Source of the DNA: a virus
Length of the DNA stretch: 64,000 nucleotides
Reading direction: 5' to 3' (one strand)
IMG/VR virus record: IMGVR_UViG_3300025141_012985
Span: 20,178 to 84,177 of that record
A model generated the notes under the pieces. The model was not told the origin of the DNA. It ran no database searches and saw nothing but the letters and a program-made list of their open reading frames with translations. Made by a program: the position numbers and the translations under genes. Each line of letters opens with the position of its first letter. Position 1 is the stretch's first letter. Below, piece by piece: positions 1-64,000 of this stretch.

Positions 1-2
1 AA

Positions 3-3000
3 CGTGATATAAATCCAGTGTTAAATCCTGCTGTAACAGTAGCTTCTATCATTGAAAATCTAGACAACCAGCTCGGTGACAGTTACACGGACTTCAGTGA
101 TTGGCTCTTAGAGCCCACTAATAGAGATGAATGTATTAGGAACTTTCTCATCACCCTCACGTTCGTGATAGCGAATAATTTTGAATATAATCCAAATACC
201 ACCCCGATCCCATCTGGAATGTATAGAGACAACTTTAAAGTAAACGGAAGGCCAGATGATCCCAGCCGCCTGTTATATCCGTCGCTAGCTGTGTTTGTTA
301 TAAGTAATAGACATTTTAATCCTGCCTCAAGACATGTCTCTCAGGCTGCTTTATTTTCAGCAGGTGTTCCCACAACTGAGATGTCTCTCTGCTCTCCATT
401 CTTAAGGGTGAATTTTATTATTAACAGGCCCACTATGGAAAGATCAGGTACCGGAACTGGCATCGTGACCAGGTCTAATATGATATCATTTTTGACTGAT
501 GGATCTGTTCTCCCATGGACTTCTGATTTTTCACTTGCAAATGCAATAGAACCTGGTTCATCAGTCTTTGAGACGTCTCCATTTGGCATACTCCAGCGAG
601 ATCTCACTGGGCTAATGGCTAGTGTCTCAAACATGGATGTAGCAACTAAAACCAGAACAGGAATGGAGCTATTCACATCACCTCAGACTCTTGTGAATAT
701 GGATATAAATCAAGAAAGATCTGTTAAGGTTCTTGATCCAGCCCAGCCCCTTATGACACTTAATAGTGTATCAATAAAGGAGTATCAGTCTGGATTTGGA
801 CTAATTGGATTTAAGCGCGCAACTGTAAACATAACACTTCATGATAGAACAAGATTGGGAGAAATTGCATACTTTATCTCACCTGCATCATTTGGCCAGG
901 TCGAATCACTTATAGAATATGGATGGTCACACCCCAATTCAGATTTGCTTACTGGAAGTCCGTGGGGTTCATTTTTAAACTCTCTTAGGTGTGTTGGAAA
1001 ATATAGACTCATTAGGGGAAACTATAATATGGACCAAACCGGTCAGATTAAAATTACACTTGAGATGGGATCTATGGGTGGTGAGGAATCAAAGGTTACA
1101 CATGTCTGTACGGGAGATCATGTTCATATTTCTCTTTTAAACTCACTGATTAGAGATGTTAATGCGACTCTTCTTAGATTAGAGACTTTAGGGGGAAATA
1201 TTACAGAAGAGATAAGAAATATTCAGACAGTTTCTGTATCTGATGCCGGAAATCAACAGATGATTCCGAGAAAAACATATGATGATTTAAGGCATTTATC
1301 AGAAAAACTTGATACTGAGACAGCCACTGAAGACATAATCAGACGAGCAATGCGTGAGATCCTGGACGCTCTTCACGCAACAGCACCAGAGTATCTTGGA
1401 GTAGATGGAAATGCATCCACCGTTCAGTCTATTCTTGGAAATATTATGGGAAATTTAAATCCCACTACTACCGCTACAGACGATCCATTTCTAACAAACG
1501 TTATTCCATTTGCAGATCAGAAAGATATGAGCTTTCTTAGATTTGCAGACATAACTTACGGAATGTGGGGACAGTCGAGAGGTGCAGATCACGATCTAAG
1601 CTCCGCAGCAATGTCAGATGCACTTCTAGGAACCCTTATCGACACATCTAGGAGAGATGATGAAGAGGAGGAAGAGGAAGAAGAGGAGGAATCTCCTGCA
1701 CCCCCTATAGAGCCGGATGGTCTCGGAAACGGTGACTGGGTCTCTTTAGGGAAGCTAGTCACAGTAATGGTCGGTCACCCTCTTGCTGCAACTGGAAGAT
1801 TTGACGAGGTTCAGGTTTTATTTTATACTTTTAATGAATGCTCTGGTGCTATGCAATCAAGGCCTGTGTCTGATTTTCCAATTAGATTTTCTGCATTTTT
1901 TCAGAGAATAGTAGACGCTGTTGATTCAAATTCGAATCTAACAACAAGCAGAATTGAGACAATTCTTGCAAGGTTTGTAAACAACGGGGCTGCACAAGCG
2001 TATGGATTCAAAGACATATATTCAGAACAAAGAGAGGACCAAGAGAGGCTCGATGCTGAAAGAGAGGCAGTGAGAGAAGCTCGTGTTGCAGCAAGAGAAG
2101 AGCACGAAGAAGATGAAGCTGCTCTTTCAGCTGAGCTCACTAGGCTAGACACTAGGCTAGAAGATATAAACAAAAGTGCATACGACATGAGAACATTCCA
2201 GGCTAAAAGGATGCATAAGCTAGGAATGTGGCGCCCGAGATTTAAAATACCAAGATTGAAATTTTTGTATGAGGCGGTGCCCGCTTTAGTTTATTCGTCA
2301 GCAGGGGGTGTTCCATCTGTAAATAGAAATAAGACAATATTGAGAATTCATGTTATGGATTCAAATTCATCTTCTCATCCCGGAGAGCAACTTGTCTTAG
2401 ATACCATCACAGCTGGTGAAGCACCCGCAGTATTTTCGATGAGCACAACAGGTGCCGATAATGTTGGCCAGGGAGCAGAAATTTTACGGGGTGTGCTCGA
2501 TGCCGAACTTATAGAGCCTAGAGCTCCTGTGCAAGATGACCCAGCAGAAGCCTCTATACAAAGGATGGCAGCAGCTGTGTCTAGAGAGGCAATTCATGAC
2601 TATCTAAGAAAGACAGTTCCTACTGTTCAGTTTGGAACAGCATTTAGTCCGTTTAGCAGTGTAAGCATAAGCGGTATGTCAAGCGGTGCCTTATTTGACG
2701 CACTGTTATCAGATACATTCAGAGATGATGATGATGACCCGCAAGAGCAGGGAACAAACACATCAGGAATAGATGAGGTTACAGTTGTTCCAGTTACTGC
2801 AAAGGCTTCAAGCTTGGGAAATCCAATGTTCCACTACGGTCAGCAATTCTATCTAGATCTAAAGACTGGAACGACTGCAGATAATATCTTTACTGTTAGA
2901 GATGTTACACACAACATAAGCCCGGGAACTTTCACAACTGATCTGAGTTTCTATCCGGCAGGTCAAAATGCAACTGTTGATTCAATTAGGGCAAATCTTG

Positions 3001-3323
3001 CTTCAACGCTTTCACTTCTTGATCAGACTTCTGCGACTGCCGGCAGCGGTGAATCAAGAGAGACAATAAACAATCTTTCATCTGACGCTTCACAGGATTC
3101 AACACGTGTCCCTAGAGGTGTGGCTGCTGATATTGAACAATCTGTTGATGATTCAAGAGGATGGGCAAGTCACTGGAGATCGGTTCCGATTGAGATAGCT
3201 GCTGATGCAGAAAGAGAGGACTGGGCAGCATTACAAGTTGAACTCAAGGAGATCTGGGCAGATCAAAATATGACATTCGACCAAAAGAAAGCCCGCACGG
3301 ACGAGATTCTTGACTCGCTCTGA
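3..3323 (+). CDS. Large virion protein (tail/baseplate type), 5' truncated
   Basis: The frame is open from the first bases of the window. The first possible start (GTG at 18) has no ribosome binding site, so the gene probably begins upstream; about 1106 residues are visible. I do not recognise a named family. Counting from GTG 18, there is a beta-rich N-terminal part, an aromatic/glycine-rich region near residues 250-360 (with a 'LIEYGW' stretch typical of tail-structure proteins), an acidic Glu-run linker near 547-561, a charged coiled coil near 669-732, and a second beta-rich part. Length, modular build and the nearby structural genes suggest a tail, baseplate or neck component; this is inference. 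TGA stop at 3321-3323. Confidence 0.7.
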   Translation, partial: RDINPVLNPAVTVASIIENLDNQLGDSYTDFSDWLLEPTNRDECIRNFLITLTFVIANNFEYNPNTTPIPSGMYRDNFKVNGRPDDPSRLLYPSLAVFVISNRHFNPASRHVSQAALFSAGVPTTEMSLCSPFLRVNFIINRPTMERSGTGTGIVTRSNMISFLTDGSVLPWTSDFSLANAIEPGSSVFETSPFGILQRDLTGLMASVSNMDVATKTRTGMELFTSPQTLVNMDINQERSVKVLDPAQPLMTLNSVSIKEYQSGFGLIGFKRATVNITLHDRTRLGEIAYFISPASFGQVESLIEYGWSHPNSDLLTGSPWGSFLNSLRCVGKYRLIRGNYNMDQTGQIKITLEMGSMGGEESKVTHVCTGDHVHISLLNSLIRDVNATLLRLETLGGNITEEIRNIQTVSVSDAGNQQMIPRKTYDDLRHLSEKLDTETATEDIIRRAMREILDALHATAPEYLGVDGNASTVQSILGNIMGNLNPTTTATDDPFLTNVIPFADQKDMSFLRFADITYGMWGQSRGADHDLSSAAMSDALLGTLIDTSRRDDEEEEEEEEEESPAPPIEPDGLGNGDWVSLGKLVTVMVGHPLAATGRFDEVQVLFYTFNECSGAMQSRPVSDFPIRFSAFFQRIVDAVDSNSNLTTSRIETILARFVNNGAAQAYGFKDIYSEQREDQERLDAEREAVREARVAAREEHEEDEAALSAELTRLDTRLEDINKSAYDMRTFQAKRMHKLGMWRPRFKIPRLKFLYEAVPALVYSSAGGVPSVNRNKTILRIHVMDSNSSSHPGEQLVLDTITAGEAPAVFSMSTTGADNVGQGAEILRGVLDAELIEPRAPVQDDPAEASIQRMAAAVSREAIHDYLRKTVPTVQFGTAFSPFSSVSISGMSSGALFDALLSDTFRDDDDDPQEQGTNTSGIDEVTVVPVTAKASSLGNPMFHYGQQFYLDLKTGTTADNIFTVRDVTHNISPGTFTTDLSFYPAGQNATVDSIRANLASTLSLLDQTSATAGSGESRETINNLSSDASQDSTRVPRGVAADIEQSVDDSRGWASHWRSVPIEIAADAEREDWAALQVELKEIWADQNMTFDQKKARTDEILDSL

Positions 3324-3376
3324 AGCCCGATGAATTGATGTACATTGCTTGATAGAGTTATTATGATATAATCACT

Positions 3377-4594
3377 ATGACTGTGTGCATACATAAGTCC
3401 CTAATTGGAACAAATCATCATCTGATAAGTCAAGATGGTGAATTTAGGTGGGATAGTTCAATACCAGAGGAAGCATGGTTATGCGGAAATTCAGATGACC
3501 ATCCAAGAAGTCTTGACGTCCTTTCTAAGTCAACGGGAGTGTCTCTGTCTACGTCTCCGTCTGAAGCGTACAGTACAATGTGGTCACTTTTAAGGCCAGA
3601 CGGGATGAAAAATGTTCCTATGTCTTGGGCACTTGAATCGGAAAGGTTCCAGACTCATTTAAAGCAGCTTCTAAGACAAATTGATGAACTTCTAAGCTCA
3701 CACCATGATTCCTATTATGCTAGAGAGTTCGTGACAATACGTCAGTTCCTGCAGGGTCTGGATAGGTGCAAGATAGACAAGAAGTCTGTTCTTAAAATTC
3801 TAAACGATGAGTCAGAAAGAGATGGATCTTTGAGATCATTTATTCCTGATGATTCTGGATTTTTGCAAAAGACTGTGTATAGTCAGACATCTTCCTGTAG
3901 CGGCCGGCTTACAGTTGTAAAGGGTCCTTCAATACTGACACTTAGAAAGGATAGAAGAAGTCTTTTAAGATCTTCATCTCAAACAGGGATAATTGTTCAG
4001 ATTGACTTTGTATCTCTTGAGCCCAGGGTTGCTCTTTCAATTTCTGACAAAAGTAGCCAGGGTGATATCTATGAATCTATTCGAAATAATGTTCTTGGGG
4101 GTGAGGTGAGTAGAGATGTTGCCAAGATTGCTACAATTAGCTCCCTATATGGAATGTCATCTAGAAAGCTCGGTGAGATGATCGGGGATAGAGATGCTTC
4201 TAGGGCTAGAAGAGTTTTGAGAAAGATCCGCGATCATTTTGAAATCTCAAGTCTTGAGAAAAGCCTACGGGAGTCTTCTAAAAGTGATCTCAAGATTAAA
4301 AGCCACTATGGTCGAGTAATGATGACAGATGACATGTCAAACCATGTTCTTGTCAATAGGTTTATTCAGTCAACAGCGACTGATGCTGCCCTGCTGGGAT
4401 TTAGAAATCTTGTTGATGAAATTCAAAATAAGGGAATCAGGGCTAGGCCAGTATTTGTTATTCACGATGCTCTAATCTTAGATGTTGAGAAAGATGACTA
4501 TCATAAGCTTAATAGTGTAGTGTCTGTCCCGCTCGAACTTCCAGATCTAAAGGGAACTTTTCCCGTATCAATAGAGATCATAGCCCAGCACTGA
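3377..4594 (+). CDS. Short family A (Pol I-type) DNA polymerase domain protein
   Basis: A DNA polymerase of the Pol I/T7 family, cut down to about 405 residues with no visible 3'-5' or 5'-3' exonuclease domain. The three family A motifs are readable: motif A with Asp210 in 'DFVSLEPRV', motif B with Arg246, Lys250 and Tyr258-Gly259 ('RDVAK......YG'), and motif C 'HDA' at 363-365. Motif C normally reads HDE; the catalytic Asp is kept but the Glu is Ala. It probably still binds metal and dNTP, but a repair, gap-filling or accessory role is as likely as replication, because a full Pol III alpha gene lies at 34255. The ATG has no clear ribosome binding site and sits only 4 nt after a TATAAT. Confidence 0.82.
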   Translation: MTVCIHKSLIGTNHHLISQDGEFRWDSSIPEEAWLCGNSDDHPRSLDVLSKSTGVSLSTSPSEAYSTMWSLLRPDGMKNVPMSWALESERFQTHLKQLLRQIDELLSSHHDSYYAREFVTIRQFLQGLDRCKIDKKSVLKILNDESERDGSLRSFIPDDSGFLQKTVYSQTSSCSGRLTVVKGPSILTLRKDRRSLLRSSSQTGIIVQIDFVSLEPRVALSISDKSSQGDIYESIRNNVLGGEVSRDVAKIATISSLYGMSSRKLGEMIGDRDASRARRVLRKIRDHFEISSLEKSLRESSKSDLKIKSHYGRVMMTDDMSNHVLVNRFIQSTATDAALLGFRNLVDEIQNKGIRARPVFVIHDALILDVEKDDYHKLNSVVSVPLELPDLKGTFPVSIEIIAQH

Positions 4595-4616
4595 AATACT
4601 TATATGAGAGGCTCGT

Positions 4617-5231
4617 ATGAATATTTCCACTAAGATGCTTAGGCAGATAATCAATGAAGAGATTAATGTCGCAAGAATAGAGAACAAAGGTCAGTTTGGG
4701 TATATTATGCAGATGATAATGGGAAGTCCAAATGAACCTATCTCAGACGATCTATACGATCCGATTAAGGGAAAGTTGATACTAAGAAAGGGTGAATCAT
4801 TTAATGATATTTCTCCTAGATCATCGCATATTCTTCTCAGGTATTACAACATAGATACGACACCTGATATTTATATTTCCGATTCGCCCGTGAGAAGGCG
4901 CAGAAAGCCTGATGATACTTCTTCTAGGCCTGCTGTAAAAGCAGGGCCAAGCGATGTCCAGACTGTTGCAAGCGCTCTTTCAGGGTATGTAAGGGGAGGT
5001 TCTCCCCCGCTTAGAAATGATGTCATAAAAATTGTCGCTGACTCAAAGAGAGGTGAGATTGCTGTCTATCTTAGAGGGCCAAGTGAGAGAATGGCCTCAG
5101 ATCAACAGATTGCATGTGCATTAAGATACTTGCTCGATGAAAAAATTTCGGCATCCGGAAGATATATCGTCAATCCGTGCGGCTTTGGCAATATGCCAAA
5201 GAATGATTTAATTGTCATAGTCAAGCTCTAG
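4617..5231 (+). CDS. Unknown protein with N-terminal 'LRxxI' helix
   Basis: Unrecognised 204-residue protein. The first 16 residues form a charged amphipathic helix ('KMLRQIINEE') that recurs at the ends of many proteins in this window. A basic Pro/Arg-rich linker follows near residues 90-110, then a compact alpha/beta C-terminal domain of about 85 residues. The ATG is preceded by GAGAGG (4606-4611) with good spacing. The leader (TACTTAT, then GAGAGG, then the start) closely matches that of the partial gene at 63693. A virion or internal head role is possible because of the shared helix, but this is inference. Confidence 0.6.
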   Translation: MNISTKMLRQIINEEINVARIENKGQFGYIMQMIMGSPNEPISDDLYDPIKGKLILRKGESFNDISPRSSHILLRYYNIDTTPDIYISDSPVRRRRKPDDTSSRPAVKAGPSDVQTVASALSGYVRGGSPPLRNDVIKIVADSKRGEIAVYLRGPSERMASDQQIACALRYLLDEKISASGRYIVNPCGFGNMPKNDLIVIVKL

Positions 5232-5279
5232 CTTGTACAAGAGAGATCAGCGTGATATCATTATATAGAGGTTAATATA

Positions 5280-5861
5280 ATGATATCAATAGATAAGATT
5301 GAGAGTAATTGGGGTGTATTTGAAAAACTTTGTGGAAGATTATCAGATCACAATCTGACAAATCTAATGTCGGCATTAGGTGAGAGATTTTCTACATGTC
5401 CAGCCAGCTCAAGGCTTGATCATCACTATGCGTATCCCGGCGGCTTGATTCAACAATCTCTTGATGTAACTTCTACAATGAGGACGATAAATGAGTCACA
5501 TGACTTTGGACTAAAGACAGCTTCAATTCTAAAGGTAGGTCTTCTTCATGATATAGGAAAGGTGGGATCAATAGATTGTGACTATTTTATTCCTCAAGAT
5601 TCTGACTGGCATAGGGAGAAGCTTGGCCAGATATTTAAATACAATGAAGATCTCAATAAGATGTCAGTCTCACATAGGTCTCTGCATCTTCTTCAACATT
5701 TTGGAATTTCACTAACAACAGAAGAGTGGCTTGCAATCCAGCTAGCAGCTGGATCACACTTTGAAGAAAATAGATTTTATGTAGGACATGAGCCAACTCT
5801 TGCTCTTGTATTACAGACAGCCAAGAGTATTGTAATTCACAAGTTCAAAAATATGCAATAG
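5280..5861 (+). CDS. HD-domain phosphohydrolase
   Basis: A 193-residue HD-superfamily metal-dependent phosphohydrolase. An early metal-ligand His lies in a 'DHHYAYPGGL' segment, the signature His90-Asp91 is in 'LLHDIGK', and further His residues follow near 127 and 162. HD enzymes of this size in phages and bacteria usually cleave nucleotides (5'-nucleotidase or dNTP triphosphohydrolase types). A role in nucleotide pools fits the rest of the window, but the substrate cannot be read from the sequence. Starts at ATG 5280 after 'AGAGGTTAATATA'. Confidence 0.75.
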   Translation: MISIDKIESNWGVFEKLCGRLSDHNLTNLMSALGERFSTCPASSRLDHHYAYPGGLIQQSLDVTSTMRTINESHDFGLKTASILKVGLLHDIGKVGSIDCDYFIPQDSDWHREKLGQIFKYNEDLNKMSVSHRSLHLLQHFGISLTTEEWLAIQLAAGSHFEENRFYVGHEPTLALVLQTAKSIVIHKFKNMQ

Positions 5862-5886
5862 CTAATTGATATGAATATTTAGTTAT

Positions 5887-7767
5887 GTGAAAGATAAAGG
5901 CGAGAATAAGTCTGGATATTACTCCAGCCACGGTGCTATGGTTCCAATGGGCCCAGCATTTACCACAGATGGGTCTCAATATCTTGGAAGACCCCGAAGG
6001 CCAAACTATCAAGGATCTGCGGGTCAGCCCTCTATGAGCGCAGATAGCGGCCTCTCTTCTGTGGATGGAATTGCAAGAGTTAATAGGGGGTATGAGGATG
6101 AGATACATTCAGAGCCTATGTTTCCAGATCAAAATCCTGAAGAGGATGAGGATCTCTACTTCTTAAGAACAAGAAAGCTTCCCATATATCCTCGAAGCTC
6201 CCGCAAACAATCTGGTGCAAAGCACAGAAGTAGATATAAAAAACTAAACCCACTCAAAGAAGGATTTATTCCTGATTTTGTTGCAGATGCTGCAAAAAGT
6301 TTGGGACTTTCTGCTCCAGGAATTGATGCACTCATCGGAAAAATGATCCTTGATAGGGAGGCTGCTTCTGGAAATCTTGCCATTGAGGAGATGTGTAGGA
6401 TTGTAGGCTTAGACCCGACCATTATTGCAACAGCAATGATAGATGTTGATGATAGCCAAATGATAAATGTCATTCAGAATATTTGCAATCTTGACATGGA
6501 GGACAGATTAGCTGCTCGGACTAAGTTTAGAGAGTTTTTAAAATCTCTTAAAGATGCTGTAGTGACCCTAGTTCAGGCATATGATTCAGTATTTACACTT
6601 ATTGCAGGTCAGCTAGGACCGCAAGCAGCCACACCTGAAGAGGTCGCTACTATTCCTGCTGTTAACTTTGTTTCTGGAATTTCTGGATTTTTTATTAGGA
6701 CTCTTCCTATAGAGAGACTTATATTCAATCTATCATCAAAGCTAGCTCAGATGTTTACCGGTGTTATGGAGATATCAGAGCACATAGAATCAGTTTCTCC
6801 CAAGTACGGAGAAGCAATGGGACGACTTGAGAGCGGATTTGGTCCAGTTTTTTCAGCTGTTAGGCAAAAGCCGGGCCTCTCATTATCGAGACTTGGATCT
6901 CTATATGCCGCCCTAGATGGCGATACTTCACTTTGCAGGGTTGAAACTCTTCCTCTTACTGATGAGGCAGCAGTAGAAGTAGAGGAAGAACTATCGAGCA
7001 CTCCAGCTGTTACAACGATAGATGATCTAAGCGATCCTGCTGAAGATACTTTTCCAGCAGATGAGCCCGTGATTATGTCAGGCTTAGATGATGAAGAATC
7101 TCTATTTCCAGAGGCGGAAAACTGTGCATGTCCGATCTCAGAGTTGAGGTTTAGAGTTCTTGAGAATAGTTATAATAGAATTATGAGGAATTTAGATATG
7201 TCAGAATCTACGTTAAGAATGTTTATTAAAGAAATGATGCTAGAGTCAAAAGATAAAGAAAAAGAAGATGTAGAAGAAGTCGATATGCCCAGCAGATATG
7301 GTGGACCAGGATATCTTGCAGTTGATATTCCCCCTCTCGCACAAGAGTATATAGATGAAGACCAAGAAGAAAGAGAAGATGTCGCTGACCAGTATGCTGT
7401 AACATACAAGGGAGATCTGGGATACGCTGGGTATAGTGCTAGACCCGAAAGAACGCTCCCAGGCGGGCTTGCTGAGCAGGCTCTAAGAAGAATTATCAGA
7501 GAGGAGGCAAAAAAGCTTCTTTCTGGAGAAGATGATTCAAAAAAAAAAGATGAAGAAGAGCAGGAAGAGGCAGTAACAGTTGCTGGAATGGGATCGGGAA
7601 TGGGCCCTGTTACACCCCTTGGTACAGGTCCAGATGGTGGAAAAAAAACATCAATGACACCATCTGACGACGGCGCGAGAGAAAGATCAATTTACGCTAA
7701 TGAGAGAGGCTACGGTGGCGGTCAACGGTCAAGTTCATGGCTAGCTTATCCCAAAATGGGATATTAG
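5887..7767 (+). CDS. Large acidic structural-type protein
   Basis: Unrecognised 626-residue protein starting with GTG and lacking a clear ribosome binding site. The first 110 residues are Gly/Pro/Ser-rich and probably disordered, the middle (120-360) is helical, and acidic linkers lie near 365-410, 455-465 and 545-560. Two copies of the recurring terminal helix occur inside it: 'TLRMFIKEMMLES' near 442 and 'ALRRIIREEAKKLL' from 532. The tail is Gly-rich ('GYGGGQRSSSWLAYPKMGY'). The build suggests a scaffold, internal head or linker protein of the virion; no function is proven. Codons match the neighbours. Confidence 0.6.
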   Translation: MKDKGENKSGYYSSHGAMVPMGPAFTTDGSQYLGRPRRPNYQGSAGQPSMSADSGLSSVDGIARVNRGYEDEIHSEPMFPDQNPEEDEDLYFLRTRKLPIYPRSSRKQSGAKHRSRYKKLNPLKEGFIPDFVADAAKSLGLSAPGIDALIGKMILDREAASGNLAIEEMCRIVGLDPTIIATAMIDVDDSQMINVIQNICNLDMEDRLAARTKFREFLKSLKDAVVTLVQAYDSVFTLIAGQLGPQAATPEEVATIPAVNFVSGISGFFIRTLPIERLIFNLSSKLAQMFTGVMEISEHIESVSPKYGEAMGRLESGFGPVFSAVRQKPGLSLSRLGSLYAALDGDTSLCRVETLPLTDEAAVEVEEELSSTPAVTTIDDLSDPAEDTFPADEPVIMSGLDDEESLFPEAENCACPISELRFRVLENSYNRIMRNLDMSESTLRMFIKEMMLESKDKEKEDVEEVDMPSRYGGPGYLAVDIPPLAQEYIDEDQEEREDVADQYAVTYKGDLGYAGYSARPERTLPGGLAEQALRRIIREEAKKLLSGEDDSKKKDEEEQEEAVTVAGMGSGMGPVTPLGTGPDGGKKTSMTPSDDGARERSIYANERGYGGGQRSSSWLAYPKMGY

Positions 7768-7841
7768 TTACCATCTAAGATCATTTAAAAAAATCTTCTC
7801 TAATTTCTGAACATATTTTGCAATTGACTGTATTATTATAC

Positions 7842-7862
7842 TGTGATATGAATTATATCACA
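7842..7862. promoter_or_regulatory. 8-bp inverted repeat upstream of the ssDNA-binding protein gene
   Basis: TGTGATAT, a 5-nt gap (GAATT), then ATATCACA: a perfect 8-bp inverted repeat in the 141-bp gap before the gp32-like gene. A TTGACT lies 12 bp upstream (7824-7829). It could be a protein operator overlapping a promoter, or an RNA hairpin in the leader. T4 gene 32 is known to control its own translation through leader structure, which makes a similar role plausible but unproven. The rest of this gap is AT-rich with nothing else recognisable. Confidence 0.5.
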
Positions 7863-7908
7863 CAGCTAATATTGCCAATTTACCAGTTTAAAAATTTAGG
7901 AGGTTAAC

Positions 7909-8688
7909 ATGGCATTTGACAGAGAGGCATTACAGCGAAGGCTTGATGCACTAAGCGGAAATCGAAGAAAGAAGTCTGCAACTTGGAGACCCACAGAGGG
8001 AGAAGACGCTACTATTAGGCTTATCTCTTTTCCAGATAATGACGGCCAGCCGTTTAAGGAGCTTTATTTCTATTACAATATTGGAAATAATCCGGGACTT
8101 CTTGCCCCTTATCAGTTTGGAGACCCAGACCCTATTCAGGAGTTGATTACAAAGCTTCGAGGCGATGATGCTCGTGAATCGTATGAGCTAGCTAAAAAGC
8201 TCTATCCCAAGATGAGAGTGTATGCTCCAATCATTGTTCGAGGAGAAGAAGACAAGGGTGTCCAGATCTGGGGATTTGGAAAGATGGTGTATCAAGCACT
8301 CCTTAACATTATGCTTGATGAGGACTATGGAGATATCACTGACCCACTTGAGGGAAGAGATGTCAAGGTTACCTGTACCCGAGAGGCGGGAAGAAAGTGG
8401 GCAACGACAACTGTTCGACCAAGAGGAAAGGAGACAGATCTCTCTACAGACAAGGCGCAAGCTACTGGATGGATGTCAGAAATTCCTGATCCAACAGCGA
8501 TGTATGAGTGCAAGTCTTATGATGAGCTCACTAAGATCATTAATGACTGGCTGAATTCTGATTCAGAGGATGATTCCATGGGAACTACCATGGGAGGATC
8601 TTCCACAAAGACAGACAAGACGCAAAAGTCCTCAGAAAATTCTGGGTATAAGTCTCTTGATGATGCTTTTGCAGATCTTATGGAGTAA
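7909..8688 (+). CDS. 32: gp32-like single-stranded DNA-binding protein
   Basis: A 259-residue ssDNA-binding protein resembling T4 gp32. It has a basic N-terminus ('ALQRRLDALSGNRRKKSATW') where T4 gp32 has its cooperative 'LAST'-type segment, a core with the gp32 pattern 'ATIRLISFPDND....KELYFYYNIG', 'VYAPIIV...DKGVQIWGFGKMVYQAL' and 'DVKVTCT', and a flexible Ser/Thr/acidic tail ending 'DAFADLME', the usual docking tail for replication partners. The zinc-binding Cys/His cluster of T4 gp32 is not visible. An AGGAGG ribosome binding site precedes the ATG. It heads the replication block and is followed by a GC hairpin. Confidence 0.88.
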   Translation: MAFDREALQRRLDALSGNRRKKSATWRPTEGEDATIRLISFPDNDGQPFKELYFYYNIGNNPGLLAPYQFGDPDPIQELITKLRGDDARESYELAKKLYPKMRVYAPIIVRGEEDKGVQIWGFGKMVYQALLNIMLDEDYGDITDPLEGRDVKVTCTREAGRKWATTTVRPRGKETDLSTDKAQATGWMSEIPDPTAMYECKSYDELTKIINDWLNSDSEDDSMGTTMGGSSTKTDKTQKSSENSGYKSLDDAFADLME

Positions 8689-8698
8689 TTAGAGACTT

Positions 8699-8716
8699 GG
8701 GGGGGATTTTCCCCCC
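8699..8716 (+). terminator. G-run/C-run hairpin after the gp32-like gene
   Basis: Seven G, ATTTT, six C, then ACATTTCTT. It forms a 6-bp all-GC stem with a 5-nt loop just after the stop codon. The T-run that follows is weak, so it may be a partial terminator or an mRNA 3'-end stabiliser separating abundant gp32-type message from the RecA operon. Confidence 0.6.
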
Positions 8717-8760
8717 ACATTTCTTACTCTATTTAGAAATTGATACATGGAGAGTGTACT

Positions 8761-9903
8761 TTGGCAAAAACTAATGATTTTACTAGTGAATTAATTAAGT
8801 CTCTTAACAAGGAGCATGGAAGTCGAGTTGCTTACAATCTAAGCCAAGATGAATCTCCTACACATGTTAATAGGTGGATTAGCACTGGGTCAAAACTTCT
8901 TGACTACATTTGTTCAAATAGGCGCAATGGCGGATTACCTGAAGGGAGAATTATAGAGATCTTTGGGCCGCCATCAATCGGTAAGTCTCACATTGCAACA
9001 CAGATTGCAAGAACCACTCAGAAAATGGGAGGAATTGTAGTATACATTGACACTGAGAATGCAACTTCTGTAGAAAATTTAAAGATGCTAGGGGTGGATG
9101 TCGCTAGACGTTTTGTATATGTTGACACCCACTGCACCGAAGAGGTTCTATCAATTGCAGAAGCAACGATAATGAAAGCAAAAGCAATGGATAAAGATCT
9201 TCCTGTTACAATTGTATGGGATTCTGTTGCAGCATCTTCTCCAAAGGCAGAGCTTCTTGGTGACTATGACAAGGAATCGATCGGCTTACAAGCCCGTGCA
9301 ATCTCGAAAGGTATGAGAAAAATTACCGGTGTCATTGCTAATCAAAATGTACTATTCGTAATTCTCAATCAGATAAGAACTAAGATCGGCGTGATGTATG
9401 GAGACCCAGACACAACACCCGGAGGGAAGGCAATTCCATTTCATGCCTCAACTAGAATTAAGCTAGGAGCAGGACAGCAGATTAAAGACGGAGATGATGT
9501 AATTGGTATTCATGTCTCTGCTAAGACTATTAAGAACAAGGTTGCCCCTCCGTTTAGAAAGATTGACTTTGAGATTCACTTTGGTGTTGGGATTAAAGAA
9601 CATGAGCAGGTCTTCGATCTATTGAGAAAAAACGGTGCTGAGACAATTGGTAAAAATTATGTAGGTGTTTCTGGAACAGGATCCTGGAAAACGTTCTCTG
9701 TGATAGATTGTGATACAGGTGAATCCATTATTGAGAAGAAATTTCATAAAGCAAATTTTAATGACATAATGACGAATCCAGAATATTCTAGCTATATTGA
9801 CGACTTGCTTGAAAAAGCAATGGTGAAAAAATTTAATCAAGATCCTGATATTGATATTGAATCTTATGAAGAAGTAAGGGCAGTTTCACTTGAAATTGAG
9901 TGA
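8761..9903 (+). CDS. recA: RecA/UvsX-family recombinase
   Basis: Strand-exchange ATPase of the RecA/UvsX family, about 380 residues. Walker A is 'GPPSIGKS' (residues 69-76), Walker B with the RecA-type 'WDSVAA' follows, then the 'LQARAISKGMRKI' helix and 'LNQIRTKIGVMYGDPDTTPGGKA', which is the RecA loop L2/'NQ' region. The GGK that normally follows P-G is kept. I place the start at TTG 8761 because GGAGAG (8749-8754) is 6 nt upstream; a TTG at 8740 has no such site. It acts with the gp32-like protein upstream in recombination-dependent replication and repair. The last residues overlap the next gene's leader. Confidence 0.9.
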   Translation: MAKTNDFTSELIKSLNKEHGSRVAYNLSQDESPTHVNRWISTGSKLLDYICSNRRNGGLPEGRIIEIFGPPSIGKSHIATQIARTTQKMGGIVVYIDTENATSVENLKMLGVDVARRFVYVDTHCTEEVLSIAEATIMKAKAMDKDLPVTIVWDSVAASSPKAELLGDYDKESIGLQARAISKGMRKITGVIANQNVLFVILNQIRTKIGVMYGDPDTTPGGKAIPFHASTRIKLGAGQQIKDGDDVIGIHVSAKTIKNKVAPPFRKIDFEIHFGVGIKEHEQVFDLLRKNGAETIGKNYVGVSGTGSWKTFSVIDCDTGESIIEKKFHKANFNDIMTNPEYSSYIDDLLEKAMVKKFNQDPDIDIESYEEVRAVSLEIE

Positions 9904-9911
9904 GGTGTGAC

Positions 9912-10889
9912 TTGAGTAAGATAGAGCCCGTTGTCTTAGTAGACGCATTTAACCTTTTTATGAGGCACTATGTCGCTCATCCTGCCATGAGTGATCAAGG
10001 GAATCATGTTGGCGGTATAGTTGGGTTTTTAAATGCGATAAAGAAGATATGCCTTGAAATGTCACCCACAGACGTTGTAGTGGTCTGGGAGGGAGGCGGC
10101 TCTAAGAAGAGAAGGGATATACTTCCCACCTATAAGATGAGCAGAAGACCTCAAAAGCTAAATCGATTTTATGAAAACGATGATATTCCCAATACAATTG
10201 AGAATAGAAATGATCAGATTTCATTTTTAATATCGTCGCTAAAGCGTCTACCAGTAATTCAGGTCTACGTTGATAGCTGTGAAGCAGACGATGTCATAGG
10301 ATATCTCTCAAGATATAAGTTCAGACATCATAAAAAAGTTATTGTCTCTTCTGATCGAGACTACTACCAGCTTCTAGACAACAAGACAGTCATTTATTCT
10401 CCGACGTGGAAGAAATTTGTTAATAAAAAGGAAGTTATAGAAAAATTTAGAATAAGTCCGACTAACTTCTGTCTTGCAAAGGCTATATGTGGAGACCCTT
10501 CTGACAATATCAAGGGTGTAAAGGGAGCAGGATTTAAGACAATATCAAAAAGATTTCCTGCACTATCTACAGATGATGACTGCACCATATTAGACATAAT
10601 TTCAGAAGCCAAACAAAGGGCTCAAGAGAAGAGATCTCCTAAGATTTTTAAAGAAATAGCTGTGAGTGAGAACATAATTAGAATGAACTGGAAATTAACT
10701 TATCTAGACACTTCAAACATCTCTCACGCACAAATTAAAAAGATTGAAAGTTCAATTGATACTTTTAGCCCTTCACCAAATAAAATATCACTAATCAGGA
10801 TGATGATAAAGAATGGAATTCAAAATCTTGATGTTGATCACCTTTTTCTATCAATGAGGAACATTGGAAAACGTAGTAATGATAAATGA
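9912..10889 (+). CDS. rnh: 5'-3' flap exonuclease / RNase H-like (FEN family)
   Basis: A FEN-type nuclease like T4 RNase H or the 5' nuclease of Pol I; it removes RNA primers and flaps. Metal-ligand clusters are visible: an N-terminal 'VDAFNLF', 'CEADDVIGYLS' and 'SSDRDYYQLL', followed by the helix-3-turn-helix 'GDPSDNIKGVKGAGFKT' that grips DNA. About 325 residues from TTG 9912, which has GAGGTG (9902-9907) inside the end of recA; an alternative GTG at 9900 overlaps the recA stop but has no ribosome binding site at proper distance. Its position between recA and the helicase matches a replication operon. Confidence 0.85.
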   Translation: MSKIEPVVLVDAFNLFMRHYVAHPAMSDQGNHVGGIVGFLNAIKKICLEMSPTDVVVVWEGGGSKKRRDILPTYKMSRRPQKLNRFYENDDIPNTIENRNDQISFLISSLKRLPVIQVYVDSCEADDVIGYLSRYKFRHHKKVIVSSDRDYYQLLDNKTVIYSPTWKKFVNKKEVIEKFRISPTNFCLAKAICGDPSDNIKGVKGAGFKTISKRFPALSTDDDCTILDIISEAKQRAQEKRSPKIFKEIAVSENIIRMNWKLTYLDTSNISHAQIKKIESSIDTFSPSPNKISLIRMMIKNGIQNLDVDHLFLSMRNIGKRSNDK

Positions 10890-12273
10890 GTTTGCTTCTA
10901 AGGGACCTGCACACTTTAAACAGTATGGCAAGTCTTTTCAGGAGAAGATCTTTCAGTGTTTAATCACTGACAAGAACTGGTCTACACAAATGTCGGAGGT
11001 TATGACGCCGACATATTTTGACTTAAAGTACCTGAGGTATTTATCAGATAAGTACTTCACCTATTATTTCAAATATAAAGACTTTCCCACTCTACCCCTT
11101 TTAATCACAATAGTTCGTGATGATCTTAGAGAGGGAAAGGATGTAATTCTTAGAGATCAAATAGTTGAGTTCTTACATAGGATCAGAATGAATCCTGATA
11201 TAGGAGATCTTAAGTTTGTCAAAGAAAAGACACTTGATTTCTGCAAGCAGCAGGCAATGAAAGAGGCTTTAGAAGAAGCTGTTGAAAGAATTTCAGATGG
11301 AAAGCTTGAGTCAGTGATGGATCTCATGAGACATGCTCTATCTGTGGGAATGCCTGCATCAATCGGTCATGATTTTATGGAGGATGCAGAGGCAAGGTTT
11401 GTTCACATCAGTAGATGTGCGTGTCCTACAGGGATTCCGCAGCTTGACAAGAAAGATATTTTAAATGGCGGACTGGGACGAGGCGAAATTGGAGTAATTA
11501 CTGCAAATACGGGTGTCGGAAAGAGTCACTTTCTTGTTAGCGTGGGTGCGGAAGCGCTTAGACGTGGAAAGAATGTCATTCATTATACATTTGAGCTTTC
11601 AGAGACTGCAGTCGGCTTAAGATACGACTCTAATTTTTGTGACATTCCAAGCAATGAAGTTATTGATAGAAAGGAAGAGGTTCTTAAAAAATATGAAAAG
11701 ATGGATCTTGGCAGGTTAATCATTAAAGAATACCCGACCGGATCAGCTACAGTAATGATGATTAGAAATCATCTAGAAAAATTATCGCTGAAAGCGTTTG
11801 TCCCAAGTTTGATCATAATTGATTATGCAGATATTATGAGATCTTCTAGGAAGTATGATTCGCTTAGACATGAGCTTAAGTTGATTTATGAAGAATTAAG
11901 AAATCTAGCCATGGATATGAACATTCCTATCTGGACTGCTTCTCAGGCCAATAGAGATTCTGCAAATTCAGACATAGTCGGACTTGAAAATATGTCAGAA
12001 GCGTATGGAAAGGCGATGGTCGCGGATGTTGTTGTTTCAATTTCTAGAAAGCCAACAGAAAAGTCGAGCGGTCTCGGTAGAATATTTATTGCAAAAAATA
12101 GAGCAGGAAGAGACGGTATTTTATTTCCAATGAGAATGGATACTGCTAGGTCAAAAATCCTTGTTGTCGATAGCGATGATGAGATGACTCTAAGCGAGGC
12201 CTTACGGTCAGACAATAATGATATGAAAACCATATTGAAGAATAAGTGGAAGGAGATTAACAGTACTAGTTAG
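10879..12273 (+). CDS. dnaB: DnaB/gp41-type replicative DNA helicase
   Basis: Hexameric replicative helicase with a RecA-like core. Walker A is 'ANTGVGKS' (about 209-216 from ATG 10879), then 'YTFELSETAVGLRYDSN' (the DnaB H1a/H2 region), Walker B 'LIIIDYADIMR', and the 'PIWTASQANRD' H3 motif. The N-terminal ~150 residues are helical, as in phage gp41/DnaB proteins. About 464 residues. A TTG at 10864 with GAGGA just upstream is an alternative start. The gene overlaps the end of the exonuclease. No primase gene is recognisable beside it, so the primase may lie elsewhere in the genome. Confidence 0.88.
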   Translation: MINEFASKGPAHFKQYGKSFQEKIFQCLITDKNWSTQMSEVMTPTYFDLKYLRYLSDKYFTYYFKYKDFPTLPLLITIVRDDLREGKDVILRDQIVEFLHRIRMNPDIGDLKFVKEKTLDFCKQQAMKEALEEAVERISDGKLESVMDLMRHALSVGMPASIGHDFMEDAEARFVHISRCACPTGIPQLDKKDILNGGLGRGEIGVITANTGVGKSHFLVSVGAEALRRGKNVIHYTFELSETAVGLRYDSNFCDIPSNEVIDRKEEVLKKYEKMDLGRLIIKEYPTGSATVMMIRNHLEKLSLKAFVPSLIIIDYADIMRSSRKYDSLRHELKLIYEELRNLAMDMNIPIWTASQANRDSANSDIVGLENMSEAYGKAMVADVVVSISRKPTEKSSGLGRIFIAKNRAGRDGILFPMRMDTARSKILVVDSDDEMTLSEALRSDNNDMKTILKNKWKEINSTS

Positions 12274-12308
12274 TCTGCTGTAATTTAAAAATATTGGAGA
12301 GATTAAGA

Positions 12309-14771
12309 ATGCACAAGATTGAAGATGTAATTGGTTCTTCGACAGAGTATTTTGACGGTGACGATCTTGCAGCATCTGTATTTGCTACAAAGTATGCGCT
12401 GTGTGACAAGGGAGGAAACTATCAAGAAAAGACTCCTGATGATATGCATAGAAGACTTGCAAGGGAATTTTTTAGGATTGAATCAAAATATCCCAACCCG
12501 CTATCAGAGAGTGAAATCTATGAGCTTTTTAGAGAGTTTAAGTATGTAGTACCACAAGGGTCTCCGATGTCTGGAATTGGAAATAATAATCAGATTCAGT
12601 CTATTTCTAATTGCTTTGTAATTGAATCACCTAGAGATTCATACGGAGGAATATTAAAGTCAGATCAAGAGCTGGTTCAAATTGCCAAGCGTCGCGGTGG
12701 CGTGGGATTCGATATATCTACACTTCGTCCAAAAGGCCTACCGACAGGAAATGCTGCAAGAACAACAGACGGAATAGAAGTTTTTATGGAGAGATTTTCA
12801 AATTCTACTCGAGAAGTTGCTCAGGGAGGACGAAGAGGGGCACTAATGATTACAATATCTGTTCATCATCCTCAGATTAGAGACTATATTAATATTAAAA
12901 GAGATCGAAAGAAGGTAACAGGCGCAAATATTTCAATTAGGCTCTCTGATGAATTTTTGACAGCAGTCAAGAATGATGAAGATGTTCACTTGAGATTTCC
13001 TGTTGAAAAAGATGTAGATCATATCACTGAAGAGTGGGCTAGGGCAAGAGATATTTGGGATGAAATTATAGATGCTGCGCATGACTCTGCTGAGCCTGGG
13101 CTGATTTTTTGGGATTCAGTGATTAGAAACTCACCAGCAGACGTATATATTGATGAAGGATACAGCACGACTTCAACAAATCCGTGCTCAGAGCTCCCGC
13201 TTGCACCCTACGACTCTTGTAGGTTGATGCTTGTCAATCTTATATCTTTTGTTGATGACCCGTTTACAGAATCTGCATCTTTTGATTTTGAAAAGTTTGG
13301 AGAATGTGCAATCAAAGCTCAAAGACTTATGGATGACATGATAGACATCGAGATTGAGCAAATAGATAAAATTTTAAGAAAAATTAAAAAAGATCCCGAA
13401 GCTAAGAACGTTAAAAAGATTGAAAAAGATCTTTGGCAAACGATAAAAGAAAAGGCATTAAATGGAAGAAGAACGGGATTGGGAGTAACTGCTGTAGGTG
13501 ATACACTTGCATCTCTTGGAATAAGGTATGGAAGCGAAAAATCAATTAGTGTAGTTGAAGAAATATACAAAACTCTCGCCGTTTCAGCGTATAAATCTTC
13601 TTGTGTGATGGCATCAGAGAGAGGATCGTTCCCAATTCATGATCATAGTAGAGAGGTTGGTCATCCATTTTTAGAAAGGATTTGGTCTTCATGCAGAGAA
13701 ACACTTGAAATGAGTAAAACTTCTGGAAGAAGAAATATTTCAATTTTAACTACTGCACCAGCTGGATCTGTTTCAACTCTAACACAGACAACTAGCGGAA
13801 TTGAACCAGTATTTATGCTAAAGTATACAAGAAGAAGAAAGATAAGTCAGACAACTGAGGGAGTTGAGGCTGACTTTATAGATGATCTGGGTGATTCTTG
13901 GAAAGAGTATAGTGTGTATCATCATGGATTTAAGCGGTGGATGAATAAGACTGGTCTTTCTGAAATTGAAGATTCACCGTATCATATGGCAACAGCAAAT
14001 GAGATTGACTGGGAGTCAAGGGTTAAGCTTCAGGCTGCTGCACAAAGATGGATTGATCATGGAATATCTTCTACAATTAACCTTCCCAATAATGCCACTG
14101 TCGATGAAGTAAAGAAGATTTATGAATCAGGCTGGGAGCTGGGATGCAAGGGGCTGACTGTATACAGAGATGGATGTAGGACAGGAGTCTTAATTGGAGA
14201 GGAAAGCGAAGAAGATCAGTCGTTTAAGACGCACGAAGCACCATTCAGACCATCAGAGCTCGAATGTTCAATACACCATGCAACAATCAAGGGTGAAGCG
14301 TGGACTATTCTTGTTGGGTTAATGGGTGGAAGGCCATATGAGGTTATGGGAGGTCTCCAGAAGTACATAGAGATTCCTAAAAAGTATAGAAAGGGTATAA
14401 TCATCAAGCATCCGTATAAGACAAAGAACTCTAGATATGATCTAAGGATAGGTGGAAATGGTGACGAGATTCTCATAAAAGATATAGTCGACGTATTTGA
14501 CAATCCAAATCACGCAGGATTCACAAGAACTATCTCGCTAGCACTAAGACATGGTGCACAGATTAATTATGTCGTTGAACAGCTTCAAAAAGACAGAGAG
14601 ATGGATATGTTTTCATTCTCTAGAGTGATTGCAAGAGTTCTAAAGACGTATATCCAGGACGGAACATCTCCGGGAAAAAATACTTGTGAAAGCTGTGATG
14701 CAACAGACTCTCTAAGATATCAGGAGGGCTGTGTAACATGCATGTCCTGCGGATATTCAAAATGCTCTTAA
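12309..14771 (+). CDS. nrdJ: Adenosylcobalamin-dependent (class II) ribonucleotide reductase
   Basis: Makes deoxyribonucleotides from ribonucleotides. Class II features: first redox Cys102 in 'SNCFV', thiyl-radical Cys293 with Glu295 in 'NPCSE', partner Cys304 in 'DSCRLMLVNL', the phosphate-binding 'TTAPAGSVSTL', and 'GCKGLTVYRDGCR' near the core end. The C-terminal four-Cys cluster after residue 790 ('CESCD...CVTCMSCGYSKC') is the zinc/thioredoxin-type tail of long NrdJ proteins. About 820 residues, no N-terminal ATP cone seen. Start is ATG 12309 with GGAGAG 7 nt upstream. A B12-dependent enzyme needs no oxygen and no NrdB, and implies the host makes or imports cobalamin. Confidence 0.9.
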   Translation: MHKIEDVIGSSTEYFDGDDLAASVFATKYALCDKGGNYQEKTPDDMHRRLAREFFRIESKYPNPLSESEIYELFREFKYVVPQGSPMSGIGNNNQIQSISNCFVIESPRDSYGGILKSDQELVQIAKRRGGVGFDISTLRPKGLPTGNAARTTDGIEVFMERFSNSTREVAQGGRRGALMITISVHHPQIRDYINIKRDRKKVTGANISIRLSDEFLTAVKNDEDVHLRFPVEKDVDHITEEWARARDIWDEIIDAAHDSAEPGLIFWDSVIRNSPADVYIDEGYSTTSTNPCSELPLAPYDSCRLMLVNLISFVDDPFTESASFDFEKFGECAIKAQRLMDDMIDIEIEQIDKILRKIKKDPEAKNVKKIEKDLWQTIKEKALNGRRTGLGVTAVGDTLASLGIRYGSEKSISVVEEIYKTLAVSAYKSSCVMASERGSFPIHDHSREVGHPFLERIWSSCRETLEMSKTSGRRNISILTTAPAGSVSTLTQTTSGIEPVFMLKYTRRRKISQTTEGVEADFIDDLGDSWKEYSVYHHGFKRWMNKTGLSEIEDSPYHMATANEIDWESRVKLQAAAQRWIDHGISSTINLPNNATVDEVKKIYESGWELGCKGLTVYRDGCRTGVLIGEESEEDQSFKTHEAPFRPSELECSIHHATIKGEAWTILVGLMGGRPYEVMGGLQKYIEIPKKYRKGIIIKHPYKTKNSRYDLRIGGNGDEILIKDIVDVFDNPNHAGFTRTISLALRHGAQINYVVEQLQKDREMDMFSFSRVIARVLKTYIQDGTSPGKNTCESCDATDSLRYQEGCVTCMSCGYSKCS

Positions 14772-14788
14772 AGGAATAATATTTTACA

Positions 14789-15391
14789 ATGAAGTGGACG
14801 ACAAAAATATCTCCCCTCGTTAAAGAGGTGGAGCTGAGAAAGAATCCAGTAATTATTACTGTTAATAAGTTTGATGAAAAATCAGCAAAAGAGTTTCAGC
14901 AACAAGTAGCACAAGCACACAATACAGGTCAAAAAGTGATCCCAGTAGTTATTGACTCGTACGGAGGCCAGGTCTATAGCCTTATGTCAATGATAAGTGC
15001 AATTTCTCATTCAGAGCTACCTGTTGCAACTATTGTTGAGGGAAAGGCAATGTCATGTGGTGCCATCCTCTTCTCTTTTGGTGAGCAGGGAATGAGGTTT
15101 ATGGATCCTGACGCTACAGTCATGATTCATGATGTGTCTAGCATGGCATGGGGAAAAGTTGAAGAAGTGAAAGTCAGTGCTGATGAAACAGAAAGGCTAA
15201 ATCAAAAAGTCTATACAATGATGGCGAGAAATTGTCGAAAGAAGGATGATTACTTTCTAAAGATTGTACATAGAAAAGGACATGCAGACTGGTTCTTGGA
15301 CGCTGCTGAGGCTAAAAAGCATGGAATGGCAAATCAACTAAGAGTTCCTAAGGTTAATATCAATGTTTCTGTTGACATAGACTTTGAGTGA
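14789..15391 (+). CDS. clpP: ClpP-like serine protease
   Basis: A 200-residue ClpP/crotonase-fold protease. The catalytic triad is readable: Ser89 in 'GKAMSCGAIL', His114 in 'MIHDVSS' and Asp167 in 'ADWFLDAAEAKKHGM', which matches the ClpP 'DRFLSAPEAVEYG' pattern. The oxyanion-hole strand 'VIDSYGGQVYS' is also present. In phages, ClpP-like proteins serve either as the prohead maturation protease or as a partner of host Clp ATPases. Because many structural-type proteins here carry a shared terminal helix, a maturation role is attractive but inferred. It lies between the reductase and the endolysin. Confidence 0.83.
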   Translation: MKWTTKISPLVKEVELRKNPVIITVNKFDEKSAKEFQQQVAQAHNTGQKVIPVVIDSYGGQVYSLMSMISAISHSELPVATIVEGKAMSCGAILFSFGEQGMRFMDPDATVMIHDVSSMAWGKVEEVKVSADETERLNQKVYTMMARNCRKKDDYFLKIVHRKGHADWFLDAAEAKKHGMANQLRVPKVNINVSVDIDFE

Positions 15392-15394
15392 AAG

Positions 15395-16315
15395 ATGGAT
15401 AAAGTATTTTATAACAAGTCATCTGCATCAAATCTAGGCTGGGACCCTAGTTGGTTCGGATGTGAATATTTTGATGACACTCTAACATCAGCTGTCAGAA
15501 AGTGGCAAAAAGAAAATAGACTAACAGCTGACGGCCTGGTGGGTCCGACTACATACAGAAGGATCTGGACTGAGAGAGAGTCAGAGATATCTACATTTAA
15601 GCCATCAAGTAGAAATTTTGATTCCAATAGGTGGATAGTTCACAATGGAAGGTTTATCCCAATTGAATGGAAAAAGGTTGTTCTTTGGGATGAGAACGGA
15701 GGTCTCGATACAAAGAAGGGTAATTATTATGACTACTCTGGAAAGGCAGAAAGAAAGCCTACATTCTTTGTTAATCACTGGGATGTCTGTCTATCTTCAG
15801 AGTCTTGTGCCGGAGTTCTAAAAAGAAGAGGTGCGTCCGTTCACTTTTGCATCGATAACGATGGAACAATTTATCAGCTTTTAGATACACAGCATGCAGC
15901 TTGGCATGCCGGAGGTCAAAAATGGAATCAAAAATCTATTGGTGTGGAGATATCAAATGCATATTATACAAAGTATCAGAGCTGGTATGAAAAAAATGGT
16001 CTGGGACCTAGACCAGTTCTGGAGGATTCATGGACCCATGGGAACAAGCATAAACCTCATCTCGGATTTTATCCAGTACAGATTGAGGCAGCACGAGCAC
16101 TATGGAAGGCAGTCCACATCGGATTCGGAATCCCACTAGAATGTCCGCTAAGGGATGGCCAGATGATGACGGGTGTGTCTTCAGAAGCTGCTAAGGGAAA
16201 ATTTGAAGGATTTATTCATCATTATCATCTCACAAGAAGGAAGATAGATTGCGGAGGATTTGACTTAGAATCCAACCTCCAAATTGTAAGACAGTCACCT
16301 ATGTATTGTTTATAG
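15395..16315 (+). CDS. Endolysin: peptidoglycan-binding domain plus N-acetylmuramoyl-L-alanine amidase
   Basis: A 306-residue lysis enzyme. Residues about 8-50 form a PG_binding_1 repeat ('SAVRKWQKENRLTADGLVGPTTYRRIW'-type; core motif DGLVGPTT). Residues about 115-300 form an Amidase_2 (T7 lysozyme/PGRP) fold: zinc ligand His near 127 in 'VNHWDV', 'DGTIYQLLDTQHAAWHAG', 'SIGVEISN', and the C-terminal zinc ligands in 'HHYHLTRRKIDCGGFD'. It cuts the amide bond between muramic acid and the stem peptide. No signal peptide, so it needs a holin; candidate membrane proteins lie 30 kb away at 45936-47058. Confidence 0.87.
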   Translation: MDKVFYNKSSASNLGWDPSWFGCEYFDDTLTSAVRKWQKENRLTADGLVGPTTYRRIWTERESEISTFKPSSRNFDSNRWIVHNGRFIPIEWKKVVLWDENGGLDTKKGNYYDYSGKAERKPTFFVNHWDVCLSSESCAGVLKRRGASVHFCIDNDGTIYQLLDTQHAAWHAGGQKWNQKSIGVEISNAYYTKYQSWYEKNGLGPRPVLEDSWTHGNKHKPHLGFYPVQIEAARALWKAVHIGFGIPLECPLRDGQMMTGVSSEAAKGKFEGFIHHYHLTRRKIDCGGFDLESNLQIVRQSPMYCL

Positions 16316-16319
16316 TTTT

Positions 16320-16736
16320 GTGAGAAATAAATTGGAACTTGTATCGACACATGTTTGTAAGACACAAAATCTCGGTATGCACGGTAATCTCTTCGGCGGA
16401 GTAATGCTTTCTTGGCTAGATGAAGCTGGAGCAGCATTCACATCACAGGTGTGTGGAACACCCAGAATGGTGACTAAGTCAATTTCTGAAGTAGTCTTTC
16501 AGAAACCAGTTAGAGCTGGACAGATCATTAAGATATATGCTGATGTTGTAAGAATTGGAGAATCATCAATTACAATTAGGCTGGAAGCTAGAAGACATAG
16601 TGTGTATAACGGATCACAGAGGAATGTTGTCTCTGTTGATATGGTTTTTGTCAGAATAGACGGCGATGGTGAGCCTGTTCCAATTAAGACGATTAGGTCT
16701 GACTATCAGAATAGAAGATCTGAAAAGGAACAGTAA
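16320..16736 (+). CDS. Hotdog-fold acyl-CoA thioesterase (YciA-like)
   Basis: A 138-residue hotdog-fold thioesterase. The family signature 'MHGNLFGGVMLSWLDEAGAAF' matches the YciA/BFIT 'GxxFGGxxMxxxD' helix, with the catalytic Asp in 'WLDEAG'; 'KSISEVVFQKPVRAGQIIKIYADVVRIGESSI' is the central sheet. It would hydrolyse acyl-CoA thioesters in the host cytoplasm. GTG start at 16320, directly after the endolysin stop. It could alter membrane lipid or CoA pools during infection; that is inference. A C-terminal basic tail is present. Confidence 0.8.
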   Translation: MRNKLELVSTHVCKTQNLGMHGNLFGGVMLSWLDEAGAAFTSQVCGTPRMVTKSISEVVFQKPVRAGQIIKIYADVVRIGESSITIRLEARRHSVYNGSQRNVVSVDMVFVRIDGDGEPVPIKTIRSDYQNRRSEKEQ

Positions 16737-16816
16737 GCTTTTTTAACAACAGAGGATAAAGATGGTACTTTTATGAAACATCTGTGATCTTTTTTGTTAT
16801 CATCTCGGGGTAAAAA

Positions 16817-19800
16817 ATGACAGCCGTTAGAGTTACCGAATCCTCAGGGTCTGTTGGGTCTATTCAAATTGCTGACGGCTATGGCGGATTTCTATCTGGG
16901 ACCCTGAAAGCTGGAGATAATATCACAATAGCAGACATGGGTTCTGGATCTTTTGCAATATCAGCATCGATATCAGCAGGGTCCACAATCGGTACTGCAG
17001 AAGATAGTGACTATTCTGATGGGCTGTTTTCCAGTTTTACCTCTTCGACAGAAATAGGTACAGCAATTGATAAATTTAATGAAGTTCTAAAGGCTCTGGC
17101 TCCTGATCCCGGTCCAGACTTAGATGACATAAGCTCTAAAGATACAGGAACTACTGGAATTCTTTCCTTTGGATCGAGTAATAATCAATCTTCTGGTTCT
17201 CCTGCATATATTAGTGTATCAACTTCCGCTGGACTTTCTGCTGTTGATGTAAATGGATCTTACGCAGTAACGACTAGCAGCAACAATATACGACTTGGTG
17301 TTTTTGACGGTGATACACATGTGAGCGGTGTTTTAAATGCAGATGTAGGATCAAACAGTCAGGGAAATAGCGTACAAAATTATCCTGAATTCTCTTTTGG
17401 AAATGGTGAAACAGGAGTTCTCCGTCTTGAGGTTAACGGATCTACAATTAAGGAGATTGATCTAACTACTGCAACCATTGGAAGCGGCACATCAGGATTG
17501 GGAACAGGATCATACCTTGATTCGAACGGCTCGGGCTTTAATTTTTTCTCTACTGAGTCTACAGGAACACTTTCAAATGGAAACTCTTTTGCATCCTTTA
17601 AGCACAGAACTGGTCAATTTGTTGTAGCGTCCGGAAGCCAAAGACGTGGATGGAACTATGCTAGAGTTTCACATGTTATGACCGGAACAACGTCAAATAC
17701 AAACTATGTTGAGTGGGTTAATGATGATAACGCTGATTCACTGGCTGCAGCAGGAAATGAATTATCTTTCGTAGGCTCTGGCAGCATTCATCTATCTGGA
17801 ATTGAATACTTTCAAAGCGGCACAGCGACATATGCTGCTAGAGTTACGAACGCATACAAGTATGTTTATGATAATACTGATATAACTTTTACAACTTCAA
17901 ATAGCGCCGCAGCAAGTTCAAGCCCATCATTCTCAATAAGTGCACAGTCAAAGCCCACGATAGGCGGAGGCGAAACACACGCAAAGGTTCTTCACATAAC
18001 TGGATCTGGAGCTGTAACTTCAAATTACTTTATAAGCGGAGCATTAACAACTGGGATCAACGTTACACATCCACTTAAGTCTAATCTTTCAAATAGTGGT
18101 CAGGCATCCACCACCGGAATATTGATGTATAATCTATCTAATACATCAACAGCCCAATCAGAAACTCTTAGAAGAGAAGACTATAGAATCGTTAGCGGTG
18201 CATATAGCACTCAGGCATCTCTAACTAATTCTGCAAATAAATGGGATTCAGAGAAGCACATAACAGGATCCAACGGTGGTCATAGCAATGGATTACAATT
18301 CTACAATTCTAGGCTTTATTCTCCAACTAGCACATTAAGATCGGGTGATTTTAGAGATTCCTCAGAGAGCGGAAAGCTAGATAACTCTCCGCCTGGAAAT
18401 CCAAATTATTCTGGAGAGTCTGGACAGAGAACATTTTATAGATGGTTTAAAAATGAAACTGGATCGACAAAGTACGATCTGACGATTGCAATTAACGGAT
18501 CCGGAACGACAATTGTTACAGCTGCGACAGCACTTAATAGTGGGAGAATTAGAGTTTTTGTTAAATTCCCGTCAGATGGAACTAGGGAGACTGGCTGGCT
18601 TGATTTAGCAACTGAGTTTGTCCTTGATGACTATGATGACAATGATGGTGCACATACAGCAAACGGCGCGTTAAGTTTTGACAGCAGCCTAAATGCTACA
18701 AACTATGTTACGCTTGGCACAGTTGGGATCGGAGATGATGAGTATATTGGACTAAGAATTGAAGCAGATACAGGATGGACCGGCTACATAAGTCAAATTA
18801 CTGTAACATTCGGTGCTGGAACAGGCACAATATCAGCGGTTCCAGATTTAGATGACATTGACTGTAATGACGATGGAACAGATTGCAATCTTTCTTTTGG
18901 ATCTTCAAAGTCAATATCTGGATATACAGATGTAGGAACAGCTGCCGGATTTTCTGCTACAGACGTTAATGGGAAATACCAGACCGCCGCTTCTTCAAAT
19001 AATTTAAGAAGATCTGTCTTTGCGCTTGATACAATCGTTGAAGGTGATTTAAATGAGGATGTTTCTGCAACCTCTCCTGACTATGTTGCAAATTCATTCT
19101 CTGATGCAAATAGCGGTTCATTAGTCTTAGAGATAAATGGTTCTGATGTTCATACAGTTAGTTTAGCAGGTGCATATAATAACGTCGGTGCCGGAGAACC
19201 AGGCTCAGGAACAGGCACATCGTTTACCAGTAATAGCGGATTTTTTGACTTAAGTGTCTGGAGGCCTGCAGAGTGGGATAATGAAGTTCCCTATTATCCT
19301 GAGACACATAGGACAGGAAAATATAGAGTACATACAGGACATCAGCGAAATGGATGGAATTATGCAAGAGTAAAGCACGTTGGCACCTGGGGAACAAGAA
19401 CAACAAATTATGTTGAATGGGTAAATGACAGTGATTCAAATGCACTAAGCGCGGATGGGTTGACTCTACAGCCCTTTGGAGATGATAATTTGTTTTACCT
19501 AAGCGGTGTAAAGTATTTTATTGAACCGAGCGGGAGTATCGAAGTCAGGGTTTCAAATCTATATAAAAATGTTTACTCAGATAGCAATTCAGCAATATCA
19601 TTTACAAACCTGACAAATGCGACAGGTGTAAGGATTATTCAGGCAGGAACCGGTCTATCATCGACAAAGTCAACTAACTCTTCTACAGATAGTCTTCAAA
19701 CACTAAGCACCACAGCAAATTCTCAAAATGCTGACGCTCACGCTACCGGATCAATTCAATTTTCACGATCATCGTCTCTTAGTGGATCTTTTTCAACTTC

Positions 19801-20599
19801 ATACAGCGCTTCAGGCTCTTTGGTTTTTGATCATCCGCTTAAGACAAACTTAACAACGTCAGTTGTGACATCGTCAATTCTTCACGTCTATTCTGCAAGC
19901 GATAATTCAAATGCAAATACTACTGAGTATTTTAACGGAGAAGCGTTCAGAATTCAGAGTGGAAGCTTTTCTACACAGGCAAATGTTACCTCTATTTCTT
20001 ATAACTGGTCATCTACGGGATCAATAAACGATAATAGTAATTTTTCTGGGTACTACACAGGTCTCATGCTCTATGATGGAAAGTTAATAAGCCCACTAAA
20101 GGGCGGAAACAGCGGAGATTTTAGAAGATATAGTGAGGGAGGAGTTCTTGACGGTCCACCAAGTAATGTAAACTATAGCTCACTTGGTGTTTCAACTAGA
20201 GAATATTACAGAGGATTTTTAAATAATACTACAAATGACAGGCCAAGTGTGACAGTTACAATATACGGAGATGCCACAATTGTAGGAAAGACAGGAGCAA
20301 ACGCTGCTTCACTAGGCACTAATAAGAATATTTTTGTTGAAGTCAATATTCCCGCAAAGACAGCATTTTTAGACTTAGGAAAGCCATCAGCAGGCGCAGG
20401 AAATACTAGTGCAGGAGATGGATGCCTAAGTGGCGATCTTGATTCAACTGTTGATGGAGGAGGTGCAGGAAATACATGCACATTTAATGGGTCTACTGTA
20501 GATGGAACTGTCTCTGGTGCAGAATATCTTGTGATAAAGATATCTGCTCATAAGAGCTGGACTGGGTACGTTTCACAGGTAAGCGTGAGCTGGAGCTAG
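16817..20599 (+). CDS. Tail fibre-type virion protein with internal duplication
   Basis: A 1260-residue Ser/Thr/Gly/Asn-rich, beta-rich protein of phage fibre type. After a ~95-residue N-terminal attachment part, it consists of two long homologous halves. Each begins with 'PDLDDI' (residues about 100 and 676) and contains a 'GWNYARV.H...NYVEWVND' block, a 'HPLK(S/T)NL' block and a 'WTGYVSQ(I/V)' end. The halves are about 576 residues apart. It probably makes an elongated receptor-binding or decoration structure. ATG 16817 follows 'CGGGGTAAAAA'; the next fibre gene starts 1 nt after its stop. Confidence 0.75.
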   Translation: MTAVRVTESSGSVGSIQIADGYGGFLSGTLKAGDNITIADMGSGSFAISASISAGSTIGTAEDSDYSDGLFSSFTSSTEIGTAIDKFNEVLKALAPDPGPDLDDISSKDTGTTGILSFGSSNNQSSGSPAYISVSTSAGLSAVDVNGSYAVTTSSNNIRLGVFDGDTHVSGVLNADVGSNSQGNSVQNYPEFSFGNGETGVLRLEVNGSTIKEIDLTTATIGSGTSGLGTGSYLDSNGSGFNFFSTESTGTLSNGNSFASFKHRTGQFVVASGSQRRGWNYARVSHVMTGTTSNTNYVEWVNDDNADSLAAAGNELSFVGSGSIHLSGIEYFQSGTATYAARVTNAYKYVYDNTDITFTTSNSAAASSSPSFSISAQSKPTIGGGETHAKVLHITGSGAVTSNYFISGALTTGINVTHPLKSNLSNSGQASTTGILMYNLSNTSTAQSETLRREDYRIVSGAYSTQASLTNSANKWDSEKHITGSNGGHSNGLQFYNSRLYSPTSTLRSGDFRDSSESGKLDNSPPGNPNYSGESGQRTFYRWFKNETGSTKYDLTIAINGSGTTIVTAATALNSGRIRVFVKFPSDGTRETGWLDLATEFVLDDYDDNDGAHTANGALSFDSSLNATNYVTLGTVGIGDDEYIGLRIEADTGWTGYISQITVTFGAGTGTISAVPDLDDIDCNDDGTDCNLSFGSSKSISGYTDVGTAAGFSATDVNGKYQTAASSNNLRRSVFALDTIVEGDLNEDVSATSPDYVANSFSDANSGSLVLEINGSDVHTVSLAGAYNNVGAGEPGSGTGTSFTSNSGFFDLSVWRPAEWDNEVPYYPETHRTGKYRVHTGHQRNGWNYARVKHVGTWGTRTTNYVEWVNDSDSNALSADGLTLQPFGDDNLFYLSGVKYFIEPSGSIEVRVSNLYKNVYSDSNSAISFTNLTNATGVRIIQAGTGLSSTKSTNSSTDSLQTLSTTANSQNADAHATGSIQFSRSSSLSGSFSTSYSASGSLVFDHPLKTNLTTSVVTSSILHVYSASDNSNANTTEYFNGEAFRIQSGSFSTQANVTSISYNWSSTGSINDNSNFSGYYTGLMLYDGKLISPLKGGNSGDFRRYSEGGVLDGPPSNVNYSSLGVSTREYYRGFLNNTTNDRPSVTVTIYGDATIVGKTGANAASLGTNKNIFVEVNIPAKTAFLDLGKPSAGAGNTSAGDGCLSGDLDSTVDGGGAGNTCTFNGSTVDGTVSGAEYLVIKISAHKSWTGYVSQVSVSWS
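17116..18840 (+). repeat. Fibre module copy 1
   Basis: First half of the duplicated region of the 16817 fibre gene, from the first 'PDLDDI' codons. It is clearly alike to copy 2 at protein level but diverged at DNA level, so the duplication is old. Confidence 0.7.
18842..20596 (+). repeat. Fibre module copy 2
   Basis: Second half of the duplicated region of the 16817 fibre gene, from the second 'PDLDDI' to the C-terminal 'WTGYVSQVSVSWS'. It preserves the order of blocks seen in copy 1, with a Cys-containing variant ('DCNDDGTDCN') at the start. Confidence 0.7.
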
Positions 20600-20600
20600 A

Positions 20601-21854
20601 ATGGCAGGAAAAAGTAATACCTCAGCAACATTTTTTGCACAGAAGAAGCTTCTTGGAAAAGCTCACACATCAAATCTTAAAGTCGATGGTGAGGAAGTCA
20701 TTGGATCAAATATCCAGGCTGCATCAACGCTTATATTTGGAGAGGATATACCGACAGGACCAAGTCAGACGCTTTGGCTTCTTCAAAGTGCTTCAAACGG
20801 CGGACCTCCAACTGTTGAGTATATTCAATTTATTCTCACAGCCCTGACAGGAACTACATACGACGCCGACTCTTCTGGCGGCGGTGCCGGGTCAGATTCA
20901 GGTGAATCTTCTCAGTCGTCTGGTCCTCACTGTTATAAGTTTGTAATGCCTTCCGACTATACATCCAACTCTAGCAATTCTAGGGAGGGAAATGGAACAT
21001 TTAATAATAGCAAGATTGTTCACGAAACTCTTGGTGCACTTCAGCTAATTCCCCCATTCTTTTCACAGGATTCACCCAATCCGTATATAGTGAAAATTTT
21101 TGAAGATGACAGCGGCGATGTCGGTGATGAGATTCCTCTTTTGGATAATATTGACTGGAACGTAGACTACTACAACGGAGTTTTATTCTTACAAGATTAC
21201 GACTCAGGTAAGATACCTGCGCATGCAAAAGCTTTTGCCTATGTCGGAAAAATGCTTAATGAAGTTGTTTCTAGTGGAAGCAGTGGAGGAGGAGACGGAG
21301 ATCCAAATGCCACATATCTTGTTAAAACAGCAACAGGCTCACTAAGTGCAGAGAGGGCTTTAGTTGCAGGAACTGGATTAAGCTCAGCAGATGCTGGTGC
21401 AAATGGTAATTTCACGCTGTCTGTAAATAACTCTATTATTGCAACTCTTACAGGTTCAGTATTTTCTGGTCCTGTAAAGTCTTCTCAGATAACCGGGTCC
21501 ATTACAAAGATATTTGACGGAACAAGCTACATTAGGTCTGCAGGTGCCGCCTCTGTTTCTTCTGGATCTGGGGGTGCAATTACAATATCATCCCCGAGCT
21601 ATGTATTTAGTGAGTACCTTGGCATGAGTAATGGATCAAATACAAAATTTACATTCAATTATCAACCTGACAATGTGAAAAATGTCTCTGTTTTCGTTAA
21701 CGGTATTTTCCAAGCACCAGCAACGTCGATTACTAGTGCAGGATATCAAGATTATTCTGTGACAGGATCAAATATGTACTTTACTACTGGGTCACTGCCT
21801 GAATCTGGTAGTGTAATTTTTGCAAATTATTCAACAAATAGCAGCATATCATAG
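20601..21854 (+). CDS. Fibre/appendage virion protein
   Basis: A 417-residue Ser/Gly-rich protein, translationally coupled to the preceding fibre gene (1-nt gap). The N-terminal ~170 residues form a compact domain; a flexible 'SSGGGAGSDSGESSQSSG' linker lies near 92-109. The C-terminal half has fibre-like repeats ('GSVFSGPVKSSQITGSIT') and ends with a beta domain ('FNYQPDNVKNVSVFVNGIFQAP') of the kind found at phage fibre tips. Probably assembles with the 16817 product; exact role unknown. Confidence 0.68.
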   Translation: MAGKSNTSATFFAQKKLLGKAHTSNLKVDGEEVIGSNIQAASTLIFGEDIPTGPSQTLWLLQSASNGGPPTVEYIQFILTALTGTTYDADSSGGGAGSDSGESSQSSGPHCYKFVMPSDYTSNSSNSREGNGTFNNSKIVHETLGALQLIPPFFSQDSPNPYIVKIFEDDSGDVGDEIPLLDNIDWNVDYYNGVLFLQDYDSGKIPAHAKAFAYVGKMLNEVVSSGSSGGGDGDPNATYLVKTATGSLSAERALVAGTGLSSADAGANGNFTLSVNNSIIATLTGSVFSGPVKSSQITGSITKIFDGTSYIRSAGAASVSSGSGGAITISSPSYVFSEYLGMSNGSNTKFTFNYQPDNVKNVSVFVNGIFQAPATSITSAGYQDYSVTGSNMYFTTGSLPESGSVIFANYSTNSSIS

Positions 21855-21867
21855 ATCTGTGAACAAA

Positions 21868-21905
21868 GTTCAGGAAGTGTGAAAACATTTCTTTCATTTC
21901 CGAAC
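21868..21905 (+). terminator. Possible hairpin after the fibre pair
   Basis: GTTC-A-GGAA pairs with TTCC-GAAC across an inner GTGAAA/TTTCAT stem, giving an imperfect long hairpin just after the 20601 gene. No good T-run follows, so termination is uncertain; it may instead protect the mRNA end. Confidence 0.35.
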
Positions 21906-21964
21906 TTATCATGCTAATTGATACTTATCCTTAGATGCCATGTGGCTTCAAATCTAAGTTAAAA

Positions 21965-22186
21965 ATGAAAGAATATTCGACTCCAGACCTATCCACTGCT
22001 GCCTTTTTATTGATGAGAGGAATCAGGCTTATACATGCCAGTAAGCTCCCGTCAGGAAAATTTATTTTTACATTCAGCGATCCGGATCAGAAGTGTCAAA
22101 GTCTCTCATTAGAGTTTCTTAATTCAGAGTTTTCTGACTATGATAATCATGTCAGGAATCTAAAGAGGATGATATATAGTAGTTGA
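21965..22186 (+). CDS. Small protein resembling DUF5659 family
   Basis: A 73-residue protein from ATG 21965 (an in-frame ATG at 21935 is possible but has no ribosome binding site). The pattern 'YSTPDLSTAAFLLMRGIRL...LPSGKFIFTFSDPD' followed by a short helix resembles DUF5659, a small phage/bacterial family of unknown function that I recall from its 'T.DL..A..LL..G' start. Neither start has a strong Shine-Dalgarno sequence. It lies between fibre genes. Confidence 0.55.
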   Translation: MKEYSTPDLSTAAFLLMRGIRLIHASKLPSGKFIFTFSDPDQKCQSLSLEFLNSEFSDYDNHVRNLKRMIYSS

Positions 22187-22266
22187 GACCCAGTGTGCGG
22201 TCTAAGGTTAAGTTAGTTTTCCGTTAATGTTATAGATTAGTTTCGTTAAAGACACGTTAGGTTATA

Positions 22267-22294
22267 TGTCAAATTTGCGTGTTGCAAATTGACA
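22267..22294 (+). promoter_or_regulatory. Inverted repeat upstream of the main fibre gene
   Basis: TGTC-A-AATTTGC, loop GTGTT, GCAAATT-GACA: 11 paired bases with one bulged A. It contains a TTGCAA (22283) with TATAAG 18 nt downstream, a possible promoter giving a very short leader for the gene at 22327. It may be an operator or a leader hairpin. The rest of the 22187-22326 gap shows nothing else recognisable. Confidence 0.4.
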
Positions 22295-22326
22295 AGCCAA
22301 TAATCTATAAGAAAAGGAAAATTATA

Positions 22327-25300
22327 ATGGCGATGAAAACAAAGGTAAGGTTGTCCCAGGTCTCAGGATCTATCCCAACCGACTCCGAATCAGCAGCAGC
22401 TTCTACAAGTCTTGCACTTGATAATGCTCGTGAGATTCTAAATCACATGGCTTCTTCTATTAAGAGAATCCACGGTGCAGCAACTTGGTCAGCAGCTGCT
22501 TCAGGTTCATTCTCAACAAACATCTACCCAGCTTCAGATGACGGAGCTGCTCTAGGTTTCACTGATAAGAACTGGTCAGATCTCTATCTTGCTGATGGAG
22601 CTGTCATCAATCTTGGAGACGATCAGGATGTTACACTAACTCACGTTGTCGACACAGGCGTTCTTCTCAGTTCAACTGATCAGTTTCAGTTTGGTGATTC
22701 AGGCACATACATTCACCAGGCAGCTGATGGCGAGCTTGATATTGTCTCTGACGGCAACATTGATCTTGCTGTTGGTGCAGCCGGTGTTATTGTTCGAGGA
22801 ACAACTCCAAAAGTAACAATCGGTGATGCAGGTGCAGAAGACACCTTCCTGGTATTCGACGGAAACTCACAGGACTATCGTATCGGTCTCGATGACGGAA
22901 CTGATAAGCTTGAGATTGGTGTCGGAGCTACTCACGGTACAACAACTGCTATAACAGTCGACGCTTCTCAGCAAGTTGTCGTTGTTGCAGCTACCGAGGC
23001 AACTAGTGCAACAGATGGTGCACTTGTTTCAACAGGTGGTCTTTCTGTTGCTAAGAGTGTGGTTATCGGTGATGATCTTGATCTTCTATCTGATGGCGCA
23101 ATCATGAATATCGGCTCTACTTCAAAGTTCACTATTACTGCTGCTGATGCTAACAATGCTGTAGTTGCTTCTGCTAACCATAGACTTGCATTTGGTAATG
23201 CCGGTGAGTATATTTACGGTGACGGAACTGATATGAAGGTCATATCAAGCGGTGACGTTGATATAACAGCTACTCTGGTTGATGTAACTGGTGCCGGTAC
23301 ATTTAGCGGCATTCTTAAAACTGATGATACTACTGAAGCAACTTCAGCAACTGATGGTTCACTTCAAACTGACGGCGGCTTGAGTGTTGCAAAGAGTGCA
23401 GTTATTGGTGATGATTTGGATCTTCTATCTGATGGCGCAATCATGAACATTGGAAGCACATCTAAGTTCACTTTGACAGCTGCAGATGCCAACAACGCCG
23501 TAGTTGTTACAGCAAACCACCGTCTCGCACTTGGTGATGCTGGTGAGTATATTTACGGTGACGGAACCGATATGAAGATTATATCAAGCGGTGATGTTGA
23601 CGTAACAGCTACATTGTTTGATGTAACTGGTGGAGGTGCTTTCAGTGGAAACCTTACTGTTGCTGGAAATCTTGATGTTAATGGAACAACGACTACGCTT
23701 GACACAGAAAACATGACTGTTCAAGACTCAATCATTGCTCTCGGTGTTTCAGGGTCTGTTTCAGGGTCTTCCGGATCATTCTCTAACGTTGGTGATAGAG
23801 CTATCATCTTCGCAAGAGGGTCAGCAGTTCACTCGTTTATGCCGGCTCTCAATTACGCAAGTGATAGTGTTTTTGAAATGGCAACGTTCTCTGCTTCTGC
23901 TGCGTCAGGTACAATGGGAACCGCGAAGGCAGGTATAGACGTTAGGGCAGGAAGTGTTCAGCCAATTGCTTCTGACGGAGCAGCACTTGGTTCTACATCA
24001 CTCAAGTGGTCAGATCTATTCCTCGCTTCAGGTGCTGTTGTTAACTTTGATAGCGGCAATGCCACACTTACACATGCAGCAGGGCTCTTGACGTCAAACG
24101 TTGAGACTAGAGTTGCTAAGCTGTCTATTGATAGCGCAAACGACTATATCGATGTTGACACTGATCTTAAGATCATTGCCGCTGCAGATGTCGTTATTGA
24201 TCCTGGTGGTGGAGAGCTAAAGGTTGACGGTAACGTTATTCCTAACAGTGATTCCGCTGACTCACTCGGTGCTTCTGGTACTGCTTGGTTGAAGCTATGG
24301 GTTGATGACATTGATCTAAACGGTCAGGGCTCAATCAGCATGGGTGGATCAGGTCGTATTGATCTTGATGGAGATGATGATACTTCAATCCGCGCTTCAG
24401 CAGACGATGTTATTACGTTTGAAGCTGGTGGAAGCGATGTAATGTCCATGGATGCTTCATCACTCTATCCTGCGGGAGACGATGGTGCGGCACTCGGATC
24501 TGCAAACCAGAACTGGTCTGATCTCTATCTAGCAGATGCTGCTGTAGTTAACTTGGGTGATGATCAAGATGTTACACTGACGCATGTTCATGACCAGGGT
24601 CTTCTTCTTGGGGGAACTGCTACTACTAGAGCACTAATGTTCGGAGACAGTGGTACCTACATCCATCAGCCAGCTGATGGTGAGCTTGATATTATCTCTG
24701 ATGGTAATATTGATCTTAGTGTCGGTGCAGCTGGTGTTATTGTTCGAGGAACTGCACCTAAGGTAACCATCGGTGATGCTGGTGAGGAAGATACCATGCT
24801 GGTCTTTGACGGACACGCTCAAGACTTCCGTATCGGTCTAGATGACGGAACAGACGTCCTAGAGATGGGTGTTGGATCTGCTCATGGTACCACAACTTCT
24901 CTGAAGCTTGATGCATCTTTGAACGTTGATGTTGCTGGTCATAACGGAACTCTCGGGCTTAAGCTTGGTGGAACTACTGTTACTTCAACTGCTGCAGAGA
25001 TCAATCTTCTAGATGGGGGAACTTCAGTCGGTGCTGGAATCACACTTGTCGATGGCGATGGTATCTTTGTCAATGATGGTGGAGCATCCAAGCTTCAGCC
25101 AGTATCAGATCTTGCCTCATATATCATTGGAAAGAGACAGAAGTCAATTGTTTCTGGATCTGCTGTTAACGCTGATACAAACGTTGCAACCGGTCTTGAC
25201 GACTGGTCCGACGCAAATGTCAATGCCAAGGAGGTTTACGTCAACGGTCAGCTTATGACACCAGGAAATGACTCTGCCTCTAATGGTGACTGGTACCCTG

Positions 25301-25374
25301 GGAGCGCCGATAACGTTAAGTTTGAATTCGCTATTCAATCTGACGACATCATTCAGTTTGTTGTCTGGTACTAA
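22327..25374 (+). CDS. Repetitive long fibre / major appendage protein
   Basis: A ~1015-residue Asp/Gly/Ala-rich beta-repeat protein of phage fibre type. It contains internal repeats: a 113-residue unit in tandem ('EATSATDG....GGLSVAKS.VIGDDLDLLSDGAIMNIG') and a longer block ('NWSDLYLAD.AV.NLGDDQDVTLTHV' to 'GIGLDDGTD'-like end) repeated near residues 68 and 716. The last ~100 residues form a distinct tip domain ('ASYIIGKRQKSIVSGSAV...VNGQLMTPGNDSAS'). Codon use is unusual here: CGT/CGA arginine and GTT/CTT-rich, suggesting very high expression. Start ATG 22327 has AAGGAAA upstream; an in-frame TTG at 22279 lies inside the hairpin and is unlikely. Confidence 0.78.
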   Translation: MAMKTKVRLSQVSGSIPTDSESAAASTSLALDNAREILNHMASSIKRIHGAATWSAAASGSFSTNIYPASDDGAALGFTDKNWSDLYLADGAVINLGDDQDVTLTHVVDTGVLLSSTDQFQFGDSGTYIHQAADGELDIVSDGNIDLAVGAAGVIVRGTTPKVTIGDAGAEDTFLVFDGNSQDYRIGLDDGTDKLEIGVGATHGTTTAITVDASQQVVVVAATEATSATDGALVSTGGLSVAKSVVIGDDLDLLSDGAIMNIGSTSKFTITAADANNAVVASANHRLAFGNAGEYIYGDGTDMKVISSGDVDITATLVDVTGAGTFSGILKTDDTTEATSATDGSLQTDGGLSVAKSAVIGDDLDLLSDGAIMNIGSTSKFTLTAADANNAVVVTANHRLALGDAGEYIYGDGTDMKIISSGDVDVTATLFDVTGGGAFSGNLTVAGNLDVNGTTTTLDTENMTVQDSIIALGVSGSVSGSSGSFSNVGDRAIIFARGSAVHSFMPALNYASDSVFEMATFSASAASGTMGTAKAGIDVRAGSVQPIASDGAALGSTSLKWSDLFLASGAVVNFDSGNATLTHAAGLLTSNVETRVAKLSIDSANDYIDVDTDLKIIAAADVVIDPGGGELKVDGNVIPNSDSADSLGASGTAWLKLWVDDIDLNGQGSISMGGSGRIDLDGDDDTSIRASADDVITFEAGGSDVMSMDASSLYPAGDDGAALGSANQNWSDLYLADAAVVNLGDDQDVTLTHVHDQGLLLGGTATTRALMFGDSGTYIHQPADGELDIISDGNIDLSVGAAGVIVRGTAPKVTIGDAGEEDTMLVFDGHAQDFRIGLDDGTDVLEMGVGSAHGTTTSLKLDASLNVDVAGHNGTLGLKLGGTTVTSTAAEINLLDGGTSVGAGITLVDGDGIFVNDGGASKLQPVSDLASYIIGKRQKSIVSGSAVNADTNVATGLDDWSDANVNAKEVYVNGQLMTPGNDSASNGDWYPGSADNVKFEFAIQSDDIIQFVVWY
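22996..23310 (+). repeat. Fibre tandem unit 1
   Basis: About 105 codons, beginning 'EATSATDG' and ending 'GTFSG'; near identical in protein to the unit starting at 23335 (period 339 nt). Confidence 0.8.
23335..23649 (+). repeat. Fibre tandem unit 2
   Basis: Second copy of the 113-codon unit, separated from copy 1 by a short 'ILKTDDTT' spacer. Differences are mostly synonymous or conservative, so the duplication is more recent than that in the 16817 gene. Confidence 0.8.
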
Positions 25375-25401
25375 TTTAAGCTTTAGATAAAAATACTTTT
25401 T

Positions 25402-25431
25402 GGGGGACCTCATTTGGGGTCCCCCATTTTT
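25402..25431 (+). terminator. Strong rho-independent terminator
   Basis: GGGGGACC, 8-nt loop, GGTCCCCC, A, then TTTTT: a perfect 8-bp GC-rich stem with a T-run, directly after the highly expressed fibre gene. Confidence 0.92.
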
Positions 25432-25510
25432 ATGCTTTCTAGGATATAAACGAATGACAAAGTAGTCAGTATTATATTACTTACATTCCAGAAAATTATT
25501 GAGGTGTGAT

Positions 25511-25963
25511 GTGGAGTTTGAAAACAGGTATCTTGAGAGATTGATTAATGATCTTAGTAGTGCTAGAGATGATAAAAAAGGCTCAGTGGCTGGAAGGGAT
25601 TCCATTTTTGGTCTAGAAATAGCTTTTGAAAAGATTAAGGAAAAATGTGTTGAAGAAGTCATAAGAGTTAAAGAGACAAATGAAGAGTTGGCAAAATATG
25701 TTGAAATATTTTCAAATTCAATACTAACAACGATGATAGATCTAAAGACTAGTGAAGGCGGGCTTGTTGAAAGGGTCGAAAATCAGGTTGAGATTCTTGA
25801 TGAGATGATTTCAGATGCAGCAGCCAAAAGAGAGGCCCTCCTTCTTGAGATAAAGAGTGAAATGGAAAAGGCTAAGGAGGAAAATATTTCTCCAACAGCT
25901 AGAATGGCCAGGGCTGCTCTTCCACAAAAGAGCTCAAAAAAAAAGAAAAGTCAAGAAAAATAA
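25511..25963 (+). CDS. Coiled-coil protein, unknown
   Basis: About 150 residues, almost wholly helical and charged, with a Lys-rich end ('SSKKKKSQEK'). I place the start at GTG 25511 because GAGGT (25501-25505) lies 5 nt upstream. Heptad-like spacing of hydrophobics in 40-130 suggests a coiled coil. It sits between the fibre terminator and small tail-type proteins; a chaperone for fibre assembly is possible but only by position. Codon use is like the general phage genes, not the fibre gene. The gap 25964-26079 holds nothing beyond a TATTTAT motif at 26049. Confidence 0.6.
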   Translation: MEFENRYLERLINDLSSARDDKKGSVAGRDSIFGLEIAFEKIKEKCVEEVIRVKETNEELAKYVEIFSNSILTTMIDLKTSEGGLVERVENQVEILDEMISDAAAKREALLLEIKSEMEKAKEENISPTARMARAALPQKSSKKKKSQEK

Positions 25964-26079
25964 GAAAGATAGGTGAGAAACCTGAAAGACTGAAGACAAT
26001 AAGAAACTTTCAAAATAAAAATATTGAAATAGACGCTCAATAGAGAGCTATTTATCTTTAAAGGTGGTAAATTTAAAAA

Positions 26080-26511
26080 ATGCCCATTACACTAGTTAAA
26101 AGCGTCAATTTTGGATCTGGCCTGACAGGTCTCACAACTGTGGGATATAGGCTATTCAGTTCGACGGGTGCCTTAAGTGGGTCAAGAGTGACCAGCGGTG
26201 TAGGAGAAATCCTTGGAGGAACAGGTATTTACAGTGCCAGCGTTTATTTTTCTTCAGACTTCAAGGGGTCAATTTTATGGGACACAGGGGGATCTTCTCC
26301 TGCATATGCAACTGAGGATTACAATCCCCAACCTGAGCAGATAGACTTTATTAAGAATATTGAGGGAGGAAAGTGGAAATTAAACAAGACTACAAAAATC
26401 ATGACCTTCTATGCAGATGACAATCAAACAGTAGTTGCCAAATTTGGAATGTCAGGAAGCGACGGATCACCTTCTGTTGAGAATGTCTTTGAAAGAAATA
26501 GACTGGACTAG
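26080..26511 (+). CDS. Small virion-type protein
   Basis: Unrecognised 143-residue beta-rich protein. The N-terminal part ('VKSVNFGSGLTGLTTVGYRLFSSTG...GGTGIYSASVYF') resembles a small carbohydrate-binding or neck-type beta sandwich, and the C-terminal part ('WKLNKTTKIMTFYADDNQTVVAKF') looks like a segment often seen in phage tail proteins. First of three consecutive small genes (26080, 26517, 26876) that are probably one transcript. Confidence 0.6.
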   Translation: MPITLVKSVNFGSGLTGLTTVGYRLFSSTGALSGSRVTSGVGEILGGTGIYSASVYFSSDFKGSILWDTGGSSPAYATEDYNPQPEQIDFIKNIEGGKWKLNKTTKIMTFYADDNQTVVAKFGMSGSDGSPSVENVFERNRLD

Positions 26512-26516
26512 ATTAA

Positions 26517-26873
26517 ATGTCTATTCTCACCCGTGGTTTCGGTGAAGGCGGAGGCTTAATAACTAGGGGTCATGGTGTAATCATCCAGGCTGTTGAAGTT
26601 CTTACTGCTTATACTTCACAAGTAGCAAGAAAATATTCTGATGATATTTTTAAATTAACTGATGAAGTAATTGACCTATACAAGATCACTGTATCACTAA
26701 TTTCAATCAATGGAGAATATTTACCCTTTCCAGAGTCAAAAATAGCTCAAGGATCAATAAATAGAAGTAAAGACATTGCCGTTTCAGTTAATAACTTTGC
26801 TGTTTCTAATGTCTATAAGCCTGCCTATAAGATAGTTATAGATGTGCTAGGCGTTAAGAAAGGGATTAAATAG
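26517..26873 (+). CDS. Small virion-type protein
   Basis: Unrecognised 118-residue protein. It starts with a Gly-rich repeat ('LTRGFGEGGGLITRGHG') of a kind common at the N-terminus of small phage tail proteins, followed by a helical/beta region. Located 5 nt after its neighbour; likely part of the same structural set. Confidence 0.58.
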   Translation: MSILTRGFGEGGGLITRGHGVIIQAVEVLTAYTSQVARKYSDDIFKLTDEVIDLYKITVSLISINGEYLPFPESKIAQGSINRSKDIAVSVNNFAVSNVYKPAYKIVIDVLGVKKGIK

Positions 26874-26875
26874 AC

Positions 26876-27439
26876 ATGAGTACTATAGATCTTACATTAG
26901 ATAATAATAATGAGCTTACTTTCCAGGTAAATATTGAAGGAAGCTCTCCTGCAAAGCCCTCTTGCAGATTTTTAATAGAGGGTGAGGAAATGTCATTTGC
27001 CTTTCCCGGAGAGATGGCAAATGATGGAATAGTTCATGTTAACATTCCACCTCTAGAAAAGGTTTTAAATGAGGGATCCTATAATTCCGGATTAGAAGTT
27101 ATTGTTGACGATCGTGTATTTGTTCCGCTAACACTGACAGCAAATTTTGAAAAATCTGTTAAGGTTACTGCTGAAGCTGTCAATAGAAGGAGGAGACCCT
27201 CTACGTCTGCAACAGCACAGCTAATAGGGACATCTGTAAAAAATAGGGGATCACGAGGTCAAACACTAATAGGTGAATCACTAAGTACACCTTCAGTAAA
27301 AGTTGTCAATAAAGAATCTAAAAACAGACAAAGAATAAAAGATCAACCCAGAGATACTAATAAAGAAACTAATATGAATAATCTATCTGAAAATCAGATA
27401 AGGAATTTAATTAGAAACATGATAGACAGCAAGCAATAA
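26876..27439 (+). CDS. Unknown beta-domain protein with C-terminal 'IRNLIRNMI' helix
   Basis: A 187-residue protein. Residues 1-105 form a beta-rich domain ('TFQVNIEG....CRFLIEGEEMSFAFPGE...VHVNIPPLEKVL'), 105-165 a basic, probably disordered linker, and the last 16 residues 'LSENQIRNLIRNMIDSKQ' are a C-terminal version of the recurring amphipathic helix. Suggests a virion-assembly protein (scaffold or decoration), but no family is named. Confidence 0.58.
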   Translation: MSTIDLTLDNNNELTFQVNIEGSSPAKPSCRFLIEGEEMSFAFPGEMANDGIVHVNIPPLEKVLNEGSYNSGLEVIVDDRVFVPLTLTANFEKSVKVTAEAVNRRRRPSTSATAQLIGTSVKNRGSRGQTLIGESLSTPSVKVVNKESKNRQRIKDQPRDTNKETNMNNLSENQIRNLIRNMIDSKQ

Positions 27440-27455
27440 AACAAAGGAGTGAAAC

Positions 27456-27695
27456 ATGATGGATTTTATTTTTATATCTTACACATTACTTGGTATTTTA
27501 TATTTTATACTTTTTATTAGAAATCTCTGTGACTGTAATAGCATTCTTGAGTCATCTAAATCTAGAGAAATGAAGAATTTAGCAAAAAGTGAAATAACCA
27601 GAACAAGAAACGATATTGTACTATGTCTCGTATGGCCGTATTTACTATATAGAGATATCTCTCTTGCAAGAAGGGCATTGCAATCTTTAAAATAA
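27456..27695 (+). CDS. Small membrane protein
   Basis: 79 residues with a clear N-terminal transmembrane helix (4-22, 'FIFISYTLLGILYFILFI') and a second hydrophobic stretch near 52-64 ('DIVLCLVWPYLLY'). AAAGGAG precedes the ATG. Function unknown. Confidence 0.6.
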   Translation: MMDFIFISYTLLGILYFILFIRNLCDCNSILESSKSREMKNLAKSEITRTRNDIVLCLVWPYLLYRDISLARRALQSLK

Positions 27696-27699
27696 TAAG

Positions 27700-28416
27700 A
27701 TGCAAAAAATAAAAAAGCTGTTATTTAAAATGAGATATCTTGAAGAACATCTTGATGAATGTCAGTCTATTTTTGAAAATGCTAAAATAGAGTTTAATAA
27801 TGCAATTAGGCAATTGCACTACAATTTAAATGTATTTGATAGTGCACTTGATCCCAGCCCTAGCACCAAAGAGACAGATAGCTCTAAAAATGTAGATGTT
27901 GAAGCTGATATATGTCAAAAAGAAAAATCTAAACACCCAAAATGGGCAAAGAAAATCTTTAGGGACATAGTAAAGGAGACACATCCTGACCACTTTCCAA
28001 AAGGTCTAAGGGACTCTAGAAAGAAAAACTTGACAGAAATTTATGAGAAAACAATTAAGTCCTATAGTGAGAAATCATATGCAGAATTAATTGAATCTGC
28101 TTTTCGGCTAGGGATCGATGTAGATTGTGAAGCCAGGAATCAGACAGCTACAATAAAGAAAAAGATCGACTTTATTCAAAATGAAATCGCTACCATTAAA
28201 AAAAGCCTATATTGGCAGTGGGCACACTCTAATGATGACATGAAACAGTCAATTCTAAAAAAGCTTGTTGATGTTCGAGGATGGACATCAACAGATTCTG
28301 GAAGAAAGAAGTCTAGAAAAGGTTCAGGAAATCATCCTGGAAAGTCAATATCTTGGGCCAGAAAGAAATTTAAAAACGTGTCAGACATACCTAGTGATGA
28401 TGAATGTGAAGAGTAG
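27700..28416 (+). CDS. J-domain protein (divergent DnaJ-like co-chaperone)
   Basis: 238 residues. A coiled-coil N-terminus (1-45) and an acidic linker lead to a J domain near 85-145. Its hallmark His95-Pro96-Asp97 follows helix II ('AKKIFRDIVKETHPDHF') and helix III ('RDSRKKNLTEIYEKTIKSY') comes after. A second helical part and a basic Ser/Gly/Lys tail follow. No G/F region or zinc fingers, so it is a class C J protein that would recruit Hsp70 (host DnaK) to a particular client. It is distinct from the full DnaJ at 33125. Confidence 0.72.
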   Translation: MQKIKKLLFKMRYLEEHLDECQSIFENAKIEFNNAIRQLHYNLNVFDSALDPSPSTKETDSSKNVDVEADICQKEKSKHPKWAKKIFRDIVKETHPDHFPKGLRDSRKKNLTEIYEKTIKSYSEKSYAELIESAFRLGIDVDCEARNQTATIKKKIDFIQNEIATIKKSLYWQWAHSNDDMKQSILKKLVDVRGWTSTDSGRKKSRKGSGNHPGKSISWARKKFKNVSDIPSDDECEE

Positions 28417-28418
28417 AA

Positions 28419-28658
28419 ATGAAAGACATTGAATCTATTATTATCATAATCGTGTTTATGATATCACTATCTTTTGTCTTAAACTTTATTGGAAGCACAC
28501 TTATTGACATTATGCACTCTATTTTTCACAAGCAAGGTCAAAGAAAGCATCGATTGAACAATATCAAAAATCCTCAGTATGATATTTCTGAGGATGATAA
28601 TGACCTGGATACCTCCGAAATCCCCGTACAATCTAATTCAAGAGCATCTTTGGAATGA
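28419..28658 (+). CDS. Small single-pass membrane protein
   Basis: 79 residues. An N-terminal transmembrane helix (about 6-25, 'IIIIIVFMISLSFVLNFIG') is followed by a basic, then acidic tail. Its last 59 nt overlap the start of the glycosylase gene in another frame. Function unknown. Confidence 0.55.
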   Translation: MKDIESIIIIIVFMISLSFVLNFIGSTLIDIMHSIFHKQGQRKHRLNNIKNPQYDISEDDNDLDTSEIPVQSNSRASLE

Positions 28659-29025
28659 TCCATGGAAAATATTTGTAGCTTGCATTTTTTGCAATCTTAC
28701 AAAAAGGGTTGAATCTGAGCCCTATATGTGGAAATTTTTTAAGCTATATCCGACACCAGAAAAAGCATCTAAGGCAAATCCTGATAAACTACAAAAGATG
28801 ATTCAGCCGCTAGGATTGTCTAAGAGACGTTCTAGGGCACTTATCAAAATGTCCAATGATTACCTAATGAAAGACTGGAGAGATAAGCCAGAATCTCTCT
28901 ACGGAATAGGGAAGTATGCCTCAGATGCGTATAGAATATTCTGCATGGGTGACTGGAGAAATGTTGATCCAAAAGACGGTGCTCTTGTCAGCTATCATGA
29001 TTTTTTAAAATCTACCGTTCCTTAG
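28600..29025 (+). CDS. MBD4-like mismatch-specific DNA glycosylase (HhH-GPD fold)
   Basis: About 141 residues that match the catalytic domain of eukaryotic MBD4, as I recall it, almost end to end: 'WIPPKSPYNLIQE.L..DPWK', 'ACIFCN.T', 'WKFF..YP', 'LGL...R...L...S..YL', then the hairpin 'YGIGKYASDAYRIFC' and 'VDPKDGALVSYHDFL', in which Asp126 is the catalytic Asp of the 'hP.D' motif. No catalytic Lys is seen, so it should be a monofunctional glycosylase that removes T or U opposite G. The methyl-binding domain of MBD4 is absent. Start ATG 28600 with GAGG 6 nt upstream; it overlaps the preceding gene. Its 3' end overlaps the convergent gene by 14 nt. Confidence 0.83.
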   Translation: MTWIPPKSPYNLIQEHLWNDPWKIFVACIFCNLTKRVESEPYMWKFFKLYPTPEKASKANPDKLQKMIQPLGLSKRRSRALIKMSNDYLMKDWRDKPESLYGIGKYASDAYRIFCMGDWRNVDPKDGALVSYHDFLKSTVP

Positions 29026-29680
29026 GTTCAAACTTTCTCAACCTTGAAACACCGTCGTCTATTGTAACATACGTCTGGTGTGTAACCCAGTCACCAGCAT
29101 TGATGTATGTTTTGATGTTTTGATCTTCATCAATCCATATGACTGCTTCTGGTATATGTGTATGTCCCATTATAAAGACGTCAATGTCTGGGTGATGCCT
29201 GAGAATGTGAATTATACTTCTTAGCTTGTGCTTTTTAATTTGAATTTCTGTCCACCATGTAGTAAAGTCAAAATTAAAAGTAAATTCAAGAATATTTTGA
29301 ATAACAGACAAGATCTTAATGAACATTCTATTCGCGAAGACTCCCCTATCGTACATGTCACCGTGCTCTATTCTAAATCTCCGCTTTCCTTCTTGAAATT
29401 CATACTTTTTGACAAACTTAATATTAAAAAACTTTTTACCGACGACACCGACAAGACTTTCGTCATGATTTCCTACAACATATATGATTTCTTTATTTCT
29501 GTTAATTGAGCTTAATATTTCCATACATTTTTCAGTAAACGTTGGTATCTTAATAAAGTCTATAATATCTCCAGCTAAGATGAGCTGATCAAAATTTTCA
29601 TTCTCTAGAAACTCTAAAAGCTCTTCTGATTTATAGAACCTGCTGCCGATGTGTGTATCAGAAATGATAACTCTTTTCAT
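29012..29680 (-). CDS. Calcineurin-like metallophosphoesterase (LpxH-like)
   Basis: The only clear minus-strand gene. A 222-residue metallophosphoesterase with all five metal blocks: 'SDTHIGS', 'AGDIID', 'VGNHDES', 'EHGDMYD' and 'GHTHIPE'. The layout, with a helical insert between the fourth and fifth blocks, resembles UDP-2,3-diacylglucosamine hydrolase (LpxH) more than nucleases such as SbcD. Substrates could be a lipid A precursor, a nucleotide, or another phosphoester. It is convergent with the glycosylase and divergent from the 29781 gene, so it has its own promoter in the 29681-29780 gap. Confidence 0.8.
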   Translation of the reverse strand: MKRVIISDTHIGSRFYKSEELLEFLENENFDQLILAGDIIDFIKIPTFTEKCMEILSSINRNKEIIYVVGNHDESLVGVVGKKFFNIKFVKKYEFQEGKRRFRIEHGDMYDRGVFANRMFIKILSVIQNILEFTFNFDFTTWWTEIQIKKHKLRSIIHILRHHPDIDVFIMGHTHIPEAVIWIDEDQNIKTYINAGDWVTHQTYVTIDDGVSRLRKFEPKER

Positions 29681-29725
29681 TGAACAAGCCTTTGATATAA
29701 ATTATACTATTAATTATGGCTGGTG

Positions 29726-29754
29726 GATACAGTCAATGATTTTTAGTTTATAAT
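29726..29754 (+). promoter_or_regulatory. Possible promoter for the 29781 operon
   Basis: TATAAT at 29749-29754 with a weak -35 (GATACA, 17-nt spacer). It lies in the divergent gap and would give a leader of about 20 nt containing AAGGAG. The opposite strand shows TATAAT-like bases as well, consistent with a second promoter for the minus-strand gene. Confidence 0.35.
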
Positions 29755-29780
29755 CAAATTGAACATTAAGGAGAATAAAA

Positions 29781-30005
29781 ATGAACTATAGCCTTTCAAA
29801 TGAAGTTATTGCACATCTTGCCAAAGTTTTGCAAATGGCAATCTTAAGCGGGACTGATGTTATCGACCATCTAAGAATGATTAATGTTACACCGTCTGAA
29901 GAGACTGATGGGGAGCTAGTTCTTACTAGTGAGTATCGTGAAATATCAGATAGTCAAGTTCAAAAAATGCTTGAAAATGTAAGTGCATTGTCAATTGAAG
30001 ACTGA
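29781..30005 (+). CDS. Small phage protein, unknown
   Basis: 74 residues, helical N-terminus ('LSNEVIAHLAKVLQMAILSGTDVIDHL') and an acidic C-terminus. AAGGAG lies upstream. First gene of the plus-strand nucleotide-metabolism block. No family recognised. Confidence 0.6.
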   Translation: MNYSLSNEVIAHLAKVLQMAILSGTDVIDHLRMINVTPSEETDGELVLTSEYREISDSQVQKMLENVSALSIED

Positions 30006-30013
30006 AATTTAAG

Positions 30014-30382
30014 ATGGATAGACTTGATGAAATGTTTGATCGAAGACATGAATTTATGGACGTCTTAAACCAAAAGATCCCAGGAGCTTCTCCACTAGAC
30101 CTAGATCTAAGTAAAAAAGAAGATCAGCAAATTTGTCGAGATGTTGCTCTTCGAGGTGTCGAAGAAATGTTCGAAGCTCTTCAGCATCTTAAAAACTGGA
30201 AGCCCCATAGAGTTACAGATATTTCTGGATTTGATAGAGAGAAATTTCTTGAAGAAATGGTAGATGCTTTCAATTATTTTTTCTCTCTACTCATTATGAC
30301 TGGATTTGACGCTGAAGATCTGTTTAGAGAATACTGTAGAAAAGATAGTGTAATTCATAAAAGACTAGAGGAGGGATATTAG
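30014..30382 (+). CDS. dUTPase-like all-alpha NTP pyrophosphatase
   Basis: 122 residues, fully helical. Acidic metal-binding motifs 'GVEEMFEALQHLKNW' (ExxE) and 'EEMVDAFNYFFSLLIMTGF' (ExxD) match the dimeric dUTPase/MazG-like superfamily, with a C-terminal 'YCRKDSVIHKRLEEGY' helix typical of phage dUTPases. It would convert dUTP to dUMP, keeping uracil out of DNA and feeding ThyX (31449). Confidence 0.75.
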   Translation: MDRLDEMFDRRHEFMDVLNQKIPGASPLDLDLSKKEDQQICRDVALRGVEEMFEALQHLKNWKPHRVTDISGFDREKFLEEMVDAFNYFFSLLIMTGFDAEDLFREYCRKDSVIHKRLEEGY

Positions 30383-30391
30383 CGTCTTTCA

Positions 30392-30420
30392 TGTACTTTA
30401 GTATATACCTGAATTATAAT
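30392..30420 (+). promoter_or_regulatory. Putative phage promoter, TGTA-N17-TATAAT
   Basis: TTTCATGTACTTT with TATAAT 17 nt downstream of TGTACT. It shares TTCATGTA with the sites at 34206 and 50527. The predicted start of transcription falls on the AGGAGG ribosome binding site of the 30437 gene, so the leader would be about 10 nt. Confidence 0.5.
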
Positions 30421-30436
30421 AGATTTAGGAGGTATT

Positions 30437-31390
30437 ATGAGAGATTTAGGATATTTTTTTAATCGTCAGAATAAATTTTCTGATCTTTTCTTTAAAAGTG
30501 AAGACATGACTGAAGCAGAGAGAGAGGAGATGACAAAATCTCTTGCACTTGCTCTTCACGCTGAAGTTTCTGAACTGATAAGCGCAGTTAATTTTAAGGA
30601 CCATAGGCAGCTTAAGAATGCTGCTGATCCTTCAAAGATTCTATATGAATCAGTTGATGTTTTTAGGTACTTATTGGCAATTTTAAATCTTTGGAATATT
30701 GACCCTGGATCAGTCATAGATGCTTTTGATGATAAAGACATGTTTCTTCACATGAGACATCAAATAGAATCTCAATTTTGGGATGGACAACCCGTCCTTG
30801 TGTTTGATATTGATGACGTAATTGCACACTTTAGATCTAACTTTATCGACTGGCTTGAGTCTGAGAAGGGAATAGTTGTCGACAGTAAATCTACAGAGTA
30901 CTACACGACTATAGAAGTTAAAGAAGCTGGGCTGAATCCAGAAGAAGTGTTTGATGACTTTATAGCTGATCGAAATTTAAGACACCTTACATCCGACAGC
31001 GGGGTAGTTGATGTTATAAACTATTTTTATGACAAGGGTTGTTGGATTCAGCTTCTTACTGCAAGACCAGGAGATGTTCTTCAGTGCAAGTATGATACGT
31101 ATAGATGGCTTAGTACACTGGGTATGAAATTTCATAGAGTTGATTTTAGTGCTGAGAAGTACAGGTGGCTAACAAAATCCGAATATTTTGATTCCGGCCA
31201 GATTGTTTGTGCAATTGATGATTCAGCTAAGCACTCTGCTGAATATGCAAAGCATGGAGTCATAACACTTTCTCCAGTTACTTCATACAATAGAGAGCTG
31301 GAAGATGTTGAAGGTGTCATGATGTATTATGGCCCAAGTCAGCTAAAGACCCTTATTGACGCACTTCTAGTAAAGGGAAAATTTATATGA
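30437..31390 (+). CDS. Fusion: MazG/dUTPase-like pyrophosphatase + HAD 5'-nucleotidase
   Basis: 317 residues, two domains. Residues 1-110 form an all-alpha NTP pyrophosphatase ('HAEVSELISAVN', 'ESVDVFRYLLAILNLW') related to the preceding gene. Residues 117-315 form a HAD-type phosphatase: motif I 'FDIDDVI' with Asp124 and Asp126, then 'LLTARPG' (motif II Thr) and 'CAIDDSAKH' (motif IV), as in 5'(3')-deoxyribonucleotidases. Together they could take a dNTP to dNMP and then to a nucleoside. Strong AGGAGG ribosome binding site. Confidence 0.8.
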   Translation: MRDLGYFFNRQNKFSDLFFKSEDMTEAEREEMTKSLALALHAEVSELISAVNFKDHRQLKNAADPSKILYESVDVFRYLLAILNLWNIDPGSVIDAFDDKDMFLHMRHQIESQFWDGQPVLVFDIDDVIAHFRSNFIDWLESEKGIVVDSKSTEYYTTIEVKEAGLNPEEVFDDFIADRNLRHLTSDSGVVDVINYFYDKGCWIQLLTARPGDVLQCKYDTYRWLSTLGMKFHRVDFSAEKYRWLTKSEYFDSGQIVCAIDDSAKHSAEYAKHGVITLSPVTSYNRELEDVEGVMMYYGPSQLKTLIDALLVKGKFI

Positions 31391-31448
31391 AAAAGAGGTG
31401 AACAAAGGACCATTTTCGTGTAACAATCAATTATAAAAGGAGATATAA

Positions 31449-32450
31449 ATGCCCCAGAATCGTGATTTAGACCCAATTGAGCTTCCAATGAAGCTAAAGT
31501 TTGGTCAAGATCCTTCAACTGAATTTTTTAACAATCTTTCAGCTCTAACAGTTGAATTAGTTGACCACCCAACGAGAGAGCAAGCTCGAAATGTTGCATG
31601 GCAGTATGTCAAAGCAACATGGGCTGATCATGCTGATGATACATCACCCTATGTCGACGAGCTTCGACCCACTAGCCAGGATCTTTCAGAAAATCTTGAA
31701 GATGTTCTTTGTTTCAGGGCGCTTCCAACACCCATGGAGTGCTTTGGGTTTACATTTAAGCTTAGCGGGCTTTCTTTTCAGGAGGTCACTCATATTATTA
31801 GACATCGTGCAGGATCTTTTGCAGCACAGTGCACAGGTGATAGAGACCTAAGAGACGATCCTGCTGTCATACCAGAGGCAGTAGAAAATTCACCAGAATT
31901 TTTGAGAAGGTGGAAGCAGATTGTGCTAGACTCTAAGCAGCTCTATTCAGATATGACTGACTCAAAGGCGGTTTCAATGATGGATGCTAGAATGATTCTT
32001 CCAAAGTGTATGACATCTTTTTACTTAATGAGACTTAATCTCAAAGATCTGCTTGGGTTCATTAAGCAAAGACAAGATATTCAGATTCAACCCGCTGCAG
32101 ATAATCTTCTTGCTGCAATGATGGCAAAAGAACTCATTAAGGTTCTCCCCGAAGCTTCTGTGAGAATTGATTTTAACTCTCCAGACATGCACTACATAAA
32201 GACATTTCGAATAAAGCAGGGAGATAGGTGGATTAGTCGAGGAACAAATTTGTACTGGCCTGAGCCCAAGAATGATAGATTTGAATATCATCCAAGTGAC
32301 ACAATCTACCAGTCTCGTAGAGAAAAGATTAATGGAACAAATAGACCTAGCGGTCCAACTAAATTTGAGAAGATATGGAATGATATTATGGATGAAATTT
32401 CTACAATGAAGATTTCATATAAAAATTACATGAATGGAGAATGTACATGA
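31449..32450 (+). CDS. thyX: Flavin-dependent thymidylate synthase ThyX
   Basis: 333 residues. The ThyX signature is present in altered form: Arg118-His119-Arg120 then 'AGSFAAQCTGDRDL' where the family has RHRxxSxxxxSxR; the second Ser is Thr. Later blocks 'DARMILPKCMTSFYLMRLNLKDLLGFIKQR' and 'IQPAADNLLAAM' match the substrate- and flavin-binding end. It makes dTMP from dUMP using methylene-folate and FADH2. The protein is longer than usual (typically 220-250), with an N-terminal extension and a ~60-residue C-terminal tail. AAGGAG precedes the ATG. Confidence 0.82.
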   Translation: MPQNRDLDPIELPMKLKFGQDPSTEFFNNLSALTVELVDHPTREQARNVAWQYVKATWADHADDTSPYVDELRPTSQDLSENLEDVLCFRALPTPMECFGFTFKLSGLSFQEVTHIIRHRAGSFAAQCTGDRDLRDDPAVIPEAVENSPEFLRRWKQIVLDSKQLYSDMTDSKAVSMMDARMILPKCMTSFYLMRLNLKDLLGFIKQRQDIQIQPAADNLLAAMMAKELIKVLPEASVRIDFNSPDMHYIKTFRIKQGDRWISRGTNLYWPEPKNDRFEYHPSDTIYQSRREKINGTNRPSGPTKFEKIWNDIMDEISTMKISYKNYMNGECT

Positions 32451-32887
32451 AAGCGTATATTGCAAGCTCTTGGTTCACACCGGCTGCATTTGAAGAAGTT
32501 GAAACAATTAAGTCACTTTTAACAAAACACAGGTTTGATTATTTTTCACCTAAGGATTTTTTTATATGTCCCCCAACAGCTGATCTTAAGACACAAAGGG
32601 AAACATTTGAAGGAAATGTTGAGCATATTCTTGGAAATGATTTTGTAATTTGTAATACACGAGACAAGGATATGGGAAGTATATTTGAAGCTGGTGTTGC
32701 ATTTCAATCTGATACTCCAATAGTTTATTTTTGTGCAGGACTTCCAGAGGGAGCAACATTTAATCTAATGTTAGCACAGTCAGGCGTGAAGGTTTGTACT
32801 TCTTTTGATGACCTGGATGACTATCTCTCTAGATGTGCTGATTTAGAAATGCTTATTATTGAGCCGTATTATGGAAGTATCGAATAA
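32447..32887 (+). CDS. Nucleoside 2-deoxyribosyltransferase-like protein
   Basis: About 146 residues. The pattern 'MKAYIASSWFTP' at the N-terminus and 'DMGSIFEAGVAFQSDTPIVYF' (D..xxE.G.A) match the 2-deoxyribosyltransferase family, which swaps bases on deoxyribose; the Glu is the likely nucleophile. ATG 32447 is preferred over ATG 32441 because GGAGA (32436-32440) then has a 6-nt spacing. It overlaps thyX by 4 nt (ATGA), implying coupled translation. Confidence 0.73.
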   Translation: MKAYIASSWFTPAAFEEVETIKSLLTKHRFDYFSPKDFFICPPTADLKTQRETFEGNVEHILGNDFVICNTRDKDMGSIFEAGVAFQSDTPIVYFCAGLPEGATFNLMLAQSGVKVCTSFDDLDDYLSRCADLEMLIIEPYYGSIE

Positions 32888-33128
32888 AGTATTTGCTCTC
32901 ATACGATATGAGGGATCTTTTAAAAGTTTAGTTGGAATATTTTCTACATGCGAGTGTGCAAAAGAAGAAGTAGAAAAAGAAGATAGGCGTGATGTTCTAT
33001 TTTCCATTCAAGAGAGGGTGATAAATTCTACCAATGAACCAGAATATGAAATAGAAGTCAAATATGCACTGGATGGTCAAAAATCTGAGATGATAGTAAC
33101 AAGAAACTCTGTTGAGAATAATAGTTGA
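32871..33128 (+). CDS. Small unknown protein
   Basis: About 85 residues from ATG 32871 (an upstream TTG at 32859 is possible). Mixed alpha/beta, with '[30 protein letters not shown]' at the start. It overlaps the previous gene and its TGA overlaps the TTG of dnaJ. Function unknown. Confidence 0.5.
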
Positions 33129-34195
33129 AAAAAGATTATTATGACTTACTGGGTGTCAAGAGAGATTCATCTCAGAGCGAGATCAAGAAAGCGTATAGAC
33201 AGCTAGCTTTAAAGCATCATCCCGATAAAAATCCAGATAATCCGAGTGCAGAATTAAAATTTAAAGAAGCTGCAGAGGCGTATTCTGTTCTTTCTGATAG
33301 TGAAAAAAGAAAGAATTATGACATGTACGGTCACGACGGCGTTGAACACAGCTTTTCTGGATTTGACCCTAGAGATATCTTTGGTCATTTTGAGAATATG
33401 TTTGGAGGATTTGATCATTTCTCCGATAGACAGAGAAGATGGCGAAATGTTAGACAAAGAGGTTCTGATACTAGATTTAAGGTAAAGATAGATCTTGAAG
33501 AAGTTTTGTCTGGATGTAGTAGAAAAGTTCTCATTAAAAAAATAGTCAGCTGTCAGATCTGCAAGGGCCAAGGGTTCAAAGATAAATCAGACACTACTAG
33601 ATGTGCACAGTGTAAGGGATCAGGAAGAATTCAGCAAGCTGTTAGAGGATTTATGACAATTGCATCTCCCTGTCACTCTTGTGCCGGACATGGATTTGTC
33701 GTTACCAAGACATGCAAGTGCTGTCACGGATCTGGAGCAATAAAAGAAAGAAAGGATATCAACGTCACAATACCACCAGGTGTTCATACAGGAAATATTC
33801 TTAAGCTTTCTGGAATGGGAAATAAAGAGTCAACAGCAGAAATAGCAGGAGACGCACTCATAGAAATTGAAGTCAATGAGCATTCAAAGTTCCATCGAAA
33901 AGGTGTCGACATTCACAGCCACACCTCTATCTCATATAGCGAAGCAGTCCTCGGAACAAGGATAAGTGTCGGGTGTCTCGATGGAAAGTCTGCAATAACG
34001 ATCCCGCCGGGAATACAGCCGGGAGAGATAGTCGAGATAAGCGGGGAAGGCCTACCTGTAAAGTTAAACTCTTCAGACAGGGGAGTACATCATGTTCATA
34101 TTTCAGTAAGTGTTCCTAAAGAAATATCACAAGAAGAAAGAGAATTGATTGAAAATCTAGAGTCTCTAAGGCTTAGAAAAAGATTTATTGATTGA
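33125..34195 (+). CDS. dnaJ: DnaJ co-chaperone (class A)
   Basis: 356 residues with the full DnaJ layout: J domain with His32-Pro33-Asp34, a short G/F-rich region (75-105, '[18 protein letters not shown]'), four zinc motifs 'CQICKGQG', 'CAQCKGSG', 'CHSCAGHG', 'CKCCHGSG', and two C-terminal substrate-binding domains ('[11 protein letters not shown]' and '[11 protein letters not shown]'). It would act with host DnaK, as no DnaK gene is visible here. It starts with TTG that overlaps the preceding TGA. Shorter at the C-terminus than bacterial DnaJ. Confidence 0.92.
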
Positions 34196-34205
34196 CCCTA
34201 TTTCA

Positions 34206-34233
34206 TGTAAATTTCTTCAATTTGGTTTAAAAT
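34206..34233 (+). promoter_or_regulatory. Putative phage promoter, TGTAAA-N16-TAAAAT
   Basis: TTCATGTAAATTT with TAAAAT 16 nt after TGTAAA. The predicted transcript would begin at or beside GGAGGT (34241), giving a leader of about 14 nt before the polymerase gene. Confidence 0.5.
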
Positions 34234-34254
34234 TATCATAGGAGGTAGTTGATA

Positions 34255-37200
34255 GTGTTTAATAAGTTTTCTGTGCCCAAGAGATTCGTAGGTCTTCATG
34301 CACATGATGGTAGTTCTGTATACGATGGTCTTGGATATCCCAATGAACATATCGATTTTGTTCTTGAAAACGGGATGGATGCTTTTGCATTAACAAATCA
34401 CGGACATATGAATTCTTCTGCTCATGCTCACAATTATGCTAAGAAGCTAAAGAATAAGGGCATGGGATATAGGCATATCTACGGATGTGAATGCTATTTC
34501 GTAGATGACCTAGATGAATGGAGAAGCGACTATAATGAGTATCGAGAAAAAGTTAGACAGGAAAAGGTGCTTCAAAAGAAATCAAAGAGTGAGATATCTG
34601 AGGGTGATGAGAGTGAAGGTCTAGTCATTGAGAATGAAGATGAATCAAAGGCAGATCGTGGAACGTACCCATCGTGGAAGAAGCGGTACCATCTTGTAGT
34701 TCTTGCTAAGAACTATAAAGGGCTGCAGAATCTCTTTAGATTGGTCAAGAGATCATACAAGGAAGGGTTCTATAGGTTTCCTCGTATTGATTACAAGATG
34801 CTCAAAGAGCACTCTGAGGGACTTATAGTCTCAACAGCTTGTGTTGGGGGTCGGCCGTCTGGCCATATATTCCAACACTTTGAAGGAAAGAGCTTTAATG
34901 AACTAACTCCTGATCTCGTAGATGACCCAGTCGTTCTCAATCAAATTATGAGAAAGCTTGAGAATATGACAGATAGATTTGTTGATGCTGTAGGCGAGGA
35001 AAATTTCTTTCTTGAAATTCAATTCAATGACCTTGTTGCTCAAAATCTTGCCAATAGGTGCATCATTAATCTTTCTGAAAAGACAGGGATCCCACTTCTT
35101 GCAACAGCTGATTCCCACTACTGTAACCCAGATATGTGGGAAGCAAGAGAGATGTATAGGCTGCTTGGAAGAATGGGGTCTCGTGGAGATGAAATGCCCA
35201 AGATTCCTAAAAAGGAAGATTTAAAGTGTGAGCTCTATCCTAAAAATGCACAGCAGATGTGGGATGAATTTGGAAAGAGTTACGATAAATATGACTTCTA
35301 CAAGGGTAGCGAAGAAGCTGTTCGCGGAGCAATTGAGAAATCTTACGGAATTGCATGGGATATGTGTGAAGAAGTCTGGTTTGACGGATCAGCAAAACTT
35401 CCAAACTTTGGAACGCCTGAGAAATCTGCGTTTGCCCAGCTAGTTGAACAGGTAAAAGAGGGAATGGTTAAAGATGGTCTTCATGAAAAACCTGAGTACG
35501 TCGAACGAGTAAGGGAGGAAATGTCTGTCATCAAGAAGCTAGGGTTTGAGAATTACTTTTTAACACTAACTAAGGTATTTGAAAAGTCACAACATAGAAC
35601 TCTACTCGGGCCAGGTCGAGGATCCGGAGGCGGAAGCCTGGTCAATTATGTCCTTGGGATTACACATATTGATCCAATTCAGTATGGCCTTCTATTTGAG
35701 AGGTTTCTAGGTATTCACAAAGCATCATGGCCTGATATTGACTCTGATGTAGGTGATAGAGATGTTCTTATTGACGTTTCTCGTGAGCTTTTTGGTGAAG
35801 ACTCTGTCATACCTGTTTCTAATTTTAATACTTTGAAGTTAAAATCCCTTATCAAGGATGTCTCTAAGTTCTATGGAATTCCGTTTGATAAGATAAATGC
35901 TCTAACTGGACCACTTGAGAGAGAGGTTATGCCACGAGCCATGGGTGATCATGAAGAAAGGTCTACGTATGTCTTAACACACGAAGACTGTATGAAGTAT
36001 AGTGATCCCTATAAAGAGTTCATGGATGAATATCCAAAGATTGCAGAGCATATTAAGTCCTTATTTATGGAGCCAAGGTCGATCGGTCGACATGCAGGAG
36101 GTGTTCTAGTATGTCCAGATCTTGAGAGCAGCATGCCAGTCATTAAGGTCAGGGGCGAACTTCAAACACCCTGGTCTGAGGGAATGAACTGGAGGCATCT
36201 TGAAGAGAATGGATTTCTCAAGTTTGACTTTCTAGGACTTGCAACGCTTAAGATGGTAGAAGATTCCATCAGACTTATCCTAAGAAATCAGGGAGTAGAA
36301 AATCCTACATTTGATGATATCAATAAATTCTTTGATGAAAATATAAACAGTAGATTTCATAAGATGGATGATCAAAAAGTCTGGGAATATGTTTACCATG
36401 ATGGAAGGTTTGTCCAGGTTTTTCAATTCACAAATACAGGCGCTAGAAACTTCTGTGTTGCAGCAAAGCCCAGGTCAATTGAAGATCTTGCTACAATCAC
36501 TGCAATCTATCGTCCAGGGCCCCTTGCTGCAAACGTTCACAGGAAGTATGTAAGAGCAGGCAAGGATATTGAAAATATCACATATGACCACCCTGTCCTT
36601 GAAGAACTTTTAAGTGAAAGTCGAGGATTTGTCGTCTTCCAGGAGCAGTTTATGCTTATTGCTCAAAATCTTTGCGGATTCGACAAGGGAGCATCAGATA
36701 AGATGAGAAAGACTCTTGTCAAGAAGTCTCTCGATATGAATGAAAAGAAGGCAAAAGAAAGGGCTGACCTAAGAAAGAAATTCATTACAGGCGCTGTTGA
36801 TCTATCTGGAATGGAAGAGGATAAAGCGACTAAGCTTTATGAAACAATCGAGGCATTCTCTGCTTACGGATTCAATAAATCACATGCTGTTGCATACGCC
36901 GTTGATTCGTACTATTCCGCATGGCTTCACACATACTATGAGAAGGAGTGGCTTGCCACATGTCTTCAGACATGGAATGGATCTCCAAAGTTTGCAAAGA
37001 TCATAGCTGAGATTAAGTCGCTAGGGTATAAGATTCTTCAACCAGACATTAACGCCTCTTCAGACGTATGGGTATATAGTGATGAAAGAGAGGGATTTGT
37101 TCCACCGCTTACTGCAATTAAGGGTGTTGGTGACTCTGCTGTTGCTGAGATTATGCAAAATAGACCCTATGATTCTCTTGATGATATTCTGTTTACAGAG

Positions 37201-37839
37201 GATGGAAAGTGGAAGTCTTCCAAGCTGAACAAGACAGCATTTGACTCTCTTTGCAAGGTCGAGGCTTTTGGCAGTGTGTCAGAAATGTCTAGCGGAGAGA
37301 TTCAAAATCATAGACAGCTTCATGATATTATTGTTGGAAACTATGATCAGCTGAAGAAAGGCAGATACGGGATGACAAAAACAGCGCATAAGAAACTGCT
37401 TAAGACACAAGGCTCTGTTGAAGAGTTTGTTCCTAAGTTGATCATTGATAACTACGGATCTTCAGACTGGTCTAGAACGCTTAAGATAGGGTTTAGTGTT
37501 GAGCTAATGTCAGGTGCAGATGAGTCTCTTGTCTTTCCTCCTAAAATAATGGAAAAGATTAAGAAGTCTGAACTTAAGCCGATTACTGCACTCTCTGGAA
37601 AGACAAAGGATGTAGTCTGGTTCTGCATTCAGGAAATTATTGAGAAGAAGACCAAAAATGGAAAGATATTCTACAGAATGAGAGTCTGTGATAATAATTC
37701 TGAAAGCTGCTGGCTCAGAGTGTGGACAAAGTTTAAAGAGGTTCCAGACCCATATACGATATGGATTGCAGAAGTTGCATCAACTGAGTCATGGGGGTGT
37801 AGTACATCTTCCTATAAGATGTGGAAGATTAATGTGTGA
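34255..37839 (+). CDS. dnaE: DNA polymerase III alpha subunit (family C, DnaE-type)
   Basis: About 1194 residues. An N-terminal PHP domain ('GLHAHDGSSVYDG', 'TNHGHMNSS', 'YGCECYF') with a ~65-residue charged insert near 100-140, then the family C palm: Asp494 and Asp496 in 'WPDIDSDVGD' and Asp658 in 'KFDFLGLATLKM', then 'YRPGPLAANVHRKYVR' and 'FNKSHAVAYAV', and a HhH-type region ('LTAIKGVGDSAVAEI'). A C-terminal OB-like part follows. No separate proofreading exonuclease is visible. GTG 34255 is preferred (GGAGGT 8 nt upstream) over TTG 34249. The presence of a family C polymerase beside a family A one is unusual. Confidence 0.92.
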   Translation: MFNKFSVPKRFVGLHAHDGSSVYDGLGYPNEHIDFVLENGMDAFALTNHGHMNSSAHAHNYAKKLKNKGMGYRHIYGCECYFVDDLDEWRSDYNEYREKVRQEKVLQKKSKSEISEGDESEGLVIENEDESKADRGTYPSWKKRYHLVVLAKNYKGLQNLFRLVKRSYKEGFYRFPRIDYKMLKEHSEGLIVSTACVGGRPSGHIFQHFEGKSFNELTPDLVDDPVVLNQIMRKLENMTDRFVDAVGEENFFLEIQFNDLVAQNLANRCIINLSEKTGIPLLATADSHYCNPDMWEAREMYRLLGRMGSRGDEMPKIPKKEDLKCELYPKNAQQMWDEFGKSYDKYDFYKGSEEAVRGAIEKSYGIAWDMCEEVWFDGSAKLPNFGTPEKSAFAQLVEQVKEGMVKDGLHEKPEYVERVREEMSVIKKLGFENYFLTLTKVFEKSQHRTLLGPGRGSGGGSLVNYVLGITHIDPIQYGLLFERFLGIHKASWPDIDSDVGDRDVLIDVSRELFGEDSVIPVSNFNTLKLKSLIKDVSKFYGIPFDKINALTGPLEREVMPRAMGDHEERSTYVLTHEDCMKYSDPYKEFMDEYPKIAEHIKSLFMEPRSIGRHAGGVLVCPDLESSMPVIKVRGELQTPWSEGMNWRHLEENGFLKFDFLGLATLKMVEDSIRLILRNQGVENPTFDDINKFFDENINSRFHKMDDQKVWEYVYHDGRFVQVFQFTNTGARNFCVAAKPRSIEDLATITAIYRPGPLAANVHRKYVRAGKDIENITYDHPVLEELLSESRGFVVFQEQFMLIAQNLCGFDKGASDKMRKTLVKKSLDMNEKKAKERADLRKKFITGAVDLSGMEEDKATKLYETIEAFSAYGFNKSHAVAYAVDSYYSAWLHTYYEKEWLATCLQTWNGSPKFAKIIAEIKSLGYKILQPDINASSDVWVYSDEREGFVPPLTAIKGVGDSAVAEIMQNRPYDSLDDILFTEDGKWKSSKLNKTAFDSLCKVEAFGSVSEMSSGEIQNHRQLHDIIVGNYDQLKKGRYGMTKTAHKKLLKTQGSVEEFVPKLIIDNYGSSDWSRTLKIGFSVELMSGADESLVFPPKIMEKIKKSELKPITALSGKTKDVVWFCIQEIIEKKTKNGKIFYRMRVCDNNSESCWLRVWTKFKEVPDPYTIWIAEVASTESWGCSTSSYKMWKINV

Positions 37840-37848
37840 GGTATTAAA

Positions 37849-38757
37849 ATGCTAACGTTTCCAATTAACATGATTTCAATAGAGGGGCCAGACCTTTCTG
37901 GAAAGACAACCCTAATCAATGACATTCACAAGAAGACGAATTATCGGTGGCATCTAATGGATAGGTCAAAGCTTTCTAGAATGGTGTTTGCCAAGATGTA
38001 TGATAGAGACGTTGAACAAACTACAAGAGAGTTCTACGAAGAAGTTAGTAATCTAAACAATAGATGTGTCTTTTTAATGCCCACATTCGAAGTTCTGGAG
38101 GAGAGATACAAAACTCGTGGTGATGAAATTCATACAATTGATACGCTAAGAGAGTCATACAATTTATTTTTTAAAGAATTTACTAGACTCCCATCTTTAT
38201 CAAACGTCTATGGAATTATGAATGGTTCGTCTGGAAGATTAAGTAATATGGTTATTGACTATCACAATTGCATTGAAAAGTATCTAACACTCAAAGAGGT
38301 CTATGGTCAAGTACAAAATTTTGTCAAGCACTTTCCGAACAACGAATGCAATCAGCTAACATTCACGCTTCACGACAGCGGTGAGTTTAAAGAGTCAAAC
38401 ATAGCCTCTATGAGTGAAAAATCAGAAAAAGAATACTATCATAGAATTTATGACTCTTTAATGAATAAAATTGATGATGAACAGTCTGGAAAGAATCCAT
38501 ACTCAAGAAAAGAAGGTTTAGATTCAAGAAGGTATGTCTTTACAGAAGACACATGCATCTCAATGATTCATATTTTGAATAGGGATTCTGTTCTAGATGT
38601 GCGATTTGTTTGTAGATCTACTGATATTAATAATAAGTTTGAACATGATTTAAATTTCTTATACTTTATAGCTTCAGAGTGCTGGAATTTGCTTGGTGGT
38701 GGATGTAATTTTTGCAAAATGCATTTCACCTTAAACTCTGCACACATTCTTGAGTAA
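37849..38757 (+). CDS. P-loop dNMP/thymidylate kinase-like fused to a thymidylate-synthase-like C-terminus
   Basis: 302 residues. The N-terminal half is a thymidylate-kinase-like P-loop protein (Walker A 'GPDLSGKT', residues 13-20; 'ISIEG' strand). The C-terminal ~120 residues contain 'MIHILNRDSVLDVRFVCRSTDINNKFEHDLNFLYFIASEC', whose R-S-x-D and 'DL..LY' arrangement, and the ending 'HFTLNSAHILE', recall the phosphate-binding and C-terminal parts of ThyA/dUMP hydroxymethylase. The catalytic Cys block of ThyA is not obvious, so this part may be inactive or changed. The kinase assignment is fairly sure; the C-terminal one is tentative. Confidence 0.65.
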   Translation: MLTFPINMISIEGPDLSGKTTLINDIHKKTNYRWHLMDRSKLSRMVFAKMYDRDVEQTTREFYEEVSNLNNRCVFLMPTFEVLEERYKTRGDEIHTIDTLRESYNLFFKEFTRLPSLSNVYGIMNGSSGRLSNMVIDYHNCIEKYLTLKEVYGQVQNFVKHFPNNECNQLTFTLHDSGEFKESNIASMSEKSEKEYYHRIYDSLMNKIDDEQSGKNPYSRKEGLDSRRYVFTEDTCISMIHILNRDSVLDVRFVCRSTDINNKFEHDLNFLYFIASECWNLLGGGCNFCKMHFTLNSAHILE

Positions 38758-38776
38758 AATATAGTGAGGTAGAAAT

Positions 38777-39781
38777 ATGGAAAAGAGAGCTTTAGTTACG
38801 GGTGGGTGTGGATTCATCGGTTCAAATCTGACAAGAGAGCTTATTAAGCAGGGCTGGATGGTCGACATTGTAGATGACATGTCGAATGGTCACCTGGAGC
38901 TTCTAGAGGGATTAAATTTTAGAGTCATTCCCAGTTCAGAGTTTCTTATTGAGTTTAATAAGCAGTCTGGAAGGGGAAGGGAAACAGTTGTCGTTATTCA
39001 AGATGACTTTGCATCTCCGGGAATATCATATCAGATATCTAAAAAGATGTATGATGTTGTGTTCCACCAAGCTGCGATCCCTAGAGTTTTATTTTCTGTT
39101 GAAAATCCTGCAATGACAACAGATACAAATATTGGATCAACAGTTAAATTATTTGAAGCCTGCATCGGAAATGTTAAAAGAATTGTCTGGGCTTCATCCT
39201 CTTCAGTGTACGGAGGTGCTGATTTGATGCCTACTTCTGAGGATCATCCGAAGGATCCTAAATCTCCATACGCCTGGCAGAAATCTTCAATAGAAGATCT
39301 GTCTAGAGTTTTTTGCAATCTCTACAATATTGATATTGTATGCTTAAGATATTTTAACGTTTTTGGTCCAGGACAGTACGGAGATTCTCCCTATTCCACT
39401 GCAGTTTCTGCATGGTGCAATGCCATCTTAGAGGGAACACCCTTGAGAAGTGACGGTGACGGAACACAGTCAAGAGATCTTTGCTACATTGACAATGTCG
39501 TTCAGGCAAATATTTTAGCTGCAAATCGTGACGAAAGCTTTGAGGGACAATATTATAATATTGCGTGCGGAGATCGAACGACAAATAATCAAATTCTTAA
39601 TTTCTTTAAAGATAGATTTTCTAATGTTGAAGTAGTCAATGCACCGTGGAGACCTGGAGATGTCATGCACACACAGGCTGATATTACAAGAGCTAGGGAG
39701 GATTTTGGATACGAACCTGTTGTGAGAATTTGGGAAGGACTAGAAAAAACGGTCGAGTGGTGGGATCTAAAGGATGAGTAA
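38777..39781 (+). CDS. NAD-dependent sugar epimerase/dehydratase
   Basis: 334 residues, extended SDR family. It has the Rossmann 'VTGGCGFIGSN' (residues 7-17), 'DDF' and the NAD-contact 'FHQAAIPRV', catalytic Ser in 'ASSSSVYGG', and the 'YAWQK' (YxxxK) pair. This is the UDP-glucose 4-epimerase/dTDP-glucose dehydratase class; substrate not certain. It may modify virion, DNA or host envelope sugars. GAGGTAGAAAT precedes the ATG; the cupin gene overlaps its last 8 nt. Confidence 0.87.
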   Translation: MEKRALVTGGCGFIGSNLTRELIKQGWMVDIVDDMSNGHLELLEGLNFRVIPSSEFLIEFNKQSGRGRETVVVIQDDFASPGISYQISKKMYDVVFHQAAIPRVLFSVENPAMTTDTNIGSTVKLFEACIGNVKRIVWASSSSVYGGADLMPTSEDHPKDPKSPYAWQKSSIEDLSRVFCNLYNIDIVCLRYFNVFGPGQYGDSPYSTAVSAWCNAILEGTPLRSDGDGTQSRDLCYIDNVVQANILAANRDESFEGQYYNIACGDRTTNNQILNFFKDRFSNVEVVNAPWRPGDVMHTQADITRAREDFGYEPVVRIWEGLEKTVEWWDLKDE

Positions 39782-40205
39782 GGGAATTTGGAGAGGTAAT
39801 TCTTCCAGACATATAAAGCCCTGGGGGGAAGAGGTTACCTGGGTAGGACCAAGTGCCTATGGAAAGATTTTAACAGTTAGCTCAGGAAAGAGCCTAAGCT
39901 TTAAGATGAATAAGGTTAAAACTGAGACACTATTTGTCGTCCAGGGAAGAATAATAGTTCAGTGTGCTGATCAAGGGTTCTTTGAAGATCCACCAAACTA
40001 TCCAATGCGTGAAATGGTGTGTACTCAAGGGGAGTGTCTAAGCATTCAGTCTGAATGTCCATATAGAATAACTGCAGAAATTGATTCAATAATATTTGAA
40101 ATAGGGGACATGCCGCATGATGCATCCTTTAGAATTATAGATGACTATGGCAGAGAAGACAAGTCTCTTTCACATCTTGCGGAGATTATAATTGAGAATT
40201 CCTGA
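39774..40205 (+). CDS. Cupin-fold protein (sugar-phosphate isomerase-like)
   Basis: 143 residues, single cupin barrel ('HIKPWGEEVTWVG', 'KILTVSSGKSLSFKMNKVKTETLFVVQGRIIVQ'), resembling the C-terminal half of mannose-6-phosphate isomerase/GDP-mannose pyrophosphorylase and small sugar isomerases. The first cupin His residues are poorly conserved, so it may be non-catalytic. Overlaps the epimerase end and is coupled to it, implying a shared sugar pathway. Confidence 0.7.
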   Translation: MSKGIWRGNSSRHIKPWGEEVTWVGPSAYGKILTVSSGKSLSFKMNKVKTETLFVVQGRIIVQCADQGFFEDPPNYPMREMVCTQGECLSIQSECPYRITAEIDSIIFEIGDMPHDASFRIIDDYGREDKSLSHLAEIIIENS

Positions 40206-40749
40206 GTTTATCATTTTTACTGGCCCTATGTTCGGATCTAAGACGACTAGGTTGCTCGCTGTCCTAGACCGCTTCAGGTACCAAAATAGAAATATTACAT
40301 GCTTTAAGCCTGCCATGGATGATAGATATTCTTCTGGAGAAATCTGTACACACTCAGGTGGAAAGATTGACGCTGTTTGTGTAAAAACAGGTGAAGATAT
40401 ATTAAAATACTTACAGGATAAAGAAAATATTCATGTTATTGCAGTTGACGAGGCTTTTATGATAGATGGTTCTGCATCAGCACTTCTTTCTCTTTTTAGA
40501 GAGGGAAAGACAATTGTCGTATCTTCTCTTCAACTTTCCGCTAGTGGAAATGTATTTGAAGAAATTAGGGATATGATGCCATGGGCAACAAAAATTGAGG
40601 TTTGCCCAGCTGTGTGTCCAATTTCTGGACAAGATGCATACTATACACATAGAAAGCTTTCAGGTCTTGATGAAATTACTGTCGGAGGATCTGAGCTTTA
40701 TGAGCCAAGGTCATGGTTTCATCACAATTTTATGAATCAGTCAAAATAG
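40192..40749 (+). CDS. tdk: Thymidine kinase (type II)
   Basis: 185 residues. Walker A 'GPMFGSKT' (11-18), the thymidine-kinase lasso/catalytic 'VDEAFMID' with the Glu base, and a short zinc-type 'CPAVCPISG' loop. The second Cys pair seen in most type II enzymes is not visible. It phosphorylates thymidine for dTTP supply. Start TTG 40192 with GGAG 7 nt upstream; it overlaps the cupin gene by 14 nt. Confidence 0.85.
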   Translation: MRIPEFIIFTGPMFGSKTTRLLAVLDRFRYQNRNITCFKPAMDDRYSSGEICTHSGGKIDAVCVKTGEDILKYLQDKENIHVIAVDEAFMIDGSASALLSLFREGKTIVVSSLQLSASGNVFEEIRDMMPWATKIEVCPAVCPISGQDAYYTHRKLSGLDEITVGGSELYEPRSWFHHNFMNQSK

Positions 40750-40784
40750 ATATTGATGAACTTATTGTTTCGAGTGGGTGAAAA

Positions 40785-41774
40785 ATGATTGAACCAACCA
40801 GCGTGAATTGTGTAATCTATCATGCAAATTGTACAGACGGATTTGGTGCTGCTTATTCTGCCTGGAAGCTGCTAGGCAATCGTGCTGAGTACCATGCATG
40901 TAAGCACGGAACTCCTCCCCCAGATATAAAAGATAAAAATGTCGTAATTTTAGATTTTTCCTTCGATAACACAACTACTAAAAAAATGATTGAAGAGGCT
41001 AATGCGCTTCTAGTCATAGATCATCATAAGTCAGCCATGGTAGAGCTTCATGATATATCAAATACAGTTTTTGATATGACGAAATCTGGTGCAATGCTTT
41101 CATGGGAATTTTTTCATCTAGGAAAAGAGCCGCCAAAATTCATCAAGTATATTCAAGATCGCGATCTTTGGAAATGGGAGCTTGACTATTCTAAAGAGTT
41201 TAGCGCAGCATTTGATATGGTGCCATTTGAATTTGAGGAATTTGAAAAGTTTGAAGATGACTCTGTATTTGATGATGCTGTAAAGCGCGGATCCTATATA
41301 CTTGCATACAGCAAGACAGTTATTAAAAAGGTGTGTGAAAAGGCAGTTGAGAGAAGATATAAAGGAATGAAAGTCATGGTGGTTAATTCTTCTCACTGGA
41401 TGTCTGAGATTGGTGCTAGGTTGGCACCAGACTGTGACTTTGCAGTTATATGGTACTATGATCATGAAGACAGAATTAACAAGATAAGTTTGCGTGCTTT
41501 TCATGACGCAGTTGATGTTTCTGAAATTGCAAAGGGCTTCGGCGGTGGCGGGCATAAGAAGGCAGGTGGCTTTCAAATAAGCGGCGAGCTCTGTGTTGAT
41601 GATATTTTTGATCCCGAGGTAGAGGATGAACATGAAGACCCAGTTGATACTTCTGCTGCAAGGGAAGAGCTTAAAAAGATTCAAAGTGCGCTTGATGAGG
41701 AGTGTGATAAAGAGGCAGTTGCAAAGGTTGAAGAGATCTTAGACAAGATTGAATCTTCCAAGGATGAGGAATAA
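40785..41774 (+). CDS. DHH-family phosphoesterase
   Basis: 329 residues. N-terminal 'HANCTDGFGAAY' and 'LDFSFD' metal sites, the name motif Asp79-His80-His81 ('VIDHHKS'), and a C-terminal DHHA1 'FGGGGHKKAGGFQI' substrate loop. The family includes NrnA oligoribonucleases, RecJ-like enzymes and c-di-AMP phosphodiesterases. Size and 'DGFGAA' are most like the NrnA/nano-RNase group. An acidic helical tail of ~60 residues follows. It may recycle short RNA/DNA to mononucleotides or remove host second messengers; not decidable here. Confidence 0.8.
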   Translation: MIEPTSVNCVIYHANCTDGFGAAYSAWKLLGNRAEYHACKHGTPPPDIKDKNVVILDFSFDNTTTKKMIEEANALLVIDHHKSAMVELHDISNTVFDMTKSGAMLSWEFFHLGKEPPKFIKYIQDRDLWKWELDYSKEFSAAFDMVPFEFEEFEKFEDDSVFDDAVKRGSYILAYSKTVIKKVCEKAVERRYKGMKVMVVNSSHWMSEIGARLAPDCDFAVIWYYDHEDRINKISLRAFHDAVDVSEIAKGFGGGGHKKAGGFQISGELCVDDIFDPEVEDEHEDPVDTSAAREELKKIQSALDEECDKEAVAKVEEILDKIESSKDEE

Positions 41775-42505
41775 TGTCGTATTTGGGATTTACTAGATCA
41801 ATCTGTAGATACTATCTCTCACAGATAGATTTTCCAAAAGTTTTAGAAATAGGTGTAGACAAGGGCCAGACAGCTATCCCATTAATTCAAAACTTATGCA
41901 CTACAAAAAGACAATTTATGTATGCTGGAATAGATGTTCTCTTATCAAGAGACCTCATCGAGCAGATTGGTCAATTTGAAAATATGTCAGTTAGCTGGCA
42001 TGATGATCTGACAGACAGAGTTGTAATGATGTTTGAAGAAAATAGCCTAGACTGGCTGGGAAATAATCAAGACAGCTCACTAAAGTTTGATTTAATCCTT
42101 ATTGACGGAGATCACAATTATTATACTGTGTTCAATGAATTAAATCTCATTCAGGCAATAATAAAGCCGACTACACTTATAGTTTGTGATGATTTCCAGG
42201 GAAGATACAGTGAAAAAGATATGTTTTACTCAGAGAGAGAAGAATATAAAGATGTGCCTGATATGACACCTCGTAAAATTACTAAAAAAAGCGGAATTAG
42301 AAGTGCTGTTATTGACTTTAGAGATCAGTCTCCCCTAAGCTGGAGAGTGGACACATTCGGACCATCTGATCCGTGTTTTCTCTATCAAGAAGATTTTTTA
42401 GAAGCGTGGGCTGATCCGCCAGAGAATACACTGTTACGAGATATGAAAATATCTTTCTCCTTTAAGGGTGAGAAACAGTCTGAATCTTCTAGGGATGAAG
42501 AATAA
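41774..42505 (+). CDS. Class I methyltransferase-like protein, copy 1
   Basis: 243 residues. The Rossmann-type motif I 'VLEIGVDKGQTAIPL', the Asp strand 'LILIDGDHNYYTVFNEL' and 'TLIVCDDFQGRYSEKD' match class I SAM-dependent methyltransferases of the Methyltransf_24-type, though the glycine motif is partly degenerate (Asp-Lys-Gly). It overlaps the DHH gene stop by one nt (TAATG). By eye about three-quarters identical over its first 160 residues to the next gene. Target (sugar, small molecule, protein) unknown. Confidence 0.65.
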   Translation: MSYLGFTRSICRYYLSQIDFPKVLEIGVDKGQTAIPLIQNLCTTKRQFMYAGIDVLLSRDLIEQIGQFENMSVSWHDDLTDRVVMMFEENSLDWLGNNQDSSLKFDLILIDGDHNYYTVFNELNLIQAIIKPTTLIVCDDFQGRYSEKDMFYSEREEYKDVPDMTPRKITKKSGIRSAVIDFRDQSPLSWRVDTFGPSDPCFLYQEDFLEAWADPPENTLLRDMKISFSFKGEKQSESSRDEE

Positions 42506-43224
42506 TGTCATATTTAGGATTTACCAGATGTATCAGCAGATATTATTTGTCACAGATAGACTTTCCAAAGATATTGGAGATTGGTATTGACAAGGGACAG
42601 ACTGCAATTCCGCTAATTCAAAATCTCTGTATTTCAAAGTCTACATTTATGTATGCAGGCATAGACATTCTTTTAAGAAACGAGCTCCTAGAGCAAATAT
42701 CTCAATTTGAAGGAATTACAGCTAGCTGGCTTGATGAGCTTGATGATAGGGCTGTCATGATGTTTGAAGAAAATAGCCTAGACTGGCTGGAAAATAATCA
42801 AGATGCTGATATAGAATTTGATCTTGTTCTTGTCGATGGAGATCATAATTATCATACAGTGTTCAATGAGCTTAAGCTCATTGAGTCTTTGATAAAACCT
42901 GCTACACTTATAGTTTGTGATGACTATCAAGGGAGATACAGTGAAAAAGATATGTTCTATTCAGAGAGAGAAGAGTATAAGGACGTAGAGGGAGCTACTC
43001 ACAGAGTTGATTCAAAAAAGCAGGGTGTTAGAAACGCAGTTATTGACTATACCAATCAATCGAAATTTGAGTGGAGGGTCGATAGATTTGGACCTTCTGA
43101 GCCTTGCTTTTTGTATCAGCCAGAATTTCTAAAAGTTAATGCAAAGCCTGCAAAGTGTGCTAGACTTAGGGATATGGAAGCTGATTTTATTTTCAACCCT
43201 GAAGAGAAATTTTTAGTCCGATGA
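42505..43224 (+). CDS. Class I methyltransferase-like protein, copy 2
   Basis: 239 residues, tandem paralogue of the previous gene, with the same motifs ('ILEIGIDKGQTAIPL', 'LVLVDGDHNYHTVFNEL', 'LIVCDDYQGRYSEKD') and a start overlapping the previous stop in the same TAATG manner. The C-terminal ~70 residues have drifted more. Probably kept for a related but different substrate, or as a heterodimer partner. Confidence 0.65.
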   Translation: MSYLGFTRCISRYYLSQIDFPKILEIGIDKGQTAIPLIQNLCISKSTFMYAGIDILLRNELLEQISQFEGITASWLDELDDRAVMMFEENSLDWLENNQDADIEFDLVLVDGDHNYHTVFNELKLIESLIKPATLIVCDDYQGRYSEKDMFYSEREEYKDVEGATHRVDSKKQGVRNAVIDYTNQSKFEWRVDRFGPSEPCFLYQPEFLKVNAKPAKCARLRDMEADFIFNPEEKFLVR

Positions 43225-43640
43225 GACCCACGTGGCATCAGATATGGATGGACTTTTCTTATTTAATAGCTGGAAGGTCCGTTGACCCTCGACATCAAGT
43301 AGGGGCAGTTGTTGTAACAGACGATAATACTCAAGTATTAGCAGTTGGATATAACGGAAACTACAAGGGAGGACCTAATGAGGTTGAATCTCTATCTCCC
43401 GGAGAGTCTGGAATGATTCATGCTGAGATAAATGCTCTCTTAAAGATGGACTATAACAATCCCAAGAGAAAGATAATGTATGTTACATTAAGTCCGTGCA
43501 GAATGTGTGCAAAGGCAATTGTTAATTCAGGCATCTCTGCTGTCGTGTATCTAGAAGAGTACAGAGATACGTCTTCTTTAAAAATCTTAAGGGATGAGGG
43601 AATAGAAGTCATTAAGTTTATCTCCAAGGATGATAATTAG
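43221..43640 (+). CDS. Deoxycytidylate (dCMP) deaminase
   Basis: 139 residues. The zinc site is complete: 'IHAEINAL' (His plus catalytic Glu) and 'LSPCRMCAKAIVNSGI' (two Cys), with the dCMP-deaminase start 'FSYLIAGRSVDPRHQVGAVVV' and 'GYNGN'. It converts dCMP to dUMP, the substrate of ThyX. Overlaps the previous gene by 4 nt (ATGA). Confidence 0.88.
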   Translation: MRPTWHQIWMDFSYLIAGRSVDPRHQVGAVVVTDDNTQVLAVGYNGNYKGGPNEVESLSPGESGMIHAEINALLKMDYNNPKRKIMYVTLSPCRMCAKAIVNSGISAVVYLEEYRDTSSLKILRDEGIEVIKFISKDDN

Positions 43641-43662
43641 TTTATAGCTTGGAGTGTTTTAA

Positions 43663-43953
43663 ATGACAAGGATGTTGTCAAGTAGTGACATTTTAAATCT
43701 AATTTCTAAAGAAAGGCATAAGATTGATCTATCTGAGGGCGGGAGTATTCCAGTCTTTGCAGGATCAGGTGATAGAAAGGTGCCCCTAGTAGGGAAAGGA
43801 TTCAAAATACGTCACAAAGATTCTGGTTACACATATACTTGTGTAAAATTAGTAGATGACGGAAACAAGTCTACTGTCATTGTTCAAGACGATGGAGTCG
43901 GAGACTATCATGCAATACCGAGCGAAGATTTATCTAAGTACGAGAGGATGTAA
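43663..43953 (+). CDS. Small unknown protein
   Basis: 96 residues; a helical start ('SSDILNLISKERHKIDLSEG') and a small beta domain ('GKGFKIRHKDSGYTYTCVKLVDDGNKSTVIV'), like short DNA- or virion-associated phage proteins. Its TAA overlaps the ATG of the next gene by one base. Confidence 0.55.
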   Translation: MTRMLSSSDILNLISKERHKIDLSEGGSIPVFAGSGDRKVPLVGKGFKIRHKDSGYTYTCVKLVDDGNKSTVIVQDDGVGDYHAIPSEDLSKYERM

Positions 43954-44687
43954 TGTCAATCATCACAGATGAAAAAATAATTCAAAGTATACGAGAAACG
44001 CTCGGATTTGACGAGGAAGAGCGGAAAGAGCTAAAGAAAGAACCCAGAGAGAATCCAATCCTCTCTGAATCATATGTGGCTCAAGAAAAGAGATTCAGTT
44101 TACCTACTGAGCTTTTAAGCGGAGCAAACAAGCAAAGTCACAAAGAGCTCTATCTTCAGTATATCGAAGATTTTAATAGGATAAGCGCAGAGCTAGATAC
44201 AGTAAATCGTGACGAAGTCACTTCAAATCATTCAGAATATAGATCACTTAAGATAGATGAGACTTATAACATGAATGCTGTATACCTTCATGAGTTATAC
44301 TTTTCAAACATCAGCGATCTACAAAGTCAGATCGGGATGGATTCACTTGCGTATATGCGCCTTTCAAGAGATTTTGGCGGATTTGATGAGTGGCAAAAAG
44401 ACTTCATAGCATGCTGTTCATCTGCTAGGTGCGGATGGGCAATAACTTATTTTAATACTTACTTGCAAAGATATGTCAATACAATTGTTGATCTTCATAG
44501 CTTAAATGTTCCAGTTGGCGGATATCCAATTATCGTTATGGATGTTTGGCAACATGCTTACTATAGAGACTATCTTAATGATGTTAAGACATATACATAT
44601 GGAATGATGAAACAGCTAAATTGGAATGTTATAGAAAAGAGATTTCAAAGATCAGAAAAAATTGCAAATGCGCTGAGGGGATTATGA
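43953..44687 (+). CDS. Fe/Mn-family superoxide dismutase
   Basis: 244 residues; after a ~50-residue extra N-terminus the Fe/Mn SOD fold is readable. All four metal ligands are present: His63 ('QSHKELYLQY'), His113 ('YLHELYF'), Asp197 and His201 ('DVWQHAYYRDY'). The middle 'GWAITYFNTYLQRYVNTIVDLHSLNVP' and the end 'NWNVIEKRF' match the C-terminal SOD domain. It would convert superoxide to peroxide and oxygen. The usual gateway residues are changed, so activity needs testing. Metal preference cannot be told. It is not in a redox operon but beside virion-type genes. Confidence 0.82.
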   Translation: MSIITDEKIIQSIRETLGFDEEERKELKKEPRENPILSESYVAQEKRFSLPTELLSGANKQSHKELYLQYIEDFNRISAELDTVNRDEVTSNHSEYRSLKIDETYNMNAVYLHELYFSNISDLQSQIGMDSLAYMRLSRDFGGFDEWQKDFIACCSSARCGWAITYFNTYLQRYVNTIVDLHSLNVPVGGYPIIVMDVWQHAYYRDYLNDVKTYTYGMMKQLNWNVIEKRFQRSEKIANALRGL

Positions 44688-45292
44688 AAATTACAATCAA
44701 GGATCTTAGACGAATTATTTTAGAGCAGGTAGAAGAAGATGGTCCTGTTGATATGAATAGTGCAACTACAAAAGTTAGGCTTGCTATTGACTCTGTTGAT
44801 GATCAGATTGATTCTCATATGATTGATTTTGAAGCAGGGTCTCTAGTTGCACCTGAAGATTTAGTGATGGAATCTTTAAGTCAGTTAAATCTTTCAGCAC
44901 TTTTACTTGAACAGGATGATGAAGGCGGAGAAGATGATCCTGGTGTAGATCCCCCAGAAGGAAGTGAAGATGTATCTGTAGAAGAGCCCATTGAGCCTGC
45001 AAAGAAACCAGCTATGAATATTGACTCTTTTACTAAAAAAGTTGCACAGCTAGCTCTAGGATATCAGGCTAGACTTGATATCCCGACTGTTATTATCAAT
45101 AGAGCGATTAACTTCTTAAATGAAAACTATGATAAGCAATATACAGATTCCTTTAAAGACATACTGGACACCCACTTTGACTTCAACATTGCACCCGTCA
45201 GAGATACGGGAGGACCAGATATAGGTGGCCGGCAAGCTGGGATCGGAGCGATTGGCGAACCAGAAGGGTTACCAGAAACTCCTTCAACATAA
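44684..45292 (+). CDS. Acidic virion-type protein with N-terminal 'LRRII' helix
   Basis: About 202 residues from ATG 44684 (GAGGGG just upstream, overlapping the SOD stop). Residues 6-18 'KDLRRIILEQVEE' are the recurring helix. An acidic linker lies near 85-110 and a helical domain near 115-165. No family recognised; the N-terminal helix suggests virion or assembly targeting. Confidence 0.58.
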   Translation: MKITIKDLRRIILEQVEEDGPVDMNSATTKVRLAIDSVDDQIDSHMIDFEAGSLVAPEDLVMESLSQLNLSALLLEQDDEGGEDDPGVDPPEGSEDVSVEEPIEPAKKPAMNIDSFTKKVAQLALGYQARLDIPTVIINRAINFLNENYDKQYTDSFKDILDTHFDFNIAPVRDTGGPDIGGRQAGIGAIGEPEGLPETPST

Positions 45293-45302
45293 GTGAGATA
45301 TC

Positions 45303-45590
45303 ATGAATGATAAGCTTGTCAATTTTGAGACAAAGAAGTCTGTTCATTTTTCACTGACTAGAGAGACACACTCTCATTTTAGAATCTCATGTTTTAAAAA
45401 AGGCCTTTCTATGCAAGAAGTTTTAGAAGAAATTGTTCAAAGAATAGCAGCAGAAAATCCAGAAATGGAAGAGATTTTAGAAGATATTCAGAGAAAAAAG
45501 AGAGACTCTTCAATAAGTCGTCTTTCAAATACTGATGCCGAATCTATTTTTAATGTCATAGAGAGTGATAACCCGCTATCATCTGAGTGA
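45303..45590 (+). CDS. Ribbon-helix-helix-like DNA-binding protein
   Basis: 95 residues. The N-terminal ~55 residues have the short beta strand plus two helices of a ribbon-helix-helix fold ('KKSVHFSLTRETHSHFRISCFKKGLSMQEVLEEIVQRI'); the tail is acidic/helical. Such proteins bind DNA as dimers and often act as repressors or partition factors. Its targets could include the palindromes reported here, but no direct evidence links them. Confidence 0.6.
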   Translation: MNDKLVNFETKKSVHFSLTRETHSHFRISCFKKGLSMQEVLEEIVQRIAAENPEMEEILEDIQRKKRDSSISRLSNTDAESIFNVIESDNPLSSE

Positions 45591-45594
45591 AAAA

Positions 45595-45924
45595 ATGAAA
45601 ATTATTAATTTTATAAAAAATATCTGGAAGCTTCTTACTATTGATACAGAAAAGTTTTCAAAGATTGTTGAAAATATGGATACAATTCACATTCTCGCAA
45701 GTTCAATTTCTCAGGTTTCAAAGATACAAGATATTCATAATGAAGTAATTCATCAAATTGCAATTAATCAGCATGGTTTATCAACAACTCAGAGTGAAAT
45801 CGCTATCGAGGTTTCTAAAATTCAGCCCAAAATAAGAGAAAAGGGACGTGATCTAAAGTCTGCAACAAAGACATCTTTCAAAGATATATTTCACAAAGAT
45901 GACGATGATGATATATTTCATTAA
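45595..45924 (+). CDS. Small helical protein with acidic tail
   Basis: About 109 residues from ATG 45595; helical, with an Asp-rich end ('HKDDDDDIFH'). A GTG at 45565 in the same frame is less likely. Gene sits just before the membrane group. Function unknown. Confidence 0.52.
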   Translation: MKIINFIKNIWKLLTIDTEKFSKIVENMDTIHILASSISQVSKIQDIHNEVIHQIAINQHGLSTTQSEIAIEVSKIQPKIREKGRDLKSATKTSFKDIFHKDDDDDIFH

Positions 45925-45935
45925 GGAGAAATATT

Positions 45936-46181
45936 ATGGGTGATGATGAAATTGTTATAAAAGAAGTCAGGGCAATGATGGAAGGACAAAAGCTCGGAGT
46001 TTTAGATAGAATAATGGGTCGCCTTATTTCTCGAAAGTTTTTTGTATTTTTGACCGCAACTGGCTTACTAGCATATAATTTTCTAGATGCTGATACATGG
46101 GGAATGATTGCAATGATCTATATCGGCGGTCAAACAGTTATTGATGCAGCAATTTCCTGGAAGCATGGAAAGAATGGTTGA
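45936..46181 (+). CDS. Small membrane protein, holin-like
   Basis: 81 residues with two hydrophobic segments: about 37-52 ('FFVFLTATGLLAYNFL') and 55-73 ('WGMIAMIYIGGQTVIDAAI'). The 'YIGGQTVIDA' segment recurs in small phage membrane proteins often called holins. Short, charged ends and a strong AAGGAG support this, but the holin call is tentative. It precedes spanin-like genes. Confidence 0.55.
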   Translation: MGDDEIVIKEVRAMMEGQKLGVLDRIMGRLISRKFFVFLTATGLLAYNFLDADTWGMIAMIYIGGQTVIDAAISWKHGKNG

Positions 46182-46183
46182 AA

Positions 46184-46594
46184 ATGCTGACATGGCTAAA
46201 AGCAAAATATTATCTTAAAAAGTCCTGGATCTGGATCAAGGCACACTGGGAGCTTGTCCTGGGTGTATTTCTTGTCATTTTTGTGTATGCAACACAAAGG
46301 GCAAAGACTTCTTCAATGTCAAAGGTCTTAGAAAACTCTAGAAAGCTTCACGAAGAAGAGACAAAGTCTCTTCAGGAGATTCACGAAAAAGAAAAGGAAG
46401 ATCTCAAAAAAGCAGAAGATAGAATGATTGAGACAATGAAGAGGGTTGAGGAAGAATACGAAAAGTCTAACAAAGAGCTTGATGACAAAAAGAAAAAGGA
46501 AATCGAATCACTAGTTAAGAAAAATAAAAAAGATCCAGATGAAATAACTAGAAAGCTTTCAGAACTAACTGGGTTTGAAATTCACGTGGAGTAA
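46184..46594 (+). CDS. Spanin-like inner-membrane coiled-coil protein
   Basis: About 136 residues. One transmembrane helix near 24-42 ('ELVLGVFLVIFVYATQ'), then a long Glu/Lys coiled coil to the end. This layout is that of an i-spanin (Rz-type), which crosses the periplasm to the outer membrane protein. An in-frame TTG at 46178 is also possible. Followed by a secreted protein. Confidence 0.55.
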   Translation: MLTWLKAKYYLKKSWIWIKAHWELVLGVFLVIFVYATQRAKTSSMSKVLENSRKLHEEETKSLQEIHEKEKEDLKKAEDRMIETMKRVEEEYEKSNKELDDKKKKEIESLVKKNKKDPDEITRKLSELTGFEIHVE

Positions 46595-46596
46595 AA

Positions 46597-47058
46597 ATGT
46601 TCTTAAGATCCTTGCTAATTTTTCTTTTATTTGGGACTTTCCCTTCGCTTTCACTTGCAGACGATGAAGTAGGTTCTACTATTATGTCAATTGAAGAAGG
46701 AGATGTTGCACCTTTTGACGGCACACTCTTTAGCACAAGAGCTGCAGCAGATATATTAGTTCAGCTTGAAAATCAGGATGCAGCATGTCAGATTAAAATA
46801 GATAGAGAGGTAGGCTTAAGAGAGGGAGAGCTTAATCTCGAAATAGAGCGATCACAAATTGCGCAAGAAGCTTGTGAAGAAAGATATGATATGCATATCA
46901 ATCTTAAGCGAGAAGAGATCAACTTTCTTTACGATAGACTGAGAAGATCATCAGGAAATAGGGATGCACTTTGGTTTGGATTGGGAACTGCTACTGGTAT
47001 CGGAATGACTGCACTTTCAGTATGGATATTAAACTCTGTTTCTTCATCAGGAAATTAA
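46597..47058 (+). CDS. Secreted/membrane protein of the lysis-type group
   Basis: 153 residues. An N-terminal signal peptide (about 1-21, cut near 'SLADDE'), then an 'EEGDVAPFDGTLFSTRAAADILVQL' domain, a helical charged region, and a C-terminal transmembrane segment ('ALWFGLGTATGIGMTALSVWIL'). The 'EG..APF.G.L.S..AA' pattern is common in phage proteins found beside spanins. No lipobox Cys is present, so it is not a standard o-spanin. Confidence 0.58.
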   Translation: MFLRSLLIFLLFGTFPSLSLADDEVGSTIMSIEEGDVAPFDGTLFSTRAAADILVQLENQDAACQIKIDREVGLREGELNLEIERSQIAQEACEERYDMHINLKREEINFLYDRLRRSSGNRDALWFGLGTATGIGMTALSVWILNSVSSSGN

Positions 47059-47094
47059 GATAAAGCAGCATATTTATTCTTTGAGGAAGTGAGC

Positions 47095-48807
47095 ATGAAC
47101 GTTATTATTGACAGAAAAATTCTTGAAGAGTTTATAAGCTCGAGAATTAAAGAAGAAAGAAGCTTTCACACAGCAGACATTGCTGAAATTCCAGCAAAAG
47201 AAATGGAGGATGAGCCAATTGTTCCAAGAGAGCAGATGGCAGTCCAGCTGTCTGTTGAAGAGCCTCCTGTTGCAGATCCTGAATTTACGCCTGCTTCTAT
47301 TGCTGAGCTTGGAAATTCTGCATCAGTTATATCTAGAGAAGTCCCTTCTCATCAGATTGAATATTTTTACAGAATGCTTCATAAGATCCTTGATAAGGCA
47401 CTAGATAGAGAAGATGCAAGACTTAGAGGGGACCTAAGCGGAAGCACGGGAATTAGACTAATAGGCGACGAACCTGATTTAGAAAAATTTAATAATAAAG
47501 ATATAGAAGATCAAGTAAAGGAATCTATAAACAGGATCATTAATGAGCAGGATGGTACTTTCTCTTCTGATGAGACAGCTACTGTTCCTGATGCAATCCA
47601 AGATGTTCTGGACTATTTAAGCTCCATAAACTTTGGATACACAACAGTTGGAAAAGTTCTAGGAGGGACGGGACAAAGACCGCAATCTCCAGACATGATG
47701 CAAATTCAGCTTAGTCAAAAGATAGGCCCATCTGGAATTGATCCCAACGTCGCTCAAATCTTTAGCAAATACAACCTGACACCAGATCAAATTGACATGG
47801 TTAGACATGGAGTGACTCAAACTATTATGAAGTCTGTCACACCGTTGAAATCAGAGCCACCTCCCACTGACTGGAGTCCAGAGCGGCTTGCAGCAAATCA
47901 GGTAGCTGATCAGGTTGCACTCAAGATGCTCAAGGGTAAAAAAGATCCACAGACAGGTGAGTGGGTAGCACCACCAGCCACACAAGAAGACGTTGCTGCT
48001 GAGCTAGTTAGAAGATCTGAGGCTGAGACAGACCAGAATATGATTAATGCATATCAAGAAATGGCACAGATGATCCTATCTAAATCAGGTGCAGCTGAAG
48101 AGCTTAGAGCCAGAAAAGAATCGGAAAGAGAGATACAAGCTCTTCAGGCTCAAGAGACTGCGGAGGAAGAAGAGACTGTTGCCGCACCAAAAGATCTATC
48201 AGATCTCTGGACACAGATAGCCAAGGAAGAAGGATTTGCATCAGCTGCAGGTGCTAGACAGTTTGCATTTAAGCCAATGATTAAGTACTATCTTGAAAGC
48301 ATGGCAATTCCTCCTGAAGTCATGGAAGCGATTAAGGGAAGAGCGCTTCAGACGTTTAAAAGGGGCATGAGAAGCTTTAATCTTGGGATAGATCCAAATC
48401 AAGTCAACCAGATTATTAGATCATCAAGAATAGCTCCTGAGATGTCGGGTGATCAATTTAGGACATACTTTAAGCTAATATTCTTTCAGCCCTTTGTCAA
48501 TGACTTCTTAAAGGCGTGGAAGCTACAGGTAGGAGTCATACTTTCAGAAATGGGAATCCAAGATCCCAAACAAGTATTTGCAAAGATGCTAGTTGGTGAG
48601 ACTAGCCCAAATTCAAAATCTGCTAAAGCAAAGATTGCAGCAGCAATGACACCAATTCAGTTTTCTCAGGCACTAGCGAAATCCCGAGAATGGTCGGCTG
48701 ATACAGCTAATTCTACCGCACTTGCTCAACAGTATGCTCAGAGAATTGAGGAGCCTGCAAAGGTTAAGCCGGCAATTCAAAAAGCTTTAAGCAATCCAGA
48801 TGTTTAG
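47095..48807 (+). CDS. Large helical virion-type protein
   Basis: About 570 residues from ATG 47095 (GAGG 8 nt upstream; GTG 47089 is too close). It starts with a helix 'RKILEEFISSRIKEER' similar to the recurring terminal helix, has a flexible acidic/Pro-rich region to residue ~90, and long helical segments after (e.g. 'KSGAAEELRARKESEREIQALQAQETAEEEE'). TATTTAT at 47071 may be a promoter element. Likely a structural, scaffold or internal head protein; family not recognised. Confidence 0.58.
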   Translation: MNVIIDRKILEEFISSRIKEERSFHTADIAEIPAKEMEDEPIVPREQMAVQLSVEEPPVADPEFTPASIAELGNSASVISREVPSHQIEYFYRMLHKILDKALDREDARLRGDLSGSTGIRLIGDEPDLEKFNNKDIEDQVKESINRIINEQDGTFSSDETATVPDAIQDVLDYLSSINFGYTTVGKVLGGTGQRPQSPDMMQIQLSQKIGPSGIDPNVAQIFSKYNLTPDQIDMVRHGVTQTIMKSVTPLKSEPPPTDWSPERLAANQVADQVALKMLKGKKDPQTGEWVAPPATQEDVAAELVRRSEAETDQNMINAYQEMAQMILSKSGAAEELRARKESEREIQALQAQETAEEEETVAAPKDLSDLWTQIAKEEGFASAAGARQFAFKPMIKYYLESMAIPPEVMEAIKGRALQTFKRGMRSFNLGIDPNQVNQIIRSSRIAPEMSGDQFRTYFKLIFFQPFVNDFLKAWKLQVGVILSEMGIQDPKQVFAKMLVGETSPNSKSAKAKIAAAMTPIQFSQALAKSREWSADTANSTALAQQYAQRIEEPAKVKPAIQKALSNPDV

Positions 48808-48831
48808 ATATAATATTATAAGGATTTAGAA

Positions 48832-49272
48832 ATGAAACCTCTTTTAGAAGTTGTTGGTAGATCAATATTAAGAGAGGAGAGCAGGAGTCAGATGAAAGGT
48901 ATTGGATCTATTCTCGGTAATTTATCACCGGGTGTTCTTGGAAGTTTACCAGTTCAACCAAATAGGACAGAGTGGGTTGTTGTTGATGATCAAACCGTTG
49001 AAAGGCTTGTGAGAACATTTGAGTTTAATGACGCTAAAAGGGTAAAAGACTTTGTTACACATCTTATCTTTGAGCAAGAAGAAATGCAACATCATGCTAG
49101 AATTATTATAGAAGGTAGAGAAGTTACTATCGAAACATACACTCACAATGTTAATGAGGTGACAGAGCTAGACAAAGAGCTGGCTAAGTTTTGTGATGAC
49201 CTATACAGAGATGTTCAAGATTTTTATGGTGATCGAGAAGCAGAGGTGATAAATGACAATTATGATGAGTGA
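48832..49272 (+). CDS. Pterin-4a-carbinolamine dehydratase-like domain protein
   Basis: 146 residues. Residues 5-16 'LEVVGRSILREE' form a version of the recurring terminal helix; the C-terminal ~95 residues match the PhhB/DCoH fold: 'LVRTFEFNDAKRVKDFVTHLIFEQEEMQHHARIIIEGREVTIETYTHNVNEVTELDKELAKF'. His87-His88 and His105 lie where the enzyme has its catalytic HHP..TH residues, although Pro is replaced by Ala. A functional dehydratase or a pterin/folate-binding structural protein are both possible. Ends in an acidic tail and overlaps the next gene by 20 nt. Confidence 0.68.
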   Translation: MKPLLEVVGRSILREESRSQMKGIGSILGNLSPGVLGSLPVQPNRTEWVVVDDQTVERLVRTFEFNDAKRVKDFVTHLIFEQEEMQHHARIIIEGREVTIETYTHNVNEVTELDKELAKFCDDLYRDVQDFYGDREAEVINDNYDE

Positions 49273-49609
49273 TTCTCTAATAGGAAGGGTTGATCCAAGA
49301 TCTTTAGTTTCAAGATCTCCGCCTGCAGATCATCATGGAATTAATGTTGATATTTTAATTGATGATGAGACATTTATATTTACACCCACTTTATTTAAGA
49401 GAGAATCTAAAAAAGTAACTATTTCATTTTTTTCAACTATTGCATTAGTTGAAAAGATTATGGATGAATCATTTTCTATGGACATATCTTTAGTGTCCAA
49501 TGAGTGCACGCTTTATAAGTTCACTAGCATCAATAAAGATAATTCTGAAATAGAGATTAAATTAAATTCAAATGAGTACCTTACTCAATTGTCTATTCTA
49601 TCTGTTTGA
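49253..49609 (+). CDS. Small unknown protein
   Basis: 118 residues; beta-rich ('INVDILIDDETFIFTPTLFKRESKKVTISFFSTIALVEKI'). It overlaps the preceding gene end. An ATG at 49265 is an alternative start. No family recognised. Confidence 0.5.
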   Translation: MTIMMSDSLIGRVDPRSLVSRSPPADHHGINVDILIDDETFIFTPTLFKRESKKVTISFFSTIALVEKIMDESFSMDISLVSNECTLYKFTSINKDNSEIEIKLNSNEYLTQLSILSV

Positions 49610-49637
49610 AATAGTTAATAATGTCAAGAGGTAAAAA

Positions 49638-49811
49638 ATGAGCAAGTTTAAATTTGAAAAATTCATGAAAGATATTGTTAAGAGAGAGTCTCATTCAAAG
49701 CAGATGTCAAAGAATGAAAGAGATCAAGTTGAAGAAACTCCCCAAAGAAAATATAACAAACTTTATAGAGAGCGCTGGCAGAATACTATAAAGCATGGGA
49801 GAAAGAAGTGA
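49638..49811 (+). CDS. Very small basic protein, 57 residues
   Basis: A 57-codon reading frame from ATG 49638 to TGA 49809-49811, with AGAGG upstream. It is lysine/arginine-rich, ending 'KLYRERWQNTIKHGRKK', a pattern I associate with small phage proteins. Its TGA overlaps the GTG of the next gene (GTGA). It fills an otherwise empty 198-bp gap. Confidence 0.6.
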   Translation: MSKFKFEKFMKDIVKRESHSKQMSKNERDQVEETPQRKYNKLYRERWQNTIKHGRKK

Positions 49812-50503
49812 GTATAATTAGAATCGGAAACGCCTCTCAGCTTGAAAGTTTTTTAAAAATTCTTTCTGAAGAAAGAGCCCAGAAAGATGATCTACCAGAA
49901 AAGCAGTCTGATATGGAAAGTGCAATAGACAGAGATTTAAAAAAATTCTCAAAGATATCTGAGCAAGAGGAAGACGATGATGAATCAGAAGAAGAATCAG
50001 ATGATGAATCAGAAGAAGAATCAGAAGAAGAATCAGAAGACGAAGGCATTGAAGACGAAGACGTAGATGTTGCCCCTCCTGAGGAAGAGGGAGAAGATGA
50101 ATACTTGTCGCCAGATGTAACCTATTATAAAATCAGGGATGAGATTAATGACATTAGAGCAGCACCATCCCTAAAGGGAAAAGAAGTAAAGCAAGATATG
50201 GAGCAGTGGCTTAGTAGGCTAAGTGATAGTGAAAAGGAAATGCTTTACACGTACTTGGACACTGTTGATCAAATCATGAGAAGCAAGGTTACCGGAAGTG
50301 ATGCACAGGATCCCAGCGATCCTCCCACTTCTTTAAGACTATCAGGAGACGAAGACGGTGAAGACGCGGATGAAGAAGGCGACGACGAGGAGTCGTCTGA
50401 AGAAGTTTCTGGAGATACGGAAGATACGTCTCCCCCAATCAAGGCTGGCGGATCTCAGGATCTATCCGAGATTAGACAAAAAGTTAAAGCGTTAATGCGC
50501 TGA
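49808..50503 (+). CDS. Highly acidic protein (scaffold-like)
   Basis: 231 residues. An N-terminal helix with 'SQLESFLKILSEE' (recurring motif), an Asp/Glu/Ser run near 57-78 ('DESEEESDDESEEESEEES') and another acidic run near 178-205, a central helical region, and a helical end ('LSEIRQKVKALMR'). Such acidic proteins with a helical end often act as scaffolding or internal core proteins; this is inference. GTG start. Confidence 0.58.
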   Translation: MSIIRIGNASQLESFLKILSEERAQKDDLPEKQSDMESAIDRDLKKFSKISEQEEDDDESEEESDDESEEESEEESEDEGIEDEDVDVAPPEEEGEDEYLSPDVTYYKIRDEINDIRAAPSLKGKEVKQDMEQWLSRLSDSEKEMLYTYLDTVDQIMRSKVTGSDAQDPSDPPTSLRLSGDEDGEDADEEGDDEESSEEVSGDTEDTSPPIKAGGSQDLSEIRQKVKALMR

Positions 50504-50526
50504 TAGCATTTAAATAAAGTAATTCA

Positions 50527-50555
50527 TGTAAATTTAGCCATGAATATGGTATAAT
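50527..50555 (+). promoter_or_regulatory. Putative phage promoter, TGTAAA-N17-TATAAT
   Basis: TTCATGTAAATTT with TATAAT 17 nt after TGTAAA. The 13-nt TTCATGTAAATTT is identical to the site upstream of dnaE. TATAAT ends only 6 nt before ATG 50562, so the transcript would be leaderless or almost so. Confidence 0.55.
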
Positions 50556-50561
50556 TTTCCT

Positions 50562-50777
50562 ATGGAAAAAAGAACTATTAATTTACCGCATGGCGGAACA
50601 CTAGAAGTTGACTGTACATCTGAATTTCTTGATGTTGTAAAGAAATCTCTCAATATTGTGGGAAGAGATGTAAGCGATGCTGATGTAAAAAACTTTATAT
50701 ATGAGGCATTTAAAACTGGGATAGACAATGCAGAACAAGAGCTTATTGATAAAGAGCAATTAATCAAAGATGATTAA
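50562..50777 (+). CDS. Small unknown protein, possibly leaderless
   Basis: 71 residues, with 'INLPHGGTLEVDCTSEFLDVVKKSLNI' and an acidic helical end. No Shine-Dalgarno sequence; the ATG lies 6 nt after a TATAAT. It opens a transcription unit leading to the nucleotidyltransferase cassette. Unknown function. Confidence 0.55.
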   Translation: MEKRTINLPHGGTLEVDCTSEFLDVVKKSLNIVGRDVSDADVKNFIYEAFKTGIDNAEQELIDKEQLIKDD

Positions 50778-50799
50778 TAGTTATGTCTGCGGAGACGAC

Positions 50800-51087
50800 A
50801 TGATGAATAGGCTTTTTTCAAGACAGTTAATTATTGAATCAATTGCTAGTGATCTTTTTGAGCTAGCTAGCGGAAAAATTACTGAGTACGGATCGATAGA
50901 TCACATTCAAGAGCTAGAAAGAATGGAGAATGAGCTTAGATCGCTTAAGGGATCTATGCAGAGAGGGCCCGATAGACTCACTTTGAGAAAAGAAAAAGCA
51001 ACACTACAGAGGGCTATTGAGTCAATAAGGTATCTTAAAACTAAGGCAGAAAGAGCAGGAAAGAGCAAGGGCCTTCTTAAGACGTAG
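50800..51087 (+). CDS. Small helical protein
   Basis: About 95 residues from ATG 50800 (GGAG 5 nt upstream). Helical with 'RLFSRQLIIESIASDLFELAS' at the start (recurring-helix type) and a basic charged coiled coil. It ends 9 nt before the nucleotidyltransferase gene. Confidence 0.52.
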   Translation: MMNRLFSRQLIIESIASDLFELASGKITEYGSIDHIQELERMENELRSLKGSMQRGPDRLTLRKEKATLQRAIESIRYLKTKAERAGKSKGLLKT

Positions 51088-51096
51088 GAGAATGGT

Positions 51097-51747
51097 GTGA
51101 AGATAGGGATTTTTGGTGGGGGATTTAAGCCCTTTACTACTGGTCATTTTTCAAAGTTGTCGCTTTCATTATCTGAGAATGATGTAACATATCTCTTCTA
51201 TGGCGTTTCTCCTAGAATGAAGAATTCTGATTTTCTCTATACTGGAGAGATGGCTGAAAAAGTTTTTGATATAGTTAAATCATCTCTTAATGATAGATTT
51301 GGAGACAAGATTATTGTTCAAAAGGGAGTGCCGACCCCCCTTGTAGAGATTTTTCTCTTAATTGAAAGAATTAAAGATGATAAAGATAGCTCTGACTTGT
51401 TAACAGTGTACTCTGGTAAAGAAGATGAGCATAGATTTACCAAGTATATTAACACTCCGCATGAAGAGAAGTACTTTGGAAATCTTGTCAAATCAAATAG
51501 GCTACTGTTTAAGTCAAGTAATATCTGTAATTTAACAAAGTCTATGAAGAATTTTTACCCTAAGCTTAGCAATGAAAAAATAGAATCCCTTATAAAAGTT
51601 AAGGGCTCTGTTGTGAGGGGCGCAATTCTTAAAAATGATATTGAGACAGTTAAAAACTATATGCCGTCATTTCTGTTTGAAACAAGATATAATGGACATG
51701 CGGCATCAGACGAAATTATACGCGCACTATGGGGTGAGAATAGATGA
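51097..51747 (+). CDS. Cytidylyltransferase-type (HxGH) nucleotidyltransferase
   Basis: 216 residues. The N-terminal 'IGIFGGGFKPFTTGHFSKLSLS' matches the cytidylyltransferase/NMNAT fold, with Thr-x-x-His ('TTGH') in the place of HxGH, and 'KGSVVRGAI' near 170 where the family has ISTxxR. It would transfer a nucleotide from NTP to a small phosphate (NMN, phosphopantetheine, glycerol-phosphate or sugar); substrate unknown. GTG start with GGAG 6 nt upstream. Overlaps the next gene by 4 nt (ATGA). Confidence 0.72.
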   Translation: MKIGIFGGGFKPFTTGHFSKLSLSLSENDVTYLFYGVSPRMKNSDFLYTGEMAEKVFDIVKSSLNDRFGDKIIVQKGVPTPLVEIFLLIERIKDDKDSSDLLTVYSGKEDEHRFTKYINTPHEEKYFGNLVKSNRLLFKSSNICNLTKSMKNFYPKLSNEKIESLIKVKGSVVRGAILKNDIETVKNYMPSFLFETRYNGHAASDEIIRALWGENR

Positions 51748-52979
51748 GAGGGCATATTAAAAATATTTATGAGCTTACAGATCTTCCAATAAGTGATTTG
51801 TTTGAAATGATTGACAGCTTTTTTTCTGCTGATCATAGAATGATTAAGAACCCAGTTGAAAAAATGGATGGACAAAATCTTACATTTACAGTCATCGATG
51901 GTGAGCTTAGGTTTTTCTTTAAAGGTGTAACTCTATCTTCAATTAAATCAGGCGGTCTCAATAAACGTGGGATTGGTGACAAGTATAGCAGTGTCAATAA
52001 GGAAAGTGTAAGAGTGGCATATCTAGATGCGTATTCCTCTCTTAGCAGCATAGCTAAGAGACATTCTGGATTTTTTAATAATGGAGAGATTGTTGTTGAA
52101 ACAGCACTAATTGATCCAAGAAATATGAATACAATTCCATATAAAAATTCTGGAATTTACTTTATTCAGGCATGGGATCTTGAGAATGATATGAAAGTTG
52201 ATAGTGCTGATTACAGATCTCTTCTTGGCGATGCTATAAGCTGTGCTACAAAGATTCCCATTAAAAGTCCTCATAAAGTCGTTCTTCAAAAACCAGACGT
52301 CTCATTTGAAGAGATCATTGAGATCTGTGATGAGCTTGGATCTATTCTTACTGATAGCAGCCTAAACGAGGACCACACAATAGGAGATCTAGTTGTCTCT
52401 CTTGTTGAATCACACATTGAAAAATATTCATTTATTCCTTCTAAAATTAGAAGAGATGCAGCTCGCAGACTTGTCTTTAATAGGGGACCAATTGCTGGAA
52501 AATTTAAACAATATGCTAATCAAGCTGCATGGAATAGATTTAAAATCTTACAGAAGTCTGGAAGGCTCATTGTTTCAGAGGCAAGGATTCCGCTTGACAG
52601 AGTGATTCAGAAGATAAGTGCTATCGCATTTAGACCGATTAGCTTTAAACTAGAAGCTCAACCCCCTGAGCAAATTAAGAAAGGCGTAGAGATTATTAGA
52701 GATGGCTTTGCTAATAGCAGACTTCTTGGGACGCCTAGCCAGATCGACGAGATTAGAATCCTTTTGAAGTGTATCAGAGGAAATGATCACTTAATTGAGA
52801 AGTCTACAGAAGGGTTTGTTTTTGAGTGGAAGGGAAGAGAGACAAAGCTTGTGGGAATGTTTACACCAGTCAATAGGCTAAATGCACTTCTATCCTACGG
52901 TGAAAAGCCAGTTACATTCACCAAGAAGACATATTGGACGAAAAAATTTTTTGATGAGGACTATTGGTATGGGTGGTAA
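51744..52979 (+). CDS. Nucleotidyltransferase-superfamily ligase (KxDG type)
   Basis: 411 residues. Ligase-type motifs: motif I 'EKMDGQNL' with Lys40 as the likely AMP-attachment site (KxDG), a motif III-like 'NNGEIVVETAL', and motif IV 'EGFVFEW' followed by motif V-like 'ETKLVGMF'. This is the covalent nucleotidyltransferase superfamily of ATP-dependent DNA/RNA ligases. RNA ligase is more likely than DNA ligase, as no OB domain is seen after motif V. A large helical insert spans about 170-330. Coupled to the genes on both sides. Confidence 0.68.
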   Translation: MRGHIKNIYELTDLPISDLFEMIDSFFSADHRMIKNPVEKMDGQNLTFTVIDGELRFFFKGVTLSSIKSGGLNKRGIGDKYSSVNKESVRVAYLDAYSSLSSIAKRHSGFFNNGEIVVETALIDPRNMNTIPYKNSGIYFIQAWDLENDMKVDSADYRSLLGDAISCATKIPIKSPHKVVLQKPDVSFEEIIEICDELGSILTDSSLNEDHTIGDLVVSLVESHIEKYSFIPSKIRRDAARRLVFNRGPIAGKFKQYANQAAWNRFKILQKSGRLIVSEARIPLDRVIQKISAIAFRPISFKLEAQPPEQIKKGVEIIRDGFANSRLLGTPSQIDEIRILLKCIRGNDHLIEKSTEGFVFEWKGRETKLVGMFTPVNRLNALLSYGEKPVTFTKKTYWTKKFFDEDYWYGW

Positions 52980-53778
52980 GGTTTTTAGAGACGCTTTTGG
53001 AAATCCAACAGTCACGATGATTAGGCGTGAGAATGTTGAGGAGACACTAGGCTCATTTAGGAATGATTATCTTAGTCAGCTTGGGGTGACTGAGTGTCAC
53101 CCGATAGGAAGCACAGATAGTAGGTCAACAGCACAACTACTGGGTGACATGGATGTGGTCATAGGGTGTGGAGATCTAGATCCAAAGTACTTTAAGCACG
53201 AGGTGTTTGAATATCTATCTGAATCTCTTGGTTCAGACCAGGTTAAGAAGGTTGGATCGATCGTATCTGTAAGATATCCCATCAGAGGGACACAGATAAA
53301 TGAACATGTTCAGATAGACCTGATGACTAGTCAAGACCCGTCAGGAACATCATGGCTTATGTCAGGCGGACAGATAAAGGGAGTATTTAGGAACCTTCTT
53401 CTCAGCCTGATAGCCAAGAATCGATCCAGAGAGCTTACAGAGGAGGTTGGTGAGGATGTAAAGATCTCTATTGCATATCCTGGCGGAATGGCAATCAAAA
53501 GGAATGGCAAGCTCATCCTAGAGAGTCGTATTACATGTCCAAGACATATGATGAAGGTTCTTAGGATTAAGACCGACCCAGATAGTATTAGAACATTTAA
53601 AGGCTTAGTTAATTACTGCACCGGTGATTCCCGTACTAGGCCTGCATTGTTAGAATTCAGCGACAGAGTCACAGGCGCAACCGGCATGAATTACATTGCA
53701 GACTATGAGTCAAAGATGCCCAGGGAGGCTCTACGGGCGACTAACTATATTAATGAGTCACTGTTAAGAACGTCTTAA
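52969..53778 (+). CDS. Pol beta-type nucleotidyltransferase
   Basis: About 269 residues. The Pol beta superfamily signature is clear: Gly47-Ser48, then Asp60 and Asp62 ('GDMDVVIG') and a third Asp117 ('HVQIDLM'). This superfamily includes CCA-adding enzymes, poly(A) polymerases, aminoglycoside-type transferases and X-family polymerases. No CCA or HhH features are visible. Start ATG 52969 with GAGG 9 nt upstream; it overlaps the ligase end. Third unlike nucleotidyltransferase in a row. Confidence 0.72.
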   Translation: MGGKVFRDAFGNPTVTMIRRENVEETLGSFRNDYLSQLGVTECHPIGSTDSRSTAQLLGDMDVVIGCGDLDPKYFKHEVFEYLSESLGSDQVKKVGSIVSVRYPIRGTQINEHVQIDLMTSQDPSGTSWLMSGGQIKGVFRNLLLSLIAKNRSRELTEEVGEDVKISIAYPGGMAIKRNGKLILESRITCPRHMMKVLRIKTDPDSIRTFKGLVNYCTGDSRTRPALLEFSDRVTGATGMNYIADYESKMPREALRATNYINESLLRTS

Positions 53779-53815
53779 GAAGAATATGTATACTAAGTAG
53801 AACAGGTATACAGTA

Positions 53816-55276
53816 ATGATGATTTCTGAGACTATTCTTAGACGGTATATAAGAGAGATTTTTCTTGAAGCTAGCCGTGTGGGGATGCCAGCTGGTGAGC
53901 TATCAAAGCCCAAGAGTAAGTACGGAAGACCGGACAGATTTGAAATACTTCTTCTGAAGATCCAGGAGGAAGACTGGTTTACAATTAGTCTTGAGAAGGA
54001 GCATGTCGTCGACGGAGAGGCCTGGCCTGAGCAGATTGCGCGGGTTATAATTCTCAAAGATGACCCCCACAATCAGGAGATAATTGCAAAGATTAAGAGT
54101 CTTGTCTCGATTTCAGGAAAAGATCAGTCAGAGAGAGAGGAAGGTGCCAGAGAGCTTCAGGCCATGGTGGCACAGCAGAAGATCAAGGTTCAGATCATGG
54201 ACGGGCTTGGGGGATTTGGTTTCATTGATAGACTTGGCCAGATCATAAAGACTGGAAAGGATGATCTGGACCCCCACGAAAAACACGGGTTTAAGAGGCA
54301 GGGTAAAGGTGGTTCGCTGTCCCTAGGGATCATAAGTGAAAAAAGAGTTGTAGAGGATATAAATCTCGCACTACAGGGAGCGGGCGCTTTCAGCACTGAT
54401 CTCCCCCCAAGTCACCCTTTGACTGTGGTTCTCTTAGATGAAAATGGGAAGAACAATATAACTCTTAACAAAGTCACTAGTGCAGCAGCTGCTGGAACAC
54501 AAAAGAAGGGCGGAGTTACATCAAAAAGTGATGTTGATATCACGTACGACGGAGGAAGCTCAGATATAAGCATCAGTATGAAGATGATAAATGCTGGGCA
54601 CTGGCTTTCCGCAGATTCCTTCTTCCTCCACATTAGTCAGTTCATAGATGCTTTGCTCACTTCGGGAGTCAATACAGATGACGGAAGAAAGGCATTTCTG
54701 GAACCCGACGGTGAGTTTGTTAAAATGGTTGTTGAGGATTCTAATGGGAATCGGTCTGATGCTACCTTTACTCTACCTGATGACGCTCTAGGTCCTAACT
54801 TTATGCAACATGCAACATTTGGATCTGGAGAAAATAAGGCAGACGTCATTCTTAAGGGAGACTATTGGGCTGACGAACCCGTGGGTGATTGGGATCCTTT
54901 AACAAAAACTCTCACAATATCGGGCGGTATTTATAAATCCCTTGAAGAGCTTAAAGAAGGTGATCTACCTAAGTTTATAATAACAGGGTCGAAAGACCGC
55001 AAAAAGTCGTATATTTCTCCACCCCCTGCAGAGGGAGATAGTGGAGCATCTCCTGCCCTTGACAGCGAGTCGAGTGGACTCCCCAAACTTCAGACTGTCC
55101 GGGGCTTGAGGTTTCAAGTTGTGATAGCTAGTAGAGTTTCTAAAGCTGTTATGCTTGACTGGACTGGTATAGGTCATCACATAGACTCGGGCCCACTTCT
55201 CAAGGGTGCACAGCTTCCTGAGGCATTGATTCGACAGTTCGTCAGAGAGATGCTTCTGCTAGGATCGGCCAAGTGA
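53816..55276 (+). CDS. Virion-type protein with possible PD-(D/E)xK-like core
   Basis: 486 residues. It carries the recurring helix at both ends: 'ETILRRYIREIFLEA' (N-terminus) and 'ALIRQFVREMLLL' (C-terminus). In the middle, 'EKRVVEDINLAL', 'SKSDVDITYDG' and 'ISISMKMINAGHW' have the E...D...SxK spacing of a restriction-endonuclease-like fold. Family unknown; may be a virion-carried nuclease or a structural protein derived from one. ATG 53816 or 53819 (MM). Its stop overlaps the next GTG. Confidence 0.58.
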   Translation: MMISETILRRYIREIFLEASRVGMPAGELSKPKSKYGRPDRFEILLLKIQEEDWFTISLEKEHVVDGEAWPEQIARVIILKDDPHNQEIIAKIKSLVSISGKDQSEREEGARELQAMVAQQKIKVQIMDGLGGFGFIDRLGQIIKTGKDDLDPHEKHGFKRQGKGGSLSLGIISEKRVVEDINLALQGAGAFSTDLPPSHPLTVVLLDENGKNNITLNKVTSAAAAGTQKKGGVTSKSDVDITYDGGSSDISISMKMINAGHWLSADSFFLHISQFIDALLTSGVNTDDGRKAFLEPDGEFVKMVVEDSNGNRSDATFTLPDDALGPNFMQHATFGSGENKADVILKGDYWADEPVGDWDPLTKTLTISGGIYKSLEELKEGDLPKFIITGSKDRKKSYISPPPAEGDSGASPALDSESSGLPKLQTVRGLRFQVVIASRVSKAVMLDWTGIGHHIDSGPLLKGAQLPEALIRQFVREMLLLGSAK

Positions 55277-55542
55277 TCCCTGACAGGATCAGGGAGCAGG
55301 CTGAGTTTGTGTCATCTTACGCAGGTGATATGGACGACTGGGTCATGATCAAGAAACAGATCATGTTAGGGATACCATCGATTCTAAGAAAGAATTTTTC
55401 TACCAGAGACCCTAAGACAAAGGAGCAGTGGCTCAATAATTTTGAGCAGGAGCTGATTAATTATTATCATGAGCTAACGGGTGTGAGGCTTGTCCTGAGA
55501 ACACTTGTTGAAAGAAGGGAGATGTTCGGTGAACTCAAATGA
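55273..55542 (+). CDS. Small helical protein
   Basis: 89 residues, GTG start overlapping the previous TGA (GTGA). Helical and charged, with 'NNFEQELINYYHELTGVRLVLRTLVERREMF'. It overlaps the start of the next gene by 14 nt. Unknown; likely part of the structural operon. Confidence 0.55.
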   Translation: MIPDRIREQAEFVSSYAGDMDDWVMIKKQIMLGIPSILRKNFSTRDPKTKEQWLNNFEQELINYYHELTGVRLVLRTLVERREMFGELK

Positions 55543-56572
55543 AAAGATAGTTCGACAGTATGTCAGAGAGATCTTGATTTCTGAAAGAAAGGGACGGGCT
55601 GACGTCAGAAGAAGAGGTCAAGAAGTAGGGATAGGTATTACTCCAGACGTTATAGGGTGGCTTAAAGATATGAAAGATATGTTTGGTCATTTTTGGAATG
55701 CAATTAAGGGTCTTGTGTATACTGGAACAGCAGCGTACAAGGGAGCAGAATCTGTATTTAAGGTAGGATCAGAAGCATTACAAGGTGTTGTGGGTGGAAA
55801 GGAGCCAGACTACGATAGCATTATTACAAATCAAGCAGCAACTATGAGAAAAATGAGAGATTGGACAGGAATTGAACAGATGCCGACACTTGGGCAGAAT
55901 TTAGGACTTACATCTCGGACAAATGAATCTATAGATTTATCTCTAAAGAGCATGTCTCTCTCATTTCTACTTGAGCAATTAGCTGTCCAAGATGCCATGC
56001 TCGATGATCAGGCGGAGGGATCTGCAATAGTAGATGCTGCAGTACAGGATGTCTCTCAGGAAATGTCAAGAATTGACAGTCTAGGTATGCCCGAGCCGCC
56101 GGAAGAGGCGTCAGAAGATATTCCATTACCATCCCTAGATCCGTCACGATCACAAGAAATATCTGCTGAGATGTCACGTGCAGCAAATGCTGATGTTCAG
56201 AATGTAATGAACATGTATCATCAAGCAGTCAATAGCACAACACTTCAGAGTACAATGAACATTGTGTCTCGAGCAATGGGGAGACAAGACTCAGGACAGT
56301 CGTTTACACCCGAAGCATTATCACAAAGAGTGTCATCACTAACAGGTGAGGCTATTACACCTGAAGATATTGATGCGGGATCACAGGACTTAATGCGAAA
56401 AATTAAGGGATTAATACCCAGCTTGTTCACTGGCATTCTAGGGGGATCACTAGATAGGGTTCTTTCTTCTGTGGTTTCTGAGCCTCTGGAGGTTCAAGAG
56501 GCAATAAAGAATGCAGTTATGCCGTCATACAATCAGGCGCTAGAGATAGTTAAAGTTAACAGCCACCTATAA
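55529..56572 (+). CDS. Virion-type protein with 'VRQYVREIL' N-terminal helix
   Basis: About 347 residues from GTG 55529 (GGGAG 7 nt upstream). Residues 5-17 'EKIVRQYVREILISE' are the recurring helix, followed by an Arg-rich piece, a helical middle ('WLKDMKDMFGHFWNAIKGLVYTGTAAYKG') and Ser/Ala/Gln-rich helical repeats. A mixed internal-head or tail-tube chaperone type is possible; no family named. Confidence 0.58.
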   Translation: MNSNEKIVRQYVREILISERKGRADVRRRGQEVGIGITPDVIGWLKDMKDMFGHFWNAIKGLVYTGTAAYKGAESVFKVGSEALQGVVGGKEPDYDSIITNQAATMRKMRDWTGIEQMPTLGQNLGLTSRTNESIDLSLKSMSLSFLLEQLAVQDAMLDDQAEGSAIVDAAVQDVSQEMSRIDSLGMPEPPEEASEDIPLPSLDPSRSQEISAEMSRAANADVQNVMNMYHQAVNSTTLQSTMNIVSRAMGRQDSGQSFTPEALSQRVSSLTGEAITPEDIDAGSQDLMRKIKGLIPSLFTGILGGSLDRVLSSVVSEPLEVQEAIKNAVMPSYNQALEIVKVNSHL

Positions 56573-56619
56573 ACTTTTTTTAATATTTGTGCAATAATGA
56601 ATTATTGACAGAGGTTGAT

Positions 56620-56997
56620 ATGGAAAATAGAAGTGGAAAGTGGTTCCCTGAAATCATGTATGAGGAAGGGCAAGACGGAGGTTCTTCTCAGATACCGTTT
56701 ATAATGGTTCCTGAAGGTGAGAAAATGCCAAAAATGTTATTTATGTTTGAAAGCAGGGCAAACGGCACATTTGAGCCCGGACTAGAGGGCGAAGAGGTTC
56801 CCGTATATGAATGGGATCTTCACCAATATGCAGACATGGCAATTTTAAAGGAGAAGCTCTCACCATCAATATATGATATTGTTAGAAAGTCTCTAGGCTT
56901 GGAGCCCTTAGCAATTGCAGCAGCTAAGGGATCAGCAATTACAGGAAGAATTCGAACAAACATAGATGAAGAGGAAGAAGGTGTCAAACTTGATTGA
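56620..56997 (+). CDS. Small acidic protein
   Basis: About 125 residues from ATG 56620, with GAGG 5 nt upstream. Contains 'FIMVPEGEKMPKMLFMFESR' and 'VYEWDLHQYADMAILKEKL'. Ends acidic. Part of the structural operon; unknown function. Confidence 0.58.
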   Translation: MENRSGKWFPEIMYEEGQDGGSSQIPFIMVPEGEKMPKMLFMFESRANGTFEPGLEGEEVPVYEWDLHQYADMAILKEKLSPSIYDIVRKSLGLEPLAIAAAKGSAITGRIRTNIDEEEEGVKLD

Positions 56998-57046
56998 ATT
57001 TTCCAATGCTGCAGAATAGTTAATAGAGGACATAGGAGATTTTATC

Positions 57047-57568
57047 ATGCGTTTCAACGCTAGCAGACTTGCAACACTTGCCGGAATTACATCTGAATAC
57101 TCTTCAGAAAGAAGATCTTTAAACGAGGCAGGAAATCAAAGTCGTCATGACGAAGGTCATGATGAAGGTTATGACTTCTACAAGGGTGACCTTAACGAAG
57201 TTGAAGACTTAGTTCCCAACCCATTTGGTGAGTCTGAAGCTGATGATAAAGATGCCATGGCTGCACTAGACGCCATGGGTGAACTTGACACACCTGTTGA
57301 TGAGATGGTTGAAATTAATGAGAATATGCTTCGTCGTGAGATTGCTAGAATGAGACAAGAGAGATCTCAGCGTGCAAATAAAACTAGCAGCAGGCTAGAC
57401 GAGGAGTCACGTCTTAGAAATGCAATTCGGCAGGAGATAGGAAGTATAACTGCTGAAATGAGAGATGACCTATACACAACAAGAAACTGGTTGTACGGTG
57501 ATAATAAGCCGCAAAATAGCAAGAAGGGATATGTTGCTCGTGGCGGCTTAAGCATTGGATTTAAATAA
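57047..57568 (+). CDS. Virion-type protein with 'RLATLAGI' start
   Basis: 173 residues. The start 'FNASRLATLAGI....RRSLNEAG' is a pattern I associate with virion proteins of marine tailed phages; the C-terminal part has 'RLRNAIRQEIGSI' (recurring helix) and ends 'YVARGGLSIGFK'. Acidic in between. Role unknown, but structural by company. Confidence 0.6.
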   Translation: MRFNASRLATLAGITSEYSSERRSLNEAGNQSRHDEGHDEGYDFYKGDLNEVEDLVPNPFGESEADDKDAMAALDAMGELDTPVDEMVEINENMLRREIARMRQERSQRANKTSSRLDEESRLRNAIRQEIGSITAEMRDDLYTTRNWLYGDNKPQNSKKGYVARGGLSIGFK

Positions 57569-57581
57569 GCCAGGAGAAAGA

Positions 57582-57779
57582 ATGCAGTTACACCCTACAG
57601 TTATCGAGAGATTGGTGAAAATTTATACCACATACGGTGGGTATAGAGAGGAACATAGACTTAGAGATGAGTTAAAAAAGGTTGATCTATCACCGTATAC
57701 TCAGCAGACAGGTGAAAAGTCCTCTTTTTTGGTTCTTTCTTCTGACATAGAGGAATATTTAAATAGCATTACTAGATAG
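57582..57779 (+). CDS. Small unknown protein
   Basis: 65 residues from ATG 57582, with AGGAG 5 nt upstream. Contains 'VIERLVKIYTTYGGYREEHRLRDELKK'. Last gene before a strong terminator. Confidence 0.6.
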   Translation: MQLHPTVIERLVKIYTTYGGYREEHRLRDELKKVDLSPYTQQTGEKSSFLVLSSDIEEYLNSITR

Positions 57780-57799
57780 ATTGTAATTTAATTAATCTA

Positions 57800-57829
57800 A
57801 GGAGACCCTAGTGGTCTCCTATTTTTTTT
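57800..57829 (+). terminator. Strong rho-independent terminator
   Basis: AGGAGACC, loop CTAGT, GGTCTCCT, A, then eight T: a perfect 8-bp stem with a long T-run. It ends the structural operon and isolates the GroEL operon. Confidence 0.95.
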
Positions 57830-57882
57830 ATACGAACCTGATATTTTGTTGTATCTTTTTCAATAACGATGAGGAGAAGATT

Positions 57883-58305
57883 TTGTATGAAGTTGGACAA
57901 GTACTTTATCTTTTAATTAAAAAGAGTCAAAAAGTTGCTCCCGTGCAGATTGTTGAGCAAATAGTAAGAAAGACCATTTCAGGAGAAAATGTCTCCTACA
58001 CAGTTCAGATTCCAAATGGTGAAAAATCCAAAGTACTTCTTTCCAATATCGATTGTGAAATTTTTACTTCTACATCTTTAGTTAGAAAATTTATGATATC
58101 AAATGCAACTACTGCAATTGATAAAATTATCGCTGATTCAAAGATAGTTGCATCTTCATCATTTGAGAAAGAAAGAAATAATACGATTAACAATGTAGTA
58201 AATTTAAAGGATAGCAGTCATGTCAATCAGGATGCCGAAACAGTTACAATTGACTTAGGTGGTGGCGTTAAGGGAAAGATTGACATAGCTGCATTGGAGA
58301 TGTAA
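57883..58305 (+). CDS. Unknown protein upstream of groEL
   Basis: About 140 residues from TTG 57883, with GAGGAG 6 nt upstream. A longer frame starts inside the terminator and is unlikely to be the real start. Helical start ('VGQVLYLLIKKSQKVAPVQIVEQIVRKTISGENVSYTVQIP'), a beta patch, then Gly-rich end ('VTIDLGGGVKGKID'). It is not GroES-like. Its stop is 1 nt before the next gene. Confidence 0.6.
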   Translation: MYEVGQVLYLLIKKSQKVAPVQIVEQIVRKTISGENVSYTVQIPNGEKSKVLLSNIDCEIFTSTSLVRKFMISNATTAIDKIIADSKIVASSSFEKERNNTINNVVNLKDSSHVNQDAETVTIDLGGGVKGKIDIAALEM

Positions 58306-58306
58306 A

Positions 58307-58498
58307 ATGAGTATTGAAAAGATTCTACCAGATTCTGACATAAAGAATCTAAGATCACAAGGAATTCTTGAAGACTGTGAAGTTGCAATTCAAGTTGGAG
58401 ATATAGTAATTGCTGAAAATGTTCTTACTAAATCTAGAAGGGTTTTAGATTCTAGCTTAGTCTTATCTGAATCAAATAGAAAAATTCTAAAGGGATGA
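58307..58498 (+). CDS. Very small protein upstream of groEL
   Basis: 63 residues, with 'DCEVAIQVGDIVIAENVLTKSRRVLDSS'. The ending overlaps the ribosome binding site of groEL. It lacks the mobile loop and length of GroES. Unknown; co-expressed with GroEL. Confidence 0.55.
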   Translation: MSIEKILPDSDIKNLRSQGILEDCEVAIQVGDIVIAENVLTKSRRVLDSSLVLSESNRKILKG

Positions 58499-58500
58499 GC

Positions 58501-60111
58501 ATGATTCGAACTAATAAGATTATTAAGTTTGATACTGTAGCTAGGGAGAGACTCTTAGAGGGTGTTAATATTTTAGCAAATGCCGTTAAGATAACTATGG
58601 GACCTAGAGGCCAGAATGTGATTATTGAACAGCAGTCTGGATCACCAACTCTAACTAAGGATGGTGTGACTGTTGCAAAGGCTGTGAACTTAAAAGATCA
58701 GTTTAATAATCTTGGAGTTCAAATTATCAAAGAGGCTGCGTCTAGAACTGCAGATGTCGCAGGAGATGGAACTACAACTGCTACTGTCCTGTCTCAGTCT
58801 ATATTTTCTGAGGGTGTAAAAATGCTTGCTGCTGGATTTCAATCGTCTGAGTTAAAAGCAGGAATTGAAACGGCTGTTCATGATGTCATACAGAGCTTGA
58901 GAGACATGTCAGTAGAGGTTACCTCTGACCTAGAGATAGAAAATGTAGGAACTATTTCTGCTAATGGAGAAAGTGAAATAGGAGAGCTCTTAGTCAAGGC
59001 AATTAACTCTGTCGGGAGAGATGGTGTTATTACGGTTGAAGAGGCAAAGGGATTTAATACAACACTGACGACAGTAGAGGGAATGAAAATAGAGAGAGGA
59101 TATCTTTCTCCCTATTTTATAAACAATCAAGATAAAATGATGTGTGAGATTAAAAATCCCCTAATCTTGCTTTCAAATAGTAAGATTTCAAATCTCAAAG
59201 ATATTATGAAAATTTTAGAAGAAGTCTTAGATTCAGGAAGGCCGTTATTTGTAATTGCTGATGATGTAGACGGCGATGCTATGCAGGGTCTTGTAGTTAA
59301 TCACATTAAGGGGACACTTCAGTCGTGTGCAATCCGAGCACCTGGATTTGGAGAAAACAGAGTTGCTATGCTTCAAGATCTTTCAATTCTATTAGATTGT
59401 GATATTATTTCTGAATCAACAGGAGTTTCGTTTAAAGATGCTTCAATAGAGAATCTTGGAACATGCAAGAGAATTGTTTGTGGAAAATCTGATACTGTAT
59501 TCATAGGGTGTTCAGGAGAGTCTGAAAAAATTAAGGATAGAGTCTTATCAATAAGAGAAAGACTGAAAGATAGGCTTATTGAAGATGCTGAAGTGTCTCT
59601 CTTAAAGGATAGATTATCCAAGCTTTCAGGCGGTGTTGCAATACTTAGAGTCGGCGGTGCTACAGAAATAGAACTTGGTGAAAGAAAAGATAGAGTCGAT
59701 GATGCTCTTCACGCAACGCAAGCCGCAATTGAAGAAGGAATCTTGCCTGGAGGTGGAGTTGCGCTTGTAAGGGCATCACAGTCACTTGATAAAAGATCAA
59801 ATGATAAGATGACAGGAGTCGATGCAGGAATTCAAATAGTTAGAAAGGCTTGCTGTGAACCTCTCCGCCAGATAGTGATAAACTCAGGAGGAACACCAGA
59901 TGTTGTTCTTGATAGAGTGATGTCTTTAGATTCTAGGCATGGGTACAATGCTTTCACAAATGAATATGGAGATATGATGTCTATGGGAATTATAGATCCA
60001 CTAAAGGTTGTTAGAACTGCTTTGGAAAATGCTTCATCTGCTGCTTCAATGATGCTTACTGTTGGATGTACAATGATTGAAGAAGAAATAGAGAGTTCTC
60101 AATCATTTTAG
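58501..60111 (+). CDS. groEL: GroEL chaperonin
   Basis: About 536 residues, full-length group I chaperonin. Readable: 'MGPRGQNVII', 'TKDGVTVAKA', 'AGDGTTTATVL' (ATP site), 'PYFINNQDKM' (apical domain), 'RAPGFGENRVAMLQD' and 'RVDDALHATQAAIEEG' (the ATPase Asp398 region), then 'GYNAFTNEYGDMMSMGIIDP'. It ends 'EEEIESSQSF' without the Gly-Gly-Met tail of E. coli GroEL. ATG 58501 has AGGG 6 nt upstream. No GroES gene is visible here, so it would use the host GroES or an unlike co-chaperonin encoded elsewhere. Confidence 0.95.
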   Translation: MIRTNKIIKFDTVARERLLEGVNILANAVKITMGPRGQNVIIEQQSGSPTLTKDGVTVAKAVNLKDQFNNLGVQIIKEAASRTADVAGDGTTTATVLSQSIFSEGVKMLAAGFQSSELKAGIETAVHDVIQSLRDMSVEVTSDLEIENVGTISANGESEIGELLVKAINSVGRDGVITVEEAKGFNTTLTTVEGMKIERGYLSPYFINNQDKMMCEIKNPLILLSNSKISNLKDIMKILEEVLDSGRPLFVIADDVDGDAMQGLVVNHIKGTLQSCAIRAPGFGENRVAMLQDLSILLDCDIISESTGVSFKDASIENLGTCKRIVCGKSDTVFIGCSGESEKIKDRVLSIRERLKDRLIEDAEVSLLKDRLSKLSGGVAILRVGGATEIELGERKDRVDDALHATQAAIEEGILPGGGVALVRASQSLDKRSNDKMTGVDAGIQIVRKACCEPLRQIVINSGGTPDVVLDRVMSLDSRHGYNAFTNEYGDMMSMGIIDPLKVVRTALENASSAASMMLTVGCTMIEEEIESSQSF

Positions 60112-60120
60112 AAGTAATGG

Positions 60121-60153
60121 ATTCTGTATGATAATTATTCATACAGGATTTTT
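60121..60153 (+). terminator. Hairpin plus T-run after groEL
   Basis: CTGTATG (60124-60130) pairs with CATACAG (60140-60146), extended by outer A-T and wobble pairs, followed by TTTTT. It reads as a terminator, but the AGGA on its 3' side is also the ribosome binding site of the next gene. Confidence 0.7.
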
Positions 60154-60155
60154 CT

Positions 60156-60539
60156 ATGAAAAATACAGAGAAAGAACTTAGAAGTCTAGTTGGAAGTCTT
60201 TGCGAGGCAGACTTTAGGCTCAAAATTGCACTTTCAAAGACTACCCTTAGACTAATAATCCATCCAGATGGACATGTTCCAGATACTCTAACTAGAATTA
60301 GAGTCCTGGAGGGTGTATCTGTAGTCGGCCAGGGAGATAAAGTTGTTAGAAGCACACGTGGCGGAAATTCTATTTTATTAGTTTACGTTAAGTTCTTACC
60401 ACAAGATGGTTTGACAAATTATGACAACATATATAAATTGTGTAAAAATATCAAAAAGCTACCGGGTGTAGAGATTGTTAAAGTTATGACTGTCAACAAT
60501 AAAAAGGTTGTTCACAAGGGAAGACCGATTGTCGTCTAA
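60156..60539 (+). CDS. Conserved-looking small phage protein
   Basis: 127 residues. A compact alpha/beta protein with 'RIRVLEGVSVVGQGDKVVRS..GGNSILLVYVKFLPQ' and 'KNIKKLPGVEIVKVMTVNNKKV', a ferredoxin-like beta-alpha-beta pattern. Its ribosome binding site (AGGA 60145-60148) lies in the terminator hairpin. I know this type from phages but not a function. Confidence 0.6.
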   Translation: MKNTEKELRSLVGSLCEADFRLKIALSKTTLRLIIHPDGHVPDTLTRIRVLEGVSVVGQGDKVVRSTRGGNSILLVYVKFLPQDGLTNYDNIYKLCKNIKKLPGVEIVKVMTVNNKKVVHKGRPIVV

Positions 60540-60607
60540 TTAAAAGTCTCAACCTGTCTATTATTTATTATTGTTCCCGTTCTTACTAGATTTTTTTGGA
60601 GGTTAGT

Positions 60608-60943
60608 ATGTCTAATTCTGGAAGCGAGTGGAGTCAAAAGCTCCAAGATTCTTTAACAGAGATTAAAATTTCATCAGCAAATGTTGAAGCAAGACTTGAT
60701 CAGCTTATGATTGGGATGCAGAAGCTAGAGACCTCTCTAGAAGAAATGAAGAATATTACTTCAAACCAGGAAACAAGACTTCAGCTTCTTGAAGCTCATT
60801 GTTCAAGAATACCAAATGCCCTTGGAGAAGACTTTGCCATCATGAAGTCACAGCTATCTTCATATAGAAGGGCTAGCTGGATGGTCGCTTCGGTTGTAGT
60901 TGGACTTGTTATTAAGACGTTCTTTGATATGGCAATACAGTGA
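60608..60943 (+). CDS. Coiled-coil protein with C-terminal membrane anchor
   Basis: About 111 residues from ATG 60608 (GGAGG 5 nt upstream). A long heptad region (12-80) and a C-terminal transmembrane helix ('WMVASVVVGLVIKTFFDMAI'). Possibly part of a lysis or membrane-anchoring set; unknown. Confidence 0.6.
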   Translation: MSNSGSEWSQKLQDSLTEIKISSANVEARLDQLMIGMQKLETSLEEMKNITSNQETRLQLLEAHCSRIPNALGEDFAIMKSQLSSYRRASWMVASVVVGLVIKTFFDMAIQ

Positions 60944-61146
60944 AAGTAATAGTCACTCACCTGAGAGATAATGATATAACATATTTTAACCATATGAAGA
61001 GAGCAGTAAAGTGGTCTGCAAGTCTTGCAATTACCAGTGTAGCACTTTCCATTCATGCATTTCTTCCCTTTGTCTTTACAAAAACGGCATCATCTGCAGT
61101 CAATAAAATAAACAAAGAAATGAATGTCAAAATAAATAAAAAATAA
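60940..61146 (+). CDS. Small membrane protein (DUF6356-like)
   Basis: 68 residues, GTG start overlapping the previous stop. The pattern 'THLRDNDITYFNHMKRAVKWSASLAITSVALSIHAFLPFVFTKTAS' matches what I recall of DUF6356, a one-helix membrane family seen in phages and bacteria. Function unknown. Confidence 0.6.
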   Translation: MKVIVTHLRDNDITYFNHMKRAVKWSASLAITSVALSIHAFLPFVFTKTASSAVNKINKEMNVKINKK

Positions 61147-61157
61147 ACTGACATACG

Positions 61158-61185
61158 TGTAAAGAGCATAATGAAGTGTTATAAT
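61158..61185 (+). promoter_or_regulatory. Putative phage promoter, TGTAAA-N16-TATAAT
   Basis: ACGTGTAAAGAG with TATAAT 16 nt after TGTAAA. It would start a transcript with an ~75-nt leader carrying the hairpin and repeats at 61193-61240. Confidence 0.5.
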
Positions 61186-61192
61186 AGTTAAT

Positions 61193-61210
61193 GGGTTAAG
61201 CAAATAACCC
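61193..61210 (+). promoter_or_regulatory. Leader hairpin GGGTTA/TAACCC
   Basis: A perfect 6-bp stem with loop AGCAAA, 7 nt after the TATAAT, so at the very 5' end of the predicted transcript. No T-run follows. It may stabilise the mRNA. Confidence 0.45.
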
Positions 61211-61214
61211 AAGG

Positions 61215-61240
61215 CAATCTTAATCAATCTTAATCAATCA
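61215..61240 (+). repeat. Short direct repeat CAATCTTAAT x2
   Basis: CAATCTTAAT repeated head to tail (61215 and 61225) with a partial third CAATCA, in the leader before the 61267 gene. Confidence 0.7.
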
Positions 61241-61266
61241 AACTAATTCAAATAACGGAGAAATTG

Positions 61267-61491
61267 ATGAAGAAGTTCAATACTGATAGAATTTCAGTTA
61301 TGCCTGATGATGAGTTGAATTCAAATGTTTCAAAAATCAAAAATCAGCTCTCATATAGAAATCAAAGAGATAGTAGAGAAAATTTAGAAATCGAACTCTG
61401 CTATCTTCAGAGAGAAGTTTTTATTAGAAAGCTTCGAAAAAACGCGCATGAAAACTATCTTAAAACAAGAAGCTTTAAGAGAAGAGAATAA
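61267..61491 (+). CDS. Small helical protein
   Basis: 74 residues, charged and helical ('ELNSNVSKIKNQLSYRNQRDSRENLEIELCYLQREVFI'), Arg/Lys-rich end. GGAG 6 nt upstream of the ATG. It has its own promoter and terminator-like element, so it is a single-gene unit that may be abundant early. Unknown function. Confidence 0.6.
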   Translation: MKKFNTDRISVMPDDELNSNVSKIKNQLSYRNQRDSRENLEIELCYLQREVFIRKLRKNAHENYLKTRSFKRRE

Positions 61492-61496
61492 TCAGG

Positions 61497-61525
61497 AAAA
61501 AAGAAATAAAGCCTTTTCTTTTTTT
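61497..61525 (+). terminator. A-run/T-run hairpin
   Basis: AAAAAAGAAA pairs with TTTCTTTTTT across an 8-nt loop. An A/T-only stem with a T-run, between the 61267 gene and the sigma gene; a plausible weak, possibly two-way terminator. Confidence 0.6.
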
Positions 61526-61545
61526 CATACATGATTAATTTTATA

Positions 61546-61575
61546 TTGACAGATATATCTGTCATCAACCATATT
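61546..61575 (+). promoter_or_regulatory. Sigma gene promoter overlapped by an 18-bp perfect palindrome
   Basis: TTGACA (61546-61551) with a -10-like CATATT 18 nt downstream (61570-61575). TGACAGATATATCTGTCA (61547-61564) is a perfect 18-bp palindrome covering most of the -35 and the spacer, which is the classic place for a repressor operator. It lies 17 nt before the sigma gene ATG when measured from CATATT. Operator function is inference; the palindrome is directly seen. Confidence 0.65.
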
Positions 61576-61592
61576 ACTAATTTAGAAATTAA

Positions 61593-62327
61593 ATGTCAAA
61601 CGTATTAAACTATTATTTTAAAGATGTATCTAGGTATGATCTACTTACTCGTGAAGAAGAGATTTCACTTTCTCAAAGGATTGAGAAGGGAGACCTGCAA
61701 GCAAGAGATCATATGATTCAATCTAATTTAAGGCTGGCAATCAGTATTGCAAAAAAATATTCTAGAATGGGATGCCCACTCGAAGACCTAATTCAAGAAT
61801 CTAACATTGGGCTTATGAAAGCAGTTGATAGATTTGACTGGCGAAGAGGGTTTAAATTTAGCACATATGCTAGCTGGTGGATTAAGCAATCTGTAAGTCG
61901 GCACCTTACTTCTCACAAGTCAACAGTCAGAGTCCCAGCACACGCTTCAGGTCTAATCTGGAAAATTAAAAAGCTTTGCAAAGAATATGAGGATGAATTT
62001 AAAAATCAACCTACAATTTCAGAAATTGCTGATCTTTTAGGTGTAACAGAGTCAATGGTTAAGCTAAGTATGGAGTCTGCTGTAATTCAAAATTCAATCT
62101 CTTTAGATGCTGCACTTGGTGATGAAAAAAATGGGAGAAGATTTGAAGAAATTATTTCTGATGATAGGACTGAGTCTCCAGATGACTCCCTTGATAGGCA
62201 AAAGACGCTTGCAGTTATTAAGCAATCTTTGTCAAAGTTGTCACCAAGAGAAGAAAAAATTCTAAGACTTAGATTCGGAATCTATGAAGACATAGAGCAT
62301 GATGAAGAGTTTAACATAACATCTTAA
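61593..62327 (+). CDS. Sigma-70 family factor lacking region 4.2
   Basis: 244 residues. It has sigma region 1.2-like 'YYFKDVSRYDLLTREEEISLSQRIEKGD', region 2 ('LRLAISIAKKYSRMGCPLEDLIQESNIGLMKAVDRFDWRRGFKFSTYASWWIKQSV', with the -10-binding RpoD box), region 3 ('ISEIADLLGVTESMVKLSME', 'SISLDAALGD..GRRFEEII') and region 4.1 ('LSKLSPREEKILRLRFGI'). It stops just before the helix-turn-helix that reads the -35. No clear Shine-Dalgarno sequence precedes ATG 61593. It resembles sigma factors such as T4 gp55 that lack region 4 and need a helper. The next gene holds a lone helix-turn-helix in the same frame. Confidence 0.87.
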   Translation: MSNVLNYYFKDVSRYDLLTREEEISLSQRIEKGDLQARDHMIQSNLRLAISIAKKYSRMGCPLEDLIQESNIGLMKAVDRFDWRRGFKFSTYASWWIKQSVSRHLTSHKSTVRVPAHASGLIWKIKKLCKEYEDEFKNQPTISEIADLLGVTESMVKLSMESAVIQNSISLDAALGDEKNGRRFEEIISDDRTESPDDSLDRQKTLAVIKQSLSKLSPREEKILRLRFGIYEDIEHDEEFNITS

Positions 62328-62357
62328 TTATAATAAATTTTAATTCAAGGAGAAAAA

Positions 62358-62639
62358 ATGTCTATGCCAAAGGGACTAAAGATAGATAGGGGATACGCCA
62401 CAGTCACTGATACTGATGGGATGGGATACCGTGAAATAGCTGAAAAGATGACAGGCGATGGATTTAAGATGAATCACTCTACTGCAAGGAATATATTTAT
62501 TTCAGCTATGAGGAAGATTGCAGAAGATATGATCACACTTTACGATACAAATCCTGATCAAGAAAAAATTGATCAAGTTTCAATAGACCCTAGATTTCAG
62601 TCAGGCGTCTCTGAAGCGATTAGAGATCTTGAGGTATAA
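62358..62639 (+). CDS. Lone helix-turn-helix protein resembling sigma region 4.2
   Basis: 93 residues with its own AAGGAG. Residues about 20-55 'GMGYREIAEKMTGDGFKMNHSTARNIFISAMRKIAEDM' follow the plan of sigma region 4.2 (T..EIG..L.VS..RVRQIE..AL.KLR): recognition helix in the second half, then a basic helix. An acidic tail follows. It is in the same frame as the sigma gene, 30 nt downstream, but two further in-frame stops and a good ribosome binding site separate them. Likely the detached part of the sigma factor, or a separate regulator. Confidence 0.68.
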   Translation: MSMPKGLKIDRGYATVTDTDGMGYREIAEKMTGDGFKMNHSTARNIFISAMRKIAEDMITLYDTNPDQEKIDQVSIDPRFQSGVSEAIRDLEV

Positions 62640-62642
62640 GCC

Positions 62643-62933
62643 TTGCTAAAGTTTATTTTTTCTGAGCTTTCTAATATTTCAAAGCAGACAGCTCTTCTTG
62701 AATCTCTTGGTTGGTCAGAAGAAAAGCTTGAAGAAGTTTTGCAAATATGCAATTCATCTATTTTAAAAATGACAGATAATTCTCATGAATATTCTTCACC
62801 TAATAGGTTTAGAGATGAGATCTCTCATGATCTACGTGACATTCTTACAGAAGATCAGACAAAGGCTGTTTTAGACATACTTAATGATATCATATCACAA
62901 AGTCTAGAGGGGATTATGTCAGATGGGAACTAA
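62643..62933 (+). CDS. Small helical protein
   Basis: 96 residues, start TTG 62643 three bases after the previous stop. Helical ('ISKQTALLESLGWSEEKLEEVLQI', 'ISHDLRDILTEDQTKAVLDILNDIISQ'). Its end overlaps the next gene. Unknown. Confidence 0.52.
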   Translation: MLKFIFSELSNISKQTALLESLGWSEEKLEEVLQICNSSILKMTDNSHEYSSPNRFRDEISHDLRDILTEDQTKAVLDILNDIISQSLEGIMSDGN

Positions 62934-63225
62934 GTGGGATTATTATAGACAGAGAAGGGCGATAGACGTCTGTAAGTGGTCAGATCACTTAAAGATCAAG
63001 ACATATAAAGATATGTGCAAATATCTTTTAAGCATAGGTGTGATACCTCCGCAGGATGATCACGATGATGTTATTAAAATTTTATCTCTATCTCAACGTA
63101 AAGAGGTGAAACAAGACATCTCTAAGAAAGATGTATCAAAGACACCGAAGTCGAAAAGTAATCCAAAAAAACGGTTGACAAAAAAGAGGACATTAAATAA
63201 AACAAATAAAAGTAAAAAAATGTGA
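62923..63225 (+). CDS. Small basic protein
   Basis: 100 residues. The first 50 ('KWDYYRQRRAIDVCKWSDHLKIKTYKDMCKYLLSIGVIPP') are a compact helical domain I associate with phage regulatory or accessory proteins; the last 35 are very Lys-rich and probably bind nucleic acid or RNA polymerase. It sits next to the sigma genes, so a co-activator role is possible, only by position. Confidence 0.58.
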   Translation: MGTKWDYYRQRRAIDVCKWSDHLKIKTYKDMCKYLLSIGVIPPQDDHDDVIKILSLSQRKEVKQDISKKDVSKTPKSKSNPKKRLTKKRTLNKTNKSKKM

Positions 63226-63227
63226 AA

Positions 63228-63434
63228 ATGTCTTATTCTTTTTTACCAGGAGAGATAGTAAAAAATACATCTAAAAGACAGGGTCAAAGTGAAATAGGTG
63301 TACTTATAAAAAGATGCAATACGCATTCTGAATATTGGAATGTTTTAATTTCAGACGATGTTGTAACTTGGTTTGAACCAAATATAGAAAGATTTTCAGG
63401 CAAGATATGGAAGGCACAGAAGGAAAACAAGTAA
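63228..63434 (+). CDS. Small unknown protein
   Basis: About 68 residues from ATG 63228 (GTG 63222 also possible). 'SFLPGEIVKNTSKRQGQSEIGVLIKRC' looks like a small SH3-like beta barrel. It overlaps the next gene by 28 nt. Confidence 0.52.
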   Translation: MSYSFLPGEIVKNTSKRQGQSEIGVLIKRCNTHSEYWNVLISDDVVTWFEPNIERFSGKIWKAQKENK

Positions 63435-63661
63435 CTGACTATGCATGGCTTGAGCTTTCTACGGGAACTGTTAGCTTTGCAATTAGTGAAAGAATCACGC
63501 TAACTCTCCCGCTTGAGGAGATGATGGATTTTTTAAATACAGTCAACTTAATATCTGATGCACTGAGGGATGTAGACGGCGTGTCTATCGGGACATATGA
63601 AAAAGAGGGTGTTGTCTATGAGCAATTTATGTTAACACCTGAAGAAGATGACTTTAACTAG
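63407..63661 (+). CDS. Small unknown protein
   Basis: 84 residues, mixed alpha/beta with an acidic end ('TPEEDDFN'). Overlaps the end of the previous gene. No family recognised. Confidence 0.52.
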   Translation: MEGTEGKQVTDYAWLELSTGTVSFAISERITLTLPLEEMMDFLNTVNLISDALRDVDGVSIGTYEKEGVVYEQFMLTPEEDDFN

Positions 63662-63692
63662 TGTAGTAAATACTTATTGATGAGAGGGTCTT

Positions 63693-64000
63693 ATGAGACT
63701 TAGATTAAACGAAGTTAGAAAAATTATTAGAAAGCAGTTAATTCATCTTATTCTAGAGGCAGATGACGACGAAGAAAAGTCTCCAGGAGAGATGGCTGAA
63801 GAAGAAGAAGAAGAAGACGACGAAGAAGAAGAAGAAGACGACGAAGAAGACGACGAAGAAGAAGACGAAGAAGACGACGAAGACGAAGACGAAGACGAAG
63901 ACGACGAAGACGAAGACGACGACGAAGACGAAGAATCTGGAATTACAGGGGATAAGGCAAAAGTTGAAGTTGACAAAGCTTGGTCTGAAGGCAGGACGTT
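63693..64000 (+). CDS. Acidic virion-type protein, 3' truncated
   Basis: Starts at ATG 63693 with GAGAGGG upstream and is still open at the window end (about 102 codons seen). Residues 4-20 'RLNEVRKIIRKQLIHLILEA' hold the recurring helix; then a nearly pure Asp/Glu run of about 45 residues from residue 36. The leader (TACTTAT at 63671, then GAGAGGG) closely matches that of the 4617 gene. Confidence 0.65.
   Translation, partial: MRLRLNEVRKIIRKQLIHLILEADDDEEKSPGEMAEEEEEEDDEEEEEDDEEDDEEEDEEDDEDEDEDEDDEDEDDDEDEESGITGDKAKVEVDKAWSEGRT
63799..63935 (+). repeat. GAA/GAC low-complexity tract
   Basis: A run of GAA and GAC codons coding almost only Glu and Asp, interior to the partial gene at 63693. 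Irregular order, no fixed long unit; likely to vary in length by slippage. Confidence 0.85.

Follow-up and report, generated by a model that had tools for sequence, protein, structure and literature searches.

A candidate two-subunit phage sigma factor with a break inside domain 4 and an associated non-canonical -35 box

Two-part sigma factors are rare, and the cases found in the literature searched are gp55/gp33 of phage T4 and SigO-RsoA of Bacillus subtilis. In T4, where the pair has been called a split sigma factor (PMC2988020), the whole of domain 4 is removed from gp55 and the missing part is replaced by gp33, a protein that binds both the beta flap and the sliding clamp and does not recognise DNA; the genes for the two proteins are widely separated, and a -35 element is absent from T4 late promoters. 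In SigO-RsoA, two proteins share the sigma function and supply separate -10 and -35 parts (PMC10028694), SigO being a recognisable sigma4 and RsoA a sigma2, and the break separating domain 2 from domain 4. The literature searched contained no account of a sigma factor with its break between regions 4.1 and 4.2. Phage SPO1 offers another phage pair, gp33 and gp34, which act together on late promoters. The locus presented here shares with gp55/gp33 a sigma factor whose domain 4 is incomplete, a small phage protein encoded separately and the probable use of host RNA polymerase, and with SigO-RsoA the putative joint supply of sigma function by two proteins. It differs from both in that the break lies inside domain 4, after region 4.1. 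Unlike the T4 genes, the two genes lie in one operon and the partner is a predicted helix-turn-helix (HTH) protein; unlike the SigO-RsoA pair, the partner has no detectable sigma homology.

The window analysed here is a stretch of 64,000 nt from an uncultivated virus (IMGVR_UViG_3300025141_012985, positions 20,178 to 84,177), whose record is an 84-kb viral contig carrying a phage replication and metabolism gene set together with GroEL. A sigma-70 factor of 244 residues is encoded at 61593-62327 on the plus strand, and its assignment to regions 1.2, 2, 3 and 4.1, without region 4.2, draws on Pfam, a PDB search, an AF2 model with fold search and alignment. It scores above the Pfam cut-offs for PF04542 (72.9 bits), PF04539 (40.7 bits) and PF00140 (43.9 bits), and fold search groups its AF2 model with sigma factors. 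As with RpoD, SigA and RpoS, regions 1.2 to 4.1 align over about 220 residues, with PDB matches to RpoD reaching an E-value of 1e-48; the RpoD/SigA alignment ends just past region 4.1, and of the 50 positions of the region-4 model PF04545 the match covers only 2-25, such that neither Pfam nor alignment detects a complete region 4 that includes the 4.2 helix-turn-helix. The protein ends in LRLRFGI followed by 14 residues, and the 15 residues after RLRFG form an acidic tail (62280-62324, plus strand) at the point where region 4.2 would be expected to begin; in nearly all relatives this tail is 12-29 residues long. The original prediction that the sigma protein stops where region 4.2 should start is thus borne out by Pfam, by alignment and by the 73 distinct loci considered below. 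Relative to its nearest relative the sigma protein is 87% identical in amino acids (dN 0.10, dS 2.3), indicating purifying selection.

The second gene (62358-62639, plus strand) begins 30 nt past the stop codon of sigma, shares its frame and has its own AAGGAG ribosome-binding site (62347-62352, plus strand), an arrangement that had been predicted and that the ORF coordinates confirm. It encodes a 93-residue HTH protein which, on the strength of its AF2 model, a 58-member alignment and its linkage to sigma, we propose as the -35-reading subunit. The AF2 model (pLDDT 81.6) has helices at 24-33, 40-62, 68-75 and 78-92 with residues 1-18 disordered, and predicts a confident helix pair (24-33/40-62) whose turn is longer than that of sigma 4.2, together with an additional hairpin at the C-terminus. 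Eight residues are invariant in the alignment (M38, N39, S41, R44, N45, K53, F80 and Q81), and conservation is highest in the opening residues of the recognition helix, M-N-H-S-[TS]-[AV]-R-N, and in the FQ at 80-81. Identity to the nearest relative is 81% at the amino acid level, with dN 0.13 and saturated dS, again indicating purifying selection, and a GGAG-like site precedes 63 of the 73 distinct HTH genes.

This protein had also been described as sigma 4.2-like, and on this point the outcome is divided: the HTH is predicted by AF2, while the likeness to region 4.2 found no match in Pfam, PHROG, PDB or fold searches. Specifically, HMM comparison with sigma region 4 profiles gave no sigma match; neither Pfam nor PHROG returned sigma for the window protein, no sigma family is among the Pfam and PHROG families listed for the 58 relatives, and the PDB yielded no sigma sequence match for either the single protein or the 58-member set. 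A PDB fold search with the model gave no significant match, and the best viral fold match was one uncharacterised phage protein. Direct comparison of the HTH and 4.2 profiles gave an alignment whose register is as expected and in which the turn of the HTH protein is 5 residues longer, scoring 13.8 against 8.0 +/- 2.1 for shuffled columns (5 of 200 as high) and 16.5 for a region-3 HTH control, a similarity that would be only that of HTH motifs in general. Pfam, PHROG, PDB-HMM, hhalign and Foldseek all lacked a significant match to region 4.2, and homology to it is not demonstrated. The idea that the long-gap sigma tail YPITEEEARxVMxGKGLT derives from the first helix of 4.2 was dropped, the likeness being suggestive only by eye and finding no Pfam support. 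Because 4.2 homology could not be shown, functional replacement of region 4.2 is better supported than the literal splitting of an ancestral gene.

The association between the two genes was examined across viral contigs from both sides. A first sigma-seeded scan gave 33 loci, in 27 of which sigma ends at the same point and the HTH gene is present; in five complete relatives (L028 and L031-L034) region 4.2 is intact and the HTH gene absent, and the remaining locus runs off its contig. An HTH-seeded scan gave 181 relatives, 80 of which were kept; taken together, all HTH-bearing loci (108/108, representing 73 distinct HTH sequences) have a truncated sigma gene upstream on the same strand. Finally, a broader sigma scan of one viral collection returned 523 matching stretches, and the best 80 of these are all truncated and accompanied by the HTH gene (80/80); one was missed by the motif and found to be truncated on inspection, and three have tails of 36-56 residues without region 4.2. 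No ORF holds both sigma and HTH. The HTH had no match in a collection of isolated phages with three diverse queries, and none in bacteria or archaea searched at one genome per species. The sigma tree fits one origin of the split form (parsimony gives two changes, and well-supported branches force only one), and the sigma and HTH distance matrices correlate with r = 0.86, which shows that the two have co-evolved.

The loci fall into a short-gap group, in which the distance between the genes is -23 to +38 nt (42 loci), and a long-gap group with 211-718 nt and one or two small genes between them (31 loci). The pair predicted in the window was therefore recovered in related phages, in 73 distinct loci and independently in the 80/80 sigma-seeded set, and the genes remain in one operon throughout rather than becoming unlinked. 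Reading frames are mixed across the pairs, dividing 12/15/15 among the 42 close ones, so that the shared frame in the window is incidental; as the frames and gaps vary, stop-codon readthrough or frameshifting that would join the two ORFs was ruled out. Sequencing error was rejected as the cause of the break, which recurs in 73 distinct loci while the relatives with intact 4.2 have no HTH gene. Since the pair recurs in both scans and purifying selection acts on each gene, we regard the genes as real and the break as conserved, rather than a product of chance or error, and a partnership between the two proteins is very likely.

These patterns also bear on the suggestion that the HTH protein is only an autorepressor of the operon or an anti-sigma factor, with sigma working without any region 4.2. 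Small HTH proteins beside sigma genes are often regulators, and ahead of the sigma gene, at 61547-61564, there is a perfect 18-bp palindrome that overlaps a TTGACA-like site. However, a dispensable regulator would be expected to be lost or replaced somewhere, whereas loci that are deeply diverged show 100% pairing whether approached from sigma or from the HTH gene, and sigma factors with their own region 4.2 have no HTH gene; we therefore give this explanation only a slim chance.

Further evidence comes from the promoters of these genomes. Any 5-mer or hexamer, at any spacing before TANNNT, was counted in a blind scan, with expected counts taken from the other spacings. Genomes with the split sigma have in common a box, RTG(C/T/A)AA, located 17-18 nt before TANNNT. 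In the intergenic regions around the loci, GTGCAA-N18 occurs 27 times in the long-gap clade against 0.5 expected, and the short-gap clade has GTGTAA-N17 15 times (1.2 expected) and GTGCAA-N17 7 times (0.3 expected); TGTAA, TGCAA or TGAAA, at N17 in short-gap and N18 in long-gap loci, ranks first or close to first in most contigs. Over whole contigs, G008 has 28 GTGCAA-N18 (0.2 expected) and 22 GTGAAA-N18 (0.3 expected), G007 has 29 occurrences of the box (1.9 expected), and G003 has 21 GTGTAA-N17 (4.5 expected). A 5-mer count for G003 is 17 TGTAA-N17 (1.7 expected). When restricted to upstream regions, the scan found TGTAA-N17 11 times against 0.7 in G006, the nearest relative of the window, 14 against 2.0 in G005 and 10 against 1.5 in G015, along with TGAAA-N17 8 times against 1.5 in G004. 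Some contigs, G019 among them, have no clear box. TTGAC is not enriched in split-sigma contigs. Of three relatives with a full-length sigma, none has the TGYAA box, and weak canonical-like signals appear in two. Applied to two other phages as a positive control, the scan recovered the early -35 sequence GTTTAC of T4 and, in cyanophage MA01, the canonical TTGAC, while TGYAA gave no signal in either.

The window itself holds only two promoters of the RTG(C/T/A)AA class, both with counterparts in the nearest relative. One lies before the sigma operon, with GTGTAA at 61157-61162 followed after 17 nt by TATAAT at 61180-61185 (both plus strand), and the same -35-like sequence precedes the sigma operon of that relative. 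The other, ATGTAA-N17-TAAAAT (34205-34233, plus strand), precedes the dnaE-like gene at 34249-37839, as it does in the nearest relative. A scan of the window end with the consensus sigma-70 promoter produced many weak matches and was uninformative. In G008 (loci L152-L157) an ATG stands exactly 6 nt past the -10 element in 27 of 55 promoters and the mRNAs are therefore probably leaderless, perhaps reflecting an actinobacterial-type host.

Each of 16 contigs encodes one clear sigma factor (G001 has a sub-threshold second match), and the RNA polymerase beta subunit was not detected in any of the 16, which led us to dismiss a polymerase of the phage's own. With one sigma and no detectable beta per contig, the sigma factor most likely acts on the host polymerase. 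We propose a sigma factor of two subunits, sigma (regions 1.2-4.1) and the 93-residue HTH protein, which together would redirect host RNA polymerase: the sigma subunit would bind the core enzyme and read and melt the -10 element TANNNT, while the HTH protein would occupy the position of region 4.2 and read the phage-specific box RTG(C/T/A)AA 17-18 nt upstream. We infer that the HTH protein touches sigma, or else the beta flap, and that it is this protein, rather than another, that reads the box. Such a system would depart from ordinary sigma-70 in its missing region 4.2 and in promoters without TTGACA, and, if these are indeed its promoters, from T4 in having a -35-spaced element. Among the explanations considered this two-protein sigma, with the HTH replacing region 4.2 and reading the box with host RNA polymerase, is in our judgement the best, and is probably correct.

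It is conceivable, though rather unlikely, that the RTGYAA promoters are instead early promoters read by the host sigma, like T4 GTTTAC, and that sigma and the HTH protein serve a later gene class with other promoters. Annotated genes behind the box are of early or middle type (dnaE, 5'-3' exonuclease, DNA ligase and ATPases), and for this reason the host-sigma reading stays a rival; many small clustered ORFs also lie behind these promoters, the sigma operon itself carries one, and T4 early promoters likewise deviate from TTGACA. However, the box at N17 matches TTGACA at about 3 of 6 positions, compared with 5 of 6 for that of T4, and it recurs across a GC range of 33-62%, as do the recognition-helix residues S, R and N, which are invariant. 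This poor match and wide GC range make a phage-encoded reader more likely. TTGAC shows no enrichment in these contigs, and the distribution of the box follows the lineage with the split sigma and not a particular host.

A second alternative, which we consider improbable, resembles T4 more closely: sigma would use -10-only promoters, the HTH protein would be a gp33-like, flap-bound co-activator or repressor that does not read a -35 element, and the box would belong to another factor, for example the product of gene 4. It has a precedent in gp55, which lacks domain 4 and whose vacant site gp33 fills without recognising DNA (PMC2988020). Another protein could read the box since two further genes are almost as tightly linked, both conserved in the sigma-HTH operon of both clades: gene A (61267-61491, plus strand), of about 75 residues and just upstream of sigma, and gene 4 (62923-63225, plus strand), of 100 residues with a basic tail and located after the HTH gene, each present in 64 of 73 distinct loci. 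Unlike gp33, however, the HTH protein has a predicted helix-turn-helix in which the N-terminal segment of the recognition helix is invariant, and these genomes have a strong -35-like box where T4 late promoters have none. Covariation between recognition helix and box was sought and rejected, as the two do not change together: G012 and G014 (MNLST) still have TGTAA, weakly, and L288 (ISIST) still has RTGCAA. That the change from MNHST to ISIST in L288 leaves the box as it was counts against the model in which the HTH protein reads it.

The original prediction of a new two-part phage sigma factor is thus well supported by invariant linkage, by the fact that the HTH gene and an intact region 4.2 exclude each other and by the shared -35 box, while the proposed homology to region 4.2 is not. 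Whether the pair constitutes an undescribed class of two-subunit sigma factor, in which the break lies inside domain 4 and an HTH protein not detectably related to 4.2 replaces it and reads RTG(C/T/A)AA, so that a large phage lineage would impose a promoter code of its own on the host enzyme, we judge to be evenly balanced. The split form is essentially fixed in a large lineage (the best 80 of 523 matches are all split) with its own recognisable -35 box, and the assignment of -10 and -35 reading to separate proteins can be put to a direct test with defined promoters and with proteins that are small and easy to make. The box furthermore offers a way of predicting gene starts and regulons in phages without a cultured relative, and the sigma-HTH pair is a candidate orthogonal two-input transcription system.

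Several further features of the region were observed. The palindrome TGACAGATATATCTGTCA at 61547-61564, just before the sigma start, is a possible operator or processing hairpin, and a similar dyad, TGACACA-N4-TGTGTCA, stands before sigma in the nearest relative. A 96-residue ORF follows the HTH gene (62643-62933, plus strand) and is conserved in 28 of the 42 short-gap loci, and a phage GroEL of 538 residues is encoded at 58495-60111, a little upstream of the sigma region. The dnaE-like gene specifies a phage-encoded DNA polymerase III alpha subunit of bacterial type (1196 residues), alongside a UvsX-like recombinase and a DnaB-like helicase, and the dnaE of relatives also sits behind the same promoter class. 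Elsewhere the window carries a gene resembling NAD-dependent epimerases and GDP-mannose dehydratases (38777-39781) and one resembling DHH/DHHA1-family phosphoesterases (40785-41774). Finally, the ORF starting at 63693 contains a long acidic, D/E-rich stretch of low complexity made up of GAC/GAA repeats (63750-63940), and similar DNA also occurs in Erwinia jumbo phages.
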